A stretch of 64,000 nt of DNA from Thiofilum flexile DSM 14609. Its GTDB lineage: Bacteria; Pseudomonadota; Gammaproteobacteria; Thiotrichales; Thiotrichaceae. A program made the position numbers and the translations under genes. The notes beneath the pieces are model-generated. The model had not been told where the DNA came from. It saw nothing but the letters and a program-made list of their open reading frames with translations, and made no database searches. The stretch is taken from NCBI RefSeq assembly GCF_000380185.1, contig NZ_KB904816.1, positions 1 to 64,000 of the forward strand, read 5' to 3'. Below are positions 1 through 64,000 of the stretch, in pieces. How positions within the stretch are numbered: the stretch's first letter is position 1; each line of letters begins with the position of its first letter.

Positions 1-29
1 CAGGGCAATCGCTTGAAGTAAATCTATGA
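1..29 (+). CDS. 3' tail of a gene entering from the left edge (probable paralogue of the convergent gene)
   Basis: The frame beginning at base 3 reads GQSLEVNL and stops with TGA at 27-29. The minus-strand gene just to the right ends PGQSLESSY, so the two convergent genes share the tail residues PGQSLE and 17 identical bases. This is best explained as the end of a related gene lying mostly outside the window. Only eight residues are visible, so function cannot be judged, and a simple inverted repeat without coding meaning remains possible. Confidence 0.35.
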
Positions 30-148
30 TATTTCAGAAGTTAAGCATAATGGGAGATAGTAATCAGAGCAATTTTCCATGAAAAATTTACTTTTGACTT
101 TTTAACTATCTCAATTTAATCAATAACTTGATTCAAGCGATTGCCCTG
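1..148. repeat. 17-bp inverted repeat, arms at 1-17 and 132-148
   Basis: Bases 1-17 and 132-148 are exact reverse complements. Both arms lie in the last codons of convergent reading frames, so the repeat probably reflects homologous C-terminal codons. It could also allow recombination or form a long hairpin. The 114 bases between the arms are AT-rich with no other feature seen. Confidence 0.6.
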
Positions 149-584
149 GGGGCGGAATAACCTCTACTGGACGCGGCGGTACTACAGGTGTTGGAGGGTT
201 AACAGGATTAAGGCGTGGCGGTACGATCGTTATAGGGTGTAATGGAAAGGTTGCTGCTACAGTGTCTTTGGTCCACGTACTATTATTGCTCCATACAATG
301 GTTTTACCACTGGTATTAATGCGTCCAGTACAACACCCTGTATCATCGGTAAAATCAACAAAAATCAGCTGCTCGCCATCCTGAAATTTGTAAAACCTAC
401 CCCGAAAAGGCCCACGCCGTTTATGATCTACGTAAACCGTTAGGTGCGTCTTGCTTTGGGTAATTTGCTCGGAGCCATTATTCCAACTGCCATCAATAGG
501 AATAGGGGTATTCATAGTGCTCTCAGCCTGCACACAGGTTGAGGCATTCAGTAGGCCTAGCAATAGTAATAAAGCGACTTTCAT
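120..584 (-). CDS. Secreted protein with a proline-rich tail, unknown function
   Basis: The family is not recognised. The ATG at 584 is preceded seven bases upstream by AGGAG and opens with MKVALLLLLGLLNA followed by TCVQA, a typical Sec signal peptide, so this start is preferred over longer ones. The mature part of about 130 residues has a CC pair near the middle (DDTGCCTGRIN) and ends in a proline-rich stretch (NPPTPVVPPRPVEVIPPP). Proline-rich tails often form extended linkers in envelope or secreted proteins. It is last of three minus-strand secreted genes and begins about 30 bases after the preceding one ends, so co-transcription is likely. The tail matches that of the convergent gene at the window edge. 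Confidence 0.7.
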   Translation of the reverse strand: MKVALLLLLGLLNASTCVQAESTMNTPIPIDGSWNNGSEQITQSKTHLTVYVDHKRRGPFRGRFYKFQDGEQLIFVDFTDDTGCCTGRINTSGKTIVWSNNSTWTKDTVAATFPLHPITIVPPRLNPVNPPTPVVPPRPVEVIPPPGQSLESSY

Positions 585-612
585 AGCCATACTCCTAAGA
601 TAAACTGGGTTC

Positions 613-813
613 CTAAAGCGGATCACACACGATTTCTTTAGGGCATTTAGGTGGTTTAGGTTTAGTGGGCGGCGTTGGAGTGGGAGGCTGAACAGGTGGT
701 TGTACCACAGGAGGTTTAGGTGTTGGGGGTGGCGTGGTAGCTTTTTGCGCCACAGTGGGCATAGCTAAGGTTAGGCTAATAACACAGGCACTAAGTATAG
801 TGATGAGTTTCAT
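613..813 (-). CDS. Small secreted proline-rich protein
   Basis: A 66-residue protein with a clear signal peptide (MKLITILSACVISLTLA, cleavage likely after VAQ), leaving about 43 mature residues. More than a third of those are proline, in short PTP/PPT/PKPP repeats, and the chain ends CPKEIVCDPL with two cysteines that could form a small disulfide loop. AGGAG lies about eight bases before the ATG. It is flanked closely by two other secreted-protein genes on the same strand. No enzymatic fold is possible in this composition. A periplasmic or surface spacer is an inference. Confidence 0.65.
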   Translation of the reverse strand: MKLITILSACVISLTLAMPTVAQKATTPPPTPKPPVVQPPVQPPTPTPPTKPKPPKCPKEIVCDPL

Positions 814-844
814 AATAATAAGCTCCTAGTAAGGTGAAAATGGT

Positions 845-1390
845 TTAAAATCCCAGTTTCTTTTTGTCCGCAATACGCACATTGCCTGCTGGGAGTGGCA
901 GGCTCAAAACATCACCCGTCCAACATAAGTTGACACCATATGCCCGCCTGCAACCTACAATCGTGCCGACATTATTACTAAGTGTCATAGGCTCATTGAG
1001 TTGAACTTGACCATTAGTACATCCAAAGTGCCAAATATAAAAACCGCTATTGCGGGTACGTGTGGATAGGTCAATACCAAAGTTTTGCCGCTCATTAATC
1101 AGGTATTCTTTTTCAATGAACAGGGCAAACGGCTCATTACACTTTAACGGCTGGTCACCGCCCTGAGGTCGCTCAATGCGTGCAAAGTTATTCGGCTCAC
1201 TAGTCCAAGTGAGATTGACACCATCGCGATCTTTGTAGCGTAGGCAACCTTTTTGATCGAGGCTACATAAACTGAAACGTTGTCCATCTATAATCGGCCC
1301 ATTGCCCCGAATAACCCAATCTTCGGGATTACCCGCTAAAACGGTCTGTGTAAGCAATAGAGAGGCGGCAGTCAGAACAAGTGTACGCAT
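845..1390 (-). CDS. Secreted cysteine-containing protein, unknown function
   Basis: The family is not recognised. The ATG at 1390 has AGGAG at the right distance and gives MRTLVLTAASLLLTQTVLAG, a clean signal peptide. The longer frame from 1423 would put 11 extra residues before it. The mature chain of about 160 residues has cysteines in C-LDQKG-C and CRRAYGVNLC spacings, suggesting disulfides and a periplasmic or extracellular location. Tryptophans and glycines are frequent, as in small beta-rich lectin-like folds, but no such motif can be claimed. It is the first gene of a three-gene minus-strand run encoding secreted proteins. Confidence 0.65.
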   Translation of the reverse strand: MRTLVLTAASLLLTQTVLAGNPEDWVIRGNGPIIDGQRFSLCSLDQKGCLRYKDRDGVNLTWTSEPNNFARIERPQGGDQPLKCNEPFALFIEKEYLINERQNFGIDLSTRTRNSGFYIWHFGCTNGQVQLNEPMTLSNNVGTIVGCRRAYGVNLCWTGDVLSLPLPAGNVRIADKKKLGF

Positions 1391-1760
1391 AATTGCTCTC
1401 CTAGAAACGTTGCTAATTAGCATTAAGTACTGCTGGTATTTGAGGTTTTAGTATGGCTAAGCAGACGATTTTTTGTCCTGAAATAGTTACGAAAAATAGA
1501 CGAAATTTGAGCATAAAAGATGCGCTAAAACTTAAAAACTTAGCGTTTATCAGTCGATATTTTTAGGGCTAAAATCAAGCGTGTGTAAAGTTTTACTCAC
1601 GTATGGAAGCTGAGGATGGTAGTGTGGGTTCTGACTTTATGGGCATGTATACCCAAGTCATGTTGCAATAATTTTTGGTGTACTAACTCAAACTTAATCT
1701 GACAGACATAGGTTTAAAGACTTGACTCTGCCTGTTCGGAGATATTGTCTGGTCTTTTCC
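1391..1760. other. Intergenic region, no gene seen
   Basis: This AT-rich stretch lies upstream of the minus-strand secreted-protein run and downstream of the cupin gene. No coding frame with a ribosome site or recognisable product was found on either strand. It presumably carries the promoter of the secreted run near 1400-1450, but no convincing -35/-10 pair could be fixed by eye. Confidence 0.5.
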
Positions 1761-2090
1761 TCAATCAATAACGAAAAGCTTAGCACCTTGCTGGGTTGAT
1801 GACCGATGCGGTTCGGCATTATCAGCTACTTGATAGCTCATGCCGGGTCGAAGAATAAATGTGCGCCCATCTTTAAGTTCGGTGTGTAATTCACCTTCGA
1901 GACAGAGCAAAATATGACCCTTTGAACACCAATGATCTGCTACATAGCCTGCCGAATACTCGACCATTCTGACCCGTATTTCACCGAACTGGCAGGTGCG
2001 CCAATACGCAACACCACTTTCTCCTTTGTGCTCAGTTGGGGTGATTTTTGCCCAATCGGTTGTACCAAAGGGCAATTGGTTGATTTTCAT
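1761..2090 (-). CDS. DHCW-motif cupin-fold protein
   Basis: A 109-residue single-domain cupin. The central segment VADHWCSKGHILLCLEGEL carries the DHxC/W signature of the small DHCW-type cupins, followed by a second strand pair with LRPGMSYQVAD and a late histidine (EPHRSS). Cupins of this size bind a metal in a beta-barrel, and no substrate can be inferred. The gene lies after a truncated tautomerase and an NTF2-like gene on the same strand, a set typical of small accessory enzymes. Length fits a complete gene, and the ATG at 2090 has AAGGAAG a short distance upstream. Confidence 0.8.
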   Translation of the reverse strand: MKINQLPFGTTDWAKITPTEHKGESGVAYWRTCQFGEIRVRMVEYSAGYVADHWCSKGHILLCLEGELHTELKDGRTFILRPGMSYQVADNAEPHRSSTQQGAKLFVID

Positions 2091-2161
2091 ATCTGTATCT
2101 TCCTTGTGACTTAATGTCTATACATTGACTTTGTACTTAAGGTCATTAGCCTCGTCACCAG

Positions 2162-2278
2162 TTACGCTCGCTTGTCTTCGGGCATACCCAGCACAGACAT
2201 CATGCACAAGTGAATAACCTCTGATAGCTGAGCCTTAATGGGATTTAATCGCTCTCTAATACCGTAAACAACAATCAT
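2162..2278 (-). pseudogene. Truncated tautomerase-family gene (N-terminal remnant)
   Basis: The frame starts at ATG 2278 behind AAAGGAA and reads MIVVYGIRERLNPIKAQLSE, continuing through a helix ending VLGMPEDKRA, where TAA stops it after 38 residues. This matches the first third of tautomerase-superfamily proteins, whose chains normally run to about 125 residues and continue after the PEDKR motif with the beta strands of the barrel. No continuation was found in other frames downstream, so the gene appears cut by a deletion or rearrangement at about 2160. Family members in this class normally begin with a catalytic proline after Met, which is also absent here. Confidence 0.6.
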
Positions 2279-2351
2279 TTGTGATTCCTTTGATGTGTAA
2301 TACTTAAATCTTGATAATTAACCGAGTGATTTTAAGAAAATCCATGCCAAA

Positions 2352-2747
2352 TCAAATAAAATTTTCAAAGCAATCATAATTCCTTTGTTTCAAAATCAAA
2401 TCGTCTTCAAACTCATAGAACTGTGCAAACTGAGCTGACATCGTATCACCTGCCACCTTTTTCCCTATGGGGATAGCTAAAACACCTGTCCAAGCGGCTT
2501 CTATCACGACCACATTACCAAACTCATAGGATTTTAGAATCTCATAGTGTTGGCTAGTTAGAACCTTTTTCCCTTGTTCAGCCGCAGTGATTAATTCCTC
2601 TGTGTTGCGATCAACTTTCACTTTGGTCAGGAGATTGGGAAACTCTGTTTGTATGGCTTGTGGGTGATAAAACTCGCGTAATGATTCGGGTGAACCTCCC
2701 TCTGAGAGAACCCGAAGAAATTTAACGACGATATTAAGCTTTGACAT
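2352..2747 (-). CDS. NTF2-like (SnoaL-type) protein
   Basis: A 131-residue protein with the layout of small NTF2-like proteins. A long first helix (LNIVVKFLRVLSEGG) is followed by FYHPQAIQTEFPN, where the strand after the first helix carries the usual H/D-rich entrance. A helix and then the long curved strands follow, ending QFAQFYEFEDDLILKQRNYD. Such proteins are cone-shaped alpha+beta barrels that act as isomerases, dehydratases or ligand binders. The family alone gives no substrate. It sits upstream of the tautomerase remnant and cupin in the same direction. Confidence 0.75.
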   Translation of the reverse strand: MSKLNIVVKFLRVLSEGGSPESLREFYHPQAIQTEFPNLLTKVKVDRNTEELITAAEQGKKVLTSQHYEILKSYEFGNVVVIEAAWTGVLAIPIGKKVAGDTMSAQFAQFYEFEDDLILKQRNYDCFENFI

Positions 2748-2791
2748 ACTTCATTTCCCTTCGAGAGAACTAAAATGGGTAGTGGATTAGG

Positions 2792-3169
2792 TTATAGCTT
2801 GCTATTTTGACAACCAGAGCTAACACACTCTCGATAACGATCTTGCAGGAACTGTGCGCGGCTAATTGTGACTCTGGTGGCACAATCTAAATTTATAAAA
2901 AAACCGTCGCTATCACGTCGGCTACAACTGGAATTGCGCTCTTCTATCCATGCCCGTTGGCCTTTCTTTAAAGCCGAGCTACCTTTGGCATCCAGCTTGG
3001 CAATCAATTTTTTATAGTTCACGTTTAACTCGGCATCCGCCTCTTGATAGACCTTGTTCAGGCAATACAGGCCATCAAAGTCATTTTTGGGAATATCACA
3101 AGCGGAATTAGCAAAGGCTGAGGTTGCAAACAGAAATGTGCTAAGCGTTAAGAGTAGTTTCATTTTCAT
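2792..3169 (-). CDS. LprI-like (DUF1311) secreted protein
   Basis: The signal peptide MKMKLLLTLSTFLFATSAFA is followed by a mature domain of about 104 residues. The core has the LprI/DUF1311 pattern: C near the start, a first helix with LNKVYQEADAELNVNYKKL, the central QRAWIEERNSSC segment, and late cysteines (DCATR, RYREC, SSGC). Proteins of this class occur in the periplasm, and some mycobacterial members inhibit lysozyme, but many have no known role. Six conserved-looking cysteines suggest disulfides. The gene is complete, with its ATG at 3169 behind a GGGAGAATG context. Confidence 0.8.
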   Translation of the reverse strand: MKMKLLLTLSTFLFATSAFANSACDIPKNDFDGLYCLNKVYQEADAELNVNYKKLIAKLDAKGSSALKKGQRAWIEERNSSCSRRDSDGFFINLDCATRVTISRAQFLQDRYRECVSSGCQNSKL

Positions 3170-3306
3170 TCTCCCGGCTAAAATTTAATATTACTAGTAT
3201 TTTTACTGTTCGTAAATAACTCAAGAAAATTTACCTAGTTATTTTATTCAGATATCGCTTAAGATTTTTATAAGAATTTAGTTGTATTCCACGAAAGTTA
3301 TCTTTC

Positions 3307-3315
3307 TGCTATAAT
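3307..3315 (+). promoter_or_regulatory. Extended -10 promoter element
   Basis: TGCTATAAT is an exact extended -10 consensus (TGnTATAAT), placed about 40 bases before the ATG of the secreted-protein gene at 3355. No matching -35 hexamer at 17 bases was seen, which extended -10 promoters do not need. Confidence 0.5.
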
Positions 3316-3354
3316 GTTAGCCTCAATAAGTTATAAAAGGGGCTAAGTATCGAT

Positions 3355-4053
3355 ATGATTAAAATTATTTTATTGGCGGCACTATTATTATTTTCACCTT
3401 GGGCTGTTGGTGATGAGTGTAAGAGTAATGCACCTAAACTATGTAATCCATTTAAAAATTGGCTACAACGGGAAAGAGGAAAAATTCCTCGTATAAAAGT
3501 AATACCTCCTACTAGTGAGTATGCTAAATACTTACGTTCAAATGGTGCTGTTATTAATCCCCTCAGAGTTATTGAGTTCCCCGGCTCACTAGGTCCTAGC
3601 TCATTCAATCCTATTGTATTTGAAGATAGGAGTATTGCTTTAAATAACCCCCTTAAAGCAAAGTTGATCCTGCTAGAAAAACAAAAAGTCTGTGTAGCTT
3701 TGGTTTTAACGAATACTAGTAAGCATGATATTTATATAACCCGCATACAAGTACCACAACAAGGCGCTAGACCCATACCGAACTTTATACTGCTGTCGAC
3801 TGGCAAGCCCTATAACTATAATGGGCCTTTAGATATGCGTAAGGCCTTTACTAAAGAGGATTATCTAAAAATACCTACTCAACAAGATAATGTAACGTTT
3901 CACTGTTTAGCCGATTATTTTAAGTTAGATAGTCCACTAAAATCTATTCAATATGTGGGGCTAAATACTATTTATAAAGCTAGTAAAAACCCCAATCTTA
4001 TGATCAAAGTAGGAGAGCAAAGAGTCGTATCAAATTCGGTTTTATTAAAATAA
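3355..4053 (+). CDS. Secreted protein, unknown function
   Basis: The family is not recognised. MIKIILLAALLLFSPWAVGD is a Sec signal peptide with cleavage after AVG or nearby, leaving about 213 residues. The middle section (ILLEKQKVCVALVLTNTS..HDIYITRIQVP) looks like an immunoglobulin-like beta sandwich strand pattern, as in periplasmic DUF-type proteins, but this is only a visual impression. Two cysteines lie near the N-terminus (DECKSNAPKLC) and two later. AAAGGGG precedes the ATG by about twelve bases. It stands alone, with an extended -10 promoter upstream and a hairpin downstream. Confidence 0.65.
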   Translation: MIKIILLAALLLFSPWAVGDECKSNAPKLCNPFKNWLQRERGKIPRIKVIPPTSEYAKYLRSNGAVINPLRVIEFPGSLGPSSFNPIVFEDRSIALNNPLKAKLILLEKQKVCVALVLTNTSKHDIYITRIQVPQQGARPIPNFILLSTGKPYNYNGPLDMRKAFTKEDYLKIPTQQDNVTFHCLADYFKLDSPLKSIQYVGLNTIYKASKNPNLMIKVGEQRVVSNSVLLK

Positions 4054-4071
4054 TCTAGTCTTGTAAAGCAA

Positions 4072-4098
4072 ACAGGGTGGCAAAAGTTGCCACCTTGT
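4072..4098. terminator. Hairpin between convergent genes, possible bidirectional terminator
   Basis: A 12-bp stem (ACAGGGTGGCAA with TTGCCACCTTGT, one G.T pair) encloses a three-base loop. It lies 20 bases after the stop of the secreted-protein gene and 25 bases beyond the stop of dbpA on the other strand. The T-run is weak on both sides, so the terminator role is likely but unproven. Confidence 0.6.
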
Positions 4099-4122
4099 AA
4101 TGTGCTAGCCTATAAGGTTTAT

Positions 4123-5502
4123 CTAGTTTAATTGCCAAACCCGATATTTCTTTCCTTTAATCTTGCTTTGGCTCAATTGATTTAAGGCCGCTTTAGCTAA
4201 AGGGCGGGCAATCGCTACATAAGCCGTTTGATCTAAAATATCAATTTTCCCCACCGCCTTACCATCAATGCCCTTTTCTCCGGTGAGTGCCCCTAATATA
4301 TCGCCTGCGCGTAATTTATCTTTACGTCCGCCTAAAATACAGAGGGTCACAAAAGGAGCTGCCATAGGCTTGGTGGGTTTATGTTCTAGAGCGTGAATAG
4401 ACTCGGTTTCTAAGGGCGTATTTTGTAATTCTTCTAAATCAATTAATTTAACACGTTCGCTTTCGGTTAATAGATTAAGGGCTAAACCTTCCCGTCCGGC
4501 GCGTCCGGTGCGTCCAATACGGTGAATATAGACATCCGGATTTTGCGGTAATTCGTAATTAATCACACACGGCAAATCTTCAATATCTAACCCGCGTGCA
4601 GCCACATCGGTGGCGACTAATAATTGACAACTTTGGTGTTTGAATTGAATCAGAACCTCATCACGTTCACGTTGTTCGAGTTCACCGTGTAAGGCTCTGA
4701 TACTGAAACCGGCTTGTTTTAAATACTCAGTCACTTCGCGCACCCCGACTTTCATATTGCAGAAAATCACGGCAGAACGTGGCTGAAAGGCGTGTAATAC
4801 GTGCTCTAAAGCCTCTAAACGCTGCTCTTTGCTACAAATAAAGGAGCGTTGTTCGATCACCTGAGCGGTATGGACGGACTCGACTTTAACCTCAATCGGG
4901 CGATTTTGAAATTCAGCACTCAGCGCTCGAATATCATCGGGATAGGTCGCTGAAAAGAGCAAGGTTTGGCGATTTTTGGGGGTATGGTGCAGGATAGCAT
5001 CAATATCTTCTTGAAAGCCCATTTCTAACATACGATCGGCTTCGTCTAGCACTAGCGTATGCACGCGCCTTAAATCTAACGTGCCTTTGCCTAAATGATC
5101 GTGAATTCGTCCCGGCGTTCCGACTACAATATGCGCCCCATGTTGTAAGGAGGCGGCCTGAGGGGGCAGCGGTTGCCCACCAAATAAGGTCACGACTTTA
5201 ATATTGGGTAAATGTTTAGCTAAGCGGCGAATTTCATTAGCCACTTGAGTACTTAATTCGCGGGTTGGGCAGAGCACTAAGCCTTGCACATGAAACTGCT
5301 GGGCTTCGAGTTTGTGTAATAAAGTGAGCGCAAACACCGCCGTTTTACCACTGCCGGTTTTGGCTTGAGCAATCAGATCGAAGCCTTTGAGTGCGGGGGG
5401 CAGTGCTTCGGCTTGAATCGGAGTCATGGTGTTGTAACCGAGACTGGCAAGGTTTTCAAGTTGGGGGGTAGGTAACTGGAGTGCGGTAAAAGCGGACGAC
5501 AT
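4123..5502 (-). CDS. dbpA: ATP-dependent RNA helicase DbpA
   Basis: A 459-residue DEAD-box helicase. The order is the Q motif around residues 20-30, motif I AKTGSGKT (47-54), PTREL (80-83), GTPGR (128-132), DEAD (153-156), SAT (184-186) and motif VI HRIGRTGRAGR near 330. A C-terminal domain of about 75 residues matches the DbpA RNA-binding domain (CILGGRKDKLRAGDILGAL, then YVAIARPLAK). That domain separates DbpA from RhlE, SrmB and other DEAD-box proteins. DbpA binds hairpin 92 of 23S rRNA and acts in 50S subunit assembly. The length equals that of the E. coli protein. It is divergent from the ATP-grasp gene, with only 63 bases between the starts. Confidence 0.93.
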   Translation of the reverse strand: MSSAFTALQLPTPQLENLASLGYNTMTPIQAEALPPALKGFDLIAQAKTGSGKTAVFALTLLHKLEAQQFHVQGLVLCPTRELSTQVANEIRRLAKHLPNIKVVTLFGGQPLPPQAASLQHGAHIVVGTPGRIHDHLGKGTLDLRRVHTLVLDEADRMLEMGFQEDIDAILHHTPKNRQTLLFSATYPDDIRALSAEFQNRPIEVKVESVHTAQVIEQRSFICSKEQRLEALEHVLHAFQPRSAVIFCNMKVGVREVTEYLKQAGFSIRALHGELEQRERDEVLIQFKHQSCQLLVATDVAARGLDIEDLPCVINYELPQNPDVYIHRIGRTGRAGREGLALNLLTESERVKLIDLEELQNTPLETESIHALEHKPTKPMAAPFVTLCILGGRKDKLRAGDILGALTGEKGIDGKAVGKIDILDQTAYVAIARPLAKAALNQLSQSKIKGKKYRVWQLN

Positions 5503-5530
5503 AATCAGGCTCTGGGCTAATGAAGGGCGC

Positions 5531-5536
5531 TATAAT
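5531..5536 (+). promoter_or_regulatory. Candidate -10 box for the ATP-grasp gene
   Basis: An exact TATAAT lies 30 bases before the ATG at 5566, in the short divergent gap with dbpA, followed by an AAAAAGGA ribosome site. No good -35 hexamer is visible. Confidence 0.4.
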
Positions 5537-5565
5537 AGCAGCAAATTGTTAAAAAGGATGATTCC

Positions 5566-6621
5566 ATGCGTATTTGGTTTAATAAAACCTTTTCTAGTAT
5601 TAGTTCAGTATTAATGTGTTTACGCCAAGCGGTCGATATTGAGCCAATTACCACCATTGTTACCCACACCAATACAGCGGCTCCGGCTTTTTTAGTGGCA
5701 GATGAATATGCAGTGGAGCCTAAGGGGTTAATGGGGGAGGCGTACCTCAAGTGGTGTTTGCAATTTTGTGAAGAGCAGGCCATTGATGTGTTTTGGGTGG
5801 CTAAAGAGGCGCGTTTTTTGGGGGGACAGCGTGATAAATTCGCGGCAATAGGGACACAACTGTTGCTAGTAGCAGAGCCTGAGGTATTAGCCTTATTAGG
5901 TCGCAAAGGTGATTTTTATCGTACCTTACCGCCTGAGGTCGCCCTCGTGATGGACAATATCGCGGTCCATAATAAAACCGAATTTGATCAGGCCGTTGCT
6001 ACCTTGTCACAACAGCATAAAAGCTTATGCATTAAACCTTCGGTATCAGTATTTGGTTTAGGGTTTCGGGTGCTAGATACTAAGCGCGATAGCATTACCC
6101 ATTTAGTCAAAGGGGTGGAGTATGAAATTCCCTTGAGTGAATTGCGAGCTGGTATGGAGAATACGCCCGAATTCCCTGAAATGCTCGTGATGGAAAACCT
6201 ACGTGGGTACGAGTGGAGCGTGGACTGTGCCGGAGATAATGGGCAGTTATTGTGCGCCATTCAGCGCCGGAAACTCGCCGCGGGGTTAGGGCAATTAATT
6301 GATAATAATGCCGAGATTCAAGGCATGGTAGAGCGCTTGACCCAACATTTTAAGCTCAATGGGATTTTTAATATTCAATTCAAACTCGGTGCTAATGGCC
6401 CGCGTTTATTAGAGATCAATACGCGTCCTTCGGGCGGTTTTGGCATGGCCTGTTTAGCGGGGGTGAATCTCGCACAGTTAGTCGTGCAAGCGCTGCAGGG
6501 TAAAGCATTAAGTATGGCTCCACTGCAATACGGTTTACGGGTAGGGGAAATGAGTATGCCAGTGATTTTAGGTAGAAATGATCAGGATACGACGGTAGAG
6601 ATAGAAGATTTAGAGAGTTAA
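5566..6621 (+). CDS. ATP-grasp domain enzyme, substrate unknown
   Basis: A 351-residue protein with ATP-grasp architecture. The N-terminal alpha/beta pre-ATP domain runs to about residue 125. A nucleotide-binding lobe follows, with CIKPSVSVFGLGFRVLD (the lysine strand and glycine loop) and EMLVMENLRGYEWSVDC. The C-terminal lobe carries the Mg-ATP acidic strand, RLLEINTRPSGGFGMACLAG. ATP-grasp enzymes ligate a carboxylate to an amine or thiol through an acyl phosphate. The substrate is not evident. ATP-grasp proteins are recurrent partners of TerD-family gene sets, and a ter cluster begins 3.9 kb downstream, but the IS and secreted genes between make a direct link speculative. Confidence 0.8.
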   Translation: MRIWFNKTFSSISSVLMCLRQAVDIEPITTIVTHTNTAAPAFLVADEYAVEPKGLMGEAYLKWCLQFCEEQAIDVFWVAKEARFLGGQRDKFAAIGTQLLLVAEPEVLALLGRKGDFYRTLPPEVALVMDNIAVHNKTEFDQAVATLSQQHKSLCIKPSVSVFGLGFRVLDTKRDSITHLVKGVEYEIPLSELRAGMENTPEFPEMLVMENLRGYEWSVDCAGDNGQLLCAIQRRKLAAGLGQLIDNNAEIQGMVERLTQHFKLNGIFNIQFKLGANGPRLLEINTRPSGGFGMACLAGVNLAQLVVQALQGKALSMAPLQYGLRVGEMSMPVILGRNDQDTTVEIEDLES

Positions 6622-7193
6622 TTGGCTTTATTAGCTCAAACTAATCTGAAAAATCATAGAGTTAAATAAATACTTCTGTTAGTTCAGAGGTGGTATCTAG
6701 TTATATAAATAACAAGCCTATCTATTTCTCCTTGGCCTCGAACTTCTAGTCTTTCCTAGTCTGCCAAGGGGACTTCTTATAAAAAACGCCATGAGTTGAG
6801 TGACTTATCCATGCTGTAAAATTTCAATTTAAGTATCGATTTAGGTCATGTAGAGCTTAGGCTAAAGTGTAGTCTTATAGTATTTTTATCTTTATGAAAT
6901 GATATAGTTATCATTAGCTTGTCATCAATCTTATGTCGTGATAATCCAGAGATTACCTTACTAATAAAGTCAACTTATCTAGATCGTACCCTTTATGGTG
7001 ATAAGCTTGTAAGAGTTACTAATGCCTACCTAGTGATTTCTGTACTTGAAAAATAATATTTTAAATTTTTTAAAAAATACTTTTAGTATAAAAAATATAC
7101 TCGTATACTTACATATGAATATACCTGATGTAACTAATAAGGGTACTTTTCATGTGAATGTAATTTCAATTATTTACTCTTGAGGTGATGACC
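6622..7193. other. AT-rich intergenic region, no gene seen
   Basis: There are 572 bases between the ATP-grasp gene and a secreted protein. No frame with a ribosome site and plausible product was found. A short inverted pair, CCTTGGC near 6732 and GCCAAGG near 6763, brackets about 25 bases. AT content rises towards the right and continues into the next gene, suggesting the edge of acquired DNA. Confidence 0.45.
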
Positions 7194-8042
7194 ATGAGGA
7201 AAAAAGCTAATGCTTTAGTTTTTGCTGTTTGTTTTGCCAGTAGTATAGCTGGTTATGCTGCTACACAGGATCAAGAAGTTGTAGAGGTTGAAGCAGCATC
7301 GATAGAAAGTCTTAATGACCTTGCTATCGATGACTATCCTATTAAGACTGATCCATTAAAACTAGGGGCGGCTAAAGATGTCAATGAGGCATTAAAATCA
7401 ACCCAAGTTTCGGAGGATGATTTAAAGAAGTATAATAGCCAGAAACTCATTAAATTGGCTGTTTCTTATCCTGGTGCATTTATGTATCTGGCTTCTAACT
7501 CACCTCAGCAAGGTATTGATACTTTTGTGAAAACAAGTAGTATGGTTCAGGAGTTATATTCGAGAAAAGATGCTCCGAAGGAGCTTTTGAAATTCTATAG
7601 CCGGTTTGATCACAAATTGAGTACTTCTAATTTAAGTGAAGATAAAAAGAATAAGGTTATCATCAAGTTAGTAAATTTAACCAATATTATTGGTCAATAT
7701 GAGGTTTTGGATCAATTGACTGATAGTCAAATTAAAAAACTGATTGATATTTCATATAAAAACTTAGTTGATATGAATGATGTGAGCCAAGAAAAGTATT
7801 TTGATGATATAGCCAAAGGTAGCAATGCATTACTTTTGCTGAGAGCGATGGTTAAAAAGAGCCCTGATATTGTAAATAATTTAACACAAGACTCAAAGAG
7901 TTTTTTAAAAACAGGTGGGCAATTTAATTCATTAATAAATAATGAAATTATTAATATAGCACAAATAGACATTATCTATAAAAATAATATATTAAAAATA
8001 AACTTTCCTGTTAATAGACATGATGACGGTGAGCCGTTCTAA
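7194..8042 (+). CDS. Secreted helical protein with IS-clipped C-terminus
   Basis: The ATG at 7194 (MRKKANALVFAV) follows a GAGGTG ribosome site by six bases. A GTG and an ATG slightly upstream are less well placed. A signal peptide ending at GYAA leaves about 260 residues, lysine- and leucine-rich and predicted mostly helical, with an acidic start (QEVVEVEAASIE). No family is recognised. The frame runs directly into the insertion-sequence region: the last dozen or more codons, ending NRHDDGEPF, overlap the antisense end of the transposase frame. The original C-terminus is therefore probably lost. The codons are very AT-rich compared with dbpA or the ter genes, a sign of acquisition. Confidence 0.6.
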   Translation: MRKKANALVFAVCFASSIAGYAATQDQEVVEVEAASIESLNDLAIDDYPIKTDPLKLGAAKDVNEALKSTQVSEDDLKKYNSQKLIKLAVSYPGAFMYLASNSPQQGIDTFVKTSSMVQELYSRKDAPKELLKFYSRFDHKLSTSNLSEDKKNKVIIKLVNLTNIIGQYEVLDQLTDSQIKKLIDISYKNLVDMNDVSQEKYFDDIAKGSNALLLLRAMVKKSPDIVNNLTQDSKSFLKTGGQFNSLINNEIINIAQIDIIYKNNILKINFPVNRHDDGEPF

Positions 8043-8921
8043 AATTATGTAATCCACACGCCAACAGCAGGATCAGATCCTCAAAACCGGGGGTTGTATT
8101 ACGATACACGTCCTTGACGCAGCGGCAGCGCTTGATACCACTGATCACATGCTCGACTGTCACTCGAATAGAGGCTAGCCAGCGATTATGTGCCTTCTCC
8201 TCCTCCGTCAGTGCCCCTCTAGGCGGCTTTTTGTAGGGCTGAACGACCTTCACCCGCTCCCCTAACTCGCATCCCTTAAAGCCTAAATCGTGAGTGATCC
8301 ACGTGTCGGGTGGCAAGCTCAACTGCTCCTTGTCCACGACCTTCTTATCGTGTGTCTTACCAACGTGCGTCGCACTGAGATATTGAATCTGCCGATCTAC
8401 CAGCCCGACCACAAGGTTATTTTTTAGGGTATGTCCTTTTTTTTACCACTATAATACTCCCGCTGAAGCGCCGGATCCTGCGGGCGCTGCCGCCGACGCT
8501 CCGTAGCATCCATACTCAACACTTGAGTCCCCTCGCGAGCCAACCGCTCCGCCAGTTCAGCCGATACGCGTACCGGCAACTCACCTTGCTCGGCTAAGGC
8601 CGCCCGTAAGACCCTACTCAGACGCTGGATCCAATGGTGCGCCGTACTTTGGGGAAGACCAAACGAATACGCTAAGACCTCTTGCAATGGGTAGGTTTTG
8701 AGGTAAAACAAGATAAACAATAGCTTATCCTCTATCAGCGCCAGTTGACCCTTAGAACGCCCTCGTGTTTCATCCACACGTTTCCCCCGTGCTAGTAAGT
8801 CGGCCTCATACGCCTGTTTGAAGGCAGGGAGCAGAGACTCAAACTCCTTCACCGTAAGGCTGGTCATCGCTAGGAGTATTTTTTCATGTACTTTCAAGGC
8901 ACTATAATGATAATCAGCCAT
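8011..8921 (-). CDS. IS5-family transposase made by probable -1 ribosomal frameshift
   Basis: Frame one (from 8921, MADYHYSALKVHEKILL) has a helix-turn-helix region (EVLAYSFGLPQSTAHHWIQR) and the first catalytic aspartate (VLSMDATERRRQRP), then stops at 8424 just after YYSGKKK. Frame two resumes as GHTLKNNLVVGLVD and carries the second aspartate (WITHDLGFKG) and the last acidic residue region (RVTVEHVISGIKR). In related one-frame transposases YYSGKKK-HTLKN is continuous. At the junction, 8437-8444 on the minus strand is eight A followed by GG, giving the slippery heptamer A-AAA-AAG. A -1 slip there restores exactly that sequence. A plain inactivating mutation is the alternative. Confidence 0.75.
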
Positions 8922-8930
8922 AGCCAACGG
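8011..8930 (-). mobile_element. IS5-type insertion sequence, ends not resolved
   Basis: The region is filled by a transposase of the HTH/DDE_Tnp_4 type in two overlapping frames. Flanking sequence on both sides is AT-rich and unrelated to it, while the IS itself is GC-richer, so the boundaries show as composition steps near 8030 and 8930-8945. No convincing terminal inverted repeats or target duplication could be identified by eye, so the limits given are those of the coding frames. Confidence 0.75.
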
Positions 8931-9065
8931 ACTCTTTAGGGAGTAAGGGGGAGGACTTAATCTTATAAAATAGAGATCTATTTATCTATCGATTTTTATG
9001 CTAATCAATCATATTTGTTTATAGATAATGTCTAATGTTTTCTTATTAGTCAGGAGAGTAATATC

Positions 9066-9656
9066 ATGCAAAAAGCAAAAAAAATAGTACTTGCTAGTAC
9101 AGTATTTATTTTAGGTTTATTATCTCAGTCATTGGTTTATGCTGGCTATAACTGTTATGTTTATACACCTAATGGGTCAACAGTATGGGGAGAGTGTAAG
9201 ACAACAGCGCCTAGTCAAGCTACTATTGATCAAGGTAATTGGATAGTAGCAACTTACTTCCCCTATGCTACTAGAATAACTGATCCAAGTCCTAATTATA
9301 ATTGTCATTCTTATGCATGGCGCGGATTTTATTCTGGAAATACTATGTGGATTGGGCTGGGGGATAATTATTGGACTACCTATGTAAATGATGGAAGCTA
9401 TACTTATCGTGGATATTCTAATAGAACTGGTAGCCGGTATAGTACTGCGCCAGCTAATAATTCTTTAGCTAATGGAACCAGAGTCCAATATGTGAATGGC
9501 GATCACTCTGCTAGAAAATACTCACAAAGTTATTTTATATCAAAATGGGGGCAGTTACCTATGATGATACATTACGCAGAAGATAGCCCTTATACGGTTA
9601 ATATTAGTGCAATTCAAGCTACTAATAGCACCACAAGTTTTTACTATTACAATTAA
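9066..9656 (+). CDS. Secreted protein with cysteine-hydrolase-like motif
   Basis: A signal peptide (MQKAKKIVLASTVFILGLLSQSLVYA) leads a mature domain of 170 residues. Near residue 78 is YNCHSYAWRGFYSG, then NGDHSARKYS and FISKWGQLPMMIHY. An NC(H)xYAW cysteine followed by a GDH-S histidine segment and SKWG near the end is the order seen in secreted papain-like/NlpC-type cysteine hydrolases. Catalytic Cys and His are therefore proposed, by inference only. Tyr, Thr, Ser and Asn are unusually frequent. A CAGGAGAG ribosome site precedes the ATG. It lies just past the IS and ends at a strong hairpin. Confidence 0.6.
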   Translation: MQKAKKIVLASTVFILGLLSQSLVYAGYNCYVYTPNGSTVWGECKTTAPSQATIDQGNWIVATYFPYATRITDPSPNYNCHSYAWRGFYSGNTMWIGLGDNYWTTYVNDGSYTYRGYSNRTGSRYSTAPANNSLANGTRVQYVNGDHSARKYSQSYFISKWGQLPMMIHYAEDSPYTVNISAIQATNSTTSFYYYN

Positions 9657-9667
9657 TTATTTAATTA

Positions 9668-9695
9668 AAACAGGGAAGCAATAGCTTCCCTGTTT
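9668..9695. terminator. Bidirectional rho-independent terminator
   Basis: A perfect 12-bp stem AAACAGGGAAGC / GCTTCCCTGTTT encloses the loop AATA. A-rich and T-rich sequence on the two sides fits termination in both directions. It lies between convergent genes ending at 9656 (plus) and 9704 (minus). Confidence 0.85.
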
Positions 9696-9703
9696 GTATA
9701 TAA

Positions 9704-10033
9704 CTATAAATTTTTATGAATTAACTGTAATAATTGATTTATTAGCATCAATAACGTATTTTGCTGACTAGAGGATGTAATTGAATTTTTTGGATTCACA
9801 TTGGCATCAGATAGTTTGAATTCAGGCTGAAGTGTAAAATCATCAATGCCAGGTGCAGCCATGAATATTACAGGTTCTACACCTTTAGCCTCACGTTGAG
9901 AGGAAATGAGACTTGGATCAAAACGTTGAGAGGAAATGAGACTTGGATCAAAACGTTGAGAGGAAATGAGACTTGGATCAAAACGTTGAGAGGAAATGAG
10001 ATTTTTATAAGATGTGGGGTTTATGCTGGTCAT
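9704..10033 (-). CDS. Small protein with decapeptide tandem repeat
   Basis: A 109-residue protein without signal peptide. After MTSINPTSYKN it contains the decapeptide LISSQRFDPS three times, then a partial fourth copy (LISSQREAKG), encoded by a perfect 30-bp tandem repeat. The rest (FMAAPGIDDFTLQPEFKLSD, then a Gln/Asn/Ser-rich C-terminal helix ending LLQLIHKNL) is not recognised. The unit length is a multiple of three, so gain or loss of copies keeps the frame open. Such short leader-like proteins can be peptide precursors or phase-variable binders, but nothing in sight proves either. Confidence 0.55.
   Translation of the reverse strand: MTSINPTSYKNLISSQRFDPSLISSQRFDPSLISSQRFDPSLISSQREAKGVEPVIFMAAPGIDDFTLQPEFKLSDANVNPKNSITSSSQQNTLLMLINQLLQLIHKNL
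9893..10001. repeat. 30-bp tandem repeat, 3.6 copies
   Basis: Three exact 30-bp units begin at 9893, 9923 and 9953 and open with ACGTTGAGAGGAAATGAGAC. A partial copy runs from 9983 to about 10001. The copies are identical, which points to recent expansion. They lie inside the minus-strand coding frame and encode a ten-residue unit. Confidence 0.95.
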
Positions 10034-10482
10034 GATTTCTAAACTTCCTAAGTTGTTTTCTCTTTTTATACTAGCACTTTAAGTTTTAACTATTTATTTA
10101 AAATAGATAACTGGACTACTTATTCTTATAAAGGGCAGGTTAAAATTAAGTTATAAATTAATAATATTTCTTTATTGAATAAGAAACTTATTCAATTCAA
10201 CTATTTCACTTTTTGTAATAGAACTAGCGTTGTTGTGATGTTCTAGTAGGTCACTACTCATCCGTATCACACAGCTCGATGTTATGCCTTGAGGACTTTA
10301 ATCAGCTACATCATGAGCATAAGCTAGCTAAAGTTGCTCTGTGTCATGTTGCTAACACTCCCATAGCAAATAACCTGTGAAAACTGGTGTGAGGTTGCTA
10401 GAGCCGAGTTCGATTGCTTAGTATGCGTCTAATATTAGCTATTAACAGTTATTACGTTATTAACAGCGAGCGGAGGTTATGT
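10034..10482. other. Intergenic leader of the ter cluster, no gene seen
   Basis: There are 449 bases upstream of terZ. No coding frame with support was found. The stretch 10260-10470 is less AT-rich and contains several short self-complementary segments, so it may hold the ter promoter and an untranslated leader. No known riboswitch could be recognised by eye and no promoter is claimed. Confidence 0.4.
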
Positions 10483-11079
10483 ATGGCAGTCAGTTTAACT
10501 AAAGGTCAACGAGTATCCTTGACCAAATCCAATGGTGGTGGCTTAACTAAGGTCAAAATGGGCTTAGGTTGGGATCCTGCACCTGCAAAAAAAACCGGCT
10601 TCTTGGGTAGTTTATTTGGTGGCGGTGGCTCAGATGAGATTGATCTGGATTCATCCTGCTTACTGCTGGATGCCCAGAAAAATCTGCTGGATGTGGTATG
10701 GTTTCGGCAATTACAAAGCCGTGATGGTTCCATTAACCACTCCGGCGATAATTTGACTGGAGCAGGGGATGGCGATGATGAAACTATTTTCGTTGATCTC
10801 ACCCGCTTACCTGCCAATGTGCAATACCTGGTCTTTACCGTGTGCTCATTCCGGGGTCAAACCTTTAATGAGGTCGGTAATGCGTTTTGCCGTTTAGTCG
10901 ATGACACCAATGATACCGAATTAGCCCGTTATAACCTCACCGAGCAAGGCGCTCATACTGGTGTAGTCATGGCTATTGTCAGTCGTGAGGGTAATGGCTG
11001 GCAAATGAAAGCGGTCGGTGCGCCGAGTCAGGGGGCGATTGCCAATGACATGATGCCTGCTGTATTGGCAGCTCTATAA
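10483..11079 (+). CDS. terZ: TerD-fold tellurite/stress protein, TerZ-like
   Basis: The start at 10483 follows GGAGG by seven bases and gives MAVSLTKGQRVSLTK, the usual opening of TerD-domain proteins. The longer frame has no ribosome site. The protein has GLTKVKMGLGWDP, then a glycine-rich insert (GFLGSLFGGGGSDEIDLDSSC) and SGDNLTGAGDGDDE, the acidic loop pair that binds calcium in TerD-fold proteins. The insert with KKTGFLGSLFGG is typical of TerZ rather than TerD/E. It is the first gene of a six-gene run with short gaps. The cluster is known for tellurite resistance, phage inhibition and envelope stress, but the molecular activity is unresolved. Confidence 0.85.
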   Translation: MAVSLTKGQRVSLTKSNGGGLTKVKMGLGWDPAPAKKTGFLGSLFGGGGSDEIDLDSSCLLLDAQKNLLDVVWFRQLQSRDGSINHSGDNLTGAGDGDDETIFVDLTRLPANVQYLVFTVCSFRGQTFNEVGNAFCRLVDDTNDTELARYNLTEQGAHTGVVMAIVSREGNGWQMKAVGAPSQGAIANDMMPAVLAAL

Positions 11080-11089
11080 GGAGACGCCC

Positions 11090-12334
11090 ATGTCCAGCGT
11101 ATCACTGGTGGCAGGGGCAAATGCTCCTGTACCGAAAGAGGCCTTAACGATTGAAGTACTCCTAAACCCACAACAACTCAGTGGGGTTGAGGTCGATATT
11201 TCAGCGTTTCTACTCACAGCTTCCGGTAAAGTACGCGGCGATGACGACATGGTATTTTATGGACAACCGCGCCCCGGAAATGGGGCGGTTGCCCTAAAAA
11301 CCAGCTCAGCCGGACGTGCTGAATTTGAGGTCAATCTTACTACTTTACCCAGCACCATTGAAAAAATCGCTTTTACTGCCACCATTTATGAAAACCGCCA
11401 AACCTTTGGCGCGTTTCAAGCCCTAACCGTCACGGTAAAAAATGCCGCTCAACAAGCCGTCATTGATAGCAATCTACCCGCGAATGGGATGAAAGAATCG
11501 GCCTTAATTTTGGGCGAACTCTATTTACGCCAAGGACAATGGAAGTATCGTGCCGTAGGCCAAGGCTTTGCCGGAGGTTTAAAGCCTTTAGCCGAGCATT
11601 TTGGCATTGAAGTCAGTGATCCGGCTCCAAGTCCTGCAGTAACACCTAAAGCGGCTCCAGCGCCTGTGCCCCAGCCAGCTCCTGTTCCTAAACCCATTTC
11701 TTTAACCAAGATTACCCTTGATAAATCTAAACCAACGGTGAGTTTAGATAAAAAGCCCGAAGGCTTTGGGGAAATCAAGATTAATCTCAACTGGAATCGA
11801 GATAATGCCGGACAACCTGCGCCTAAAAAAAGTGGTGGTTTATTAGGGGGCTTATTTGGCGGTTCGCGCTCAGGTGGAATTGATTTAGATGTAGGCTGTT
11901 TATATGAATTGCAAAACGGTACGGTGAGTGCGATTCAAGCCTTGGGTAATCGATTTGGTTCCTTTAATCATGACCCTTATATTGAATTACAAGGGGATGA
12001 TCGTACCGGAGCGATTACAGAGGGCGAGTGGCTACGCATTAATGGTAAGCACTGGACGCATTTCAAACGTATTTTGATTTATGCGTTTATTTATGAAGGC
12101 GTGCCGAATTGGGCACAAACCGATGGGGTGGTTACGATTTATGTACCGAATGAAGCGCCCTTAGAAATTCGTTTAACCGAAGGCTCTAGCTCACTAGGTA
12201 TGTGTGCGACCGTATTATTGGAAAATATCAATGGTGCTTTAAAGGTAAACCGTGAAGTACGCTATTTCCGTGGTCATCAGGACATGGATAAAGCTTATCA
12301 TTGGGGTTTGCGCTGGACTTCCGGTTCCAAATAA
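11090..12334 (+). CDS. terA: TerA-like protein with two TerD-related domains
   Basis: 414 residues. The N-terminal half is a TerD-like domain ([28 protein letters not shown], ending in the [18 protein letters not shown] signature). It is joined by an Ala/Pro-rich linker (around 180-205, [13 protein letters not shown]) to a second domain with [18 protein letters not shown], a Gly-rich insert, and [15 protein letters not shown] and LQGDDRTGA. This second domain is the TerA-specific part. TerA is usually about 385 residues, so this copy is slightly longer because of the linker. A gap of ten bases after terZ and an AAGGAGA site before the ATG indicate translation from one transcript. Confidence 0.82.
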
Positions 12335-12381
12335 ATAGCGATCATAAAAAATATGATAGATATTCATTAAAGGAGGACATT

Positions 12382-12960
12382 ATGGCTTTAAGTTTACAAA
12401 AAGGTGGCAATCTGTCCCTGAGTAAAACCGATCCTAGTTTAACTAAAATTATTGTGGGTTTAGGTTGGGATGAGAGATCGACCGATGGTTCAGGTTTTGA
12501 TTTAGATGCGAGTGCGTTTCTACTTACCGCTTCCGGTAAAGTACGTGGTGATGCTGATTTTATTTTTTATAACCAATTAAAATCAGTCGATGGTTCTGTG
12601 GAGCACACCGGCGATAATCGTAGTGGACAAGGTGATGGCGATGATGAGGCGGTTAAAGTGGATTTAAGCAAAGTCCCTGCCGAAATTCAAAAAATTGCTT
12701 TCACGGTCACTATTCACGATGCAGAGGCGCGTAAACAAAATTTCGGTCAAGTGGCTAATGCCTTTATTCGTATTGTCAATGAACAGACAGGAACGGAAAT
12801 TGTGCGCTACGACTTAGCCGAAGATTATTCTACCGAAACCGCTATGGTTTTTGGTGAACTCTATCGCCACAATGCAGAATGGAAATTCCGTGCAGTAGGG
12901 CAAGGTTATTCAGGTGGTTTAAAAGCCATGTGTGACCAATTTGGTATTATGATTGGTTAG
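12382..12960 (+). CDS. terD: TerD-family protein (first of a tandem pair)
   Basis: The start at 12382 has an AGGAGG site six bases upstream. The longer frame that overlaps terA lacks one. The 192-residue product opens [20 protein letters not shown] and carries the full TerD pattern: [38 protein letters not shown], and [16 protein letters not shown] near the end. The acidic DLDAS and DNRSGxGDGDDE loops bind Ca2+ in studied TerD proteins. It is closely similar to the next gene, so the two arose by tandem duplication. Assignment of terD to this copy and terE to the next follows gene order only. Confidence 0.85.
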
Positions 12961-12992
12961 TTTAATTTTAAGTATATAAAGAGGATATAATA

Positions 12993-13571
12993 ATGGCAGT
13001 CAGTTTACAAAAAGGTGGTAATGTTTCTTTAACGAAAGAAGCACCCGGCTTAACAAATGTAATTGTTGGTTTAGGTTGGGACACCCGTCAAACCGATGGT
13101 GCAGGATTTGACTTAGATGCGTCTGTGTTTATGTTAGGTGAAAATGGTAAGGTATTATCCGATGCTTCTTTCATTTTTTATAATAATAAAAAATCACCGG
13201 ATGGCAGTGTTGAGCATTTAGGCGATAATCGTTCTGGTGAAGGCGAGGGTGATGATGAGCAAGTAAAATTAAATCTTGCTACTATGCCGGCTGATGTAAA
13301 GAAAATTGTTTTTTCGGTCACCATTTATGATGCCGATACTCGTAAACAAAACTTTGGTCAAGTATCAAATGCCTATATTCGTCTCGTGAATGAAGCGGAT
13401 AATAAAGAAATTGCACGTTATGATCTATCTGAAGATGCAAGCGTTGAAACTGCGATGTTATTCGGTGAAGTCTATCGCCATAATGCCGAGTGGAAATTTA
13501 AAGCCGTAGGGCAAGGTTTTGCTGGTGGCTTAGGTGCAATGGCAGCCTCTATGGGCGTTAATCTGGGTTAG
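12993..13571 (+). CDS. terE: TerD-family protein (second of a tandem pair)
   Basis: 192 residues, the same length as the gene before it. It has [58 protein letters not shown] and the terminal [20 protein letters not shown]. All calcium-loop acids are kept. It has an AGAGGAT ribosome site. An intrinsic hairpin follows 26 bases after the stop, before terC, so expression of these soluble Ter proteins may exceed that of terC/terB. The terE name is by position, and TerD is an equal label. Confidence 0.82.
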
Positions 13572-13596
13572 TAATAAATAATAAAAATAACTATTA

Positions 13597-13629
13597 GAAA
13601 AACAGGCATCCCTTCGATGCCTGTTTTTC
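13597..13629 (+). terminator. Intrinsic terminator or attenuator inside the ter cluster
   Basis: A 14-bp stem (GAAAAACAGGCATC / GATGCCTGTTTTTC) encloses the loop CCTTC and is followed by a T-rich run. It lies between the second terD gene and terC. Since terC starts only 28 bases later without an obvious promoter, partial read-through is likely. Confidence 0.85.
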
Positions 13630-13657
13630 TATAAGCTAAAGGATTTAAGTAACTGCT

Positions 13658-14698
13658 ATGTTTCAAGATTTTAAATATTCAATTCTCGTCACAATATTAT
13701 GTGTGGGGTTGGCAATCTGGTGGGGTGCTGTTACTCCTATGGGAGTATTCACGGCTATTTTCCTAGTATTAGTACTAGGGATTATGGAAGTCAGTCTATC
13801 ATTTGATAATGCGGTCGTAAATGCCTCCATTTTGCAAGAAATGGATGAAAGATGGCAACAGATATTCTTAACCATCGGTATTTTAATTGCCGTTTTTGGT
13901 ATGCGTTTAGTGTTTCCTATTGTGATTGTTGCAGTAGCAACAGGATTAGGGGTATTTGAAGTCATTAATATGGCATTGAATAACCCAGCACAATATTCAC
14001 AATATCTAACCGCCAGCCATGCAGGAATTGCCGCGTTTGGTGGCATGTTCTTATTGCTAGTATTTCTATCCTTTATGTTTGATCATGAAAAAGAGGTACA
14101 TTGGCTAGGAGCATTTGAAGAAAAAATGAGTGCATTGGGTAAGCTTGATGTAATTAGTGTATTAATTGCATTAGTCACTTTATTCCTCATTCAAGAATTT
14201 TTGCCAATGCCCACAGAAACCCGTCTAACTGTATTAATGGCAGGCTTAGGTGGGGTTATTTTATATATCGCAGTGAGTAGTCTGGATGTATTTTTCGAAG
14301 ATAAAGAAGAAGGTGAAGCGGTAGTTGAAGGTGCAAAGCGTAATGGTCTTGCTGGTTTCCTATATTTAGAAGTATTAGATGCATCGTTCTCGTTTGATGG
14401 CGTTATTGGCGCTTTTGCGATTACGAATGATGTCGTTATTATTATGCTGGGCTTAGCCATTGGAGCCATGTTTGTGCGTTCGATGACGGTGCATTTAGTG
14501 CATAAAGGTACTTTAAATGAGTATATTTATTTAGAGCATGGTGCCCATTATGGTATTGGCGCTTTGGCGATTATCATGCTGCTCAGTATTCACTTCCACA
14601 TTCCAGAGGTTATTACCGGATTGATTGGTGTAAGTTTTATTGCACTATCGGTATGGTCTTCGATAACATACAAAAAGCAATTAGCTCATTCTGTTTAA
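13658..14698 (+). CDS. terC: TerC-family integral membrane protein
   Basis: 346 residues, the same length as plasmid TerC, with about nine hydrophobic segments. The family hallmarks are present: GIMEVSLSFDNAVVNASIL in the second segment and LEVLDASFSFDGVIGAFAITND in the later repeat, both with the buried acidic residues typical of TerC. An acidic loop (FFEDKEEGEAVVEGAKR) lies between. TerC proteins are linked to manganese and other metal handling at the membrane and are proposed to anchor TerB/TerD complexes there. It starts after the internal hairpin and is followed 19 bases later by terB. Confidence 0.92.
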   Translation: MFQDFKYSILVTILCVGLAIWWGAVTPMGVFTAIFLVLVLGIMEVSLSFDNAVVNASILQEMDERWQQIFLTIGILIAVFGMRLVFPIVIVAVATGLGVFEVINMALNNPAQYSQYLTASHAGIAAFGGMFLLLVFLSFMFDHEKEVHWLGAFEEKMSALGKLDVISVLIALVTLFLIQEFLPMPTETRLTVLMAGLGGVILYIAVSSLDVFFEDKEEGEAVVEGAKRNGLAGFLYLEVLDASFSFDGVIGAFAITNDVVIIMLGLAIGAMFVRSMTVHLVHKGTLNEYIYLEHGAHYGIGALAIIMLLSIHFHIPEVITGLIGVSFIALSVWSSITYKKQLAHSV

Positions 14699-14717
14699 CT
14701 AATTAGGAGTTTCTATC

Positions 14718-15173
14718 ATGTCATTTTTAGATACATTAAAGCAAAAAGCGTCCGAAGCACGCACTATGCTCACTACTGAAATCGCCAAATTCAAAAATAA
14801 AGAATTTATGGAAGCCTGTGTCGCAGGCTGTGCTCTAGTAGCCGCTGCTGATGGTTCGATTGATTCGGCTGAAAAGCAAAAAATGATGAAATTCATTCAG
14901 CAATCCGATGAATTAAAAGTATTCGATACTAAGGACGTTATTGATTACTTCAATAAGATTGCTAATAATTTTGAATTCGACCATGAAATTGGTAAAGCAG
15001 AAGCGTTAAAAGTCATTGGTAAATTACGTTCTAAACCTGATGCAGCACGTCTAATGGTGCGGGTATGCTGTGCGATTGGTATGGCGGATGGTGATTTTGA
15101 CGAAAATGAGAAAAACATGATTCGTGAAATATGCCGTGATTTAGGTTTGCCAACCGATGATTTTGGTTTATAA
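14718..15173 (+). CDS. terB: TerB tellurite-resistance protein
   Basis: 151 residues, fully consistent with TerB. An amphipathic N-terminal helix (MSFLDTLKQKASEARTMLTT) is followed by two duplicated four-helix halves marked by AAADGSIDSAEKQKMMKF and GMADGDFDENEKNMIREI. These acidic DGxID/DGDFDE turns bind metal in TerB-like domains. TerB interacts with TerC at the inner membrane in the studied systems. An ATTAGGAG ribosome site precedes the ATG. It is the last gene of the run and is closed by a strong terminator. No terF, terW or terX/Y is seen nearby. Confidence 0.92.
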   Translation: MSFLDTLKQKASEARTMLTTEIAKFKNKEFMEACVAGCALVAAADGSIDSAEKQKMMKFIQQSDELKVFDTKDVIDYFNKIANNFEFDHEIGKAEALKVIGKLRSKPDAARLMVRVCCAIGMADGDFDENEKNMIREICRDLGLPTDDFGL

Positions 15174-15198
15174 GCATTAAGCTAAATTAGCTAGTATC

Positions 15199-15230
15199 AA
15201 GCCTCGATAGTATTATCGAGGCTTTTTTTT
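15199..15230 (+). terminator. Rho-independent terminator of the ter cluster
   Basis: A perfect 9-bp stem GCCTCGATA / TATCGAGGC with loop GTAT is followed by eight T. It lies 25 bases after the terB stop. Confidence 0.92.
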
Positions 15231-15258
15231 GCTTAAATATATTGGCAGTAGGTATATA

Positions 15259-15366
15259 CCAAAGTAATCGAGAATTTCTTCCGCAGCCGCTGTGAATACA
15301 TCCTTGTACGCTACAAGGCGGCATCCCTGCCGCCAAGACTGCTCCAGAAACACTCGATTACTTTGG
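15259..15366 (+). repeat. Palindrome-armed intergenic repeat, copy 1
   Basis: Left arm 15259-15279 and right arm 15346-15366 pair over 21 bp with two mismatches (outer 14 bp perfect, CCAAAGTAATCGAG). They enclose a 66-base interior of 8 bases, a 53-base core (15288-15340) and 5 bases. The core begins CGCTGTGAATACATCC and can form CCTTGTA-CGC-TACAAGG and GGCGGCA-TCCC-TGCCGCC hairpins. The same core occurs at 32462 and 46943 with different arms. This copy lies between the ter terminator and the convergent thioredoxin gene. Confidence 0.95.
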
Positions 15367-15381
15367 CTCAAGTACTTATCA

Positions 15382-16431
15382 CTAATCCATTAAATCCACT
15401 TTAATCCCTCTAGCGAGCAAAGCCTCACGGCGTTGTTGTAAAAAGCGTTGAAATTCAGGCTGAGTTTTATAGGCGCTACTAGCTACATAATCTAATGCGC
15501 CATGAATATGAAAGGCTTTTAAATAAGCTTCTACTTCAAATACTAAATTCCCCTCTGAGTCAAAAAATAATAAACTAGGGTTGTATTTAATATTTATATC
15601 CTTAATCCAATCAGTAATAGGGATATTTTTACCACTAGGTGTTTGAATGAGCGTGGTATCATTTGCTTTAATCCACGCTACATCTAGGTTAGTTAAGCTA
15701 TAAGCCACTTCGGGACGTTGTAAAGTGGCAATCAATTCTTGACAGGAGGTAGAGCAATCTTCTTGTTCAATGATGAGTAATAGATGGCGACCATTGGCTT
15801 TTAAGGTGTCTTGTAACTTAAGAGGTGGGGTGAGTGTACCTGCTAAGGTCTGAAAAGGGGTCGTAGTCACGGCCTTTTGTGGATTAGGTGCCTTTTTTTC
15901 TAAATACTCACGGAAATTACTCTCTTTTTCGTGTTTTCCAGCAACATAATCTAAGGCATAATTAAATTGGTCTGGGTTATAATAACCATTAATCCGTAAT
16001 GCGACTTTACCCTGCTCATCTAAAAACAATAAGGTGGGGGTGTATTGTACTTTTAAACTAGTCGCAAGTGATTTTTCAGTGAGTACAGTTCCGGTTAGAT
16101 CGGTTACCTCACGGGCACCCCACATATTTAATGCAATAACATCAAAATGCTGTTGGATTTTCTTAGCTAGATCAGGATTGCCAAAATTATCACGATTTAA
16201 TTTAGCACAATAAGGACAACCATCCTGATAAAAATACAGTAGAATCCGTTTATTATGATCCGTAGCCTCTTTAACATCATCGGGTAAATCTAAAAAGGAG
16301 TTTTTAAACCAACTAGGATGCTCACTTTGCGTATCCGTCGTGGTATTAGTAGCAGGAGGAGGTGCGGGTGCAGTTTCAGCGAATAAGCTAGGGGTGAAGA
16401 ATAATAGTAAGGTGCAAATAAGATATTTCAT
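15382..16431 (-). CDS. Exported protein with two thioredoxin-like domains
   Basis: 349 residues with a signal peptide (MKYLICTLLLFFTPSLFA) and a Pro/Thr linker. Domain one (about 45-170) has LLYFYQDGCPYCAKLNRDNF with an active CPYC pair and the cis-proline strand VQYTPTLLFLD. Domain two (about 200-325) repeats the fold with EQEDCSTSCQEL, where the redox pair is spaced CxxxC, and KYNPSLLFFD. Domain one therefore looks redox-active and domain two may be modified. Periplasmic thioredoxins of this kind (SoxW-like) keep sulfur-oxidation proteins reduced, and the exported DsrE gene and the sox operon nearby fit that role. It is divergent from the DsrE gene. Confidence 0.8.
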   Translation of the reverse strand: MKYLICTLLLFFTPSLFAETAPAPPPATNTTTDTQSEHPSWFKNSFLDLPDDVKEATDHNKRILLYFYQDGCPYCAKLNRDNFGNPDLAKKIQQHFDVIALNMWGAREVTDLTGTVLTEKSLATSLKVQYTPTLLFLDEQGKVALRINGYYNPDQFNYALDYVAGKHEKESNFREYLEKKAPNPQKAVTTTPFQTLAGTLTPPLKLQDTLKANGRHLLLIIEQEDCSTSCQELIATLQRPEVAYSLTNLDVAWIKANDTTLIQTPSGKNIPITDWIKDINIKYNPSLLFFDSEGNLVFEVEAYLKAFHIHGALDYVASSAYKTQPEFQRFLQQRREALLARGIKVDLMD

Positions 16432-16473
16432 GCTAACTCCTTTGCGATTACAGTGTTTAGGTCAGGATCTGAA

Positions 16474-16510
16474 CAAAGGTAACAGGGTATTTCTGGAGCA
16501 GTTACCTTTG
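16474..16510. repeat. 10-bp inverted repeat between divergent genes
   Basis: CAAAGGTAAC at 16474-16483 is repeated inverted as GTTACCTTTG at 16501-16510 with 17 bases between. It lies in the shared upstream region of the thioredoxin and DsrE-like genes, where a regulator site would be expected. No protein can be named. Confidence 0.55.
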
Positions 16511-16589
16511 CCCATCTTGTGTTAGCTTGTGAGCTTAAAGGGTTTCTGTTACACCTGCTAATAATAATTATGCTCGAAGAGGGATGAGG

Positions 16590-17048
16590 ATGCTCAGTCG
16601 TGGATTAGGTGTTGGTTTATTGCTAGTTGTACTAGTTGGGGTGGGTACGTTTTTGCCACCGAGCTATGCTGCTGAATCAAGCACAGCGGTGCAACAAAGC
16701 CACCGTTTGGTCATTCAGATGAATAAAAATGACACGGATTTACAAGATCAGGTGCTGTCTAATATTGTGAATTTACAAAAACACTATGGGCTGGATGAGA
16801 TTGAAATTGAGCTGGTTGCCTATGGTGCGGGTATTTGGTTTTTGACCGAGCAGTCCGCATTTAAAGCACGCATTGAGAGTTTAATGCTGCAAAATGTGGT
16901 GTTTACGGCCTGTGGTAATACCCTAGATATGATTGCAGTACGTGATGGTAAACGTCCGCCCCTTATTGAAGGTGTCGAGCTTACCCAGACCGGACTGGCG
17001 CGGCTGATAGAGCGGCAGGAGCAGGGCTGGAGTTATTTAAGTCCATGA
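16590..17048 (+). CDS. Exported DsrE-like protein
   Basis: The second ATG (16590) lies six bases after GAGGG and gives MLSRGLGVGLLLVVLVGV and a cleavable signal ending SYAAES. The ATG at 16584 overlaps the ribosome site. The mature domain of about 120 residues follows the DsrE fold: HRLVIQMNKND opening strand, IEIELVAYGAGIWFL, and FTACGNTLDMIAV with the conserved single cysteine. It ends GLARLIERQEQGWSYLSP. DsrE-like proteins bind persulfide sulfur. An exported copy next to a periplasmic thioredoxin suggests sulfur transfer or repair in the periplasm. The pairing is an inference from position. Confidence 0.82.
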   Translation: MLSRGLGVGLLLVVLVGVGTFLPPSYAAESSTAVQQSHRLVIQMNKNDTDLQDQVLSNIVNLQKHYGLDEIEIELVAYGAGIWFLTEQSAFKARIESLMLQNVVFTACGNTLDMIAVRDGKRPPLIEGVELTQTGLARLIERQEQGWSYLSP

Positions 17049-17102
17049 TAAATGTGTGTAATCTATGTAAAATTTTATATTTAATTTGGGATTGAGCACA
17101 TC

Positions 17103-17138
17103 AGAAAAGCCCACAAAATAGTATTTGTGGGCTTTTCT
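17103..17138. terminator. Bidirectional rho-independent terminator
   Basis: A perfect 15-bp stem AGAAAAGCCCACAAA / TTTGTGGGCTTTTCT encloses a six-base loop, with A-runs and T-runs on the two sides. It separates the DsrE-like gene (plus) from the helicase gene (minus), whose stop lies four bases away. Confidence 0.92.
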
Positions 17139-17141
17139 GAA

Positions 17142-20100
17142 CTAACACAGCTTAAAATACCAGTAAGTAGGATGTTTTTTATCTACTTGCTCAATTTGAA
17201 AATCTTTATCTTGCAAGAATTTGACTTGTTCATGAATTGTTTGACTAAAAGGGAAGTCTGTACGAACATAACGTTGTACCCCCCAATAGCCAACACCTTG
17301 ATCCAAACGAATAAGCCATCGTGAATTGGCCCAGACCAACTCCAATTCACGAGCATGAGGCAGTTGCCTATGCTCTTTCAATAACCATTCAAAATGTGGC
17401 AAGTTGGTCTTAAATAAGCGTTCGGCAATTTGACGACGTTCCCCATCTTCTGGCCAATCATGATACAAGAATTTAGGGTACCCATCTTTGTTATCATTTA
17501 GTTGCGAGGTTATGACGGTAATGCGGGTTGCTTTTGCTAAACCGCCTGCATATTTATTCAAACCTTGTAGCAAACTGTTGAGCAGCATCAACATTAGAGG
17601 AGAGCGCAGATATCTGTCAGAGTAACGTATCTCTACTAAGGGTCGGTCATTAGTGAGTTGTTCTGCTAATGTGGGGATTTTTTCACAAATTGTTTCCCAT
17701 GCTTGTTTACCAAACAAGGTAGCTGCCCCGTTAAACTGATCCGTAATGACAAGTTCGCTAGTACCAGCAGGTATGGTTGGATGTAGAGTATCAGATTTAA
17801 CTTTTTGCCAGCTTTGAGGAATGGCGGGTAATACTGTGGGAATGTGAACTCTGACAAACACAAACTGATTACTGGCATCACCCGCGACTCCCCATGCAGA
17901 GGTTGGGGCGAGTGCATCTGGGCTACTAGCTGCCCAACGGACACATTCGCTTTGACCACCTGCCTCCATCACAATAAGAGGTTTGGATGCTGTTGTTTCA
18001 CCCACATAAACTTCTGCACCAATAAAGGTGGCTAGCGCATTTAGTTCACCTTTTTGACTAACCTCAAGTTTTTGGAGCATGATCGGAGCTAACATGAGCC
18101 GTACGAGCGTCCCAGCTTCTCGTAGGCGGATCAGATCATGCTTTAATCGCCAGGCCAAGGGTTCCCATAAGGAAATATCCCCCCCAAAGTAAATCCTAAC
18201 TTCATTAAGGTCACGTTGTTGCCATTCACGGTTTAGGGCCAAGGTCAGCGGTTCCAATTCAAATTTTGTTGCGGTACCAAACACCCTTAAGGCTTCGGGT
18301 AAAGCTATTGAATCGAGCAAACCACCTTTCAGCAGATCATTTGCCACACGACGGTTCAAATGGTCAATATGGTGTTGCGTATCATAAGTCAACAGGCAGG
18401 CTTGGCAGGCGCTGTCACATTTTCGTGGACATAGCAAGACTTCTTTGAATGTTCGTTCAAACAGAGTATCCAGAAAGCCTACAGCTTGTGTGGAATAGCC
18501 AGCTCCACCTGTTGCTGTGTCATATAGGTAAATAGAATGGGTTGGTAAATCTGCTACATCCCTGCTTGGAGCAGCAAATGCACCAACCTCTGACTCTTCA
18601 ATACCCAACTCCATACATAAGGCACGCCTGAATGCTACAGCCAACGTGTAGGCGATAGTTTTATTAATACCTTTACCTTGAGAGTCTCGGAGTTGTAGTT
18701 CAAACACTTCAGTCTGTGTTGATATGCCCAGTAATAACCCATCTTTTATTGCCCAATCGCGGTCATTGCCGGGGCAAGCTATTTCTTTGTCATCATTTTT
18801 CCCTCCCCGTAAGCGTTTATGGTTTTCCAAGCTGATAGCTCGCTTTATATTTCCGTCTTCAAATATTGAAGAGTCAGCCCAACCACAAACTAGGCACACA
18901 GAATAACCTTTCCCATATAGACCATCAGAATGGTGGAATAGATGCCCTTGGTTGCTGCTGCGGTAACGCCCAAATTGCGGATTTGGCAATGACATCCAGT
19001 CAGCATGACGCAATGAAATCAATGGATCACGTACAGGTATGTATTGTGGCGTAGTAACATTGTTGTGCACTTTATGCCGTATTCCAACGGCAAACCCTGC
19101 TGGCTGTAGAAATTGGCTGGTTGTTATCTCATTTGTATCGGTTTCGCCACAATGTGGGCAACAATCAGGCTTGATGGGGCGTATCCCATTATTGCTGCAG
19201 GTGAGGCAGCGCCAGACATATTGTAGAGACTGGATTTCAGGTGCAGCTTCTGCTTCCGGAGGTACTTGCCAGTTTAGGGTCACACCTTGGCTACGGTATA
19301 CACGTCCATCTAGTACTGTATCTGTACCAGGAGCATAATCTCGGATGGCAACGGTAAGGTTGCGGCTTGGGTAACCTGCACGTTTTGCCCGATTATCTTC
19401 ACGATCATCCTTGGTATTTTTCTTGTGTGCTAAATCTTCTGCTGTAGTAGTGATCAACGGAACAATATTTGTTGGGAAGCCATAACCAGGTAGGAAGCCA
19501 AATGTTGCTAACACTCCGAGCAAATATTCACCACGCAACCGATCTAATTGTAGATCAATAGTTTGCTCAGGTTTGCTATCACCTTTATTGGTTTTAACCA
19601 ACTCTCGTTGTTGGATCAACGCATTAATATCAGCTAACCATCGGTTAGCTGTTCTATCCAGCATTTCGCAAGAGCGTTCCAACAAATAGTTGGCCTCACG
19701 GTCATGTAATACAGAGTGCTTTGTTAAACTGCTCAGTCCTGCATTAATGGATAATTTTTTATGCGCTTGCTGTTTGCACCACTCCTTGAAAATCTCATAT
19801 ACGGCAGAAACTTCCTCAGATTCACTTTCAAAAAACCATCCACTTTTTAGCGTCAGTTTATTTACATCATTATTGGTTCGCTCAGCCAAAAATTCAGATA
19901 ATACCAAGGAGTTGATATGACGTTGTACAATGGGTTCACTTTGCAGAGCAACTTTGGGCATAGCCAGTTGTGTATTAAAAGGCCAGAGAGGATTATGGAA
20001 AACAGCCTCTCCGTGTGGAGTCGCCTTACACAAAGTAAAACTAACTGCTGCGGTTTCTCCTCGTCGTCCCGCACGTCCCGCACGCTGCAAGAAATTAGCA

Positions 20101-23100
20101 GGATGAGGTGGTACATTGTTCATAGCAACAGCACTCAAGCCACCAATATCAACCCCCATCTCCATTGTTGTGGAGCAACTCAAGAGATTGATTTCTCCTT
20201 TTTTGAAACTATTTTCTCGTCGGGTTAAATCATTACCTGATATTTGTGCCGAGTGCTCTGCTGCCCTCCAGTAACGGCTAAAGCGAGCAACTCGATCACT
20301 AATATTTATCCATGCTCCGATTTCTCGTAATTTTTTAATAGAGTCGTCTGTTTCTAACCATTGATTTACTGCACTCGTATCTCTATCTAGCCAAAATGGT
20401 GAGGGTAAGATAGGCATGCTTACCTGTTCACAAGTAAGTAATAATGAATTATTGAGGTTTTTTGGTAAGTAGAGGGGGATTCCACTTAAGGTAACTGGCA
20501 GTAATCGTCGTGTTATTGGGCAAAACCAAGCTGAACGAACCTCTGCAATGTATGCGTTTTTTTCTAAATCTAGCCTATATCCATCTTCGCTAGGTGAAAG
20601 TAAAGAAGATATACCTCTCCAAGTTTCTAATAGAATTTCCTCAATATTGGCCTGATCTTCTTTTTTATTTAAATCTAATTTGAAATAAAAAGATACTAAC
20701 CGAATAAATCTATTTTTACTTGCTTGCATGGTATATGCAGAGGGCCATGATCTTTGTGTAGGCTTTGTTTTCTTCTTATTGGACTCCACTAAAGTGCTGG
20801 GTTGACCTGGATAACCGAACCATCTCAGCCACTCAGATGGGAGTGAAATAGATTTATTACCTCTAACAATTATGTTAACAGCCATATAAAGAAGCTGTTT
20901 CCATATATCTGCAGAAATATTTTTTTGTTTCATGATAATAGGAATATCAATATTATCAATTGCTGGATAGATGAGTTGTGCAAGCCCTAAATTTTCTAAT
21001 GAAAATTGTCGCCGTGGAATCTGGAAAAATTCTCGAATTAAACAAAAATCATAAACCTCATTGTCAGTTAGATTCCCGTATGTATCCTTTTTAAGTTTTG
21101 GTATTAACCAACGATTGAAATCATCCTCTCCTTTTAGTTTATTGCGCATTTCTATCCAAGAGAATTTATTCAAAGCTGGATTTTCTTTTTTTCTTAATTC
21201 GGATTTTTTTTCGGACAATATATTTTTTATAATAGAGGAGTTTTTACTTAATGATTCTAGCTCTAGAATTTCAGATTTTAATTTCTTTATTGCTGAGGTG
21301 CTATTATTTTCTGAACCTTTGAAAGCTAGGGTGTGATAGATCAAGCTGCGTACATAATCCCTCTCACTATCCTGCTGTAATTTGGCAGCGAAACGTGCTG
21401 TTCCTTGGCGGCTATCGGTGAAGGTGATCAATCTTCTACCATCCAACGGACGTGGCTCATTACCTTTCATAGGAGATAGCGGTTCAAGTAGTGTTGGAAT
21501 TGCTGTACCTAACATAAATGGTGCGCCAACTCTAATAGAGCGACACAAAGGGGTATCATAAAGCTCTCTCTTGGTATAACAGAAAGGGCATTCATTATTG
21601 TCGTCAGTTAAATAAACGGTGAAATTTTCGTTGTCTGTACTATTAACTTGATTAGTTGAAGATAACGATATAGTCCTTGTTGATAAGTAACTACTAGTCA
21701 GTAAACGCTTTAACTGAGCTGTAGTATGTTGTGTTGATGTTGGTTCTGTCTCATCATCATCCAATACTTCTAGCTCTTGTTGAAATTCATCTTCACTCTG
21801 AAGTGACTGACGAGGTCGCAACCACTCTTGGCCCTTGCTAAACTCTTCGGCAGCTGCCAAATACTCAGAGCCGCATTCGCTACATTGCACCAGTTCAAAG
21901 ACAGGGCTTTTACAGTGTAAGCAGTGCTGCCGCCGTTCTAGAAAGACAGATCCAAATGGCCACTTATCACTACTCAGAGGAGAGTTTTCACGTCCTTGGC
22001 AATGGCTGTTAGCGCAAGCCCAAATACCATTCAGTGTGCGTTGGAAGAAGTGTCCACGTAATGGTAAAAAGGGAGTAAGCTCTGCATCAATTTTTTTATT
22101 CGCCTGTGTACAACAATCTAATAATGCTAGGGTGGTATGCCAATCACTTTCGGCTGGACTCTCACCATATAAAGATCTCGTCAAGTTACTTAGTTTACTA
22201 GCTCCCTTTATCAACTGAGCACGTAATTTACGGATGAGAGGGTCTCTTGCCAAAGCATCAAACCTGTCGTTCTCCGACATTTCCCACAGTTGTTGCAAAG
22301 GTGGGCGCTGCTTTTGCTGGCTTAGTAGATTGTTTGGTAGTTCTGGTACTATACGTTCTCCCGTTACTACTGTAACTTGGGATAGTGGGACACCAGCAAT
22401 ATCAGATAGAAATTTAGCTAAATGTTTTTTGGATGCTTCGCTTTGATCACCTAAGGTGGCAGAGGTCGCAACAAAATGTACATCATCTGGTTTGCATCCA
22501 AAAGAATGGATGACCCGACGTAATAACAAAGTCAACTCCGCAGCTTGAGAGCCCATATAGGTATGAGCTTCATCAATGACGATCCAACGCAATTGCCCTT
22601 GTGACATCTCAATAATAGGCCGATCTTTATCTCGTACCAGCATGTACTCCAGCATGGTAGTGTTCGTAACGAGTATGGGGGGAGGATTGCTACGTAAAAT
22701 GTCACGAGTCGGGACCTCGCACTTCCATTCACTTTTTTTATTGTTTTCAGGTGTATCTCCATTATAGAGACAAAATCTTAGCTTACCACCAAACGGTTCC
22801 GACCACGCCACTAGACGATCTTTCTGGCTTTTGATCAGGGCATTTAATGGGTAAAGGAAGAGTGCCCTAATACCTGTCAAAGAGGAGTCCTTTTTCTGCT
22901 CAACTTCACTCACCAAATCATTAAGAATCGGTACAAGAAAGCATTCTGTCTTACCAGATCCTGTTCCGCTACTCACTAAAACAGAGCGCCGTGGATTTTC
23001 CTGTAACAAGGTATTCCAAGCTTTCAGTTGGTGTTGGTATGGATGTCTTTCTAGTGGAAATGCGTAATCTTCTGTTGTATGTTTTTTTTCTGGTTTATCC

Positions 23101-23360
23101 AGTGCGGACAATAATCGAGGATTGAGTAATTGTTCACCTAATTCACGCATGGGTTGTGCAGATTGTTTCCAGCCAAAGGTAGCCTCAAACACGGGATCAG
23201 CTAACAAAGATCCTGCCGCCCCCGGCTTCTGTTTAAACTGTTCATCAAGATAGTTGCGCAAGGCATCGTTACGAAACCCAGTCAAGCCTAAAACAGAACG
23301 GCCTGCCCGATTGGTTAGTTGTTCTGCTAAGGTGGTATAGAAGAGTTGGTGCTTACTCAC
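17142..23360 (-). CDS. druE: Druantia helicase DruE-like (DEAH helicase with DUF1998-type region)
   Basis: A 2072-residue protein starting at GTG 23360 behind AGGAG, overlapping the stop of the preceding gene by one base (TAGTG). Superfamily 2 helicase motifs are in order: SSGTGSGKT (Walker A, about 130-138), FLYPLNAL, DEAH (263-266), TSATLGD, then far downstream MEMGVDIGGL and QRAGRAGRRGE. Zinc-type clusters follow: CLHCKSPVFELVQCSECG, CPFCYTKRE, CLTCSNNGIRPIKPDCCPHC and CPRKCDSACQACLLTY with HHIDHLNRR, the DUF1998/MZB signature. The 1.1-kb-plus companion upstream and the size near 2000 residues match Druantia type III, an anti-phage system. DISARM DrmA or a Dpd helicase would be shorter and have other partners. 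Confidence 0.82.
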   Translation of the reverse strand: MSKHQLFYTTLAEQLTNRAGRSVLGLTGFRNDALRNYLDEQFKQKPGAAGSLLADPVFEATFGWKQSAQPMRELGEQLLNPRLLSALDKPEKKHTTEDYAFPLERHPYQHQLKAWNTLLQENPRRSVLVSSGTGSGKTECFLVPILNDLVSEVEQKKDSSLTGIRALFLYPLNALIKSQKDRLVAWSEPFGGKLRFCLYNGDTPENNKKSEWKCEVPTRDILRSNPPPILVTNTTMLEYMLVRDKDRPIIEMSQGQLRWIVIDEAHTYMGSQAAELTLLLRRVIHSFGCKPDDVHFVATSATLGDQSEASKKHLAKFLSDIAGVPLSQVTVVTGERIVPELPNNLLSQQKQRPPLQQLWEMSENDRFDALARDPLIRKLRAQLIKGASKLSNLTRSLYGESPAESDWHTTLALLDCCTQANKKIDAELTPFLPLRGHFFQRTLNGIWACANSHCQGRENSPLSSDKWPFGSVFLERRQHCLHCKSPVFELVQCSECGSEYLAAAEEFSKGQEWLRPRQSLQSEDEFQQELEVLDDDETEPTSTQHTTAQLKRLLTSSYLSTRTISLSSTNQVNSTDNENFTVYLTDDNNECPFCYTKRELYDTPLCRSIRVGAPFMLGTAIPTLLEPLSPMKGNEPRPLDGRRLITFTDSRQGTARFAAKLQQDSERDYVRSLIYHTLAFKGSENNSTSAIKKLKSEILELESLSKNSSIIKNILSEKKSELRKKENPALNKFSWIEMRNKLKGEDDFNRWLIPKLKKDTYGNLTDNEVYDFCLIREFFQIPRRQFSLENLGLAQLIYPAIDNIDIPIIMKQKNISADIWKQLLYMAVNIIVRGNKSISLPSEWLRWFGYPGQPSTLVESNKKKTKPTQRSWPSAYTMQASKNRFIRLVSFYFKLDLNKKEDQANIEEILLETWRGISSLLSPSEDGYRLDLEKNAYIAEVRSAWFCPITRRLLPVTLSGIPLYLPKNLNNSLLLTCEQVSMPILPSPFWLDRDTSAVNQWLETDDSIKKLREIGAWINISDRVARFSRYWRAAEHSAQISGNDLTRRENSFKKGEINLLSCSTTMEMGVDIGGLSAVAMNNVPPHPANFLQRAGRAGRRGETAAVSFTLCKATPHGEAVFHNPLWPFNTQLAMPKVALQSEPIVQRHINSLVLSEFLAERTNNDVNKLTLKSGWFFESESEEVSAVYEIFKEWCKQQAHKKLSINAGLSSLTKHSVLHDREANYLLERSCEMLDRTANRWLADINALIQQRELVKTNKGDSKPEQTIDLQLDRLRGEYLLGVLATFGFLPGYGFPTNIVPLITTTAEDLAHKKNTKDDREDNRAKRAGYPSRNLTVAIRDYAPGTDTVLDGRVYRSQGVTLNWQVPPEAEAAPEIQSLQYVWRCLTCSNNGIRPIKPDCCPHCGETDTNEITTSQFLQPAGFAVGIRHKVHNNVTTPQYIPVRDPLISLRHADWMSLPNPQFGRYRSSNQGHLFHHSDGLYGKGYSVCLVCGWADSSIFEDGNIKRAISLENHKRLRGGKNDDKEIACPGNDRDWAIKDGLLLGISTQTEVFELQLRDSQGKGINKTIAYTLAVAFRRALCMELGIEESEVGAFAAPSRDVADLPTHSIYLYDTATGGAGYSTQAVGFLDTLFERTFKEVLLCPRKCDSACQACLLTYDTQHHIDHLNRRVANDLLKGGLLDSIALPEALRVFGTATKFELEPLTLALNREWQQRDLNEVRIYFGGDISLWEPLAWRLKHDLIRLREAGTLVRLMLAPIMLQKLEVSQKGELNALATFIGAEVYVGETTASKPLIVMEAGGQSECVRWAASSPDALAPTSAWGVAGDASNQFVFVRVHIPTVLPAIPQSWQKVKSDTLHPTIPAGTSELVITDQFNGAATLFGKQAWETICEKIPTLAEQLTNDRPLVEIRYSDRYLRSPLMLMLLNSLLQGLNKYAGGLAKATRITVITSQLNDNKDGYPKFLYHDWPEDGERRQIAERLFKTNLPHFEWLLKEHRQLPHARELELVWANSRWLIRLDQGVGYWGVQRYVRTDFPFSQTIHEQVKFLQDKDFQIEQVDKKHPTYWYFKLC

Positions 23361-26300
23361 TAAAAATTCTCCTGAAATTTAGCTAGCCCTATTGCAAGGG
23401 CAATACTGTAGGCTCCGAAGAACCATTTTGAATCAAAGGCACGTATGAGTCGCAGTTCGTATACCAACAGGGGAGGTGGTTCAATTTCATTGAGACAAAT
23501 GTATGCTGCTACGAAAGGAGCACAGCGAACAGATCGGAAAACGTAGCTCAAGTGTTGGTAAGAGCGATTTTCTTCCAACTTATAGACTAACTTCATCACT
23601 TCATTGCTGGTAGGCCATTGCTCATCAGCATCATGTCGTCTTTGTAAATCCTCCTCTTGTAGCCGAATCATTTCTTGTAATTGATCAACACTTTTTAGCC
23701 TTGCCTCCCAAAGTAGACTATTTCCTTTAATAGGTGCTTTGGGAAATAGAGACTCTTGCAGCCAATCTCCTAAAGGAAGCCATGAGGGGCGATTCTCAGC
23801 CATTCGCTTATAAAACTCATTGAATAGGCCAACAACCATTTGCTCTCCCCGCTCAAAAGCGGCTAACGAGCTCCGTAGTGTGTCGTAATACAAGTGAGTG
23901 ACATTTGCCCATGTCTTGGCTGGGATTAAGCTCCATGAGAATGGCATTTGCTCTGATAGTGGCCATACTTTATTGAAATCATCTTCATTAGATTTCAGCA
24001 ACAATAAAATAAGCGCTGTAGGATGATTTATCAGATGATTTAATATATCCAGTGTACTAGGTGGAAATTCGCTGGAGAGTCCTATGTAAGCAGTAATCAA
24101 TTCCCAATCTGGGTGTTTAGGGTTATTGCCCAAAGCTTGTATCAAGTTGTTGAGATGTTGTTTACGCTGGTCCGCATCTGCAGTTTTAATGATTACTTCT
24201 AGGGGTAACGAACCTTCCTCTGTTGGAGTGACAGTCTCCTCTTCAAGATTTCTGACAGTCCATAATAGTGGACGGAACCGTGCCCAGTTGCCATCTCGCC
24301 CGATGATCCACCAAGGTCCTGGGGGTAAGTCAGTAGGAATATTCCAAATCGAGTGAGGTCCTTCTACTTTTGTGAGAAGGATAGGTTCATGGTTAGGGTT
24401 CCAGAGGGGAATCATTTCTAAATAGATACGAGATTGCCAACCATCACCTAGTCGTTGTAGGGATTCAGTGTTGATGCTTACACAGGATTGCTCTCGATCT
24501 GGTTGCATTTCTACGTCGAAACGAGCTACGTTGACAGTTGCTAGGCATTGTCCACCAGAAATAATCTGAATTTGTACAGAGATATCTCTTATGTGAGTAC
24601 TTGCTAGTAAAGAAATAATTCTGTCACGTTCACTATCTAGTAAAAACTGTAAGCTGCCGTTTTGCAGGAGAGGTAGTTTTTGTTTAAAACCGAGACTACT
24701 ACCTTTTAAGTTAACATCTAGGGTGAATATACCACTATCTATTTGATCCTGAATAAATAATTGCAAACCACCCAGACGCCCTAATGGCACAACAGAGTGT
24801 GCAGGTAAAACTCTGCCTTCAAACATGAAGACTGCACCACGCTGTGGATAGGGAAGTAATATCTCAAATGCCTCCGTCCTTGGCCAAGAAAGGCGCAGTC
24901 GAATAGGCTCAAAGCTAGTATCTTGTATAGAAGGACAGGACAACTGGATAACAGTTCCCATAAGCTGAGTTTCCACAATAGGCTCTGTTGGGGCCAATAC
25001 ATGGATATGAGAAACACCCTGAAACCGATAACTGCCAGAAGTAAGATTAGTGCCTACCGTGCGCGTTATTAGAAATGAACGGGGCACAATGTCCACTTGT
25101 CGTCGAATACGTTCAGCTCCTGATTCATCAATAAAGCGTAGCCAAACTCTACCACGACGTTCCATCTCCCCCATGTACCATATACCGGTCTCATATAACG
25201 GACGCCATTGTACTTTTCCTTTAGGTTGGTATGTTCGTCCTGTTGGGGTAGACGCCATAATACTAGGAAGACCAAAAAACACAGGGCGCTCATTTAATAC
25301 TTCTGTTATGGTTTTACCGTGAAATCTATAACTCTCATCAAAATCTGTGTCAGCTTTGCAACAGATAATATAATTATCACCTGCTGATGAAAGGAATTTA
25401 GCCTCACCTGTAACCCTGTATAAAGTGCGCCCCACCGATGGAATTGTGCCGAGTATCAATATCTCCCCACCATTCACTCGTGATGGGAAAAAATCATCAG
25501 TCACAGCTACTAAGGCAACTTCCTGCTTAGTTTTAGCAGAGCCTTCAGTTAGCCATTCCCATTTACCAGTTTTTTCTCCTCCTGTGAATACCCATGGTAG
25601 ATCACCCCACGGTTCATCATTATGGATGTAAACCACATAACTGGTATCTGCTGCGCTCAACGAAATTTTATGATGCTGACTAACACGATGGCCATCCAAT
25701 CTCACGCATCCAGCACGGTGTAGCCACTCACGGCGATAAAAGGTATATTCATGTTGTCGATGTAAGGTCAGCAACGCCACGGTGTCACTACCTTCTGGTG
25801 TTTGGAGCACCATTCTGAAACGTGGTACCGGTAATGATTCTGTAGATGCTAGTAGGGAAATTACCTGCTCATTACTAAGCTTTTCGGGAAAGTCTAGCAC
25901 TTTCGATACTTGCCAATCCTGTAAGGATTGTTGCAAATACCCTTTCCACAACACGCGGGTAGTTGCCTTTTTGATAAGCTCACCAGAGTGGCGAACTAAC
26001 CCATCCAAAAGAGCTTTAGCAGCATTATCATCCAAATTAAGTGGTAGTTGCTTACGCCATTCGGTCTCTAATCGATCTAATGCTGCAACAGGATCAATAG
26101 CATCGCCTACCTTTTGTTGCAATACTGTCACTTGATTGATCAGCTCACCTGCCAATCTAAATACAACCTCTTGCCTTAAACTACTTGGCAGTAGATGTGA
26201 ATACTGCGTGGCAATTTCCTCGGCTACATTTACTCCCCCAAATCTTTGTGCATGATAGTACTCAAGAACAAGGCGGAAAAACTGCGTCAGTTTAGCATTT

Positions 26301-26725
26301 TGCTTATGCAATAGATTGAGAGGCAGTCCTCCTTCACAAGCAATGGTAATAAGGAAAGCATTTTTACCTGCTTGATAGCGTATCAAAGGTCTCTTCCATA
26401 TTTTTAACCCTTGTTCCACCCACTCTCTTACTTTTGTATAATAGCTTTCATCAATCGCTAACGGTTTGAATACTGTATCCCAAGACCATATACCTTCAGT
26501 ATGCTCTCTATGGAATGTCTCTGCGGCATATAAGCAAAATAGGGCTGGAAAATTATAAGATACGTGGTCACGCTTCTGAGCAGTTAGAATCCCCTGTCGA
26601 ACTAGTTCTGTTAGCTCGTTATATTTTTTTTCAGAGCATCGATAAGCATATAGTGGTCTTCCATCTGGTTCTGTTGCTCGTACACGTGGAAAAAGAAAAT
26701 CCGCTAACCAGCTTGACCTATCCAT
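23360..26725 (-). CDS. druH: Druantia type III partner DruH-like, unknown mechanism
   Basis: 1121 residues with no catalytic motif I can identify. It begins MDRSSWLADFLFPRVRATEP, has a mainly helical first 350 residues, then a long beta-rich middle (about 380-780, many short Trp/Arg-containing strands such as WIIGRDGNWARFRPLLW), and a helical end. No signal peptide or membrane segment is seen, so it is cytoplasmic. It is immediately upstream of, and translationally coupled to, the DruE-like helicase gene. A large uncharacterised protein encoded directly before DruE is the definition of Druantia type III. The identification rests mainly on size and gene pairing, since no motif of DruH is known to me well enough to confirm it. 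Confidence 0.72.
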   Translation of the reverse strand: MDRSSWLADFLFPRVRATEPDGRPLYAYRCSEKKYNELTELVRQGILTAQKRDHVSYNFPALFCLYAAETFHREHTEGIWSWDTVFKPLAIDESYYTKVREWVEQGLKIWKRPLIRYQAGKNAFLITIACEGGLPLNLLHKQNAKLTQFFRLVLEYYHAQRFGGVNVAEEIATQYSHLLPSSLRQEVVFRLAGELINQVTVLQQKVGDAIDPVAALDRLETEWRKQLPLNLDDNAAKALLDGLVRHSGELIKKATTRVLWKGYLQQSLQDWQVSKVLDFPEKLSNEQVISLLASTESLPVPRFRMVLQTPEGSDTVALLTLHRQHEYTFYRREWLHRAGCVRLDGHRVSQHHKISLSAADTSYVVYIHNDEPWGDLPWVFTGGEKTGKWEWLTEGSAKTKQEVALVAVTDDFFPSRVNGGEILILGTIPSVGRTLYRVTGEAKFLSSAGDNYIICCKADTDFDESYRFHGKTITEVLNERPVFFGLPSIMASTPTGRTYQPKGKVQWRPLYETGIWYMGEMERRGRVWLRFIDESGAERIRRQVDIVPRSFLITRTVGTNLTSGSYRFQGVSHIHVLAPTEPIVETQLMGTVIQLSCPSIQDTSFEPIRLRLSWPRTEAFEILLPYPQRGAVFMFEGRVLPAHSVVPLGRLGGLQLFIQDQIDSGIFTLDVNLKGSSLGFKQKLPLLQNGSLQFLLDSERDRIISLLASTHIRDISVQIQIISGGQCLATVNVARFDVEMQPDREQSCVSINTESLQRLGDGWQSRIYLEMIPLWNPNHEPILLTKVEGPHSIWNIPTDLPPGPWWIIGRDGNWARFRPLLWTVRNLEEETVTPTEEGSLPLEVIIKTADADQRKQHLNNLIQALGNNPKHPDWELITAYIGLSSEFPPSTLDILNHLINHPTALILLLLKSNEDDFNKVWPLSEQMPFSWSLIPAKTWANVTHLYYDTLRSSLAAFERGEQMVVGLFNEFYKRMAENRPSWLPLGDWLQESLFPKAPIKGNSLLWEARLKSVDQLQEMIRLQEEDLQRRHDADEQWPTSNEVMKLVYKLEENRSYQHLSYVFRSVRCAPFVAAYICLNEIEPPPLLVYELRLIRAFDSKWFFGAYSIALAIGLAKFQENF

Positions 26726-27071
26726 AACAATATCCTGCTATCACCCACAAAAGAAAGCGAAGTATAAATTTAATTAACTTAAAAATCTAATTAGCCCGCA
26801 AGTATAAAATAGCTACTACTCATTGAAATAATTTGTAAAAGTTTAGTTGTATATCGGTTTATTAGAGTCCCCTGTTTGACCCTTTGGGCAGGATTCTGGT
26901 ATTAATGAGTTTTATTCATTTGATAATTGTCATTGCATTATTCCTGTAGACGGGAGGGTGTCTCCTACGGATGATATATAGCTGTGATACTTAGCTACTG
27001 CTCTTATTTTTTTGAATCTATCTTATCCCCCTGCCATCGACTGATAGGCAGTAATAACGCAAGGAGATGTT
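26726..27071. other. Divergent intergenic region between druH and soxY
   Basis: There are 346 bases containing the upstream regions of both the Druantia pair (minus) and the sox operon (plus). The left 150 bases are AT-rich, as often upstream of defence genes. No coding frame was found. Near soxY the ribosome site AAGGAG is clear at 27060-27065. No confident -35/-10 pair for either direction was seen. Confidence 0.5.
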
Positions 27072-27557
27072 ATGAAGCGGAGAACATTTTTAGGTAATAC
27101 GCTAGCGCTTGCTACTACAGGTGCGGCATTGAGTACCGGCTTACTAGCACCCCAATGGGCAGCAGCGGCAGGTGAGGCCAGCGCAGCCAGCGAGGCGAGT
27201 CCTAGTCCTTTTAATCTCAAGGCTTTAGATGAAGTATTAAAGTCACTCAATGCCACCGATGCTAAAACCTCGGATGCGATTAAAATTAAAGCGCCTGAAA
27301 TTGCCGAAAATGGTGCAGTAGTGCCGGTATCGATTTCCACGACACTAGCAGGTGTAAGTACCATTAGCCTAGTTGTGAGTAATAATCCTAACCCATTAGC
27401 GGCAACCTTTACGCTATTAGAAGGTACCAGCCCGGATGTCACGACTCGTATTAAAATGGCGAAAACGGCTGAAGTGATAGCCATCGTGCAAGCAGCGGAT
27501 GGGGTGCATATCGCCAAACAAAATATCAAAGTAACATTAGGCGGCTGCGGCGGTTAA
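27072..27557 (+). CDS. soxY: Sulfur-carrier subunit SoxY
   Basis: 161 residues. A Tat signal peptide (KRRTFLGNTLALATTG) exports the folded protein. The mature domain ends VTLGGCGG, the SoxY carrier arm whose single cysteine (residue 159) carries the sulfur intermediates during thiosulfate oxidation. SoxY works as a heterodimer with SoxZ, encoded 20 bases downstream. A stretch of alanine and serine follows the signal (AAAGEASAASEASPSP). First gene of soxYZAXB. The carrier is charged by SoxXA and cleared by SoxB. Confidence 0.95.
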   Translation: MKRRTFLGNTLALATTGAALSTGLLAPQWAAAAGEASAASEASPSPFNLKALDEVLKSLNATDAKTSDAIKIKAPEIAENGAVVPVSISTTLAGVSTISLVVSNNPNPLAATFTLLEGTSPDVTTRIKMAKTAEVIAIVQAADGVHIAKQNIKVTLGGCGG

Positions 27558-27576
27558 GGACTAGAGGAGTATTCAA

Positions 27577-27885
27577 ATGCCAAGTATTAAATTAAGAGCA
27601 AAAGCCCTAGAGGGTGGACTGATAGAGGTGAAAGCACTGATGACTCACCCGATGGAAACCGGCCTGCGGAAGGATTCAGCCGGTGAATTAGTGCCTGCCC
27701 ATTTTATTAGTGAAGTCATTGTGACCGCCAATGATAAAGAAGTCATGAAAGCTAATTGGGGCGGCTCTATTTCCAAAAACCCCTATATGGCGTTTACCTA
27801 TAAAGGCGCGGTGGGCGATAAACTCAAGCTCACTTGGAAAGATACTAAGGGTGGCACTGATTCAGGCGAATTGGTCGTCGCGTAA
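27577..27885 (+). CDS. soxZ: SoxZ, partner of the sulfur carrier SoxY
   Basis: 102 residues, no signal peptide of its own, as usual for SoxZ, which crosses the membrane bound to Tat-exported SoxY. The immunoglobulin-like sequence is typical: MPSIKLRAKALEGGLIEVKA, THPMETGLRKDSAG, PAHFISEVIVTANDKEV and the end KLTWKDTKGGTDSGEL. It has an AGAGGAG ribosome site. The spacing of 19 bases after soxY and 32 bases before soxA shows one operon. Confidence 0.95.
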   Translation: MPSIKLRAKALEGGLIEVKALMTHPMETGLRKDSAGELVPAHFISEVIVTANDKEVMKANWGGSISKNPYMAFTYKGAVGDKLKLTWKDTKGGTDSGELVVA

Positions 27886-27917
27886 TAGATCGGCGTCCCA
27901 ACCGCTAGGAGAATTGA

Positions 27918-28736
27918 ATGAGTAGATTGACTATTGCCGGTTTAGTAACTAGTGCTTTGCTAGCCGGTGTTGCCTTTGCCGCCGAAGAGCCGAATGCCGA
28001 TGCTTACCGCGAAATGACCTATGGCGACCGCGATGCGAATCCTGCCTTATTAGTGATTGATCGGGGCGAGGAGTTATTTAAAGAAAAGCGCGGCCCTAAA
28101 AATGTCTCATTAGAGCAATGTGATTTTGGTTTAGGTGCCGGTGTATTGAAGGGGGCATATGCACAATTGCCGCGTTACTTCAAAGATACGGATCGAGTCC
28201 AAGATGCCGAATCCCGTCTGCTGACCTGTATGACGGAGCTACAAGGTTTTACGGTGGAAGAACTAACCAAACAAACCTTTGCCAATGATAAGCGCAATGA
28301 AGACAACACCGACTTAGAAGCACTCACGGTATATATTGCTGCACAATCGGATGGGATGAAAATTAATGCACCCGCCGAGCATCCTAAAGAGCAAGAAGCA
28401 ATTAAAGTAGGCGAAGGTATCTTTTGGCGACGTCAAGGCCCCTTAGATTTTGCCTGTGCGACCTGTCATGCGGATGATAAAAAACGTATCCGTTTACAAA
28501 ACTTAGGTAATTTCTCTAAGGCTGGGGTAGATGTACAAAAAACTATGAGTGCGTGGCCTACCTATCGTGTGTCGCATGCTGCCGTTCGCACAATGCAGCA
28601 TCGGATGTGGGATTGTATGTGGCAAATGCGCCTACCCGATGCGCAATATGGCTCACCTATGACCGTAGCACTCATTGCCTATCTCAATGCTCAAGGCAAA
28701 GATGGCACCTATGCACTCCCTGGCATGTCACGCTAA
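27918..28736 (+). CDS. soxA: Cytochrome subunit SoxA (single haem form)
   Basis: 272 residues with a signal peptide (cleavage near AFAAEE). One CxxCH haem site, CATCH at 180-184, is present with the ligand cysteine in WDCMWQMR at 233. That cysteine is the active-site residue modified to cysteine persulfide in SoxA. The N-terminal second haem of diheme SoxA proteins is missing: C68 and C104 are there instead, placed where the monohaem forms have a disulfide. With SoxX it joins thiosulfate to the SoxY cysteine and passes electrons to cytochrome c. It is third in the operon. Confidence 0.93.
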   Translation: MSRLTIAGLVTSALLAGVAFAAEEPNADAYREMTYGDRDANPALLVIDRGEELFKEKRGPKNVSLEQCDFGLGAGVLKGAYAQLPRYFKDTDRVQDAESRLLTCMTELQGFTVEELTKQTFANDKRNEDNTDLEALTVYIAAQSDGMKINAPAEHPKEQEAIKVGEGIFWRRQGPLDFACATCHADDKKRIRLQNLGNFSKAGVDVQKTMSAWPTYRVSHAAVRTMQHRMWDCMWQMRLPDAQYGSPMTVALIAYLNAQGKDGTYALPGMSR

Positions 28737-28751
28737 CGCAAGGATTACGCT

Positions 28752-29375
28752 ATGAAAATCAAACTAATCACCGTAGCCCTACTCACCGCCTTAGGGACAA
28801 CCGTTACCGTTGCAGCCGATAATGATATTGCAGCACTGGTAGAACAATATATTGCTAGCGGCTTTAAACAAGGCGAAAAGCAGCACACCGAGCGCATTGT
28901 CCAAGACGAAACGCAAAAGCAGTGTACGACCTACCGCAATAAAATTCCTAGTGAAATGCAAAAGGCCTTTATGGAGCGCGAAAGAGCCACGATTAAATAC
29001 CCCGAAAGCGGTAAATTAAGTGGTAATTGGGAGCAAGGACAAAAGACCTTTACCGATGGTTTTGCATGGCGCGTAGGGACTATTATGCCAGATAAGCCCG
29101 ATGCAGTACGGGGCGGTAACTGCTATGCCTGTCATGCAGCCGATCCTAAGGAAGTGGCGGCGGGCAATATCGGCAGTACCTTAACAGGCTATGGCAAATT
29201 ACGCGGGAATACCCCCGAAACCATTAAGTATACCTACGAGAAAATTTATAACTCCAATACCTATATGCCGTGTTCTAGCATGCCGCGTTTAGGTCATAAT
29301 GGTGTGTTAACCCCAGAACAAATTGCGGATATTGTGGCCTTTTTGGTTGATCCTGAGTCACCCGTTAATAAATAG
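28752..29375 (+). CDS. soxX: Cytochrome subunit SoxX
   Basis: 207 residues with a signal peptide (MKIKLITVALLTALGTTVTVAA). The haem site is CYACH at 124-128 with a methionine ligand in YMPCSSMPRLGHNG. The C-terminal QIADIVAFLVDPESPVNK is usual for SoxX. The N-terminal part of about 90 residues is longer than in the shortest SoxX forms and contains C58. SoxX and SoxA form the c-type cytochrome that starts thiosulfate oxidation. It begins 15 bases after soxA. Confidence 0.93.
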   Translation: MKIKLITVALLTALGTTVTVAADNDIAALVEQYIASGFKQGEKQHTERIVQDETQKQCTTYRNKIPSEMQKAFMERERATIKYPESGKLSGNWEQGQKTFTDGFAWRVGTIMPDKPDAVRGGNCYACHAADPKEVAAGNIGSTLTGYGKLRGNTPETIKYTYEKIYNSNTYMPCSSMPRLGHNGVLTPEQIADIVAFLVDPESPVNK

Positions 29376-29387
29376 AGAGTATCCATT

Positions 29388-31109
29388 ATGGGCATGAATC
29401 GTCGGGAGTTTTTGCAGTTATTAGCTGCAGCGAGTGTAGCAGGTTTTGGTATGAACTCGCGTTGGGCCTTGGCTAATCAACCGAGTAATCCGTATGAATT
29501 ACCCGCCTTTGGTCAGGTTTCCCTCTTGCATTACACCGACTGTCATGCCCAACTCCTCCCTATTTATTACCGCGAGCCGAGTATTAATCTAGGGATCGGT
29601 GCTATGCAGGGGCAGCCACCGCATTTAGTCGGGGAGCATTTTTTAAAGCATTATGGCATAGCCCCGAATACTCTGGAGGCGCATGCTTTTACCTATTTAG
29701 ATTTTGCTGAGGCCGCCAAGCAATACGGTAAAGTGGGTGGTTTTGCCCATTTAAAAACCCTAGTCGATCAGCTTCGTGCTCAACGTCCGGGGGCTTTGCT
29801 ATTGGATGGCGGCGATACCTGGCAAGGTTCGTGGACGGCGCTTAAAACCAAGGCTCAGGATATGGTGGATGCTCAATTATTATTAGGTGTGGATGTGATG
29901 ACACCCCACTGGGAAATGACCTATGGGGCTGAGCGGGTCACAGAGGTCATTGAAAAAGACTTTGCGGGCAAGATTGATTTTGTGGCGCAAAACGTCATGA
30001 GCACTGATTTTGACGAGCCGGTATTTACGCCCTATGTGATTAAAGAAATCAATAAAATACCCGTGGCGATTATTGGTCAAGCCTTCCCCTATACACCCGT
30101 GGCAAATCCTAAACATTTCATTCCTGATTGGAGTTTTGGGATTCGGGATGAGCGTATGCAGGAGATGGTAGATGAGGCACGGAGCAAGGGTGCTCAAGTC
30201 GTGATTGTGCTGTCGCATAATGGTATGGATGTTGACCTTAAAATGGCAAGTAAGGTGACAGGCATTGATGCGATTATGGGTGGGCATACTCATGACGGTA
30301 TTGTGCAGCCGGTCGTGGTGGAGAATGCGGGGGGCAAAACCTTAGTCACCAATGCGGGGTCTAATGGTAAGTTTTTAGGGGTACTCGATTTAGAGGTGAA
30401 AGAGGGTAAGGTTGCCGATTATCGCTATAAACTATTGCCGGTGTTTGCGAATTTACTTACCCCTAACCCTGAGATGGTCAAGCTCATCGAAAAAGTAAGA
30501 GCACCCTTTCAGAAAGAACTAGCTGAGGAGTTAGCCGTTTGTGATGAGGTCCTATACCGACGCGGTAACTTTAATGGCACGTTTGATCAATTGATTTGTA
30601 ATGCCTTAATGGAAGGCTTAGATACACCGATTGCCTTCTCGCCCGGTTTCCGCTGGGGGACGAGCTTATTACCCGGACAGCCGATTACCTTTGAACAAGT
30701 GGCTAATCAAACCGCGATTACCTATGGCACCGTGACCCGTAATGAAATGACGGGGGCGATGATTAAGACCATTTTGGAAGATGTCGCAGATAATCTGTTT
30801 AATCCCGACCCCTATTATCAACAAGGGGGCGATATGGTACGGGTAGGGGGCTTGCAGTTTAGCTTTGACCCGACTGCGAAGATGGGTGAGCGTGTGTCTG
30901 ATTTGGAGCTTGCTGGTAAAGCCTTAGATATGACAAAAACCTATCCGGTTGCAGGTTGGGCGAGTGTGCAGGAGTCAGTGCCGGAGAATAAGCTCATTTG
31001 GGAGGTAGTGGCGGACTATTTGCGTGATAAAAAGACGCTGAGCAAGCTGGAGCTTAATACGCCGCATTTGAAGAATGTGTCAACTAATCCGGGTATGGTA
31101 GGGTCGTAG
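29388..31109 (+). CDS. soxB: Thiosulfohydrolase SoxB
   Basis: 573 residues with a Tat signal (NRREFLQLLAAASVAGFG). It belongs to the metallophosphatase/5'-nucleotidase fold. LHYTDCHAQLLP holds D51 and H53, then GGDTWQGS, the QNVMSTDFDEPVF segment, VIVLSHNGMDVD, and MGGHTHDGI provide the two-manganese site. The C-terminal domain has GNFNGTFDQLICNALMEG. SoxB hydrolyses the sulfane sulfonate bound to SoxY, releasing sulfate. No soxCD genes follow. A different gene set begins 115 bases later, so the carrier sulfur is probably delivered to sulfur globules. Confidence 0.95.
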   Translation: MGMNRREFLQLLAAASVAGFGMNSRWALANQPSNPYELPAFGQVSLLHYTDCHAQLLPIYYREPSINLGIGAMQGQPPHLVGEHFLKHYGIAPNTLEAHAFTYLDFAEAAKQYGKVGGFAHLKTLVDQLRAQRPGALLLDGGDTWQGSWTALKTKAQDMVDAQLLLGVDVMTPHWEMTYGAERVTEVIEKDFAGKIDFVAQNVMSTDFDEPVFTPYVIKEINKIPVAIIGQAFPYTPVANPKHFIPDWSFGIRDERMQEMVDEARSKGAQVVIVLSHNGMDVDLKMASKVTGIDAIMGGHTHDGIVQPVVVENAGGKTLVTNAGSNGKFLGVLDLEVKEGKVADYRYKLLPVFANLLTPNPEMVKLIEKVRAPFQKELAEELAVCDEVLYRRGNFNGTFDQLICNALMEGLDTPIAFSPGFRWGTSLLPGQPITFEQVANQTAITYGTVTRNEMTGAMIKTILEDVADNLFNPDPYYQQGGDMVRVGGLQFSFDPTAKMGERVSDLELAGKALDMTKTYPVAGWASVQESVPENKLIWEVVADYLRDKKTLSKLELNTPHLKNVSTNPGMVGS

Positions 31110-31224
31110 TCGGTCAGCTTAAGCCGATGAACCTGCTGTACAAGTGTTAGAGTACTTGCTTTAATTTATTATAATAAATAGTATAGATATCTGATTTTAT
31201 CTTAACTGTGCTGAGGTAGAGGCT

Positions 31225-32403
31225 ATGACACCGTTTCAATGGGATGATCCTTTTCGTTTTGATCAGCAATTAAGCGATGAAGAGCGTCAGATTCGTGACG
31301 CGGTACGCACCTATTGCCAAGACAAACTCCAAACACGAATACTCAGCGCCACCCGTGAAGAGCGCTTTGACCGCGACATTATGAATGAAATGGGTGAGTT
31401 AGGCATGCTGGGCTGTACGGTTGCCGAGCAATATGGCGGCGCAGGTTTAAGTCATGTGGCCTATGGTTTAATTGCACGCGAAGTGGAGCGGGTAGATTCT
31501 GGTTATCGCTCGGCTATGAGTGTGCAATCGTCACTGGTGATGTATCCGATTGAAACCTATGGTTCCGAAACCCAAAAGCAAAAATACTTACCTCGCTTAG
31601 CTACAGGTGAAATAGTCGGTTGTTTTGGTTTGACTGAGCCGAATCATGGTTCTGATCCGGGGTCTATGGTGACCTATGCGCGTAAGGTCGATGGCGGCTA
31701 TATCCTCAATGGGCAGAAAATGTGGATTACCAATAGCCCGATTGCCGATATGGCAGTGGTGTGGGCAAAATCCGATGCACACGAGGGAAAAATCAAAGGC
31801 TTTATTATTGAGCGGGATATGAAAGGATTTAGTACCCCTAAAATCCACGGCAAAATGTCGCTACGTGCCTCGATCACGGGTGAGATAGTCTTAGATGATG
31901 TGTTTGTACCGGATGATAATTTATTACCGAAAGCAAGCGGTTTAGCAGGGCCTTTTGGTTGCTTAAATAAAGCCCGTTTTGGTATTGCTTGGGGGGTATT
32001 GGGGGCGGCTGAGTTTTGTTGGCATGCAGCACGTCAATATACGCTCGATCGTCAGCAATTTGGACGTCCACTCGCGGCGACTCAATTGGTGCAAACTAAG
32101 CTAGCTAATATGCAAACCGAAATTACCTTAGGGTTACAGGCGGTCTTACAAGTAGGGCGCTTGATGGATACAGGGGATTGGGCACCTGAAATGATTTCCC
32201 TGATTAAGCGCAATAACTGTGGTAAGTCGCTCGACATTGCACGGGTTGCACGGGATATGCATGGGGGCAATGGTATTTCCGATGAATATGGCGTGATCCG
32301 GCATATGGTGAATCTTGAAACGGTGAATACTTACGAAGGTACCTATGATATTCATGGCCTGATTTTAGGGCGGGCGCAGACAGGGATTCAGGCGTTTTTC
32401 TAG
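31225..32403 (+). CDS. gcdH: Glutaryl-CoA dehydrogenase
   Basis: 392 residues with the acyl-CoA dehydrogenase fold. The glutaryl-CoA-specific features are [34 protein letters not shown] (FAD/substrate loop), [10 protein letters not shown] and [20 protein letters not shown] near the end. The last contains the catalytic glutamate of the NTYEGT motif. It oxidises and decarboxylates glutaryl-CoA to crotonyl-CoA in lysine/tryptophan degradation. The CoA-transferase gene 187 bases downstream would supply glutaryl-CoA. An armed repeat copy lies between them. Confidence 0.92.
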
Positions 32404-32430
32404 TATTGTTTGTGCTCTAGTGAGTCATCA

Positions 32431-32542
32431 AGTAGGCCAGTCGAGTGATGTTTTCCAGAGACGCTGTGAATACATCCTTGTACGCTTCAAGGCGGCATCC
32501 CTGCCGCCAAGACTCTTCCAAACATCACTCAACTGGCCTACT
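32431..32542 (+). repeat. Palindrome-armed intergenic repeat, copy 2
   Basis: The arms 32432-32453 and 32520-32541 pair over 22 bp with one G.T (GTAGGCCAGT ... ACTGGCCTAC); A32431 and T32542 extend them. They enclose the same 66-base interior length as the other copies, with the 53-base core at 32462-32514. The core differs from copies 1 and 3 by one base (GCTTCAAGG for GCTACAAGG). It lies between gcdH and the CoA-transferase gene, both on the plus strand. Confidence 0.95.
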
Positions 32543-32589
32543 GAGGCAACTATTGTCTATTCTTGTAGCTCAATTAGGGGAGTATTACC

Positions 32590-33798
32590 ATGCCCGCTCA
32601 ACCACTCAAAGGTATTCGTGTTTTAGACCTGTCACGCGTGTTGGCGGGGCCGTGGTGTAGTCAGCAATTAGCCGATTTAGGAGCCGAGGTGCTTAAAATT
32701 GAGCGCCCGCATGAAGGAGACGATACGCGCCGGTGGGGGCCTCCTTGGTTAGGTGATACGCAAGAAGCGGCTTATTATTTAAGTACCAATCGGGGCAAAC
32801 AATCCGTGACCATTGATATGGCAACCCCTGAGGGACAACAGTTGCTGCATGAGCTAGTGAAACACTGTGATGTGGTACTAGAAAATTTTAAGGTGGGCGG
32901 GTTAAAGAAATATCACCTCGATTATGACAGCCTCAAAGCAATTAAACCCGATTTAATCTATTGCTCCATTACGGGATTTGGGCAAGATGGCCCCTATGCA
33001 GAACGAGCGGGCTATGATTTTATGATTCAGGGTATGGGGGGCCTCATGAGCCTCACAGGTAAACCTGATGCGGAGGGAGGCGAGCCGGTCAAAGTAGGGG
33101 TGGCTTTTGTGGATATCTTTACTGGACTTTATGCAGCAAATGCCATTATGGCGGCCTTATGGCAGCGTGAACGCACCAAACAAGGTGTTTATATTGATTT
33201 AGCTCTCTTGGACGTTCAAGTAGGGGTGTTGGCGAACCAGGCCTTAAACTATCTCACCTCAGGCCATGCACCTCAACGCTTAGGTAATGCTCATCCGAAT
33301 ATTGTCCCCTACCAAGCCTTTGCTACCCAAGACGGGCATATTATTTTAGCAGTAGGCAACGACACGCAGTTTAAGCGTTTTTGTGAGGTTGCAGGCCAGC
33401 CTGCCATAGGTCAGGATGCCCGCTTTAGTAGTAATGCCTTACGGGTGGAAAATCGCCAGGTATTAGTGCCTATGATTCAGCAACTCATGACACAAAAGAC
33501 CACCGCTCAATGGTTGCAAGCGTTGGAAACAGTCGGTGTCCCCTGTGGGCCGATTAATACCCTAGATCAAGTGTTTGCCGATCCTCAAGTGCAGCATCGT
33601 GGGGTGGAGCTGCATTATGCCCATCCCTTAGTGGATGAGGTGAAATTGGTGAGTAATCCCATTCGTTTTGATGGCGAAGCATTAAATGCACCTGTTCCTC
33701 CTCCCTTATTAGGTGAACATACGAGCGAGGTATTAAAGCGTTTATTACAGCTTGATGCAGCAGAGTTAGCGGCATTACGGGCTAAGAAAGTGATCTAG
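32590..33798 (+). CDS. CaiB/BaiF-type CoA-transferase
   Basis: 402 residues of the class III CoA-transferase family. RVLDLSRVLAGPWCSQQLADLGA is the N-terminal CoA-binding signature, followed by RGKQSVTIDM, GFGQDGPYAERAGYDFMIQG and the catalytic-aspartate region YIDLALLDVQVGVLA. These enzymes exchange CoA between carboxylic acids through an aspartyl intermediate. Its place after gcdH suggests it makes glutaryl-CoA from glutarate using succinyl-CoA, as mammalian SUGCT does. That substrate is an inference. The length is normal. Confidence 0.85.
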   Translation: MPAQPLKGIRVLDLSRVLAGPWCSQQLADLGAEVLKIERPHEGDDTRRWGPPWLGDTQEAAYYLSTNRGKQSVTIDMATPEGQQLLHELVKHCDVVLENFKVGGLKKYHLDYDSLKAIKPDLIYCSITGFGQDGPYAERAGYDFMIQGMGGLMSLTGKPDAEGGEPVKVGVAFVDIFTGLYAANAIMAALWQRERTKQGVYIDLALLDVQVGVLANQALNYLTSGHAPQRLGNAHPNIVPYQAFATQDGHIILAVGNDTQFKRFCEVAGQPAIGQDARFSSNALRVENRQVLVPMIQQLMTQKTTAQWLQALETVGVPCGPINTLDQVFADPQVQHRGVELHYAHPLVDEVKLVSNPIRFDGEALNAPVPPPLLGEHTSEVLKRLLQLDAAELAALRAKKVI

Positions 33799-33810
33799 CT
33801 GGACGAAACA

Positions 33811-35895
33811 TCATTCTGTTGTAGCGGGTTTAACGAGGTTAGCCATAAACGGTAGTAGTGGCAAAGCATCCTTATTATAAATATTCGCCAAGGGGTTATC
33901 GCGCCAAGCATAACGTACCTGCTGGGGATTAGGTACTTTATCGGTTTGCAAGACGATGGTATTACCTTCTATAACAGCGCTTGCAACAAAAAATTGCCCA
34001 TCTGCACCGGCTAGTTCAAAGGCAGTGATAGCGCCTTTGGCGTATAGGCCGGCGGCATACTCAAAATGAAGTCGTATCCGTTGTCCCTTCTCTGTTGGTT
34101 CTGCTTCAAAGGTAGTATAAACTGGCTCTAAATAGGCCACCGACTCACCATACACTTGACTCAACGCTAAATTAGCTAGCCGTGTCCCTACGGTGCGTTT
34201 GTCCTTAGGATGTATATTATCCGCCTCCCCTACATCAATCGCACTTACCATACCCGTATTAGCGACCGTTGTTTTTACCCCTGTTTGAACCGCGCGAATT
34301 TCTGCCCATTTTTGGCGCGTTGCCTCGGCAGAGACCGATCCAAAATTAGCGAGTTGTACTAAGAAGAAGGGAAATGTCTGCTGCCATGCCATACGCCATT
34401 GTTGGATCATGAGTGGGAAAATGACCTTGAAGCGAGCAGCATCGGGAGTATCCGCCTCGCCTTGATACCAGATCACGCCTTGAATAGGGTATGGGGTGAG
34501 GGGGGCGATCATGGCATTATACAATACCGCTGGCGTATTGCGGTTGCCTAGGCCATATAAAGGGGTGGGTTGGCTGGCAAAATCGGCCTTCACGGCATCA
34601 GCCTGATAGGTAATGTGGTACTTCCAATCCCCTGCTAGACTAATACGCTGTTGTCCTTGTTGTAATACTATCGCCTGTGCCCGACTGGTAAAGCCTCCAT
34701 CGCCGTACTGGTCAAATACGCGCACCGCTAAAGTATTAGATCCTGCGCGTAATTGCCCAGCGGGAATGGTATAGCGCCGCTCTTGCAACCAATGGTGTGG
34801 CTGTTTAGCGGTGGTGGTTCCGACCTGAACTCCATTTACATAGGCCACATCAAAATCATCCACCATCCCAAGCATTAGAGTAGCCTCCTGCCCCTGCCAG
34901 CTTTCAGGCAAGATCACTTCCCGCCGAAACCAAACAGCACCATCCCCCTTAAAACCCATTTGGCTAAAGGTTTGTGGTAGTGTCACGTTCTGCCAGCTAG
35001 CCGTGTCAAAATCAGCGCGGGCAAAACCTAGTGCTAGTCCCTCGTCACCTGGGTCGGGTAGGTAGTTGTTCGCCTCCCACTGGCGTAAGGGAGCGGAGCG
35101 TTGCTGCTGTTCGGCGGCTGATAAGTTTAGTTGCTGACGTGTATCCTCTAGTAGTGGCTGTAGCTCAGGCGAGTGCTGTAGGGCATCCATTCCCGTCCAT
35201 GCGGCTACTTGAGTACTGCCCCAGCTAGCTTGAATAATACCGATGGGGCGTTGTAACTTTTCTTGGAGTTGATGGGCAAAATGATAGGCAACCCCTGACA
35301 TATTACCGGCGGTTTGTGGTGTTAGTACCTCCCAATAACCAGAAACCTCTGTCTGTGGGGTTAGCGCCGTTTGTTGGGGCACCCTAAAAACACGGATACT
35401 AGGATGATTGGCACGAGCAATGGTCTGTTCGGCATTAGCGGACTGGCTAAGCGGCCATTCCATATTAGATTGTCCTGCGGCGAGCCAGACTGCACCGATA
35501 GCAACATCACGAATAGTATGACTACTCAGTATACCCGCAGGGGTTTTACCCTGAATCTGTAGCTCATAAGTGCCGGTAGGAATCTGCGGTAAATAAAGTG
35601 ACCATTGTCCGTTAGTATCGGCAATAGTGGTAGCACTACGACCCGCTAAATGGGCGCTGACCTGCTCGTTGGGCGTGGCTCGACCCCATAAATGCCCTTG
35701 GGTATGTTGTTGTAATACCATATGGTCACTGATGAGAGCTGGCAGTTGTATGGCTGCTGATACATGACCTACCCCAAAAAAGGCTAGTACCCAGACATAA
35801 CGCAAGCCCTGCCTAAGCGTTGTGTAGCGATACTCGTTGCCATCGGGGATACGAGAATTTTTGCGAGATAGGTAATCAGTAAGGGTCATGCTCAT
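33811..35895 (-). CDS. Sialate O-acetylesterase-like secreted esterase
   Basis: The ATG at 35895 is preferred. A TTG ten codons upstream has no ribosome site. 694 residues: an N-terminal transmembrane-like segment or signal (LRYVWVLAFFGVGHVSAA), then a beta domain and the SGNH esterase core. The catalytic serine is in VWLAAGQSNMEWPLSQ, further blocks are VIWYQGEADTPD, and the Asp/His block is ADNIHPKDK. A jelly-roll insert around 300-400 (VNGVQVGTTTAKQPHHW) is usual for this family. It removes acetyl groups from sialic acid or other sugars on envelope glycans. It is transcribed towards the CoA-transferase gene and overlaps no other gene. Confidence 0.85.
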   Translation of the reverse strand: MSMTLTDYLSRKNSRIPDGNEYRYTTLRQGLRYVWVLAFFGVGHVSAAIQLPALISDHMVLQQHTQGHLWGRATPNEQVSAHLAGRSATTIADTNGQWSLYLPQIPTGTYELQIQGKTPAGILSSHTIRDVAIGAVWLAAGQSNMEWPLSQSANAEQTIARANHPSIRVFRVPQQTALTPQTEVSGYWEVLTPQTAGNMSGVAYHFAHQLQEKLQRPIGIIQASWGSTQVAAWTGMDALQHSPELQPLLEDTRQQLNLSAAEQQQRSAPLRQWEANNYLPDPGDEGLALGFARADFDTASWQNVTLPQTFSQMGFKGDGAVWFRREVILPESWQGQEATLMLGMVDDFDVAYVNGVQVGTTTAKQPHHWLQERRYTIPAGQLRAGSNTLAVRVFDQYGDGGFTSRAQAIVLQQGQQRISLAGDWKYHITYQADAVKADFASQPTPLYGLGNRNTPAVLYNAMIAPLTPYPIQGVIWYQGEADTPDAARFKVIFPLMIQQWRMAWQQTFPFFLVQLANFGSVSAEATRQKWAEIRAVQTGVKTTVANTGMVSAIDVGEADNIHPKDKRTVGTRLANLALSQVYGESVAYLEPVYTTFEAEPTEKGQRIRLHFEYAAGLYAKGAITAFELAGADGQFFVASAVIEGNTIVLQTDKVPNPQQVRYAWRDNPLANIYNKDALPLLPFMANLVKPATTE

Positions 35896-36098
35896 GGTCG
35901 GTATCTCAGTCTTATTATGGTGCAATATGAGATGAATTATATCGGATTTTCAAGAGAATGATTTGTGTACTCTCAAGCAAATAAATTCACCCGTACTATT
36001 GCTTCCTCTACTAACAATGGTAGAGTTTTTAGTCTGAATTAAAATTAGCCGATACAGGCATCAGTGTTCTTTGTGAAAAATAGTGGAATATCAATCAG

Positions 36099-36572
36099 TT
36101 GAAAAATAATTCTTTATTATCATTAGCCTTAGTATTAAGTGCTAGTGTTCTTATGGCGGCGTGTTCAGAAAAGGCAACTTCTTCTACTGAAACTAAAGCA
36201 GCAGCAACAACAATGAGTGGGACTATGAGTGGATTAACTAAAAATGATGTGAAGGTTGGTACTGGCGCGGAAGCCGTTAGCGGTAAAGAGGTAGCGGTAC
36301 ATTATACCGGCTGGCTGTACGACGAAAAAGCAGCCGATAAAAAAGGGACTAAGTTCGATAGTTCTCGCGATCGGGGACAGCCCTTTGATTTTCCTTTAGG
36401 TGGCGGGCGCGTCATTAAAGGCTGGGATGAAGGTGTGGTGGGCATGAAAGTCGGTGGTCAACGTACCTTGATTATTAGCCCAGAATATGGCTATGGCGCT
36501 AGAGGTGCCGGAAATGTGATTCCGCCGAATGCGACCTTATTATTTGATGTTGAGCTATTAGACGTTAAATAA
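36099..36572 (+). CDS. FKBP-type peptidyl-prolyl isomerase lipoprotein
   Basis: A TTG start gives MKNNSLLSLALVLSASVLMA followed by ACSEK. The lipobox LMAAC places the lipid-modified cysteine at residue 22, so the first codon fits although TTG is rare and the ribosome site is weak. The domain from about 50 to 157 is FKBP: VAVHYTGWLYDEK, KFDSSRDRGQPFDFPLGGGR, VIKGWDEGVVGMKVGGQRT and PEYGYGARGAGNVIPPNATLLFDVELLDVK. The aromatic pocket residues are kept. It acts as a prolyl isomerase/chaperone on the periplasmic face of a membrane. Confidence 0.85.
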   Translation: MKNNSLLSLALVLSASVLMAACSEKATSSTETKAAATTMSGTMSGLTKNDVKVGTGAEAVSGKEVAVHYTGWLYDEKAADKKGTKFDSSRDRGQPFDFPLGGGRVIKGWDEGVVGMKVGGQRTLIISPEYGYGARGAGNVIPPNATLLFDVELLDVK

Positions 36573-36579
36573 GTATGCT

Positions 36580-36610
36580 AGGGGTAGCTCCTATAAGGGA
36601 ATACCCCTTT
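36580..36610 (+). terminator. Weak hairpin terminator
   Basis: AGGGGTA at 36580-36586 pairs with TACCCCT at 36602-36608 over a 15-base loop, followed by TT and an AT-rich tract. The short stem makes a weak terminator after the FKBP gene. Confidence 0.5.
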
Positions 36611-36672
36611 ATTAGCTAAAAAATAAGAGACTTGTATTTTTCGCAGTTATTTTTTATTGAAATAGGTGTGTC

Positions 36673-37596
36673 ATGTCCACCGTATTTTTGGCAATTATGC
36701 CGATTTTTATTTTTCTGTTATTAGGTTATGTAGCACTTAAAACGGATTTTATTGTAGCAAGTACTTGGATTCAGATTGAAAAAGCTACCTATTTTGCCTT
36801 ATTCCCTTGTTTGCTCATTAATCAATTAGCCAATGCACAAATCGACTGGTCTAGCGCGAGTTATTTAATACTATTTGCTGTGTTGATTCCTATTCTTGGC
36901 TCCGTACTAGCCTTTGCAGCACAGTATTTTTTAAAGCATGATGGGGCGAGCTTTACCTCAGACTATCAAGGTTCGATACGGTTTAATACCTATATTGGCT
37001 TAGCTTTAATATTTGCTTTATTACCGCGTGAGGCTACCCCCTTAGCGGCGATTGTGATTGCCATTATGATTCCGTGGATTAATGTATTGTGTATTTTGGT
37101 ATTTGCCCGTTATGCCAAGGGTGTACCGAATACTAAAGCGATTTTACAGCAAATGGCGCGTAATCCTTTAATTTTAGGCAGCTTAATAGGGCTAATACTG
37201 AATTTGAGTGAGTGGCATTTACCGAGTGTCGTCAATGAAGTATTCAAACGCTTAGGGGATATGACGTTACCTTTGGGGCTATTAACCGTAGGTGCTGGGT
37301 TAAAATGGCGTTCCTTTCAGGCGTATACTAAAAGTTTGGTGAGTAGCAGTGTGATTAAATTGCTGATTTTACCCCTCTTGATCTTGGGCATAGGCTTAGC
37401 CTTGGAGTTGAATGCTTTGACCCTAGCGGTGGTGGTGATTTTAGCCGCGTTGCCGACAGCCTCTAGTGCTTATATTTTAGCGCGGCAACTAGGGGGGAAT
37501 GCCGATTTAATGGCGGCGATTATTACTGTACAAACCCTAGTTGCCTTACTCTCATTGCCACTAGTGTTGTGGTGCTTGAGTCGTGTTGGCGGATAA
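36673..37596 (+). CDS. AEC-family transporter
   Basis: 307 residues with about ten hydrophobic segments and the family layout: the first segment STVFLAIMPIFIFLLLGYVA, a central break before the second half, and NPLILGSLIGLILNLSEW with GDMTLPLGLLTVGAGLK, then VVILAALPTASSAYILARQLGGNADLMAAIIT. The last block, with a PTA-type motif, is typical of auxin-efflux-carrier-like exporters. The substrate is unknown. The 3' end overlaps the end of the convergent DMT transporter by 36 bases. Confidence 0.85.
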   Translation: MSTVFLAIMPIFIFLLLGYVALKTDFIVASTWIQIEKATYFALFPCLLINQLANAQIDWSSASYLILFAVLIPILGSVLAFAAQYFLKHDGASFTSDYQGSIRFNTYIGLALIFALLPREATPLAAIVIAIMIPWINVLCILVFARYAKGVPNTKAILQQMARNPLILGSLIGLILNLSEWHLPSVVNEVFKRLGDMTLPLGLLTVGAGLKWRSFQAYTKSLVSSSVIKLLILPLLILGIGLALELNALTLAVVVILAALPTASSAYILARQLGGNADLMAAIITVQTLVALLSLPLVLWCLSRVGG

Positions 37597-38430
37597 TGCT
37601 TTACGTCGTTGAGAGTGTAATAAGGCTAAGCCTGCGATAGTGACGAGTAGACCTCCTAGTAGCACACGCTGGGAGGGGACTTCATGCCAAATCATAAAGC
37701 TTAATAACGCGCCCCAAATCAATTGGCTATATTGCATACTGCTGACCATAATGGGCGAGCCACGATGAAAAGCGCTAATCACGAGCGCACTAGCGAGGGC
37801 ATAACATACACCACCGCCCATACTAATCCCGATATCGGTTAAGGGCATGGCTTTAAAGCTCCATAACATTGCAATGCCTGTGCTGAGTGTCACTAAACTT
37901 AAACCATAAAAAGCAAAAGCTTGTGGGGTTTCCTGTGCGCGATAATGCCCCACCAGTAAAAAGCTAATGGATTCAATAATGGCACATAGTAATGCAGCCA
38001 CGAGCGCCCAATGAAAATGCCCAAAGCGCGGCGATAACATCAGATATACCCCACTGAACCCGATGAAAGTGACCACCAAAGCCAGCGGATTTAAGGGTTC
38101 ATGCTTGAATAACAAGGCAAATACGGCAGTGAATACCGGCATAGTCAAAATTAGCGTATAGGCTTCTGCTAAAGGCACTTGCCCATAGCTATAAAAGGCC
38201 AGTAAATCAGCGACTAGAATCAGGGTAGCTCGGATTAAATGGATTTTAATCTGTTTGGTTTTCAGTAGTTCAACACGTGGATAAATCCACACGAATAGCC
38301 CCACCATTCCAAAAAAACAGTTAAAAAAAGTGACTTGCATAAGGGAGTAGGATTGCAACAGCCATTTAATACTTAAATCCATTAAAGTAAAACTAAAAAA
38401 CCCTGCTAAGGCCAAGAGGATTGCTTGCAT
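37561..38430 (-). CDS. DMT-family (EamA) transporter
   Basis: 289 residues with ten predicted hydrophobic helices as two EamA repeats. The first is LLALAGFFSFTLMDLSIKWL and the second begins ALVAALLCAIIESISFLLVGHY. EamA proteins export or import small metabolites, amino acids or nucleotide sugars, and the substrate is not evident. It overlaps the convergent AEC gene at the 3' end. Its start faces the divergent LysR gene 105 bases away, so that LysR protein may control it, as is common for such pairs. Confidence 0.88.
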   Translation of the reverse strand: MQAILLALAGFFSFTLMDLSIKWLLQSYSLMQVTFFNCFFGMVGLFVWIYPRVELLKTKQIKIHLIRATLILVADLLAFYSYGQVPLAEAYTLILTMPVFTAVFALLFKHEPLNPLALVVTFIGFSGVYLMLSPRFGHFHWALVAALLCAIIESISFLLVGHYRAQETPQAFAFYGLSLVTLSTGIAMLWSFKAMPLTDIGISMGGGVCYALASALVISAFHRGSPIMVSSMQYSQLIWGALLSFMIWHEVPSQRVLLGGLLVTIAGLALLHSQRRKALSANTTQAPQH

Positions 38431-38535
38431 AACACGATCTCAAGGTGGTGAATCAATAGCCTTAGTGTGCGGGAACGGTTAAAATAAATAAAACGTAACT
38501 TTTTTAAATGAAAAGACAAATTTTTTGATTTTTTT

Positions 38536-39453
38536 ATGACTATCCCTTCTCATCTCCTCGCTCATTTGCCCTATTTTGCGGCGGTATCTCGTTTCAATAG
38601 CTTTACCCTAGCGGCGGAGTATTTGCACGTCTCACCCTCTGCGATTAGTTATCAGATTCGCCAACTCGAAGATAAATTGGAGGTAAGTTTGGTCTTGCGT
38701 CAGTCGGGGAGTAAGTTGAATTTAACCACGGCGGGTAAGGCGTTGGCGCAGGCTTATCAACAGTTTGAGCAAGGATTAGAGCAAGTTTTAGTGCAATTAC
38801 AACCCAGTCATTTAAGCGGTAGGGTGCAAATGACTGCGCCGGTTGATTTTGCCAGTCGAGTATTGCCCTATGTATTGGCGGAGTTAAAAAGCATTGCCCC
38901 GAATTTAGTGGTGGAGTTAGAGGCGAGTGATGCGCTGCGTGATTTGATTCAAGACGGATTTGATCTGGCGATTCGTTCCGAGCCTAATGATGAGCGCTTA
39001 CGGCATAAGGTATTGTTGCAAGTACGTAAATCCGTGGTAGCCAGCCCTGCGTATATCCAACATTATGGTGTGCCTAAGTTATTGTCTGAGTTAGATAGGC
39101 ATACTTTATTGGTGCGTGGGCTAGGGCAATATACGAGCTGGAAACAGTTATTAGCGCTACAAAACCTAGAGTGGAGTGAGGGATTTAATACCCTAATTTT
39201 AGGTAATTCATTTGCACTTGAGGAAGGAGCCAAAGCAGGTTTAGGGCTGGCCTTATTAGCGGATTTTGTGGTGGCGGATGCCTTAGAGCGTGGGGAATTG
39301 GTGCAGATTATGCCGCATTTGACTCAATCACTGAGCACCACATTTTATGTGAGTTTTGCCCCCACCCCACAAGCGCGGGTCTATGTGGAGGTACTACAGC
39401 AGGCCTTAAAGCAGGTGTTGGAAAAGCGCTTTATGGGGGCGTTGCTGAGGTAG
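38536..39453 (+). CDS. LysR-family transcription regulator
   Basis: 305 residues. The N-terminal winged helix-turn-helix is PYFAAVSRFNSFTLAAEYLH followed by VSPSAISYQIRQLEDKLEVS, and the substrate-binding domain includes LEASDALRDLIQDGFDLAIR, a type seen in GcvA/CrgA-like members. Divergent orientation to the DMT transporter suggests control of that gene. The effector is unknown. The intergenic 105 bases are AT-rich but no clear T-N11-A palindrome stands out. Confidence 0.9.
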   Translation: MTIPSHLLAHLPYFAAVSRFNSFTLAAEYLHVSPSAISYQIRQLEDKLEVSLVLRQSGSKLNLTTAGKALAQAYQQFEQGLEQVLVQLQPSHLSGRVQMTAPVDFASRVLPYVLAELKSIAPNLVVELEASDALRDLIQDGFDLAIRSEPNDERLRHKVLLQVRKSVVASPAYIQHYGVPKLLSELDRHTLLVRGLGQYTSWKQLLALQNLEWSEGFNTLILGNSFALEEGAKAGLGLALLADFVVADALERGELVQIMPHLTQSLSTTFYVSFAPTPQARVYVEVLQQALKQVLEKRFMGALLR

Positions 39454-39538
39454 TCATTACGCCAGCATTTGGCATAGCTTTAGATTAAAAAGTGTTTGCT
39501 GATTTTTTCAAACTATAGTGACATCGGAGTACACCATT

Positions 39539-40594
39539 ATGCACAAGGTAAATATCAAGAATCTACTAGGAACCAAGTTTCCTATTATTCAAGCGCCTAT
39601 GGCAGGTGTTCAAGATAGTACATTGACTATTGCGGTGAGTGAGGCGGGTGGATTAGGTTCCTTGCCCTGTGCGATGCTGAGCATAGAAAAAATAGTTAGT
39701 GAAATCCAAGAGATTAAGGCAGCAACGGATAAACCCTATAATCTAAATTTTTTCTGCCATAAAGCGGCTGCTTATGATGCAGAGAAGCAGTTAAATTGGC
39801 AAAAAATATTAAAGCCCTATTTTAAGGAGCTGGGAATTGAGTTTGACCCTTTGGCACGAGGGGCTAATAGAGTACCGTTTAATCATGATATAGCCGATGC
39901 TATTGAACCATTTAAACCCGCATTGATTAGTTTCCATTTTGGGCTACCGGATAAAACTTTAATACAGCGTATTAAAAGCTGGGGGACTAAAATTATTTCA
40001 TCCGCTACGACGGTTGAAGAGGCTATTTGGTTAGAATCAAAGGGTGCCGATGGAATTATTGCTCAAGGTTTAGAGGCGGGTGGGCATAGAGGTATGTTTT
40101 TATCGAATGATATTAGTACTCAAATGGGTTTATTTGCCCTGTTGCCTCAAATCATTCAGCGCGTCAATATTCCTGTTATTGCCGCAGGTGGTATTAGTGA
40201 TAAGCAAGGAGTGCAAGCTGCTTTACTTCTGGGGGCTAATGCAGTACAGATAGGAACGGCTTATTTATTATGTTTAGAAGCACAAACCTCTGCATTACAT
40301 CGCGCCGCGATAAGTAGTGCTCAATCTGCTCATACGGCATTGACTACGCTATTTTCGGGTAAACCCGCGCGAGGTATTGTCAATCGAGTGATGCGCGAAT
40401 TAGGTTATATCAATCCACTGGCACCCGACTTTCCCTATGCAGCTATTGAAATGACGCAGTTACGCAATCATGCGGAGAAATTAGGAGTCAATGATTTTTC
40501 ACCATTATGGTGTGGTCAAAATACTTTAGATTGCCAAACCATATCCGCTAGAGAATTGACGCTACAATTAGCTGGAATAAATGAAAAAATTTAA
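39539..40594 (+). CDS. Nitronate monooxygenase-type flavoprotein
   Basis: The start at ATG 39539 lies nine bases after GGAG. The frame from 39518 begins with GTG and has no ribosome site. 351 residues: NLLGTKFPIIQAPMAGVQDS opening, AGGLGSLPCAM, VSFHFG-type strand (ISFHFGLPDKTLIQ), IIAQGLEAGGHRGMF and VIAAGGISDKQGVQAALLLG, the FMN phosphate site. These TIM-barrel enzymes oxidise alkyl nitronates or propionate-3-nitronate, but some members have other substrates. It is followed 11 bases later by a short-chain dehydrogenase gene. Confidence 0.88.
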   Translation: MHKVNIKNLLGTKFPIIQAPMAGVQDSTLTIAVSEAGGLGSLPCAMLSIEKIVSEIQEIKAATDKPYNLNFFCHKAAAYDAEKQLNWQKILKPYFKELGIEFDPLARGANRVPFNHDIADAIEPFKPALISFHFGLPDKTLIQRIKSWGTKIISSATTVEEAIWLESKGADGIIAQGLEAGGHRGMFLSNDISTQMGLFALLPQIIQRVNIPVIAAGGISDKQGVQAALLLGANAVQIGTAYLLCLEAQTSALHRAAISSAQSAHTALTTLFSGKPARGIVNRVMRELGYINPLAPDFPYAAIEMTQLRNHAEKLGVNDFSPLWCGQNTLDCQTISARELTLQLAGINEKI

Positions 40595-40605
40595 AAAGGA
40601 ATAGT

Positions 40606-41412
40606 ATGCTCAGGCTTCAAAATAAAATAGCCCTAATAACAGGTGCAGCACAAGGTATTGGGCAAGCCATTGCTGAGTTATTTGCTCAAGAGGGTGCAAC
40701 CGTTATTGTGACAGATATTAATGATACTCTCGGTCAGGCTGTGGCTAATCAGATTGGTAGGAGCGCTGACTATTATCATCTAGATGTATCTCAAGAATCA
40801 GAATGGCAAAACCTAACGCAATACCTTAAAGCACACTATGAAAAAATAGATATAGTGGTGAATAATGCAGGGATTACTGGTTTTATGCATACGAAAGGTG
40901 CACATGATCCCGAATATTTAGATTTAGCAAGCTGGCATACGGTGCATCATATTAATTTAGATGGTGTGGCATTAGGCTGTAAATACGGTATTCAATTACT
41001 CAAAACCTCCTCGGCGGGTAGTATTGTGAATCTCTCCTCCCGTTCTGGCATGGTCGGTATTCCTGCGGCTGCGGCTTATGCCTCTAGTAAAGCGGCGGTG
41101 CGCAATCATACTAAATCGGTGGCGTTATATTGTGCGGAACAGGGCTATCCGATTCGGTGTAATTCGATTCATCCGGGGGCGATTTTAACCCCGATGTGGG
41201 AGGCCATGTTAGGTGAGGGCGAGGCGCGAGAGGCTGCCATAAAAGCCATTGCTGCGGATATACCACTAGGCAACATGGGTACACCCGAAGATGTGGCCTA
41301 TGCAGCTTTATATCTGGCCTCGGATGAGTCTAAGTATGTGACGGGTATTGAGCTGACCATTGATGGTGGTATTCTCGCTGGTAGTGCAGCAGCACCTACG
41401 AAGAAAACCTAA
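40606..41412 (+). CDS. Short-chain dehydrogenase/reductase
   Basis: 268 residues of the classical SDR family: nucleotide loop TGAAQGIGQAIAELFAQEGA, DVSQESEW adenine site, NNAGITGF, catalytic serine SIVNLSSRSGMVG and YASSK (Tyr and Lys), and HPGAILTPMWEAM, DESKYVTGIELTIDGG at the end. Aspartate after the second strand (VTDIND) suggests NAD preference. The substrate is not known. It lies in a plus-strand trio with the flavoprotein and a dienelactone hydrolase, with gaps of 11 and 17 bases. Confidence 0.92.
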   Translation: MLRLQNKIALITGAAQGIGQAIAELFAQEGATVIVTDINDTLGQAVANQIGRSADYYHLDVSQESEWQNLTQYLKAHYEKIDIVVNNAGITGFMHTKGAHDPEYLDLASWHTVHHINLDGVALGCKYGIQLLKTSSAGSIVNLSSRSGMVGIPAAAAYASSKAAVRNHTKSVALYCAEQGYPIRCNSIHPGAILTPMWEAMLGEGEAREAAIKAIAADIPLGNMGTPEDVAYAALYLASDESKYVTGIELTIDGGILAGSAAAPTKKT

Positions 41413-41429
41413 GGCTCAAGGAGGAAACG

Positions 41430-42158
41430 ATGCCTATTGAAACGCGCTTGATTGAATATAGCCATAAAGACACGGTGTTAGAGGGTTTACTGGCGTGGGA
41501 TACGCAATATCAAACACCCTTGCCTGCAGTGCTAGTGGCTCCTGCTTGGAGTGGGCGTAATGCGATGAGTGATAATGTAGCTCGCCGTTTGGCAGGGCTG
41601 GGGTATGCGGCCTTTGCGCTGGATATGTATGGCAAAGGTGTAGTCGGAACAAATCGGGAGGAGTGTGCTGCACTCAGTCATGAGCAAAGTCGTGATCGAC
41701 ACCATTTGCAGGCGCGGATGCAGGCCGCTTTGGATACACTACGAGCGCAAGACCCTGTGGATGCGGGACGTGTCGCTGCGGTGGGGTATTGCTTTGGTGG
41801 TTTATGTGTACTGGATTTAGCTCGAAGTGGGGCAGATGTGAAGGGAGTGGTGAGTTTTCACGGCCTGCTATATCCGACACCGCACCCGAATGCCCCTATT
41901 ACCGCCTCCATACTAGCTTTACACGGCTATGATGATCCACTGGCGACTCCAGAGCAGTTGCATGCGTTCCAGCAGGAAATGACGGCGGCTAAGGCAGACT
42001 GGCAAGTGGTAGCGTTGGGTAACACCATGCATGCCTTTACCAATCCACAGGCCAATGATCCAGCATTCGGGACAGTCTATAATCGCCGTGCGGATGAGCG
42101 TTCGTGGCGGATTGCTACGGGGTTTTTGGCGGAGGTATTAGGGGATGCTGGAGCTTAG
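41430..42158 (+). CDS. Dienelactone hydrolase-family protein
   Basis: 242 residues of the alpha/beta-hydrolase fold. The nucleophile elbow is GYCFGGLCVLDLA (Cys as nucleophile, as in dienelactone hydrolase). The aspartate strand is ILALHGYDDPLATPE and the histidine lies in NTMHAFTNPQAND. The family hydrolyses dienelactone or other cyclic esters, and several members act in different pathways. It begins 17 bases after the SDR gene, behind AAGGAGG, and completes the trio. No aromatic degradation genes are nearby. Confidence 0.88.
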   Translation: MPIETRLIEYSHKDTVLEGLLAWDTQYQTPLPAVLVAPAWSGRNAMSDNVARRLAGLGYAAFALDMYGKGVVGTNREECAALSHEQSRDRHHLQARMQAALDTLRAQDPVDAGRVAAVGYCFGGLCVLDLARSGADVKGVVSFHGLLYPTPHPNAPITASILALHGYDDPLATPEQLHAFQQEMTAAKADWQVVALGNTMHAFTNPQANDPAFGTVYNRRADERSWRIATGFLAEVLGDAGA

Positions 42159-42186
42159 CTGGCAAACTATTGCTATTAAATGAGGT

Positions 42187-42232
42187 ATTGTTGCAAAGAT
42201 TGTTGCAGCGTTGCAACAATCTTTGCAACAAT
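42187..42232. repeat. Perfect 21-bp inverted repeat made of TTGTTGCAA-like units
   Basis: The arms 42187-42207 and 42212-42232 are exact reverse complements with the four-base spacer GCGT. Each arm contains two copies of ATTGTTGCA (at 42187 and 42199), so the whole is four half-sites of TTGTTGCA/TGCAACAA. It lies between the convergent hydrolase gene and the antitoxin gene. It could be a bidirectional terminator without T-tract or a multi-site operator. Confidence 0.9.
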
Positions 42233-42257
42233 AACGAATTCAAATGCTAGCTTACCT

Positions 42258-42485
42258 TTACATTTTGTCATAATCAGCAGCAGGTATATCTGCCACTTTA
42301 TCTAAGACCTGTAACGCATGCTCTCTTGAGCCACGTAAGGCACGCTCTTGTAAATAAGCCTCGGTACGTAAAGCAGCAATTTTTTCAGCAATAGCATTAA
42401 TAATAAACTGATTAATAGAGGCTTCGCCCTTGAGCTGCATAATTTCGTCTTTGTAATAATCAGGTATTCTGAGCGCAAAGTTCAT
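42258..42485 (-). CDS. Antitoxin, ribbon-helix-helix type
   Basis: The start at 42485 (MNFALRIPDYYKDEIMQLKG) has an AAGGGGAA ribosome site and overlaps the toxin stop by four bases (toxin stop at 42482). The first 45 residues, FALRIPDYYKDEIMQLKGEA followed by SINQFIINAIAEKIA, look like a ribbon-helix-helix DNA-binding domain of the antitoxin class. The C-terminal 30 residues would wrap the toxin. The order is toxin first, antitoxin second, which is less common. Confidence 0.75.
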   Translation of the reverse strand: MNFALRIPDYYKDEIMQLKGEASINQFIINAIAEKIAALRTEAYLQERALRGSREHALQVLDKVADIPAADYDKM

Positions 42486-42919
42486 TTCTGTTCCCCTTTG
42501 TGTAACTGCCAAAAGTCCTTAGGAGCAATGGGCTGGATATTAAAGTTATCTCTTACTTGTCTAAAATCTCGTAAATTATGAGTAATAATATAGTCAGCTC
42601 CCGCATTAAAAGCTGTTTCCAATATCATGTCATCTTTTGGATCAGGCAGAAAAGGACGCCATAAATAGTAAATTTTTTGATGCCAAGAAATATGGCATAT
42701 ATCGTCTATAAAGCCTTCAATATCAAGCTGGCTGAGTTGAGGATAACGAGCCATTTGTTCGGGACGTGTCAAAACATCTTGATACTCAATAACCAACGGT
42801 GTCGATACAACGCTGAGCATCTGCTCTTGTTGAAATAACCATTTGATGAGTGCATAAGAAGCTCCCTTTTTAGAGTACAAAGCGGAGGATAGGACATTAG
42901 TATCAATCACGAGTTTCAT
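42482..42919 (-). CDS. PIN-domain toxin
   Basis: The likely start at 42919 gives MKLVIDTNVLSSAL, the standard opening of this PIN toxin family. The longer frame from 42943 adds eight residues and neither start has a strong ribosome site. The active site shows D6 in IDTNVL, a glutamate in PLVIEYQDVL and aspartates in LPDPKDDMILETAF and THNLRDFR. This group of PIN RNases cleaves RNA, and the adjacent RHH antitoxin should neutralise it. An inverted repeat just upstream fits autoregulation. Confidence 0.82.
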   Translation of the reverse strand: MKLVIDTNVLSSALYSKKGASYALIKWLFQQEQMLSVVSTPLVIEYQDVLTRPEQMARYPQLSQLDIEGFIDDICHISWHQKIYYLWRPFLPDPKDDMILETAFNAGADYIITHNLRDFRQVRDNFNIQPIAPKDFWQLHKGEQK

Positions 42920-42920
42920 G

Positions 42921-42944
42921 CATGATATTTTAGGTGATATCATG
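42921..42944. promoter_or_regulatory. Candidate toxin-antitoxin operator
   Basis: CATGATAT (42921-42928) and ATATCATG (42937-42944) are inverted over eight spacer bases. The site lies immediately before the toxin start at 42919, where an RHH antitoxin would bind. The pair is exact but short. Confidence 0.4.
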
Positions 42945-43136
42945 GTTTTTGAAAAGCTTAATAAGTTCCCAGCCAGATTTGTAAAATAGGCTAGGGTATC
43001 TGGTCTATGACACAGGTAGCTTCAACTCACCTAAAAGCGCTTTGAGTCAGCTAGGATTTGTGCTTGGTTCTAACGTCAAACTATGCCAAAAAGTGTCTAT
43101 CTTACCGCATTAGTTACACCTTAATTGAGGTTAATC

Positions 43137-43145
43137 TGGTATACT
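43137..43145 (+). promoter_or_regulatory. Extended -10 promoter candidate for gyrA
   Basis: TGGTATACT fits the extended -10 pattern TGnTATAAT with one mismatch, 36 bases before the gyrA ATG. No -35 hexamer at 17 bases is clear. Confidence 0.45.
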
Positions 43146-43180
43146 AAGCGGCTTCTCTTAACAGCGATTAGAAAGATAAT

Positions 43181-45823
43181 ATGGCCGATTTTGCCAAGGA
43201 AGTCCTTCCCATTAATCTCGAAGATGAGATGCGTCAATCGTATCTTGATTATGCCATGAGCGTCATTGTAGGCCGTGCTTTGCCGGATGTGCGCGATGGT
43301 CTTAAACCCGTTCACCGCCGTGTGCTGTATGCCATGAGTGAGCTGGGTAATGATTGGAATAAACCCTATAAAAAATCCGCTCGTGTCGTCGGGGATGTGA
43401 TCGGTAAATACCACCCCCACGGTGATACGGCCGTCTATGACACCATCGTGCGCATGGCACAGCCTTTTTCATTGCGCTATATGCTCGCCGATGGTCAAGG
43501 TAACTTTGGTTCGGTCGATGGCGATGCACCCGCTGCCATGCGTTATACCGAAGTGCGTATGTCTAAAATTGCCCACGAACTACTGGCTGATTTAGACAAA
43601 GAAACAGTGGATTTTGTCCCTAACTATGACGGTGCCGAATCCGAGCCTGTCGTATTTCCTACTCGTGTTCCTAATCTATTAGTCAATGGCTCCTCCGGTA
43701 TTGCGGTGGGGATGGCGACTAATATTCCTCCGCATAATATTAATGAAGTGATTAATGCCTGTTTAGCGCTGGCGAATAATCCTGAATTAGATATTAGTGA
43801 ACTCATGGAATACTTGCCGGGGCCTGATTTCCCCACGGCAGGGATTATCAATGGCGCACGTGGTATTCATGAAGCTTATCATACGGGGCGGGGACGGATT
43901 TATGTTCGTGCGCGTACTGAAATAGAAGTACATGAAAAAACCGGACGCGAGACTATTATTGTCCATGAATTACCCTATCAGGTGAATAAAGCGCGGTTAC
44001 TGGAAAAAATCGCCGAATTAGTCAAAGATAAAAAAATCGAAGGTATTTCAGAACTACGCGATGAGTCTGATAAAGACGGTATGCGCATGGTCATTGAAAT
44101 CAAGCGCGGCGAATCAGGCGAAGTGGTTTTAAATAACCTCTATAAGCAAACCCAAATGCAAAGTGTCTTTGGGATTAATATGGTGGCCTTAGTTAATGGG
44201 CAGCCTAAACTACTGAATCTTAAACAAATTATTGAATCCTTTTTACGCCATCGCCGTGAGGTGGTGACGCGTCGCACGATTTATAATTTACGCAAAGCCC
44301 GCGAACGTGCGCATATTTTAGAAGGTTTAGCGATAGCCATCGCGAATATTGATGAGATTATTACCCTCATTAAAACGTCGGCGAATCCAGCAGAAGCAAA
44401 AGTCGCTTTAATGCAAAAAGGTTGGCAGCTCGGTGTCGTGCAAACCATGCTAGAAAAAGCCGCTGGAGTAGTTAAATCCGATACAATTAGTGCTGAATTA
44501 GGACTAAGAGAGGGTTTATATTGGCTGTCTGATATTCAAACTCAAGCGATATTAGAATTACGCTTACATCGTTTAACTGGGTTAGAGCAAGATAAAATCC
44601 TAGCGGAATATCAAGAACTCATTTATAAAATTAATGATTTTCTAGAAATACTCAGTAATCCAGATCGTTTATTACAAGTAATTCGAGAAGAGTTACTCGA
44701 AATTCAAACTAACTATGGCGATAAACGTCGTACTGAAATTCAGACCGTAGCTGAGGATTTAAGTCTTGAAGACTTAATCGCTGAGGAAGATGTGGTCGTG
44801 ACGCTATCCCATGAGGGCTATGCTAAAGCGCAGCCGCTGGATACCTATCGCGCCCAGCGCCGTGGTGGACGTGGTAAAACCGCGACCACTATGAAGGAAG
44901 AGGATTTCATTGAGAAGCTGTTTGTAGCGAGTACGCATGACACGATTTTATGCTTCTCTAGTCGTGGTCGCATGTATTGGCTCAAGGTATATCAATTACC
45001 CATAGGTAGTCGTACTTCACGCGGTAAGCCGATGGTGAATCTATTGCCTTTGGAAGAGGGAGAACGCATTCAAGCGGTACTGCCGATTCGCCACTATGCC
45101 GATGATGCCTATATCTTTATGGCAACCACGAATGGTACGGTCAAGAAAACTGCCTTAAAAGCCTTCTCTAATCCGCGCACGGCGGGCATTATTGCCTTAG
45201 ATTTACGTGAGGGTAATCAGCTAGTCGATGTGGCGCTGACTAATGGTAATAATGAGGTCATGTTATTTACCAATGAAGGTAAAGCGATTCGCTTCCACGA
45301 GGATGATGTACGCGCGGTAGGGCGCCAAGCGGCAGGGGTGCGCGGTATTCGCCTAGAAGGGGATAATGCGGTGAATGCGCTGATTATCTTAGGTGAGGGG
45401 GATATTCTGACCGCGACCGAAAATGGTTATGGTAAGCGTACTCGAGTGGATGAGTTTACCCCTCATTCCCGTGGTGGGCAGGGTATGATTGCGATTCAAA
45501 CCTCCGAGCGTAATGGTCGCGCAATTGGAGCCGTGCAGGTGCAGGCGGATAGCGATATTATGCTGATTAGTGATGGGGGCACCTTGGTACGTACTCCGGT
45601 GAGTGGTGTTGCTTTGGTCGGGCGTAATACCCAAGGTGTGACCTTAATTCGTATGGGGGATGCTGAAAAATTAGTACAATTAGTGCCCATTATCAGCGAT
45701 GATGACGAAAACCTACAAAATCTACCAGAGGGGGAAGGGGATGATAGCCGTCCTAGCGCTTTAGCCCAAACAGATGAACTGGATAATGATGAAAATAATA
45801 CCATTGAGGATCAAGCAACATGA
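43181..45823 (+). CDS. gyrA: DNA gyrase subunit A
   Basis: 880 residues, the usual size. The N-terminal breakage-reunion domain has the catalytic tyrosine Y122 in [10 protein letters not shown]. The quinolone-determining stretch [17 protein letters not shown] has threonine at 83 and aspartate at 87; Thr83 is normal in several gammaproteobacteria. The C-terminal wrapping domain carries the GyrA box QRRGGRG, and the tail is acidic ([16 protein letters not shown]). Introduces negative supercoils with GyrB. serC starts inside its stop codon (ATGA), so the two are coupled. Confidence 0.97.
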
Positions 45824-46902
45824 CCGAAATTTATAATTTTGCTCCAGGCCCTGCGGTGATGCCGCGTGAGGTATTAGAACAAGCCCAAGCAGAAATGCTG
45901 GATTGGCGCGGTTCTGGTACTTCAGTGATGGAAATGAGTCACCGTGAAGCGAATTTCATGTCCATAGCCCATCAAGCCGAAGCCGATTTGCGTGAGCTGT
46001 TGACTATTCCCAATAACTACAAAGTATTGTTCTTGCAAGGGGGGGCGCATATGCAGTTTGCGATGATCCCGCTTAATCTCTTGCGTGGCAAGGACAGTAT
46101 GGATTATTTGGATACCGGAGATTGGTCAGCTAAAGCGCTCGAAGAGGCTAAACGTTTTGGTAAGGTCAATGTGGTAGCCTCCACTAAAGACACGGCTTAC
46201 ACCACGATTCCAGAGCAGAGTACATGGAAATGCAGTCCGAATGCGGCCTTTTTGCATTACACCAGTAATGAAACCATTCGGGGCGTACAGTTCAAGTCTA
46301 TTCCTGAGTTAGGCGATGTACCGTTAGTGGCAGATATGTCATCTGATATTTTATCTAAGCCCATTGATGTGAGTCGTTTTGGCTTGATCTATGCGGGGGC
46401 GCAGAAAAATATAGGTCCTGCGGGCATTACGGTGGTGATTGTACGTGAGGATTTAATTGGAAAGGCCGTCGCGAATACGCCCTCTATGCTGGACTATAAA
46501 GTCTATGCTGAGAGCGAGTCGATGTATAATACGCCGCCCACTTATGCGTGGTATCTAGCGGGTTTAGTCTTTAAGTGGTTAAAGCGCAAAGGCGGCCTAG
46601 CAGCGATGGCTGAGTTTAATGAGCTAAAAGCCAAAGTATTATATGACGCGATTGATGCCTCCAGCTTTTATCATTGTCCGGTGGATAAGCGTTATCGTTC
46701 GACCATGAATGTACCTTTTACCTTAGCGAATTCAGAATTAGATAAGGTATTTCTAGCCGAATCGGCTAAAGCAGGTTTAATGTCCCTGAAAGGGCATCGT
46801 GTGGTCGGGGGTATGCGGGCGAGTATTTATAATGCTATGTCGATTGAAGGCGTTAGTGCTCTAGCGCAATTTATGCGTGAGTTTGAACGTCAACATGGCT
46901 AA
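45820..46902 (+). CDS. serC: Phosphoserine aminotransferase
   Basis: 360 residues of the class V aminotransferase family: [48 protein letters not shown] and the PLP lysine in [12 protein letters not shown]. The end has [16 protein letters not shown]. It converts phosphohydroxypyruvate to phosphoserine, and also works in pyridoxine synthesis. It overlaps gyrA by four bases, the usual gammaproteobacterial order before pheA. The third armed repeat follows its stop. Confidence 0.96.
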
Positions 46903-46915
46903 CATGGCCTGAGAC

Positions 46916-47019
46916 AAAGTAAGCGGGTCTTTCTGCCGCAGTCGCTGTGAATACATCCTTGTACGCTACAAGGCGGCATCCCTGCCGCCAAGACTGCTCT
47001 AGAAAGACCCGCTTACTTT
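46916..47019 (+). repeat. Palindrome-armed intergenic repeat, copy 3
   Basis: Perfect 19-bp arms at 46916-46934 and 47001-47019 (AAAGTAAGCGGGTCTTTCT and its complement) enclose the same 66-base interior: 8 bases, the 53-base core (46943-46995), 5 bases. The core is identical to copy 1. The inner ends of the arms also share TTTCT/AGAAA with copy 1. It lies between serC and pheA on the same strand. The right arm is followed by T then CAG, so it may also act as a terminator. Confidence 0.95.
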
Positions 47020-47070
47020 TCAGAATACCTAAGCATTAAAGCCAACTAAGATGAGTTGAGGATTAGAGGA

Positions 47071-48165
47071 GTGAGCCAAGCGGTGAGTGCCGATTTATTA
47101 AGTTTGCGTGAGCGTATTGATGCCCTTGATACGCAATTGCTGGAATTATTGAATGAGCGGGCGCGTTGTGCTGAGGCCGTTGCCCACGCCAAACTAGCGA
47201 CCGATCCGGATGCCGTGTTTTATCGCCCTGAGCGCGAGGCACAGATTTTACGGCGTATGGTGTCACTCAATACCGGCCCCTTGCGTCATGAGCAAATTAC
47301 TCATTTATACCGAGAAATTATTTCAGCCTGCCTCTCCCTAGAAGAGTCCATGACTATTGCCTATCTAGGGCCTGAGGGGACATTTACGCAAGAGGCCACC
47401 CGCAAGCATTTTGGCAATACCATAGGCTTATTATCTTGTGATTCGATTGCCCAAGTATTCCGTGAGGTAGAGACCTATCGAGTACGCTATGGTGTAGTAC
47501 CGATTGAAAACTCTACCGAAGGCATTGTGTCGCATACCCTTGATGTATTGGTCAATTCACCGCTGAAGATTTGTGGCGAAGTGGTGTTACGCATTCATCA
47601 AAACTTATTGTGTAAAGACGCAACGAACTGGCAGCAAGTCACAAAGGTCTATTCGCATGCCCAGTCCTTAGCGCAATGCCGGTATTGGTTAGATAAAAAT
47701 CTGCCTCATGCTGAACGTATTGCCTGCAGTAGTAATGCTGAAGCGGCTCGCAAAGCCGCCTTAGAACCTCATGTCGCTGCTATTGGTAGTATACAAGCTG
47801 CGCCTCTTTATGGTTTAGACGTAGTACAAGCCTCGATTGAGGACAATACCAATAATACCACGCGCTTTTTAGTGGTCGGGCATCAAGAGGTAGGGCCGAG
47901 TGGTCAGGATAAAACCTCGCTCTTACTCTCCATGCCAAATCGTCCGGGATCACTGTATAACTTACTCAAGCCTTTTGCCGAGTTTGGTATTGATATGACC
48001 CGCATTGAGTCCCGCCCCGCACGGAGTAATAATTGGGAATATTTATTCTTCGTTGATATTCGTGGGCATGTGAAAGATACAGCGGTGCAACAAGCCTTAC
48101 AAACCTTACAAAATCAAGTAGACCTAGTGCGTGTACTAGGCTCATACCCTGTCGCGGTAATGTAA
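47071..48165 (+). CDS. pheA: Chorismate mutase/prephenate dehydratase
   Basis: The start is uncertain: GTG 47071 (VSQAVSADLLSL) and GTG 47083 are both possible, with GAGG motifs close by. The product of about 365 residues has an AroQ chorismate mutase domain (LLSLRERIDALDTQLLELLN, then RARCAEAVAHAK), a prephenate dehydratase domain from about 100 (TIAYLGPEGTFTQEA, PIENSTEGIVSHTLD, NTTRFLVVG) and a C-terminal ACT domain (TSLLLSMPNRPGSLYNLLKP, then ESRPARSNNWEYLFF) for phenylalanine feedback. It makes phenylpyruvate from chorismate. It is followed by hisC and tyrA. Confidence 0.94.
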   Translation: MSQAVSADLLSLRERIDALDTQLLELLNERARCAEAVAHAKLATDPDAVFYRPEREAQILRRMVSLNTGPLRHEQITHLYREIISACLSLEESMTIAYLGPEGTFTQEATRKHFGNTIGLLSCDSIAQVFREVETYRVRYGVVPIENSTEGIVSHTLDVLVNSPLKICGEVVLRIHQNLLCKDATNWQQVTKVYSHAQSLAQCRYWLDKNLPHAERIACSSNAEAARKAALEPHVAAIGSIQAAPLYGLDVVQASIEDNTNNTTRFLVVGHQEVGPSGQDKTSLLLSMPNRPGSLYNLLKPFAEFGIDMTRIESRPARSNNWEYLFFVDIRGHVKDTAVQQALQTLQNQVDLVRVLGSYPVAVM

Positions 48166-48168
48166 ACT

Positions 48169-49290
48169 ATGACTATTAATTTTCGTGAACAAGCCGTGTC
48201 CGGCGTACAAAAACTGCAACCTTATCAACCCGGTAAGCCGGTTGAAGAATTAGAGCGTGAGTTAGGGATTAGTAATATTATTAAGCTCGCCTCAAATGAA
48301 AACCCGCTGGGCATTAGTCCTAAAGCACTCGCTGCCCTACAAAAAGGCTTGAGCGAACTAGCAATCTATCCCGATGGGGCAGGCTTTAATCTCAAACAAG
48401 CGCTCGCGCGTAAGTTTGGGGTGAATACGAATCAGATTACGCTCGGCAATGGTTCGAATGATATTTTGGAATTGATTACCCGCGCTTATTTAGATCCGAA
48501 TCGCGGTGTGGTGATGTCTGAACATGCCTTTGCGGTGTATTACATTAGTTCGCAAGCGGTGGGAGCGCAATTACAAATTGCCCAAGCGAATCCGAGTGAT
48601 GCGGCAATGCCCTATGGTCATAATCTAGACAATATGCTCCACGCTATTCAGGATAATACCGCCGTATTGTTTCTAGCGAATCCAAATAATCCGACCGGAA
48701 CCTGGTTTAAGAGTGAAGAGCTATATCACTTCTTAAAACAAGTCCCTGAGCGAGTCGTGGTGGTCTTAGATGAAGCTTATACCGAATATGTAACGGATAC
48801 GGATTTCCCAGATGCTTTGCCGTGGTTGAAGGAATTTCCGAATTTAATCATCACCCGTACCTTTTCAAAGATTTATGGCATGGCGGCCTTACGGGTAGGG
48901 TATGCCCTGTCTAGTCCTGATATTGCCGATATGCTGAATCGGGTACGCCAACCGTTTAATGTGAACTCACTCGCACTCTTAGCGGCTGAGGCTGCTTTAG
49001 GTGATGATGAGCATTTACAACGCAGTAAAGATACAAATACAGCCGGTTTAAAGCAGTGGCAAGCCGCGTGTGCTAAGCAGGGCTGGGAGTATGTACCGAC
49101 ACAAGGTAATTTTATTACCATTAACTGCGAGCGTAGTGGGGTGGAGGTATTCAATGCTTTATTACGCGAGGGGGTGATTGTGCGCCCTATTGCGAATTAT
49201 GGCATGCCTAACTATGTGCGTATCACGGTGGGTACACCGGAGCAAAACGAGCGCTGTATTGCAGCATTGGCAAAGGTACTTAAAGCATGA
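48169..49290 (+). CDS. hisC: Histidinol-phosphate/aromatic aminotransferase
   Basis: 373 residues, PLP fold type I: LASNENPLGISPKALAAL, GNGSNDILELITRAY, FLANPNNPTGTWF, VVLDEAYTEY and the PLP lysine in TRTFSKIYGMAALRVGY. The family transaminates histidinol phosphate, and the copy placed between pheA and tyrA usually acts on phenylpyruvate and hydroxyphenylpyruvate. That role is an inference from position. The stop overlaps the tyrA start by four bases. Confidence 0.92.
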   Translation: MTINFREQAVSGVQKLQPYQPGKPVEELERELGISNIIKLASNENPLGISPKALAALQKGLSELAIYPDGAGFNLKQALARKFGVNTNQITLGNGSNDILELITRAYLDPNRGVVMSEHAFAVYYISSQAVGAQLQIAQANPSDAAMPYGHNLDNMLHAIQDNTAVLFLANPNNPTGTWFKSEELYHFLKQVPERVVVVLDEAYTEYVTDTDFPDALPWLKEFPNLIITRTFSKIYGMAALRVGYALSSPDIADMLNRVRQPFNVNSLALLAAEAALGDDEHLQRSKDTNTAGLKQWQAACAKQGWEYVPTQGNFITINCERSGVEVFNALLREGVIVRPIANYGMPNYVRITVGTPEQNERCIAALAKVLKA

Positions 49291-50159
49291 TTCAGCGCTT
49301 AGTAATCGCAGGTGTAGGGCTAATCGGCGGTTCACTAGCGCTAGCCTTAAAAGCTAAACAATATTGCCATGAGATTGTTGGGTTTGGGCGTGATGAGGCT
49401 TCATTGTGCCATGCCTATGAGTTGGGGGTGATTGATCGTTTTAGTACCAGCGCTGAGGAAGCCTTAGCGGGTGCTGAAGTGGTCTTATTAGCGGTTCCGA
49501 TGCAGGCTATGTTGCCGGTATTAAACAGTATGCAACCCTATTTACCCGAACACGCGATTCTGACTGATGCCGGTAGCACTAAGCAAAGTGTGATTCATGA
49601 GGTTGAGCAGGTATTTGGGCCAAACTTTTCCCGTTTTGTGCCCGGGCATCCGATTGCGGGGCGGGAAAAGAGTGGGGTAGCTGCGGCACTGCCTGATCTC
49701 TATGAGGGGCGGCGCGTGATTTTAACCCCTACCCCTAGTACCGATGCTCAAGCGCTGCAAACCATTGCAACCATGTGGCAGGTCGCCGGTGGGCGGGTGG
49801 AGTATATGACACCGGCTTTGCATGATCAGGTATTAGCCGCGACAAGTCACTTACCACATGTATTAGCCTTTGCCTTGGTTGATACCTTACTGAAGCTTCC
49901 TGATCATGATGACATTTTACGTTATGCGGGCGGAGGGTTTAGGGATTCCACCCGTATTGCTTCGAGTGATCCGACGATGTGGCGCGATATTTGTCTGACC
50001 AATACGGGGGCGATTGTAGAAGTGGTGGAGGCCCTGCGCGAAAATCTAGCCGAATTTATCACCATGATGCAGCAGCAAGATGGTGAAGGTTTGCATAATC
50101 GCATGGCAACCGTTAAACAAGCGCGGGATGCGTATATGTCTAAATATGATGCAAGATAA
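49287..50159 (+). CDS. tyrA: Prephenate dehydrogenase
   Basis: 290 residues: Rossmann loop VIAGVGLIGGSLALALKAK, then the alternating domain with LTDAGSTKQSVIHEV, FVPGHPIAGREKSGVAAA and the histidines in HDQVLAATSHLPHVLAFALV. No ACT domain or chorismate mutase is fused. It converts prephenate to hydroxyphenylpyruvate. In many gammaproteobacteria the next gene is aroA, but here the run ends and unrelated sequence begins. Confidence 0.94.
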   Translation: MIQRLVIAGVGLIGGSLALALKAKQYCHEIVGFGRDEASLCHAYELGVIDRFSTSAEEALAGAEVVLLAVPMQAMLPVLNSMQPYLPEHAILTDAGSTKQSVIHEVEQVFGPNFSRFVPGHPIAGREKSGVAAALPDLYEGRRVILTPTPSTDAQALQTIATMWQVAGGRVEYMTPALHDQVLAATSHLPHVLAFALVDTLLKLPDHDDILRYAGGGFRDSTRIASSDPTMWRDICLTNTGAIVEVVEALRENLAEFITMMQQQDGEGLHNRMATVKQARDAYMSKYDAR

Positions 50160-50459
50160 TAATAAATAATAGGGGTAATTAATAAGGAGGATGAGGCTAT
50201 AATTTTAATTTTAAATAAGCCAATTTACGTTTGTCGACGATAAAAAAAGGGTGGTATATGTATAATGTATTAGTTTTTTATAGAGGATTTACGGCTCTTC
50301 AGGATCTTCCGTGGTGAGAACCTTTCTCATTATTCTGTTGGATAATTCTGCTTAACGAAATCAACAAGTTGAGATGTTCAGTCTGCTAAATTTCGCTCTT
50401 AATATGATTAAAAATTCAGCATTACCACGGGAAATCCCAAAGAGCCGGATTTACCTCTA

Positions 50460-51398
50460 TTGTTAAGGGTTTTGAGGGGCTTGGGGGTAAATGTAGAAAA
50501 TTTAAATGATTACCCTGATTTGGAAGAAATTAAAAAAATAAAAAATTTAAAATTAGCGCTCTTTAATATGTATCATATTGTTAAAAGACCTTTTTTATTT
50601 TTTAAGGTGAAAAAATACTTACAAAGTATTAACTGCCCTGTGATAGTTTGGAATAGAGATGGCTCCTCTAATATGGGAATGAAAGTGTGGAGGCAGTTTA
50701 TTTTGAAACACGCCCCTCTTTTTGATCTATATGCCTCTCATACTTTACAGGATTTAGGAGCGCTTAGAGAAAAAGTTCTCTATTTGCCAAATGCAGCCGT
50801 TATAGATGATTATTATCCAAGCCCAGCATTAAAACAGCACTATCAGTATGATGTCGCCTTTATAGGTAATATGAATGCTAATAAATATCCTGAAGTGAAA
50901 AAAAGAGTTAGTTTCTTAAATCAATTAGCTATTAATCTAAAAGCACTGAATATTAACTATTATTTCGTTGGTCAGGAGGCAAGTTTAGAGCAACAACGCC
51001 ATATTATTCAACAGTCTAGGATTAATCTTCAGTATCATGCAGGTTGTGATACACGCTTTCGAGACAAAACTCGATTTGAGCGCAGTTGGGGTCTACCTGA
51101 GAGATGTTATGGTATACCAGCCTGTGGTGGTTTTTTACTGAGTGATGAGCGAAAACATGGTAGTGATGATTTTGGGGAAGACTGGTGTTTTTTTGAGGAT
51201 AGTCAAGAAGATTGTATAAATAAAATCCAATACTATCTAAATAATTTTGATTTAACTAGAGCCATTGCTGAAAGACAACAGCAGCGAGTATTAGAGCAAC
51301 ATACCTATCAACATAGAGCTTTACAGTTACTTCATTATGCTGAGGAATGGCAACGGCAATCTACTAAATCCCAACAGATACAGTTAACTCCTATCTAA
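50460..51398 (+). CDS. Glycosyltransferase, N-terminus apparently damaged
   Basis: The open frame runs from a stop at 50409 to 51398, and its first start is a TTG at 50460 without a ribosome site. The upstream codons in this frame (GNPKEPDLPLLLRVLRG) already look like protein. An ATG at 50258 behind AAAGGG reads MYNVLVFYRGFTALQDLPW in another frame and stops. The coding part has the GT-B glycosyltransferase family 1 type end: YLPNAAVIDDYYPS, DVAFIGNMNANKYPEVKKR and ERCYGIPACGGFLLSDERKHG followed by FFEDSQEDCINKIQYY. It resembles CgeB-like maturation proteins. It probably is a damaged or recently broken gene. Confidence 0.6.
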   Translation: MLRVLRGLGVNVENLNDYPDLEEIKKIKNLKLALFNMYHIVKRPFLFFKVKKYLQSINCPVIVWNRDGSSNMGMKVWRQFILKHAPLFDLYASHTLQDLGALREKVLYLPNAAVIDDYYPSPALKQHYQYDVAFIGNMNANKYPEVKKRVSFLNQLAINLKALNINYYFVGQEASLEQQRHIIQQSRINLQYHAGCDTRFRDKTRFERSWGLPERCYGIPACGGFLLSDERKHGSDDFGEDWCFFEDSQEDCINKIQYYLNNFDLTRAIAERQQQRVLEQHTYQHRALQLLHYAEEWQRQSTKSQQIQLTPI

Positions 51399-51439
51399 AA
51401 TGTTTAATATACTGTAAATAGATGGGATGGCTATAGTAA

Positions 51440-51913
51440 CTATATTATGGATTTTTCCAGTAAAAAATTGATAACGGTACGGATACGCCCCGCTTTTTGG
51501 CTATTTTGTAGATAGTAAAGATAGACCCCTGGATAGTTGCGCCAGTAAGGTTCTAGTACGGGGATAAAGCTGTCTCGATCCGGTAAGCGGGCATGTACGG
51601 GCACAAAGAGTCGCCCAATACCCAGATGCTGGCGCACCCCATCGGCAATGACTTCAATATCATTGGTAATAATGCTGTGCGGCATTTGTACCGTGAGTTC
51701 CTCCCCCTGATTATTCAAGATCAGAGGTAAAATGCGTTTAGCAGTAATAAAACGATAGCCAATAAGACGATGCTGTGACAGCTCTTCAGGGGATTGTGGC
51801 AGACCGTAACGTTCCACATAGCCTGCGGATACATAGAGTCCTTCCTTAAAGGGGGCTAGTAATTGGCGAGCGACCCTGTTTTCCTGCAAATGATCACCAA
51901 AACGAATGTCACA
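51440..51913 (-). pseudogene. C-terminal remnant of a LysR regulator
   Basis: The frame reads CDIRFGDHLQENRVARQLLA, then YVSAGYVERYGLPQSPEELS, GYRFITAKRILPLIL, IITNDIEVIADGVRQHLGIG and a normal C-terminal end, which match the LysR substrate-binding domain. The helix-turn-helix half is missing: to the right of 51913 the frame runs into unrelated hydrolase sequence on the other strand. It lacks a DNA-binding domain, so it cannot regulate. Confidence 0.8.
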
Positions 51914-52018
51914 AGATGCGTATGAGGTTGCCGCCGAACCCAAAAAGCTAGTTATTGTCCCTGATGCGAATTATGTGGATCTCTATGATCGTATGGACAA
52001 AATTCCATTTGATACGAT
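51909..52018 (+). pseudogene. C-terminal fragment of an alpha/beta-hydrolase
   Basis: Translation gives SQDAYEVAAEPKKLVIVPDA then NYVDLYDRMDKIPFDT. This is the histidine-side end (DLYDR..KIPF) of a family of small alpha/beta-hydrolases, in which H usually precedes VDLYD; here it is replaced by N and Y, which removes the catalytic histidine. About 35 residues remain, joined to the cyclophilin-like fragment at 52016. Confidence 0.6.
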
Positions 52019-52186
52019 CATGACATCATGCTGTATGGTGCGGATTGTCTGGTTATTTTTTATAAAGATTTCCCGACAAGTTATACCTATACCCGCCTAG
52101 CTCGTATCGAAAACCCTGCTGAATTAGTGGCGGCATTAGGTAAAACAGATGTAACCATCACTTTTCAGTTAAGTAACGAGCTATAG
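52016..52186 (+). pseudogene. C-terminal fragment of a cyclophilin-like fold protein
   Basis: A frame of 56 codons reads DHDIMLYGADCLVIFYKDFP then SYTYTRLARIENPAELVAAL and ends VTITFQLSNEL. This matches the last half of cyclophilin-like fold proteins (PF18050 type, normally about 120 residues). No start or N-terminal half is present. The frame differs from the hydrolase fragment and joins it without gap, so it formed by deletion. Confidence 0.6.
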
Positions 52187-52198
52187 TTTGAATAGTAG

Positions 52199-52939
52199 TC
52201 ATAGCGACTCACAGCTCAAGCGATTCAAATGCGCACTCAATGAAAACCCTAATGCTTTAGATAGCTCATGTGCTTTTTGTTTTAAGGTTTGATGCGTATC
52301 GGTATTAGGTACTCGTCCGGCAATAATAATCCAATTATGGCTGGAGGTATGTGTGGTTCTAATATCAGAAAAATAGGGCTTGAGGTCGTCTAATAAAGAC
52401 GTATCATTTTGATGTTCCATCCACGCATTAATCACGAGCCAGCCATCTAGCTTTAATTGTTTAACACAATTCTCAATAAAGGTCGCGTGAAATTGCCCTT
52501 GATCAGCCCCTTGAGCTTGATATAAATCGGTAAAAATAATATCGACTTTACGCTCTACGCCCGTTTGCAGCCAATTATTCGCCTCGGCCTGAATAATCTG
52601 CATTCGTTTACCATAGGGTAGGTAAAAATATTTAGTGGCTAATTCAATCACGCTTGAGCGTAATTCTACCGCAGTAATGTGTACCCCTTTTAATTGATAA
52701 TGCAAAGCCGTTGCCAAACATCCACCGCCTAACCCTAATAATAAAACACGAGCAGGTGTTTTAAATAATAAGACTAATAACATCGCCTGTGCATATTCAT
52801 GCTGTAGCCAATGCGGTTGATGTTTTAATAAACGACTTTGCTCGTCACCTGCACCAAAAGATAACACCCGATAAACACTATCATCTTTGACAGTTACTAC
52901 CCCCCATTCATCCGTGCGCGAGTCTAGGGTTTGCATCAT
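52199..52939 (-). CDS. Spermidine synthase-like methyltransferase-fold protein
   Basis: 246 residues with the spermidine synthase/Rossmann methyltransferase core: ARVLLLGLGGGCLATALHYQ (SAM loop), ITAVELRSSVIELATKYFYL (acidic end of strand two) and VDIIFTDLYQAQG. The N-terminal beta domain typical of SpeE is reduced (about 45 residues). The proton-acceptor aspartate of the Y/DxxD loop is present as TDLYQ, but the usual GG-D-G and D-x-PGP patterns are incomplete, so the aminopropyl activity is uncertain. It overlaps the preceding helicase stop by four bases. Confidence 0.75.
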   Translation of the reverse strand: MMQTLDSRTDEWGVVTVKDDSVYRVLSFGAGDEQSRLLKHQPHWLQHEYAQAMLLVLLFKTPARVLLLGLGGGCLATALHYQLKGVHITAVELRSSVIELATKYFYLPYGKRMQIIQAEANNWLQTGVERKVDIIFTDLYQAQGADQGQFHATFIENCVKQLKLDGWLVINAWMEHQNDTSLLDDLKPYFSDIRTTHTSSHNWIIIAGRVPNTDTHQTLKQKAHELSKALGFSLSAHLNRLSCESL

Positions 52940-55900
52940 TCACCTAAAGGCTTTAATAAATCGAGTAAATCGTCAGCGCTTAAATCATTACTTTCAGACT
53001 CTTTACCAGAATAAATACCATCTGCAAGGGCTTGTTTGCGTTGCTGTAAACGTAAAATCTTCTCCTCAACGGTTTCCTCAGTAATCAGCTTATACACGAA
53101 GACTGGCTTATCTTGCCCTAAGCGATAAGCGCGATCCGTGGCCTGATTTTCAGCCGCAGGATTCCACCACGGGTCATAGTGAATGACTGTATCGGCCGCC
53201 GTGAGATTTAATCCTGTACCGCCTGCTTTAAGGCTAATTAAAAATACGCTGGCATCGCCTTCTTGAAATTCATTAATGACCTCTTCACGTCTGCGGGTTT
53301 GTCCGGTGAGTTTAGTAAAACGAATATTGGCATTAACCAATTCCGTCTCAATTAAACTCAACATCGAGGTAAATTGGGAAAATAATAATACCTTGCGCCC
53401 TTCTTCAACCATTTCAGGTAATAAGGTCATCAATAGTTCAAGTTTAGCGGATTGAATAATGTTTTGTGCTTGCTCTAATTTAATTAAGCGCGGATCACAG
53501 CAAATTTGGCGTAATTTAAGTAGTGCATCCAAGAGCATAATATGGCTGCGAGCTAGACCTTTTTGATTGATTTCATCTCGCACCTTTTGATCCATCGCTA
53601 AACGCACAGTTTCATATAAGTCACGCTGTTTACCCTCTAAGGCGACCGTGCGTATAATCTCGGTTTTAGGCGGTAATTCACTAGCTACTAACGCTTTAGA
53701 GCGGCGTAACATAAAAGGCTGAATGCGTTGGCGTAATTGATGTTGTCGGGCTAAGTCTTGGTGTTTTTCAATAGGGGTACGGAATAAGCGCCCAAATTGA
53801 TCATGACTACCTAAAAAGCCCGGCATTAAAAAGTGGAATAATGACCATAATTCACTTAAATGGTTTTCCATCGGTGTGCCAGTTAAACACAGGCGATGCT
53901 GGGCTTTAAGGCTAAAAATCGCTTGGGAGGTTTTAGATTTAGCGTTTTTAATCGTTTGCGCTTCATCTAAAATCAAATAATGAAAATTATATTCAGCATA
54001 GAGAGCTTCATCGCGCACAATCAAAGGATAGGTGGTGAGAATCAGATCATAATTTTTTAAGGTTTCAAAATGCTGATGGCGCTCGCTACCGTGTAAGACT
54101 AATACCTTGAGCTGCGGGGTAAAACGCTCGGCCTCGCGTCGCCAATTACTCATTAAACTAGTCGGTGCCACAATGAGACTAGGTGGGGCATCGGGTAGGC
54201 GTTGTTGCTCTATTAATAAATGCGCGAGGGCTTGCAGGGTTTTGCCTAGCCCCATGTCATCGGCGAGAATGCCATTGAGTTGATACTCGCGCAGAAATTG
54301 TAACCAATTTAAGCCTTGCTGTTGATAAGGGCGTAAGGTGGCTTGCAATCCTTCTGGCGGAGGAACAGGGGTAATGCCTGAGAAGTCACTTAAGCGGGTG
54401 GCGAGTTGTTGAATCGCCTCCGCACCACTCCATTGCAGGAGGGGGCTATTGAGCAGTTCGCTAAAGGCGGCACTTTGCAGTTTATGCAGACGTAAACGCC
54501 CATCTGTACCTAAGGCATTGTAATCAAAGAGTTCAATTAGGGTGTCAAAGATAGTGATTAAGCGTTTAGATTCTAGTTTGACCCAGTGATAATCATGAAT
54601 AGGCACTAACAGATATGGCTCGTCTTGTAGCTTTTGTTTCAGTGCTAATGGATTTGGGCTTTGTTCTAGTAACTCAAGCAAAAGCGGCAATAAATCAATG
54701 CGTTGCCCATCAATCTCAAACCCCATACTGATATCAAACCAAGCATTATGAGGGGCGCTATCATGTACTTCAGCGCTCCAGTGCTCCACATTGTCAAAGC
54801 GCAAGACAAAGCTCTCATCAATGGTAAAGCGCCACGCGCCGGTCTGGGTGAGTTCAGGAATATGGACTTGCAGCAAGCGTTCCCACTGTGTGGCGGCCTG
54901 TTGTGGATTATCATGATTCATCACTAAGTCATATAGATCGAGTGACTCAAACCACGCATCCGGTAGGTCAAAACCTAGCTCAAATAAGGTATTCGTGAGT
55001 GCATCTTCGGCTGTTAGATGATGGTGAATCCGGTAGCGCTGCTGATCTTTATTAACAATGGTGATTTTAGCCATGGCCTCCGGCTGTACTAAGTGACCAC
55101 CATAATCAAAGCGTAAACTAGCGACATGTACCGTTTTATTGAGTTCGGGGAGCTGTACCGCGCGTAGTATGACATCGGCAATGGGTTCTTGAGCGGGCAC
55201 ATCAATAATATTGGATTGCACTTTGCTAGCTGGTAGCGGCACATCCCCTTGCGGAATGAGCTGGAGAATTTTTTGGCTCACCCGCTCGGCTTCTAAGTCT
55301 GGAATCGGGGGCGCTTTGAGTAGGTGTAATAACTGATTAATGCTGAGGGTAGGGTGCTCTAGTAAGCCATAGGTACTGTGTTGAGTATCAACATAAAAGA
55401 GCTGGTCTAACTGGAAAAAATCGGTAATTTCGGGTTCAACGACTAAGGTGATACGGGAGTTTTTACCGTTTTTAGTCCATTCCAAACGTGCGTGGCGGGG
55501 TGTACCACGCTTGAGTGGCGGATGATCCGTCGATTGCCAAAATAAGCGTTCGGTTTGAGTCATGAGATCAAGTGCTATTCGCCCTAATTGCCCCGTGAGT
55601 TCAATCGGTTGGGCTTGCACATGGTCGCGTGGCACAATCATTTGCAAAATATCACGATCCATTTCACTAAAGCGAAAACTAGGACGCGCCCAACGGCTTA
55701 ATAGGGTTGAGTATTCAATACGGTAATGTTGTCCATAACCCCCGCGTTTAAGTTGATTGGCACGGCGTGGCTCGACGGTGAGGCGGCGTTGTTTCGCGCC
55801 ATTGCTCAATAAATAAATAATATCGGAGGCAGAGAGTAAGCTTTCTTTTAAGTTAGGATCATCCTGAGGCGTCGTTTGTTCTAGATCATTAAGCCAGCGT

Positions 55901-56265
55901 TGTACCTCATTCGCTGAGTTGGAGCGTGCGACCGCCATGACCGATTGATGCGCGACTGCTTGAGCATATTCGAGTACCGAGGCTACCCCGTGTTTGCACT
56001 GTTCACCAGTGCTACAGGAGCAGGTATTACGCACATTATAGGTATTACGATCAATCAGGGTATGGGTTTCATAGGGGTTATTACCTGTAACCGAAGATTC
56101 AATAGCAATCGAATCCTCGGTACTTGCATGCCGCTTTAATTGCACCCGTCCTTCCTGAAAATAATTCGCACCGCGCCGAATGGAGTTTAAATCGTAGCTA
56201 ACTAAAATTCCCTCCGGGGGTAAGCCGGCAAGTTTTAAAAGACGAATATGTTCAGGCTTTAGCAT
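52936..56265 (-). CDS. SNF2-family helicase with SWIM zinc finger
   Basis: 1109 residues. An N-terminal SWIM zinc finger ([20 protein letters not shown], about 75-95) is followed by a helical DUF-like region and, from about 640, a complete SWI2/SNF2 ATPase: [80 protein letters not shown] and [20 protein letters not shown], then [19 protein letters not shown]. It translocates on DNA to remodel protein-DNA complexes; its bacterial role is unknown. The next gene, a spermidine synthase-like protein, overlaps its stop. Starts at ATG 56265. Confidence 0.92.
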   Translation of the reverse strand: [1109 protein letters not shown]

Positions 56266-56292
56266 AAGGACTTATAATTCAATGACTGTAAT

Positions 56293-57876
56293 TTAATGGC
56301 GGAAATGGCGCATACCCGTAAAGACCATTGCCATACCGTGTTCATTGGCAGCAGCGATCACTTCATTATCACGCATGGAGCCACCGGGTTGAATGACGGC
56401 TTTAATCCCCGCAGCGGCAGCATTATCGATCCCATCACGGAAGGGAAAAAACGCATCCGAAGCCATCACCGAGCCTGTTACCGTTAGCCCTGCGTGTTCT
56501 GCTTTAATCGCTGCAATGCGCGCAGAGTTTACACGGCTCATTTGTCCAGCACCGACCCCAATAGTCATGGCATTATGGGCATAAACAATGGCGTTAGACT
56601 TAACAAACTTGGCGACTTTCCAAGCAAACTCTAAATCGCGTAGCTCTTCCTCAGAGGGTTGACGCTCCGTGACGACGGTTAAACCCTCTAATAAGGCCAT
56701 ATCAGCGGTTTGCACCAATAAGCCACCATGTACCCGTTTGAAGTCGAGCCAAGGCTGAGAAGAAGCTGCCCATGGCTCAACACTTAATAGGCGCACATTC
56801 TTTTTAGTGGCAATGAAAGCTTGTGCATCGCTACTGACACCGGGGGCGATAATCACTTCAACGAATTGGCGCTCCACAATGATTTTAGCCGTTTCAGCAT
56901 CCAATGCTTGATTGAAGGCAATAATGCCACCAAAGGCCGATTCTGGATCTGTACTATAGGCACGGTTATAAGCTTCTAAAATAGAAGCACCGACCGCCAC
57001 ACCACAGGGGTTCGCATGTTTAACAATAACACAAGCCGGCGCATCAAACTGTTTTACACATTCCAGTGCAGCATCGGTATCGGCAATATTATTGTAGGAT
57101 AGTTCCTTGCCTTGGAGTTGGGTGGCAGTGGCTATTGTACCTTGAGGCGCATTGTGCTCGACGTAAAATGCAGCGGCTTGGTGGGCATTTTCCCCATAGC
57201 GTAACTCTTGTTTCTTAACAACTTGTAGATTAAACGTGGCGGGGAAATTCAGTGGTTGTGCGTGACTACCCCCTTGTACACGAGTACCTAAGTAGTTTGC
57301 AATCATGCCATCGTAATGGGCGGTGTGTTCAAAGGCTTTGACGGCAAGTTCTAGACGTGTTTCTGGGGTAATACAGCCGTCATGGTTTTGCATATCTGAT
57401 AGCACAGCCGCGTAGTCACTGGGGTTAACTACAATCGCTACATGGGCATGATTTTTAGCACTCGCGCGTACCATTGCAGGGCCACCAATGTCGATATTTT
57501 CAATCGCATCGTCCCATGAGCAATTAGGTTTGCTAGTGGTGGCCTCAAAGGGGTAGAGATTCACCACAATCAGATCAATGCGCCCAATATTATGCTCTTG
57601 CATAACGGCATCATCTTGCCCGCGTCGCGCTAAAATCCCGCCATGAATTTTAGGATGTAAGGTTTTGACCCGACCATCCATCATTTCAGGAAAGCCGGTA
57701 TAGTTTGAAACTTCAATGACGGGGAGCTTATGTTCAGCCAATAATTTTGCTGTACCCCCCGTGGAGAGTATTTCAACGCCCCGCGCATGGAGTTGTTGCG
57801 CGAGTTCTAACACACCCGATTTATCTGAGACACTAATAAGCGCTCGTGTCACCTTGCAAGCACTAACAGAGGACAT
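56293..57876 (-). CDS. purH: AICAR transformylase/IMP cyclohydrolase
   Basis: The start at 57876 gives [21 protein letters not shown]; the 29 residues upstream in frame lack a ribosome site. The 527-residue chain matches the family: IMPCHase domain ([37 protein letters not shown]), transformylase domain with [48 protein letters not shown] and [18 protein letters not shown]. The Lys-His pair KHANP of the transformylase is present. It does the last two steps of IMP synthesis. It stands alone, separated from purD in this window. Confidence 0.97.
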
Positions 57877-58100
57877 GCTAACTCTATTCCCAAAAACGCG
57901 GAATTTTAGCCGGTTTATGGTTGGGATGGTAGGGTTACTTTTGCTCAGGTGCTGATATTGCATTTGTCACGCGGATAAGGTGAATTTGTTACAAATGATA
58001 TTGCCTAGCGTGGCGTACTATGATCGGTATTGCAGCTTGGCTTATTAAGTAAGCACAACGCTGCCACTAGATTTGAATTAAATACATACCATGAGGGTTA

Positions 58101-58877
58101 ATGATGAAAGTTGGATTATTGGCTGCAGCACTAGTAGCTGCTTTAAGTAGTGCCGTAGTGAGTGCTAATAGCGTCACCTTAAATGCTGCACCTAGAATGG
58201 TCGCACCAACACCACAGAATAGTGTCACGCTAAATAAAGCAAATTTTACCACCATGACGTGGCAATTAGTTTCTATTCAAGCACCTAAACAAAAGGCCTC
58301 TACCACGCTCACTAGTGGTGTGCCTGCCAAAACCTATACGCTCACACTAGATAAAAATGGATCTTTAGGGACTAAGGGCTGTAACTCGTTATCCTTTAAT
58401 TATCAAGTTCTGGGTGCTTCACAGCTTAAGATAAACTCCGGCGTGAGTACTTTAATGGGCTGTCAGGGTAAACTCGGTAAGGCCGATCAAGAAATGCAGG
58501 GTTATTTAAAAGGGGTATTAAATTATCAGTTTGTGAATAAAAAAACCTTGCAACTTGTAACACCAAATAAAGTAGTGATGACGCTGAAAGGCACGCCAAC
58601 ACCCGAAGCTAAATACCAAGGCGAGGGTAAAATTAAATTTATTGAAGTCGAACCCAATGGCAAGTCTTATAAATGGCGCGAAGTGACCTTTGATAAGGAT
58701 TTTGTGAAAAAAACTTATGGTGCGTGGAGTAACACTTTCCCCGGTATTGAGGGTTATACCCCAAAGCCTACGATTAAAAATCTGGTACGGGTGAAAGAGT
58801 TTGTCAGCACGAAAAATAAAAACAAAGTGTGGGTGCTGGATATGGTGACCTCTAGTGAACAGCTAAATATCAAGTAG
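58101..58877 (+). CDS. Secreted META-domain protein
   Basis: 258 residues. Signal peptide MKVGLLAAALVAALSSAVVS. The middle part (about 50-175) has the META/HslJ pattern: MTWQLVSIQAP, YTLTLDKNGSLGTKGCNSLS, LKINSGVSTLMGCQGKLGKA, MQGYLKGVLNYQFVNKKTL. The C-terminal 75 residues (IKFIEVEPNGKSYKWREVTF) are outside the domain and unrecognised. Two cysteines in the CNS and GC motifs probably form a disulfide. Envelope location is likely; related HslJ helps novobiocin tolerance in E. coli, but no such link can be drawn here. Confidence 0.78.
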   Translation: MMKVGLLAAALVAALSSAVVSANSVTLNAAPRMVAPTPQNSVTLNKANFTTMTWQLVSIQAPKQKASTTLTSGVPAKTYTLTLDKNGSLGTKGCNSLSFNYQVLGASQLKINSGVSTLMGCQGKLGKADQEMQGYLKGVLNYQFVNKKTLQLVTPNKVVMTLKGTPTPEAKYQGEGKIKFIEVEPNGKSYKWREVTFDKDFVKKTYGAWSNTFPGIEGYTPKPTIKNLVRVKEFVSTKNKNKVWVLDMVTSSEQLNIK

Positions 58878-58904
58878 TTTTATTAAGTACTTATAGTTTA
58901 CAAC

Positions 58905-58936
58905 CGATTAGGCGCTAGGGCTTGAGCGCCTAATCG
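58905..58936. terminator. Hairpin between convergent genes
   Basis: A perfect 12-bp stem CGATTAGGCGCT / AGCGCCTAATCG encloses an 8-base loop (AGGGCTTG). It lies after the META-domain gene and before the convergent BamE-like gene. T-runs are absent, so it is a probable terminator or transcript-end structure. Confidence 0.65.
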
Positions 58937-58990
58937 AGGTGAGGGTATGGGGTAAAATGAGTGTTGAATGGGAGGCTTTTTAAGCGTTCT

Positions 58991-59272
58991 TTAACGAATT
59001 ACGGTATGTAATACGGTTTTTCGCTCGAAAAATACTGCAAATGTGCCATAATCCCACACGGTTATTTTAGGCCATTGGGGTTTGACTGCACCTTCTGAGT
59101 ACCAAATCGAAGGGGGCTTGCCATAATGAGCTTTGACCCACTGCATACTTTTGCCCGCCAATTGGGTTGAGTGAAGCGGGATCGTGGGCTTAGTAGCCGA
59201 GTGAGCTTGTACACTCAGTAGACTAAGACTTGTAACAATAAGAGCATAAAAAAATCGCTGTAACACCAACAT
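58991..59272 (-). CDS. Small secreted protein, BamE/SmpA-like pattern
   Basis: The start at 59272 has AGGAG eight bases upstream and gives MLVLQRFFYALIVTSLSLLS, then VQAHSA, a signal peptide; the frame from 59338 is longer and overlaps the start of lolC. The mature domain of about 70 residues (GKSMQWVKAHYGKPPSIWYS, then PKITVWDYGTFAVFFERKTV) resembles a family common in gammaproteobacteria. In it a GMSMxxVxxxYGxP segment is followed by WxYxxxxVYFE. This is the layout of SmpA/BamE-like proteins. No lipobox is seen. The function is unknown. Confidence 0.65.
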   Translation of the reverse strand: MLVLQRFFYALIVTSLSLLSVQAHSATKPTIPLHSTQLAGKSMQWVKAHYGKPPSIWYSEGAVKPQWPKITVWDYGTFAVFFERKTVLHTVIR

Positions 59273-59312
59273 GATTAATCTCCTCAGTACTCGATAGTGA
59301 GTCTTGCCATCC

Positions 59313-60560
59313 ATGTTTAAACCATTAGAACTCTTCATCGGTCAGCGTTATACCCATTCTAGGCGGCGTAACCGTTTTATTTCATTCATCTCGTTTGCGT
59401 CTATGCTCGGTATTATGCTGGGTGTGATGGTATTAATTACTATCCTGTCAGTGATGAACGGCTTTGAAAAGGAGCTGCGTGATCGTATCCTCGGCGTTGT
59501 CGCGCATGTGACGGTATCAGGTGCTGATAATCAGCTCAGCCCGTGGTCGGATACCCTAAAAACCCTTAAGGCAAATCCCGAAGTGCTAGGCGCTGCCCCC
59601 TATACCCAAAAACAAGTGATGCTGATTAATGGTAATCGCCTACGTGGTGTCATTATTCAGGGCATTGATCCTGCTCTTCAGCCCGAAGTCAGTGAAGTGA
59701 ATTTTCGCCTTTTAGAGGGCAGTATGGAGGCACTCGTACCACGTGAATATGGCATTGTGCTAGGGGTGGAGGTTGCCAATAATCTAGGCGTGGGGCTAGG
59801 GGATAAAGTGACCGCTATTGTGCCACAAGTCCAAGTCACACCTGCTGGCATTATGCCACGCGTACGCCGTTTTACCGTAGTCGGGGTGCATCGTGTCGGA
59901 ATGCAGGAATACGATGGTTTAACCGCCTTTATTCATCTCGATGACTCTCAACGCCTGTTTCGTATGCCGGATAGTGTCAGTGGTATTCGTTTAAAATTAA
60001 ATGATTTATTTGAAGCACCTGCGCTCACAAAACAATTACAGGCTCAATTAGGTAAAGATTATAAAGTAAGCGATTGGTCAAAAGAGCATGGCAATATTTT
60101 CCGTGCTGTCAAAACCGAACGTATTGCTATGACGGTGATTTTATCCTTAGTGGTCGGGGTCGCGCTCTTTAACCTCATTGCCTCGCTTATGATGGCGGTG
60201 AATGATAAACAAGCCGATATTGCTATCTTACGTACCTTAGGCATGCCGCCGGGTCAAGTCATGCGCATTTTTATGGTACAGGGCAGCATTATAGGCATTA
60301 TAGGCACTATTTTCGGGGTCATTTTAGGGGTCTTATTCGCCTTAAATGTGGGCAGTATTGTGCCTTTTATTGAAAACACCTTTGGCTTTAAAATTTTCCC
60401 GCCTAATTTATTTTATGTTAGTGAAGTACCTTCGCAAATGTATGTTTCCGATGTGGTTAAAATCGCTATTTTAGCGTTAATTTGCTCGGTATTAGTGACC
60501 ATTTACCCGGCATGGCGTGCGGCTAAGATTCAACCTGCGGAGTCCTTACGTTATGAGTAA
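59313..60560 (+). CDS. lolC: Lipoprotein-releasing permease LolC/E (first of pair)
   Basis: The ATG at 59313 is preferred to the TTG at 59304. 415 residues with the LolC/E layout: an N-terminal helix (FISFASMLGIMLGVMVLITI), a large periplasmic domain, and three helices at the end, including IAMTVILSLVVGVALFNLIA, and the coupling end [18 protein letters not shown]. It forms the inner-membrane complex with the next permease and LolD, which extracts outer-membrane lipoproteins and passes them to LolA. Both permeases are here followed by lolD. Their order differs from E. coli lolCDE. Confidence 0.9.
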   Translation: MFKPLELFIGQRYTHSRRRNRFISFISFASMLGIMLGVMVLITILSVMNGFEKELRDRILGVVAHVTVSGADNQLSPWSDTLKTLKANPEVLGAAPYTQKQVMLINGNRLRGVIIQGIDPALQPEVSEVNFRLLEGSMEALVPREYGIVLGVEVANNLGVGLGDKVTAIVPQVQVTPAGIMPRVRRFTVVGVHRVGMQEYDGLTAFIHLDDSQRLFRMPDSVSGIRLKLNDLFEAPALTKQLQAQLGKDYKVSDWSKEHGNIFRAVKTERIAMTVILSLVVGVALFNLIASLMMAVNDKQADIAILRTLGMPPGQVMRIFMVQGSIIGIIGTIFGVILGVLFALNVGSIVPFIENTFGFKIFPPNLFYVSEVPSQMYVSDVVKIAILALICSVLVTIYPAWRAAKIQPAESLRYE

Positions 60561-61818
60561 TTTATTCCAGCCCTTGGTTGCATCCATTGGCCTGCGCTAT
60601 ACCCAATCACGGCGTAAGAGTCATTTTATCTCCTTTATTTCACTCGCCTCCATTATCGGTATTGCTATTGGGGTATTAGTGCTGATCACAGTTCTCTCGG
60701 TCATGAATGGCTTTGAGACCGCCATGCGTGATCGTATTTTAGGGATGCTCGCGCATGTGACCGTGTCAGAAAATGATGCGCTGGTGGATGATTGGAAACC
60801 GATGTTAGAGGATGTCAAACGCTTTCAACATGTCAAAGCCGCCGCTCCTTTTATTGAAAAACCTGTGATGCTCAATCATGGCGATGAAGCGCGTGGGGTG
60901 ATGCTACAGGGCGTATTACCTGACTATGAGTCGCAAGTCGCCGATGTGTTTAAGCATATTAAAAAAGGCGATGCTAATACGCTTAAAGCCGGTAGCCACC
61001 ATATTATAATTGGCTCGAAATTAGCAGAAGACTTAAAAGTCGATGTGGGCGATAAAGTCACATTGATTAGCCCCTCTGGAGATGCCTTAGAAAATGGTGA
61101 GTTACCTAGTTTAGAGCGCTTTACTATAGGGGCTATTTTTCGCATTGATATGCAAAACTATGACTCTGCGTTTGTCTATGTCCACCAAGCCGATGCCCAA
61201 GAAATATTTGATATGGGTAGCCGTGTGACGGGGGTGCGTTTAAAACTCGATGATGTTTATCAAGCTCCGACCGTCGATACGGAGATTATGAATCGTATGG
61301 GGCTGAATTATCCTGATCTTTGGGTCAATAACTGGACGCGGCAGAATGAAAACTTCTTTAAAGCCATACAAATGCAAAAGTCAGTGATGTTTATTATTTT
61401 ATTGCTGATTGTGGCAGTGGCGGCGTTTAATTTAGTTTCTACTTTAGTGATGGTCGTGACGGATAAAGAATCGGATATTGCCATTTTACGTACCTTAGGC
61501 ATGTCTCCGGCGAAAGTGATGCAAGTGTTTATGGTACAAGGCACACTCATTGGCATTATTGGTACGGTCATTGGGGTCGGTTTAGGGATTTTATTGGCTA
61601 TGAATGTAGGGACATTAGTCGGTTGGTTAGAAGTATTATTTGATACACATTTTATTTCGGGAGATGTGTATTTTATTAGTGAATTAGAATCTAAAGTCAA
61701 TCCGCGCGATGTCATTTTAATTATTAGTGCATCCATTATCTTATCATTAATTGCCACGATTTATCCGGCGTGGCGTGCATCTAAAGTTCAACCCGCTGAG
61801 GCGTTACGTTATGAATAA
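60553..61818 (+). CDS. lolE: Lipoprotein-releasing permease LolC/E (second of pair)
   Basis: The start at 60553 is chosen because ATG overlaps the end of lolC (TTATGAGTAA) and gives [20 protein letters not shown]. The longer frame overlaps lolC much more. 421 residues, clearly a tandem paralogue of the preceding gene, sharing the N-terminal [20 protein letters not shown] and the C-terminal [18 protein letters not shown]. Which copy is LolC and which LolE cannot be fixed by eye. lolD begins immediately after. Confidence 0.88.
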
Positions 61819-62497
61819 TAATCCCGTGGTGATTCGCTGTAGCCAACTCACGAAATCCTTTGCGGATGGGCGTTTAAATGTGGATGTATTGCGCTCAGTC
61901 GATCTCGAGGTTCACGCTGGGGAGCGGGTGGCGATTGTGGGTAGTTCCGGTAGTGGTAAGAGTACCTTACTGCATATTTTGGGCGGTTTAGATTTACCCA
62001 GCTCCGGTCATGTCGAGGTATTGGGCAAACGTTTAGACCAACTCTCCGATGTGGCACGGGGTAATCTACGCAATGAAAGCTTAGGGTTTATCTATCAGTT
62101 TCACCATCTTTTGCCGGAGTTTACCGCGCTAGAAAATGTATCTATGCCGCTGTTAATTCGTGGGATGGATGTGAAAAGCGCCAGTCATACCGCCAGTTCC
62201 TTACTCAAACATGTCGGTTTAGGCGAGCGCTTGGATCATAAGCCCGCCCAACTCTCCGGGGGTGAGCGTCAGCGGGCTGCAATTGCTCGTGCCTTGGTGA
62301 CACGCCCTAAAGCGGTACTAGCCGATGAGCCAACGGGTAATCTAGATCAGCAAACGGCTGAGCAAGTCTTTGAGCTCATGCAGGGCTTAAATCAGCAATT
62401 ACAAACTGCATTTGTGATTGTGACCCATGATATGAAATTAGCGAGTCGTATGGATACGATGTATCGCCTCATGGATGGGGAATTAAAGCGCATTTAG
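61811..62497 (+). CDS. lolD: Lipoprotein-releasing ATPase LolD
   Basis: The ATG at 61811 overlaps the end of the preceding permease gene (TTATGAATAA) and matches the family start. 228 residues: Walker [16 protein letters not shown], the Q-loop [12 protein letters not shown] typical of LolD, signature [15 protein letters not shown], Walker [13 protein letters not shown] and the switch histidine VIVTHD. It supplies ATP energy to the LolC/E pair for releasing lipoproteins. comEC follows after 14 bases. Confidence 0.95.
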
Positions 62498-62511
62498 ATC
62501 ATGTTTAAATC

Positions 62512-64000
62512 ATGCGGCGCTTAGCATTTGGCTTATTATTAGGATGCCTAAGCGCCTTATTGTTGCCGACTCTGCCTCTCAAGGGGTGGAGTATTGTCTG
62601 TGTAGTCCTAGGCTGTTTAGGTGTTATCTACAGCCTAATACTGTCACGCTTTCAACCTCTATTCCTCATACTGAGTACGGCCTGTATCGGCTGGGGCTAT
62701 AGTACTGTCAGTGCTCATCACCTACTCGAACAACGGATTCCTAATAGTTGGGAGGGACAGGATATTACCGTGACGGGGCAGGTGATTGATCTACCGAGTT
62801 TTGACGGACAGAATACGCGCTTTACCTTTGCGGTGCAGAGTGCCAAACCCATAGACCCTAAGCTTCCTGCTCACGATTTGGGACGGATTAAACTTACCTG
62901 GTATCAGACTAAAGCGCTGGCTGTGCAAGCAGGCGAGGTATGGCAATTACGTATTCGTGCTAAACGTCCGACGGGGTTTATCAACCAGCATGGCTTTGAC
63001 TATGAGCGTTGGCTAGTGACTGAGCGTATTAGTGCCACGGGCTATGTACGTGACAGTGATTTTAATCAACGTTTAACGGCTCCTAGTCTTGTCAATATTG
63101 ATGCACTACGGGCGCGGATTAAAGCAGCCCTCGCACAGGTTTTACCGGACTCCAAGGTGTTGGGTTTACTACAAGGTTTAGCCATTGCCGATCAAGACGC
63201 GATTAGCACCGCGCAGTGGGATCTATTGCGTAATACCGGAACCATTCACCTGCTTGCGATTTCAGGGTTACATATTGCGATGGTGGCAGGGTTAGGTTGG
63301 GTTTTGGTGTGGCTGATCGGCTGGGTTTACCCTAAGCTTTGGGAGCGTATTCCAGCACAAATAGTGGCGAGCTTAGTCGGAGCCGTGTTTGCTACCGGCT
63401 ATAGTTTATTAGCAGGGTTTAATATTCCCACCCAGCGCACTTTGATTATGATTGTCGTGGTGGTGTGGTTATTAACAAGGCGCACCCGTTGGCCTTGGTC
63501 AATGATGTTAGCGGCGGCTTTAATGGCGGTCTTGCTGTTTGACCCGCTAGCACCCTTGACGGTGGGGTTTTGGCTGTCATTTGGGGCGGTGACTTTATTA
63601 GTGTTACTAGCCCAGCGTGAATCGAGCCGCCCTGAGCTGAAAGAGCATTGGATTATAGTGTGGCTTAAGCTGCAATTAGGTATTGCGCTGTGCATGCTGC
63701 CTTTAACCGCAGGCTTTTTTGGTATGGTGTCGTGGGTGTCGCCACTAGCTAATTTAATTGCGGTGCCCGTGGTGACGATGTTAGTCGTCCCCCTACTATT
63801 GCTGGGCTTACTCATAAATCCGCTGTGGTCGGATGCGAGTGTTTATCTGTGGCTGATGGCAGAGGTGGCCTTACAGTACCTCATGCAGGGTTTGGAATAT
63901 CTAAGCACTTTGCCCTATGCAGTACAGTTTTTAGCGGTAGTACCTTGGTATGGGTTAGCAAGTGCAGGCGCAGGCGTATTATTGCTCATTATGCCGCGAG
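62512..64000 (+). CDS. comEC: ComEC/Rec2 competence protein (5' part, runs off the window)
   Basis: The frame starts at ATG 62512 (MRRLAFGLLLGCLSALLLPT), 14 bases after lolD, and stays open to the window end. Seen parts are the N-terminal OB-like domain after three hydrophobic helices (ITVTGQVIDLPSFDGQNTRF, TWYQTKALAV) and the competence core with IHLLAISGLHIAMVAGLGWV, AGFNIPTQRTLIMIVV and FWLSFGAVTLLVLL. ComEC forms the inner-membrane channel for single-stranded DNA in natural transformation. The C-terminal beta-lactamase-like domain is beyond the edge. Confidence 0.9.
   Translation, partial: MRRLAFGLLLGCLSALLLPTLPLKGWSIVCVVLGCLGVIYSLILSRFQPLFLILSTACIGWGYSTVSAHHLLEQRIPNSWEGQDITVTGQVIDLPSFDGQNTRFTFAVQSAKPIDPKLPAHDLGRIKLTWYQTKALAVQAGEVWQLRIRAKRPTGFINQHGFDYERWLVTERISATGYVRDSDFNQRLTAPSLVNIDALRARIKAALAQVLPDSKVLGLLQGLAIADQDAISTAQWDLLRNTGTIHLLAISGLHIAMVAGLGWVLVWLIGWVYPKLWERIPAQIVASLVGAVFATGYSLLAGFNIPTQRTLIMIVVVVWLLTRRTRWPWSMMLAAALMAVLLFDPLAPLTVGFWLSFGAVTLLVLLAQRESSRPELKEHWIIVWLKLQLGIALCMLPLTAGFFGMVSWVSPLANLIAVPVVTMLVVPLLLLGLLINPLWSDASVYLWLMAEVALQYLMQGLEYLSTLPYAVQFLAVVPWYGLASAGAGVLLLIMPR

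Follow-up and report, generated by a model that had tools for sequence, protein, structure and literature searches.

The 64,000-nucleotide stretch of Thiofilum flexile DSM 14609 analysed here (the window) contains three copies of an intergenic palindromic repeat. On present sequence comparisons this repeat is probably (about 0.7) a dispersed RNA of the minus strand, which carries two predicted CsrA sites on a long stem maintained by compensated changes. Most likely, it represents a dispersed variant, in high copy number, of TwoAYGGAY, a predicted CsrA binder. The copies, at positions 15259-15366 (copy 1), 32432-32541 (copy 2), and 46916-47019 (copy 3), have identical orientation, and each consists of a core of ~60 bases between two arms of 19-22 bases.

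In the core, two hairpins, TACATCCNTGTA and GGCGGCATCCNTGCCGCC, are enclosed by a short inner stem, which in copy 3 is GCAGTC/GACTGC. The interior pattern common to the copies had three exact matches in the window and none in 100 shuffles. Folding of copy 3 deviated from that of dinucleotide shuffles with z-scores of -8.6 (minus strand) and -10.2 (plus strand); the minus strand reached -60 kcal/mol, while the shuffles gave -31. The arms of copy 3 paired exactly as counted in the preliminary description. The counts given there for the other two copies were also obtained, with corrections to the nature of the odd pairs. Namely, the pair of copy 2 reported as G.T is C.A on the plus strand and becomes G.U only in minus-strand RNA, and one of the two mismatches of copy 1 (A.C on the plus strand) corresponds to U.G on the minus strand. 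The coordinates of all features are listed in Table 1. Upstream of copy 1 (L018:1356-1470), another hairpin is followed by T8 (CCTCGATAGTATTATCGAGGCTTTTTTTT); it has weak Rfam matches of the leader type and looks like the intrinsic terminator of the gene ending at window position 15173.

Table 1. Repeat features located in the window.
Feature	Position	Strand	Details
Copy 1, left arm	15259..15279	+	19/21 pairing with 15346-15366
Copy 1, right arm	15346..15366	+	followed by the 132-bp unit's outer end CTCAAGTACTTA
Copy 1, core and inner stem	15272..15353	-	R1 model, 83.2 bits
Copy 2, left arm (drifted)	32432..32453	+	21/22 pairing with 32520-32541
Copy 2, right arm	32520..32541	+	21/22 pairing with 32432-32453
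Copy 2, core and inner stem	32446..32527	-	R1 model, 86.7 bits
Copy 3, left arm	46916..46934	+	19/19 pairing with 47001-47019
Copy 3, right arm	47001..47019	+	19/19 pairing with 46916-46934
Copy 3, core	46938..46997	-	GCAGTC/GACTGC inner stem around two hairpins; two minus-strand CANGGANG loops
Copy 3, R1 match	46927-47008		90.9 bits
Copy 3, hairpin 1	46952..46963	-	UACAAGGAUGUA on the minus strand; with the preceding G, fits SELEX RUACARGGAUGU (consensus as quoted in PMC7652899)
Copy 3, hairpin 2	46972..46989	-	GGCGGCAGGGAUGCCGCC on the minus strand, loop CAGGGAUG; consensus A/UCANGGANGU/A (as quoted in PMC6849547)

The repeat is abundant in the genome of T. flexile. A BLAST search revealed at least 40 copies, the exact core pattern 51, and R1, a covariance model derived from an alignment of 12 copies, at least 73. 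The arms of the 67 copies listed from this genome derive mostly from CCAAAGTAATCGAGTATTTCTT and CCAGAAATACCCGCTTACTTTGG, with compensated variants, and copies 1 and 3 have 15 of 19 arm bases in common. The preliminary description, which found almost no likeness between the arms of different loci, was therefore wrong for the genome as a whole and right for copy 2 alone, whose arms are among the most drifted of these 67 copies. About half of the copies in T. flexile end in TAAGTACTTGAGCC and GGTATACCTACTTA, forming a sharply bounded 132-bp unit (TAAGTA...TACTTA) with the 6-bp ends TAAGTA and TACTTA. Of 34 such units, 9 have an inner part that lies in reverse orientation to the outer ends.

Comparison of orthologous loci favoured one of the two alternatives offered in the preliminary description, an RNA stem under compensatory change. 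Sister species provided five syntenic stretch pairs (mean identity 79-86%) with eight element pairs in place, the element being present in both species at all eight loci. Among 74 changed arm pairs, 42 were altered on both sides and still paired, 18 were altered on one side and still paired, and 14 had lost pairing. Across these eight pairs the core was 91% identical, the arms 71%, and the neighbouring intergenic DNA 67%, on a scale where random strings give 55% under the same alignment procedure. The elements are thus inherited in place; the core is kept, the arms drift, and pairing is what the arms retain. Further support comes from a minus-strand alignment of 20 copies, with compensated change in 29 of 38 pairs, and from our first alignment, which exceeded all 500 shuffles in paired cells and covariation. 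The repeat is a clear example of arms evolving through pairing only. At L241:11445-11796 and L242:11500-11727, one species has a cluster of three elements where the other has two. The last copy of this cluster is located directly upstream of an ATG, behind the ribosome-binding-like sequence AAGGAAAAAAC, and has conserved arms, unlike most copies.

Conservation within the core follows a specific motif. Both loops read C-[A>G,C,T]-TCC-N-TG on the plus strand of 165 copies, which is CANGGANG on the minus strand; the two N positions of this motif are variable, and almost no change occurs at the other six. The scan that collected these copies favoured consensus-like loops, but the eight ortholog pairs provide a test independent of it. 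Here, 15 of 32 cells at N positions had changed, versus 2 of 96 at fixed positions (Fisher p 4e-9).

This motif agrees with the known target of CsrA. Published work gives A/UCANGGANGU/A as the RsmE/CsrA consensus (PMC6849547), RUACARGGAUGU as the SELEX consensus for CsrA (PMC7652899), and 10-63 nt, with an optimum above 18 nt, as the distance at which two sites are bridged (PMC7652899, PMC6849547). The repeat displays A/UCANGGANGU/A in the loops of two hairpins, one with a full fit to the consensus (hairpin 1) and one with CANGGANG and G/C closing pairs (hairpin 2). The GGA-to-GGA spacing of 23 nt falls inside the bridging range.

The genome of T. flexile encodes one csrA (E 2.5e-25). Within the class, csrA was detected in 68 of 73 element-bearing genomes versus 245 of 296 others (p 0.03); for genomes at least 90% complete, the numbers were 60 of 61 and 220 of 253 (p 0.006), an association that genome reduction may confound. 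The five element-bearing genomes in which csrA was not seen include four that are 67-88% complete and one, G257, that is 98% complete.

The arms also differ between strands. When mismatch events were made unique per genome and position, which limits the effect of shared ancestry, 114 A.C and 45 G.T mismatches were counted on the plus strand (p 4e-8). Exclusion of T. flexile left 96 versus 37, and counting by genome gave 23 versus 5. A.C on the plus strand is G.U on the minus strand, so that the stem of a minus-strand RNA stays intact; the functional strand thus looks to be the minus strand, although a strand-biased mutation process could be a partial source of the A.C excess.

Gene context is less favourable to this assignment. 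According to a simple ORF caller, the gene 3' ends nearest to the arms are a median of ~25 bases away. The 124 intergenic copies are located between convergent genes (43), tandem genes on the plus (41) or minus (29) strand, and divergent genes (11). The tandem split does not show the bias expected of a function in minus-strand 3'UTRs, and a promoter scan upstream of the minus strand gave no signal; together, these are the main weakness of the minus-strand RNA reading. A further point against a strand-specific RNA, which should resist flips, is the ortholog pair P5 (L243:8818-8898 versus L244:8998-9078), where the core has opposite orientation in the two species between two genes of the same strand.

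The best Rfam match of the element is TwoAYGGAY (RF01731), although its scores for copies 2 (32.5 bits, 32417-32557, the best match in the whole T. flexile genome) and 3 (28.7 bits, 46912-47023), both on the minus strand, lie below the gathering cutoff of 43 bits. Scores above the cutoff (43.6-55 bits) were obtained at 11 places in genome G247 and at one in G377, while no match reached it in the remaining 18 element-bearing genomes, out of 20 searched. Conversely, R1 matched all eight RF01731 loci that were fetched, on the opposite strand. The RF01731 model spans copies 2 and 3 from end to end on the same strand, and both the model and the element have two hairpins with ANGGAN loops enclosed by an external stem whose sequence is little conserved. 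The first Y of AYGGAY is often a purine in the element, the window copies included (AGGGAU, AAGGAU). TwoAYGGAY has been reported from gut metagenomes, Gammaproteobacteria, and Clostridiales (PMC2864571); it was predicted in 2014 to bind CsrA by motif matching (PMC4333381), and it belongs to the same Rfam clan (CL00106) as CsrB (RF00018). This alignment, the shared clan, and the earlier prediction indicate that the kind of element is already known. High-copy dispersal, compensated drift between orthologs, and flipping do not appear in the excerpted descriptions of TwoAYGGAY. Rfam matches to eukaryotic miRNA families and to Ysr224 were below their respective cutoffs and were taken as generic long-hairpin matches. 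All papers listed in a literature search by sequence string were unrelated.

The antagonists known for CsrA, a global regulator, are a small number of dedicated sponge RNAs. We infer that the repeat is transcribed, binds CsrA, and has a regulatory effect. If the minus strand were transcribed, by read-through or otherwise, its arms would form a stem closed by the conserved core, and the two candidate CsrA hairpins, with CANGGANG in each loop and 23 nt apart, could be bridged by one CsrA/RsmA dimer. Because only pairing of the arms would matter, their sequence could drift by compensated changes with the loops fixed. The presumed effect would be that CsrA is titrated or else tethered to the carrying transcript. 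Most copies are located directly beyond the 3' end of a gene.

The element would then be a scattered, low-dose counterpart of the CsrB and RsmZ sponges. Like CsrB, CsrC, RsmX, RsmY, and RsmZ, it has GGA-loop hairpins of the sort that pair up on CsrA dimers, and it shares the clan of CsrB. Those RNAs are single genes with many sites, whereas the element is one two-site module at many loci with a long variable stem. With at least 73 copies, each with two near-perfect predicted docking sites, the genome of T. flexile may contain many small CsrA decoys, as may the genomes of the other gammaproteobacterial genera with the element. If these repeats do display paired CsrA sites, CsrA availability would also depend on repeat transcription, and one class of intergenic palindromic repeats would have a specific biochemical role. 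It is a speculative extension, which we consider rather improbable, that the two-site elements at gene ends serve many Gammaproteobacteria as a genome-wide set of tens of CsrA decoys that can move and invert, with copy number setting a distributed CsrA buffer and core flips via the element's own arms switching the neighbouring carrier transcript.

The R1 model detected the element in 12 of 63 genomes of the family, spanning seven of eight genera, and in 73 of 369 genomes (66 of 271 genera) of the gammaproteobacterial sample. In the phylum sample, 28 of 398 genomes were positive, every one of them from the Gammaproteobacteria. The arms in R1-positive genomes comprise 20-45 bases and are complementary and locus-specific, and the core is almost constant. 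No match was found in E. coli or plasmids, and none that was convincing in phages (one partial phage match of 27 bp, E 0.03). Within genus g8, copy number drops from that of T. flexile to 12 in G049 and 0-1 in the remaining genomes. A search for empty sites in this genus met flanking genes that are 67-75% identical and broken synteny at the locus tried. The serC-pheA spacer of a Cocleimonas MAG lacks the element, but with a pheA protein of 61% identity this MAG is too remote for the spacer to count as an empty site.

The strongest competing explanation, though an unlikely one, is a mobile DNA element of the MITE or REP type. Its transposase would read the hairpins as single-stranded DNA, and arm complementarity would be needed for movement or kept by template switching (quasipalindrome correction), any RNA being incidental. 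The patchy copy number, the sharp boundaries of the 132-bp unit, its flipped inner parts, and the inverted core of pair P5 all fit such an element. The repeat also resembles REP/BIME sequences and MITEs, such as QMITE1/2 of Coxiella (PMC5896051), in being short, palindromic, and intergenic, in numbering tens of copies that often lie close to the 3' ends of genes, and in lacking a gene of its own. However, copies of a MITE or REP have a common palindrome sequence, while in this repeat the core is fixed and the arms drift but stay paired. Also, no target-site duplication, as expected of a MITE, was present in the 34 units of 132 bp. Matches to Y1 transposases, as would be expected of a REP/RAYT system, were uncorrelated with element copy number; IS200-type transposases were absent from G036 and G300, while G052 has nine matches and no element. 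A DNA hairpin provides no cause for the excess of A.C over G.T and leaves the conservation of CANGGANG, with both Ns free, unexplained; template switching accounts for perfect arms but not for the conserved core. The element, arms included, may nevertheless be mobile, and DNA movement is possible, perhaps alongside the RNA role preferred here. Fragments of an IS200-type transposase are located at several contig ends of the T. flexile assembly G000 (C2, C11, C23, C24, C33, C36, and C47), and a multi-copy insertion sequence therefore probably broke this assembly.

A bidirectional transcription terminator or a stabiliser of mRNA 3' ends, for which any stable stem would suffice, agrees with the short distance to gene 3' ends and with the predominance of convergent over divergent contexts, but is very improbable, given that no conserved U-tract follows the stem and that a generic stem accounts neither for the strand asymmetry nor for the conservation of the core and the fixed letters of the loops.

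The explanation favoured in the preliminary description, a mobile element whose 66-base interior inserts into palindromes already present, for example terminators, at their loops, is the least credible; strongly locus-specific arms in some genomes (for example, G049 and G300) and the share of copies between convergent genes speak for it, but it fails on arm families that recur with compensated variants within genomes, on orthologous loci that hold elements with drifted arms in sister species, and on a survey of outer arm ends in T. flexile, where none of the 30 sites read (of 53) had two arms joined without a core. The observation named in the preliminary description as contrary to this explanation, one arm sequence recurring across the genome, was largely made in T. 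flexile. Among these 30 sites, 25 contained an intact core, two (L228 and L233) had internal deletions keeping the core edges, one (L218) was a truncated end, and two had a core enlarged by an insert several tens of bases long. The latter are L229 (from ~1500, minus strand) and L215 (from ~1500), at C5:51692 and C23:17792 of the T. flexile genome. Their insert contains the inverted repeat AAAAATCG/CGATTTTT and a GGCGCAAGGACGCGCC hairpin; the loop of this hairpin, CAAGGACG, once more reads CANGGANG, here on the other strand.
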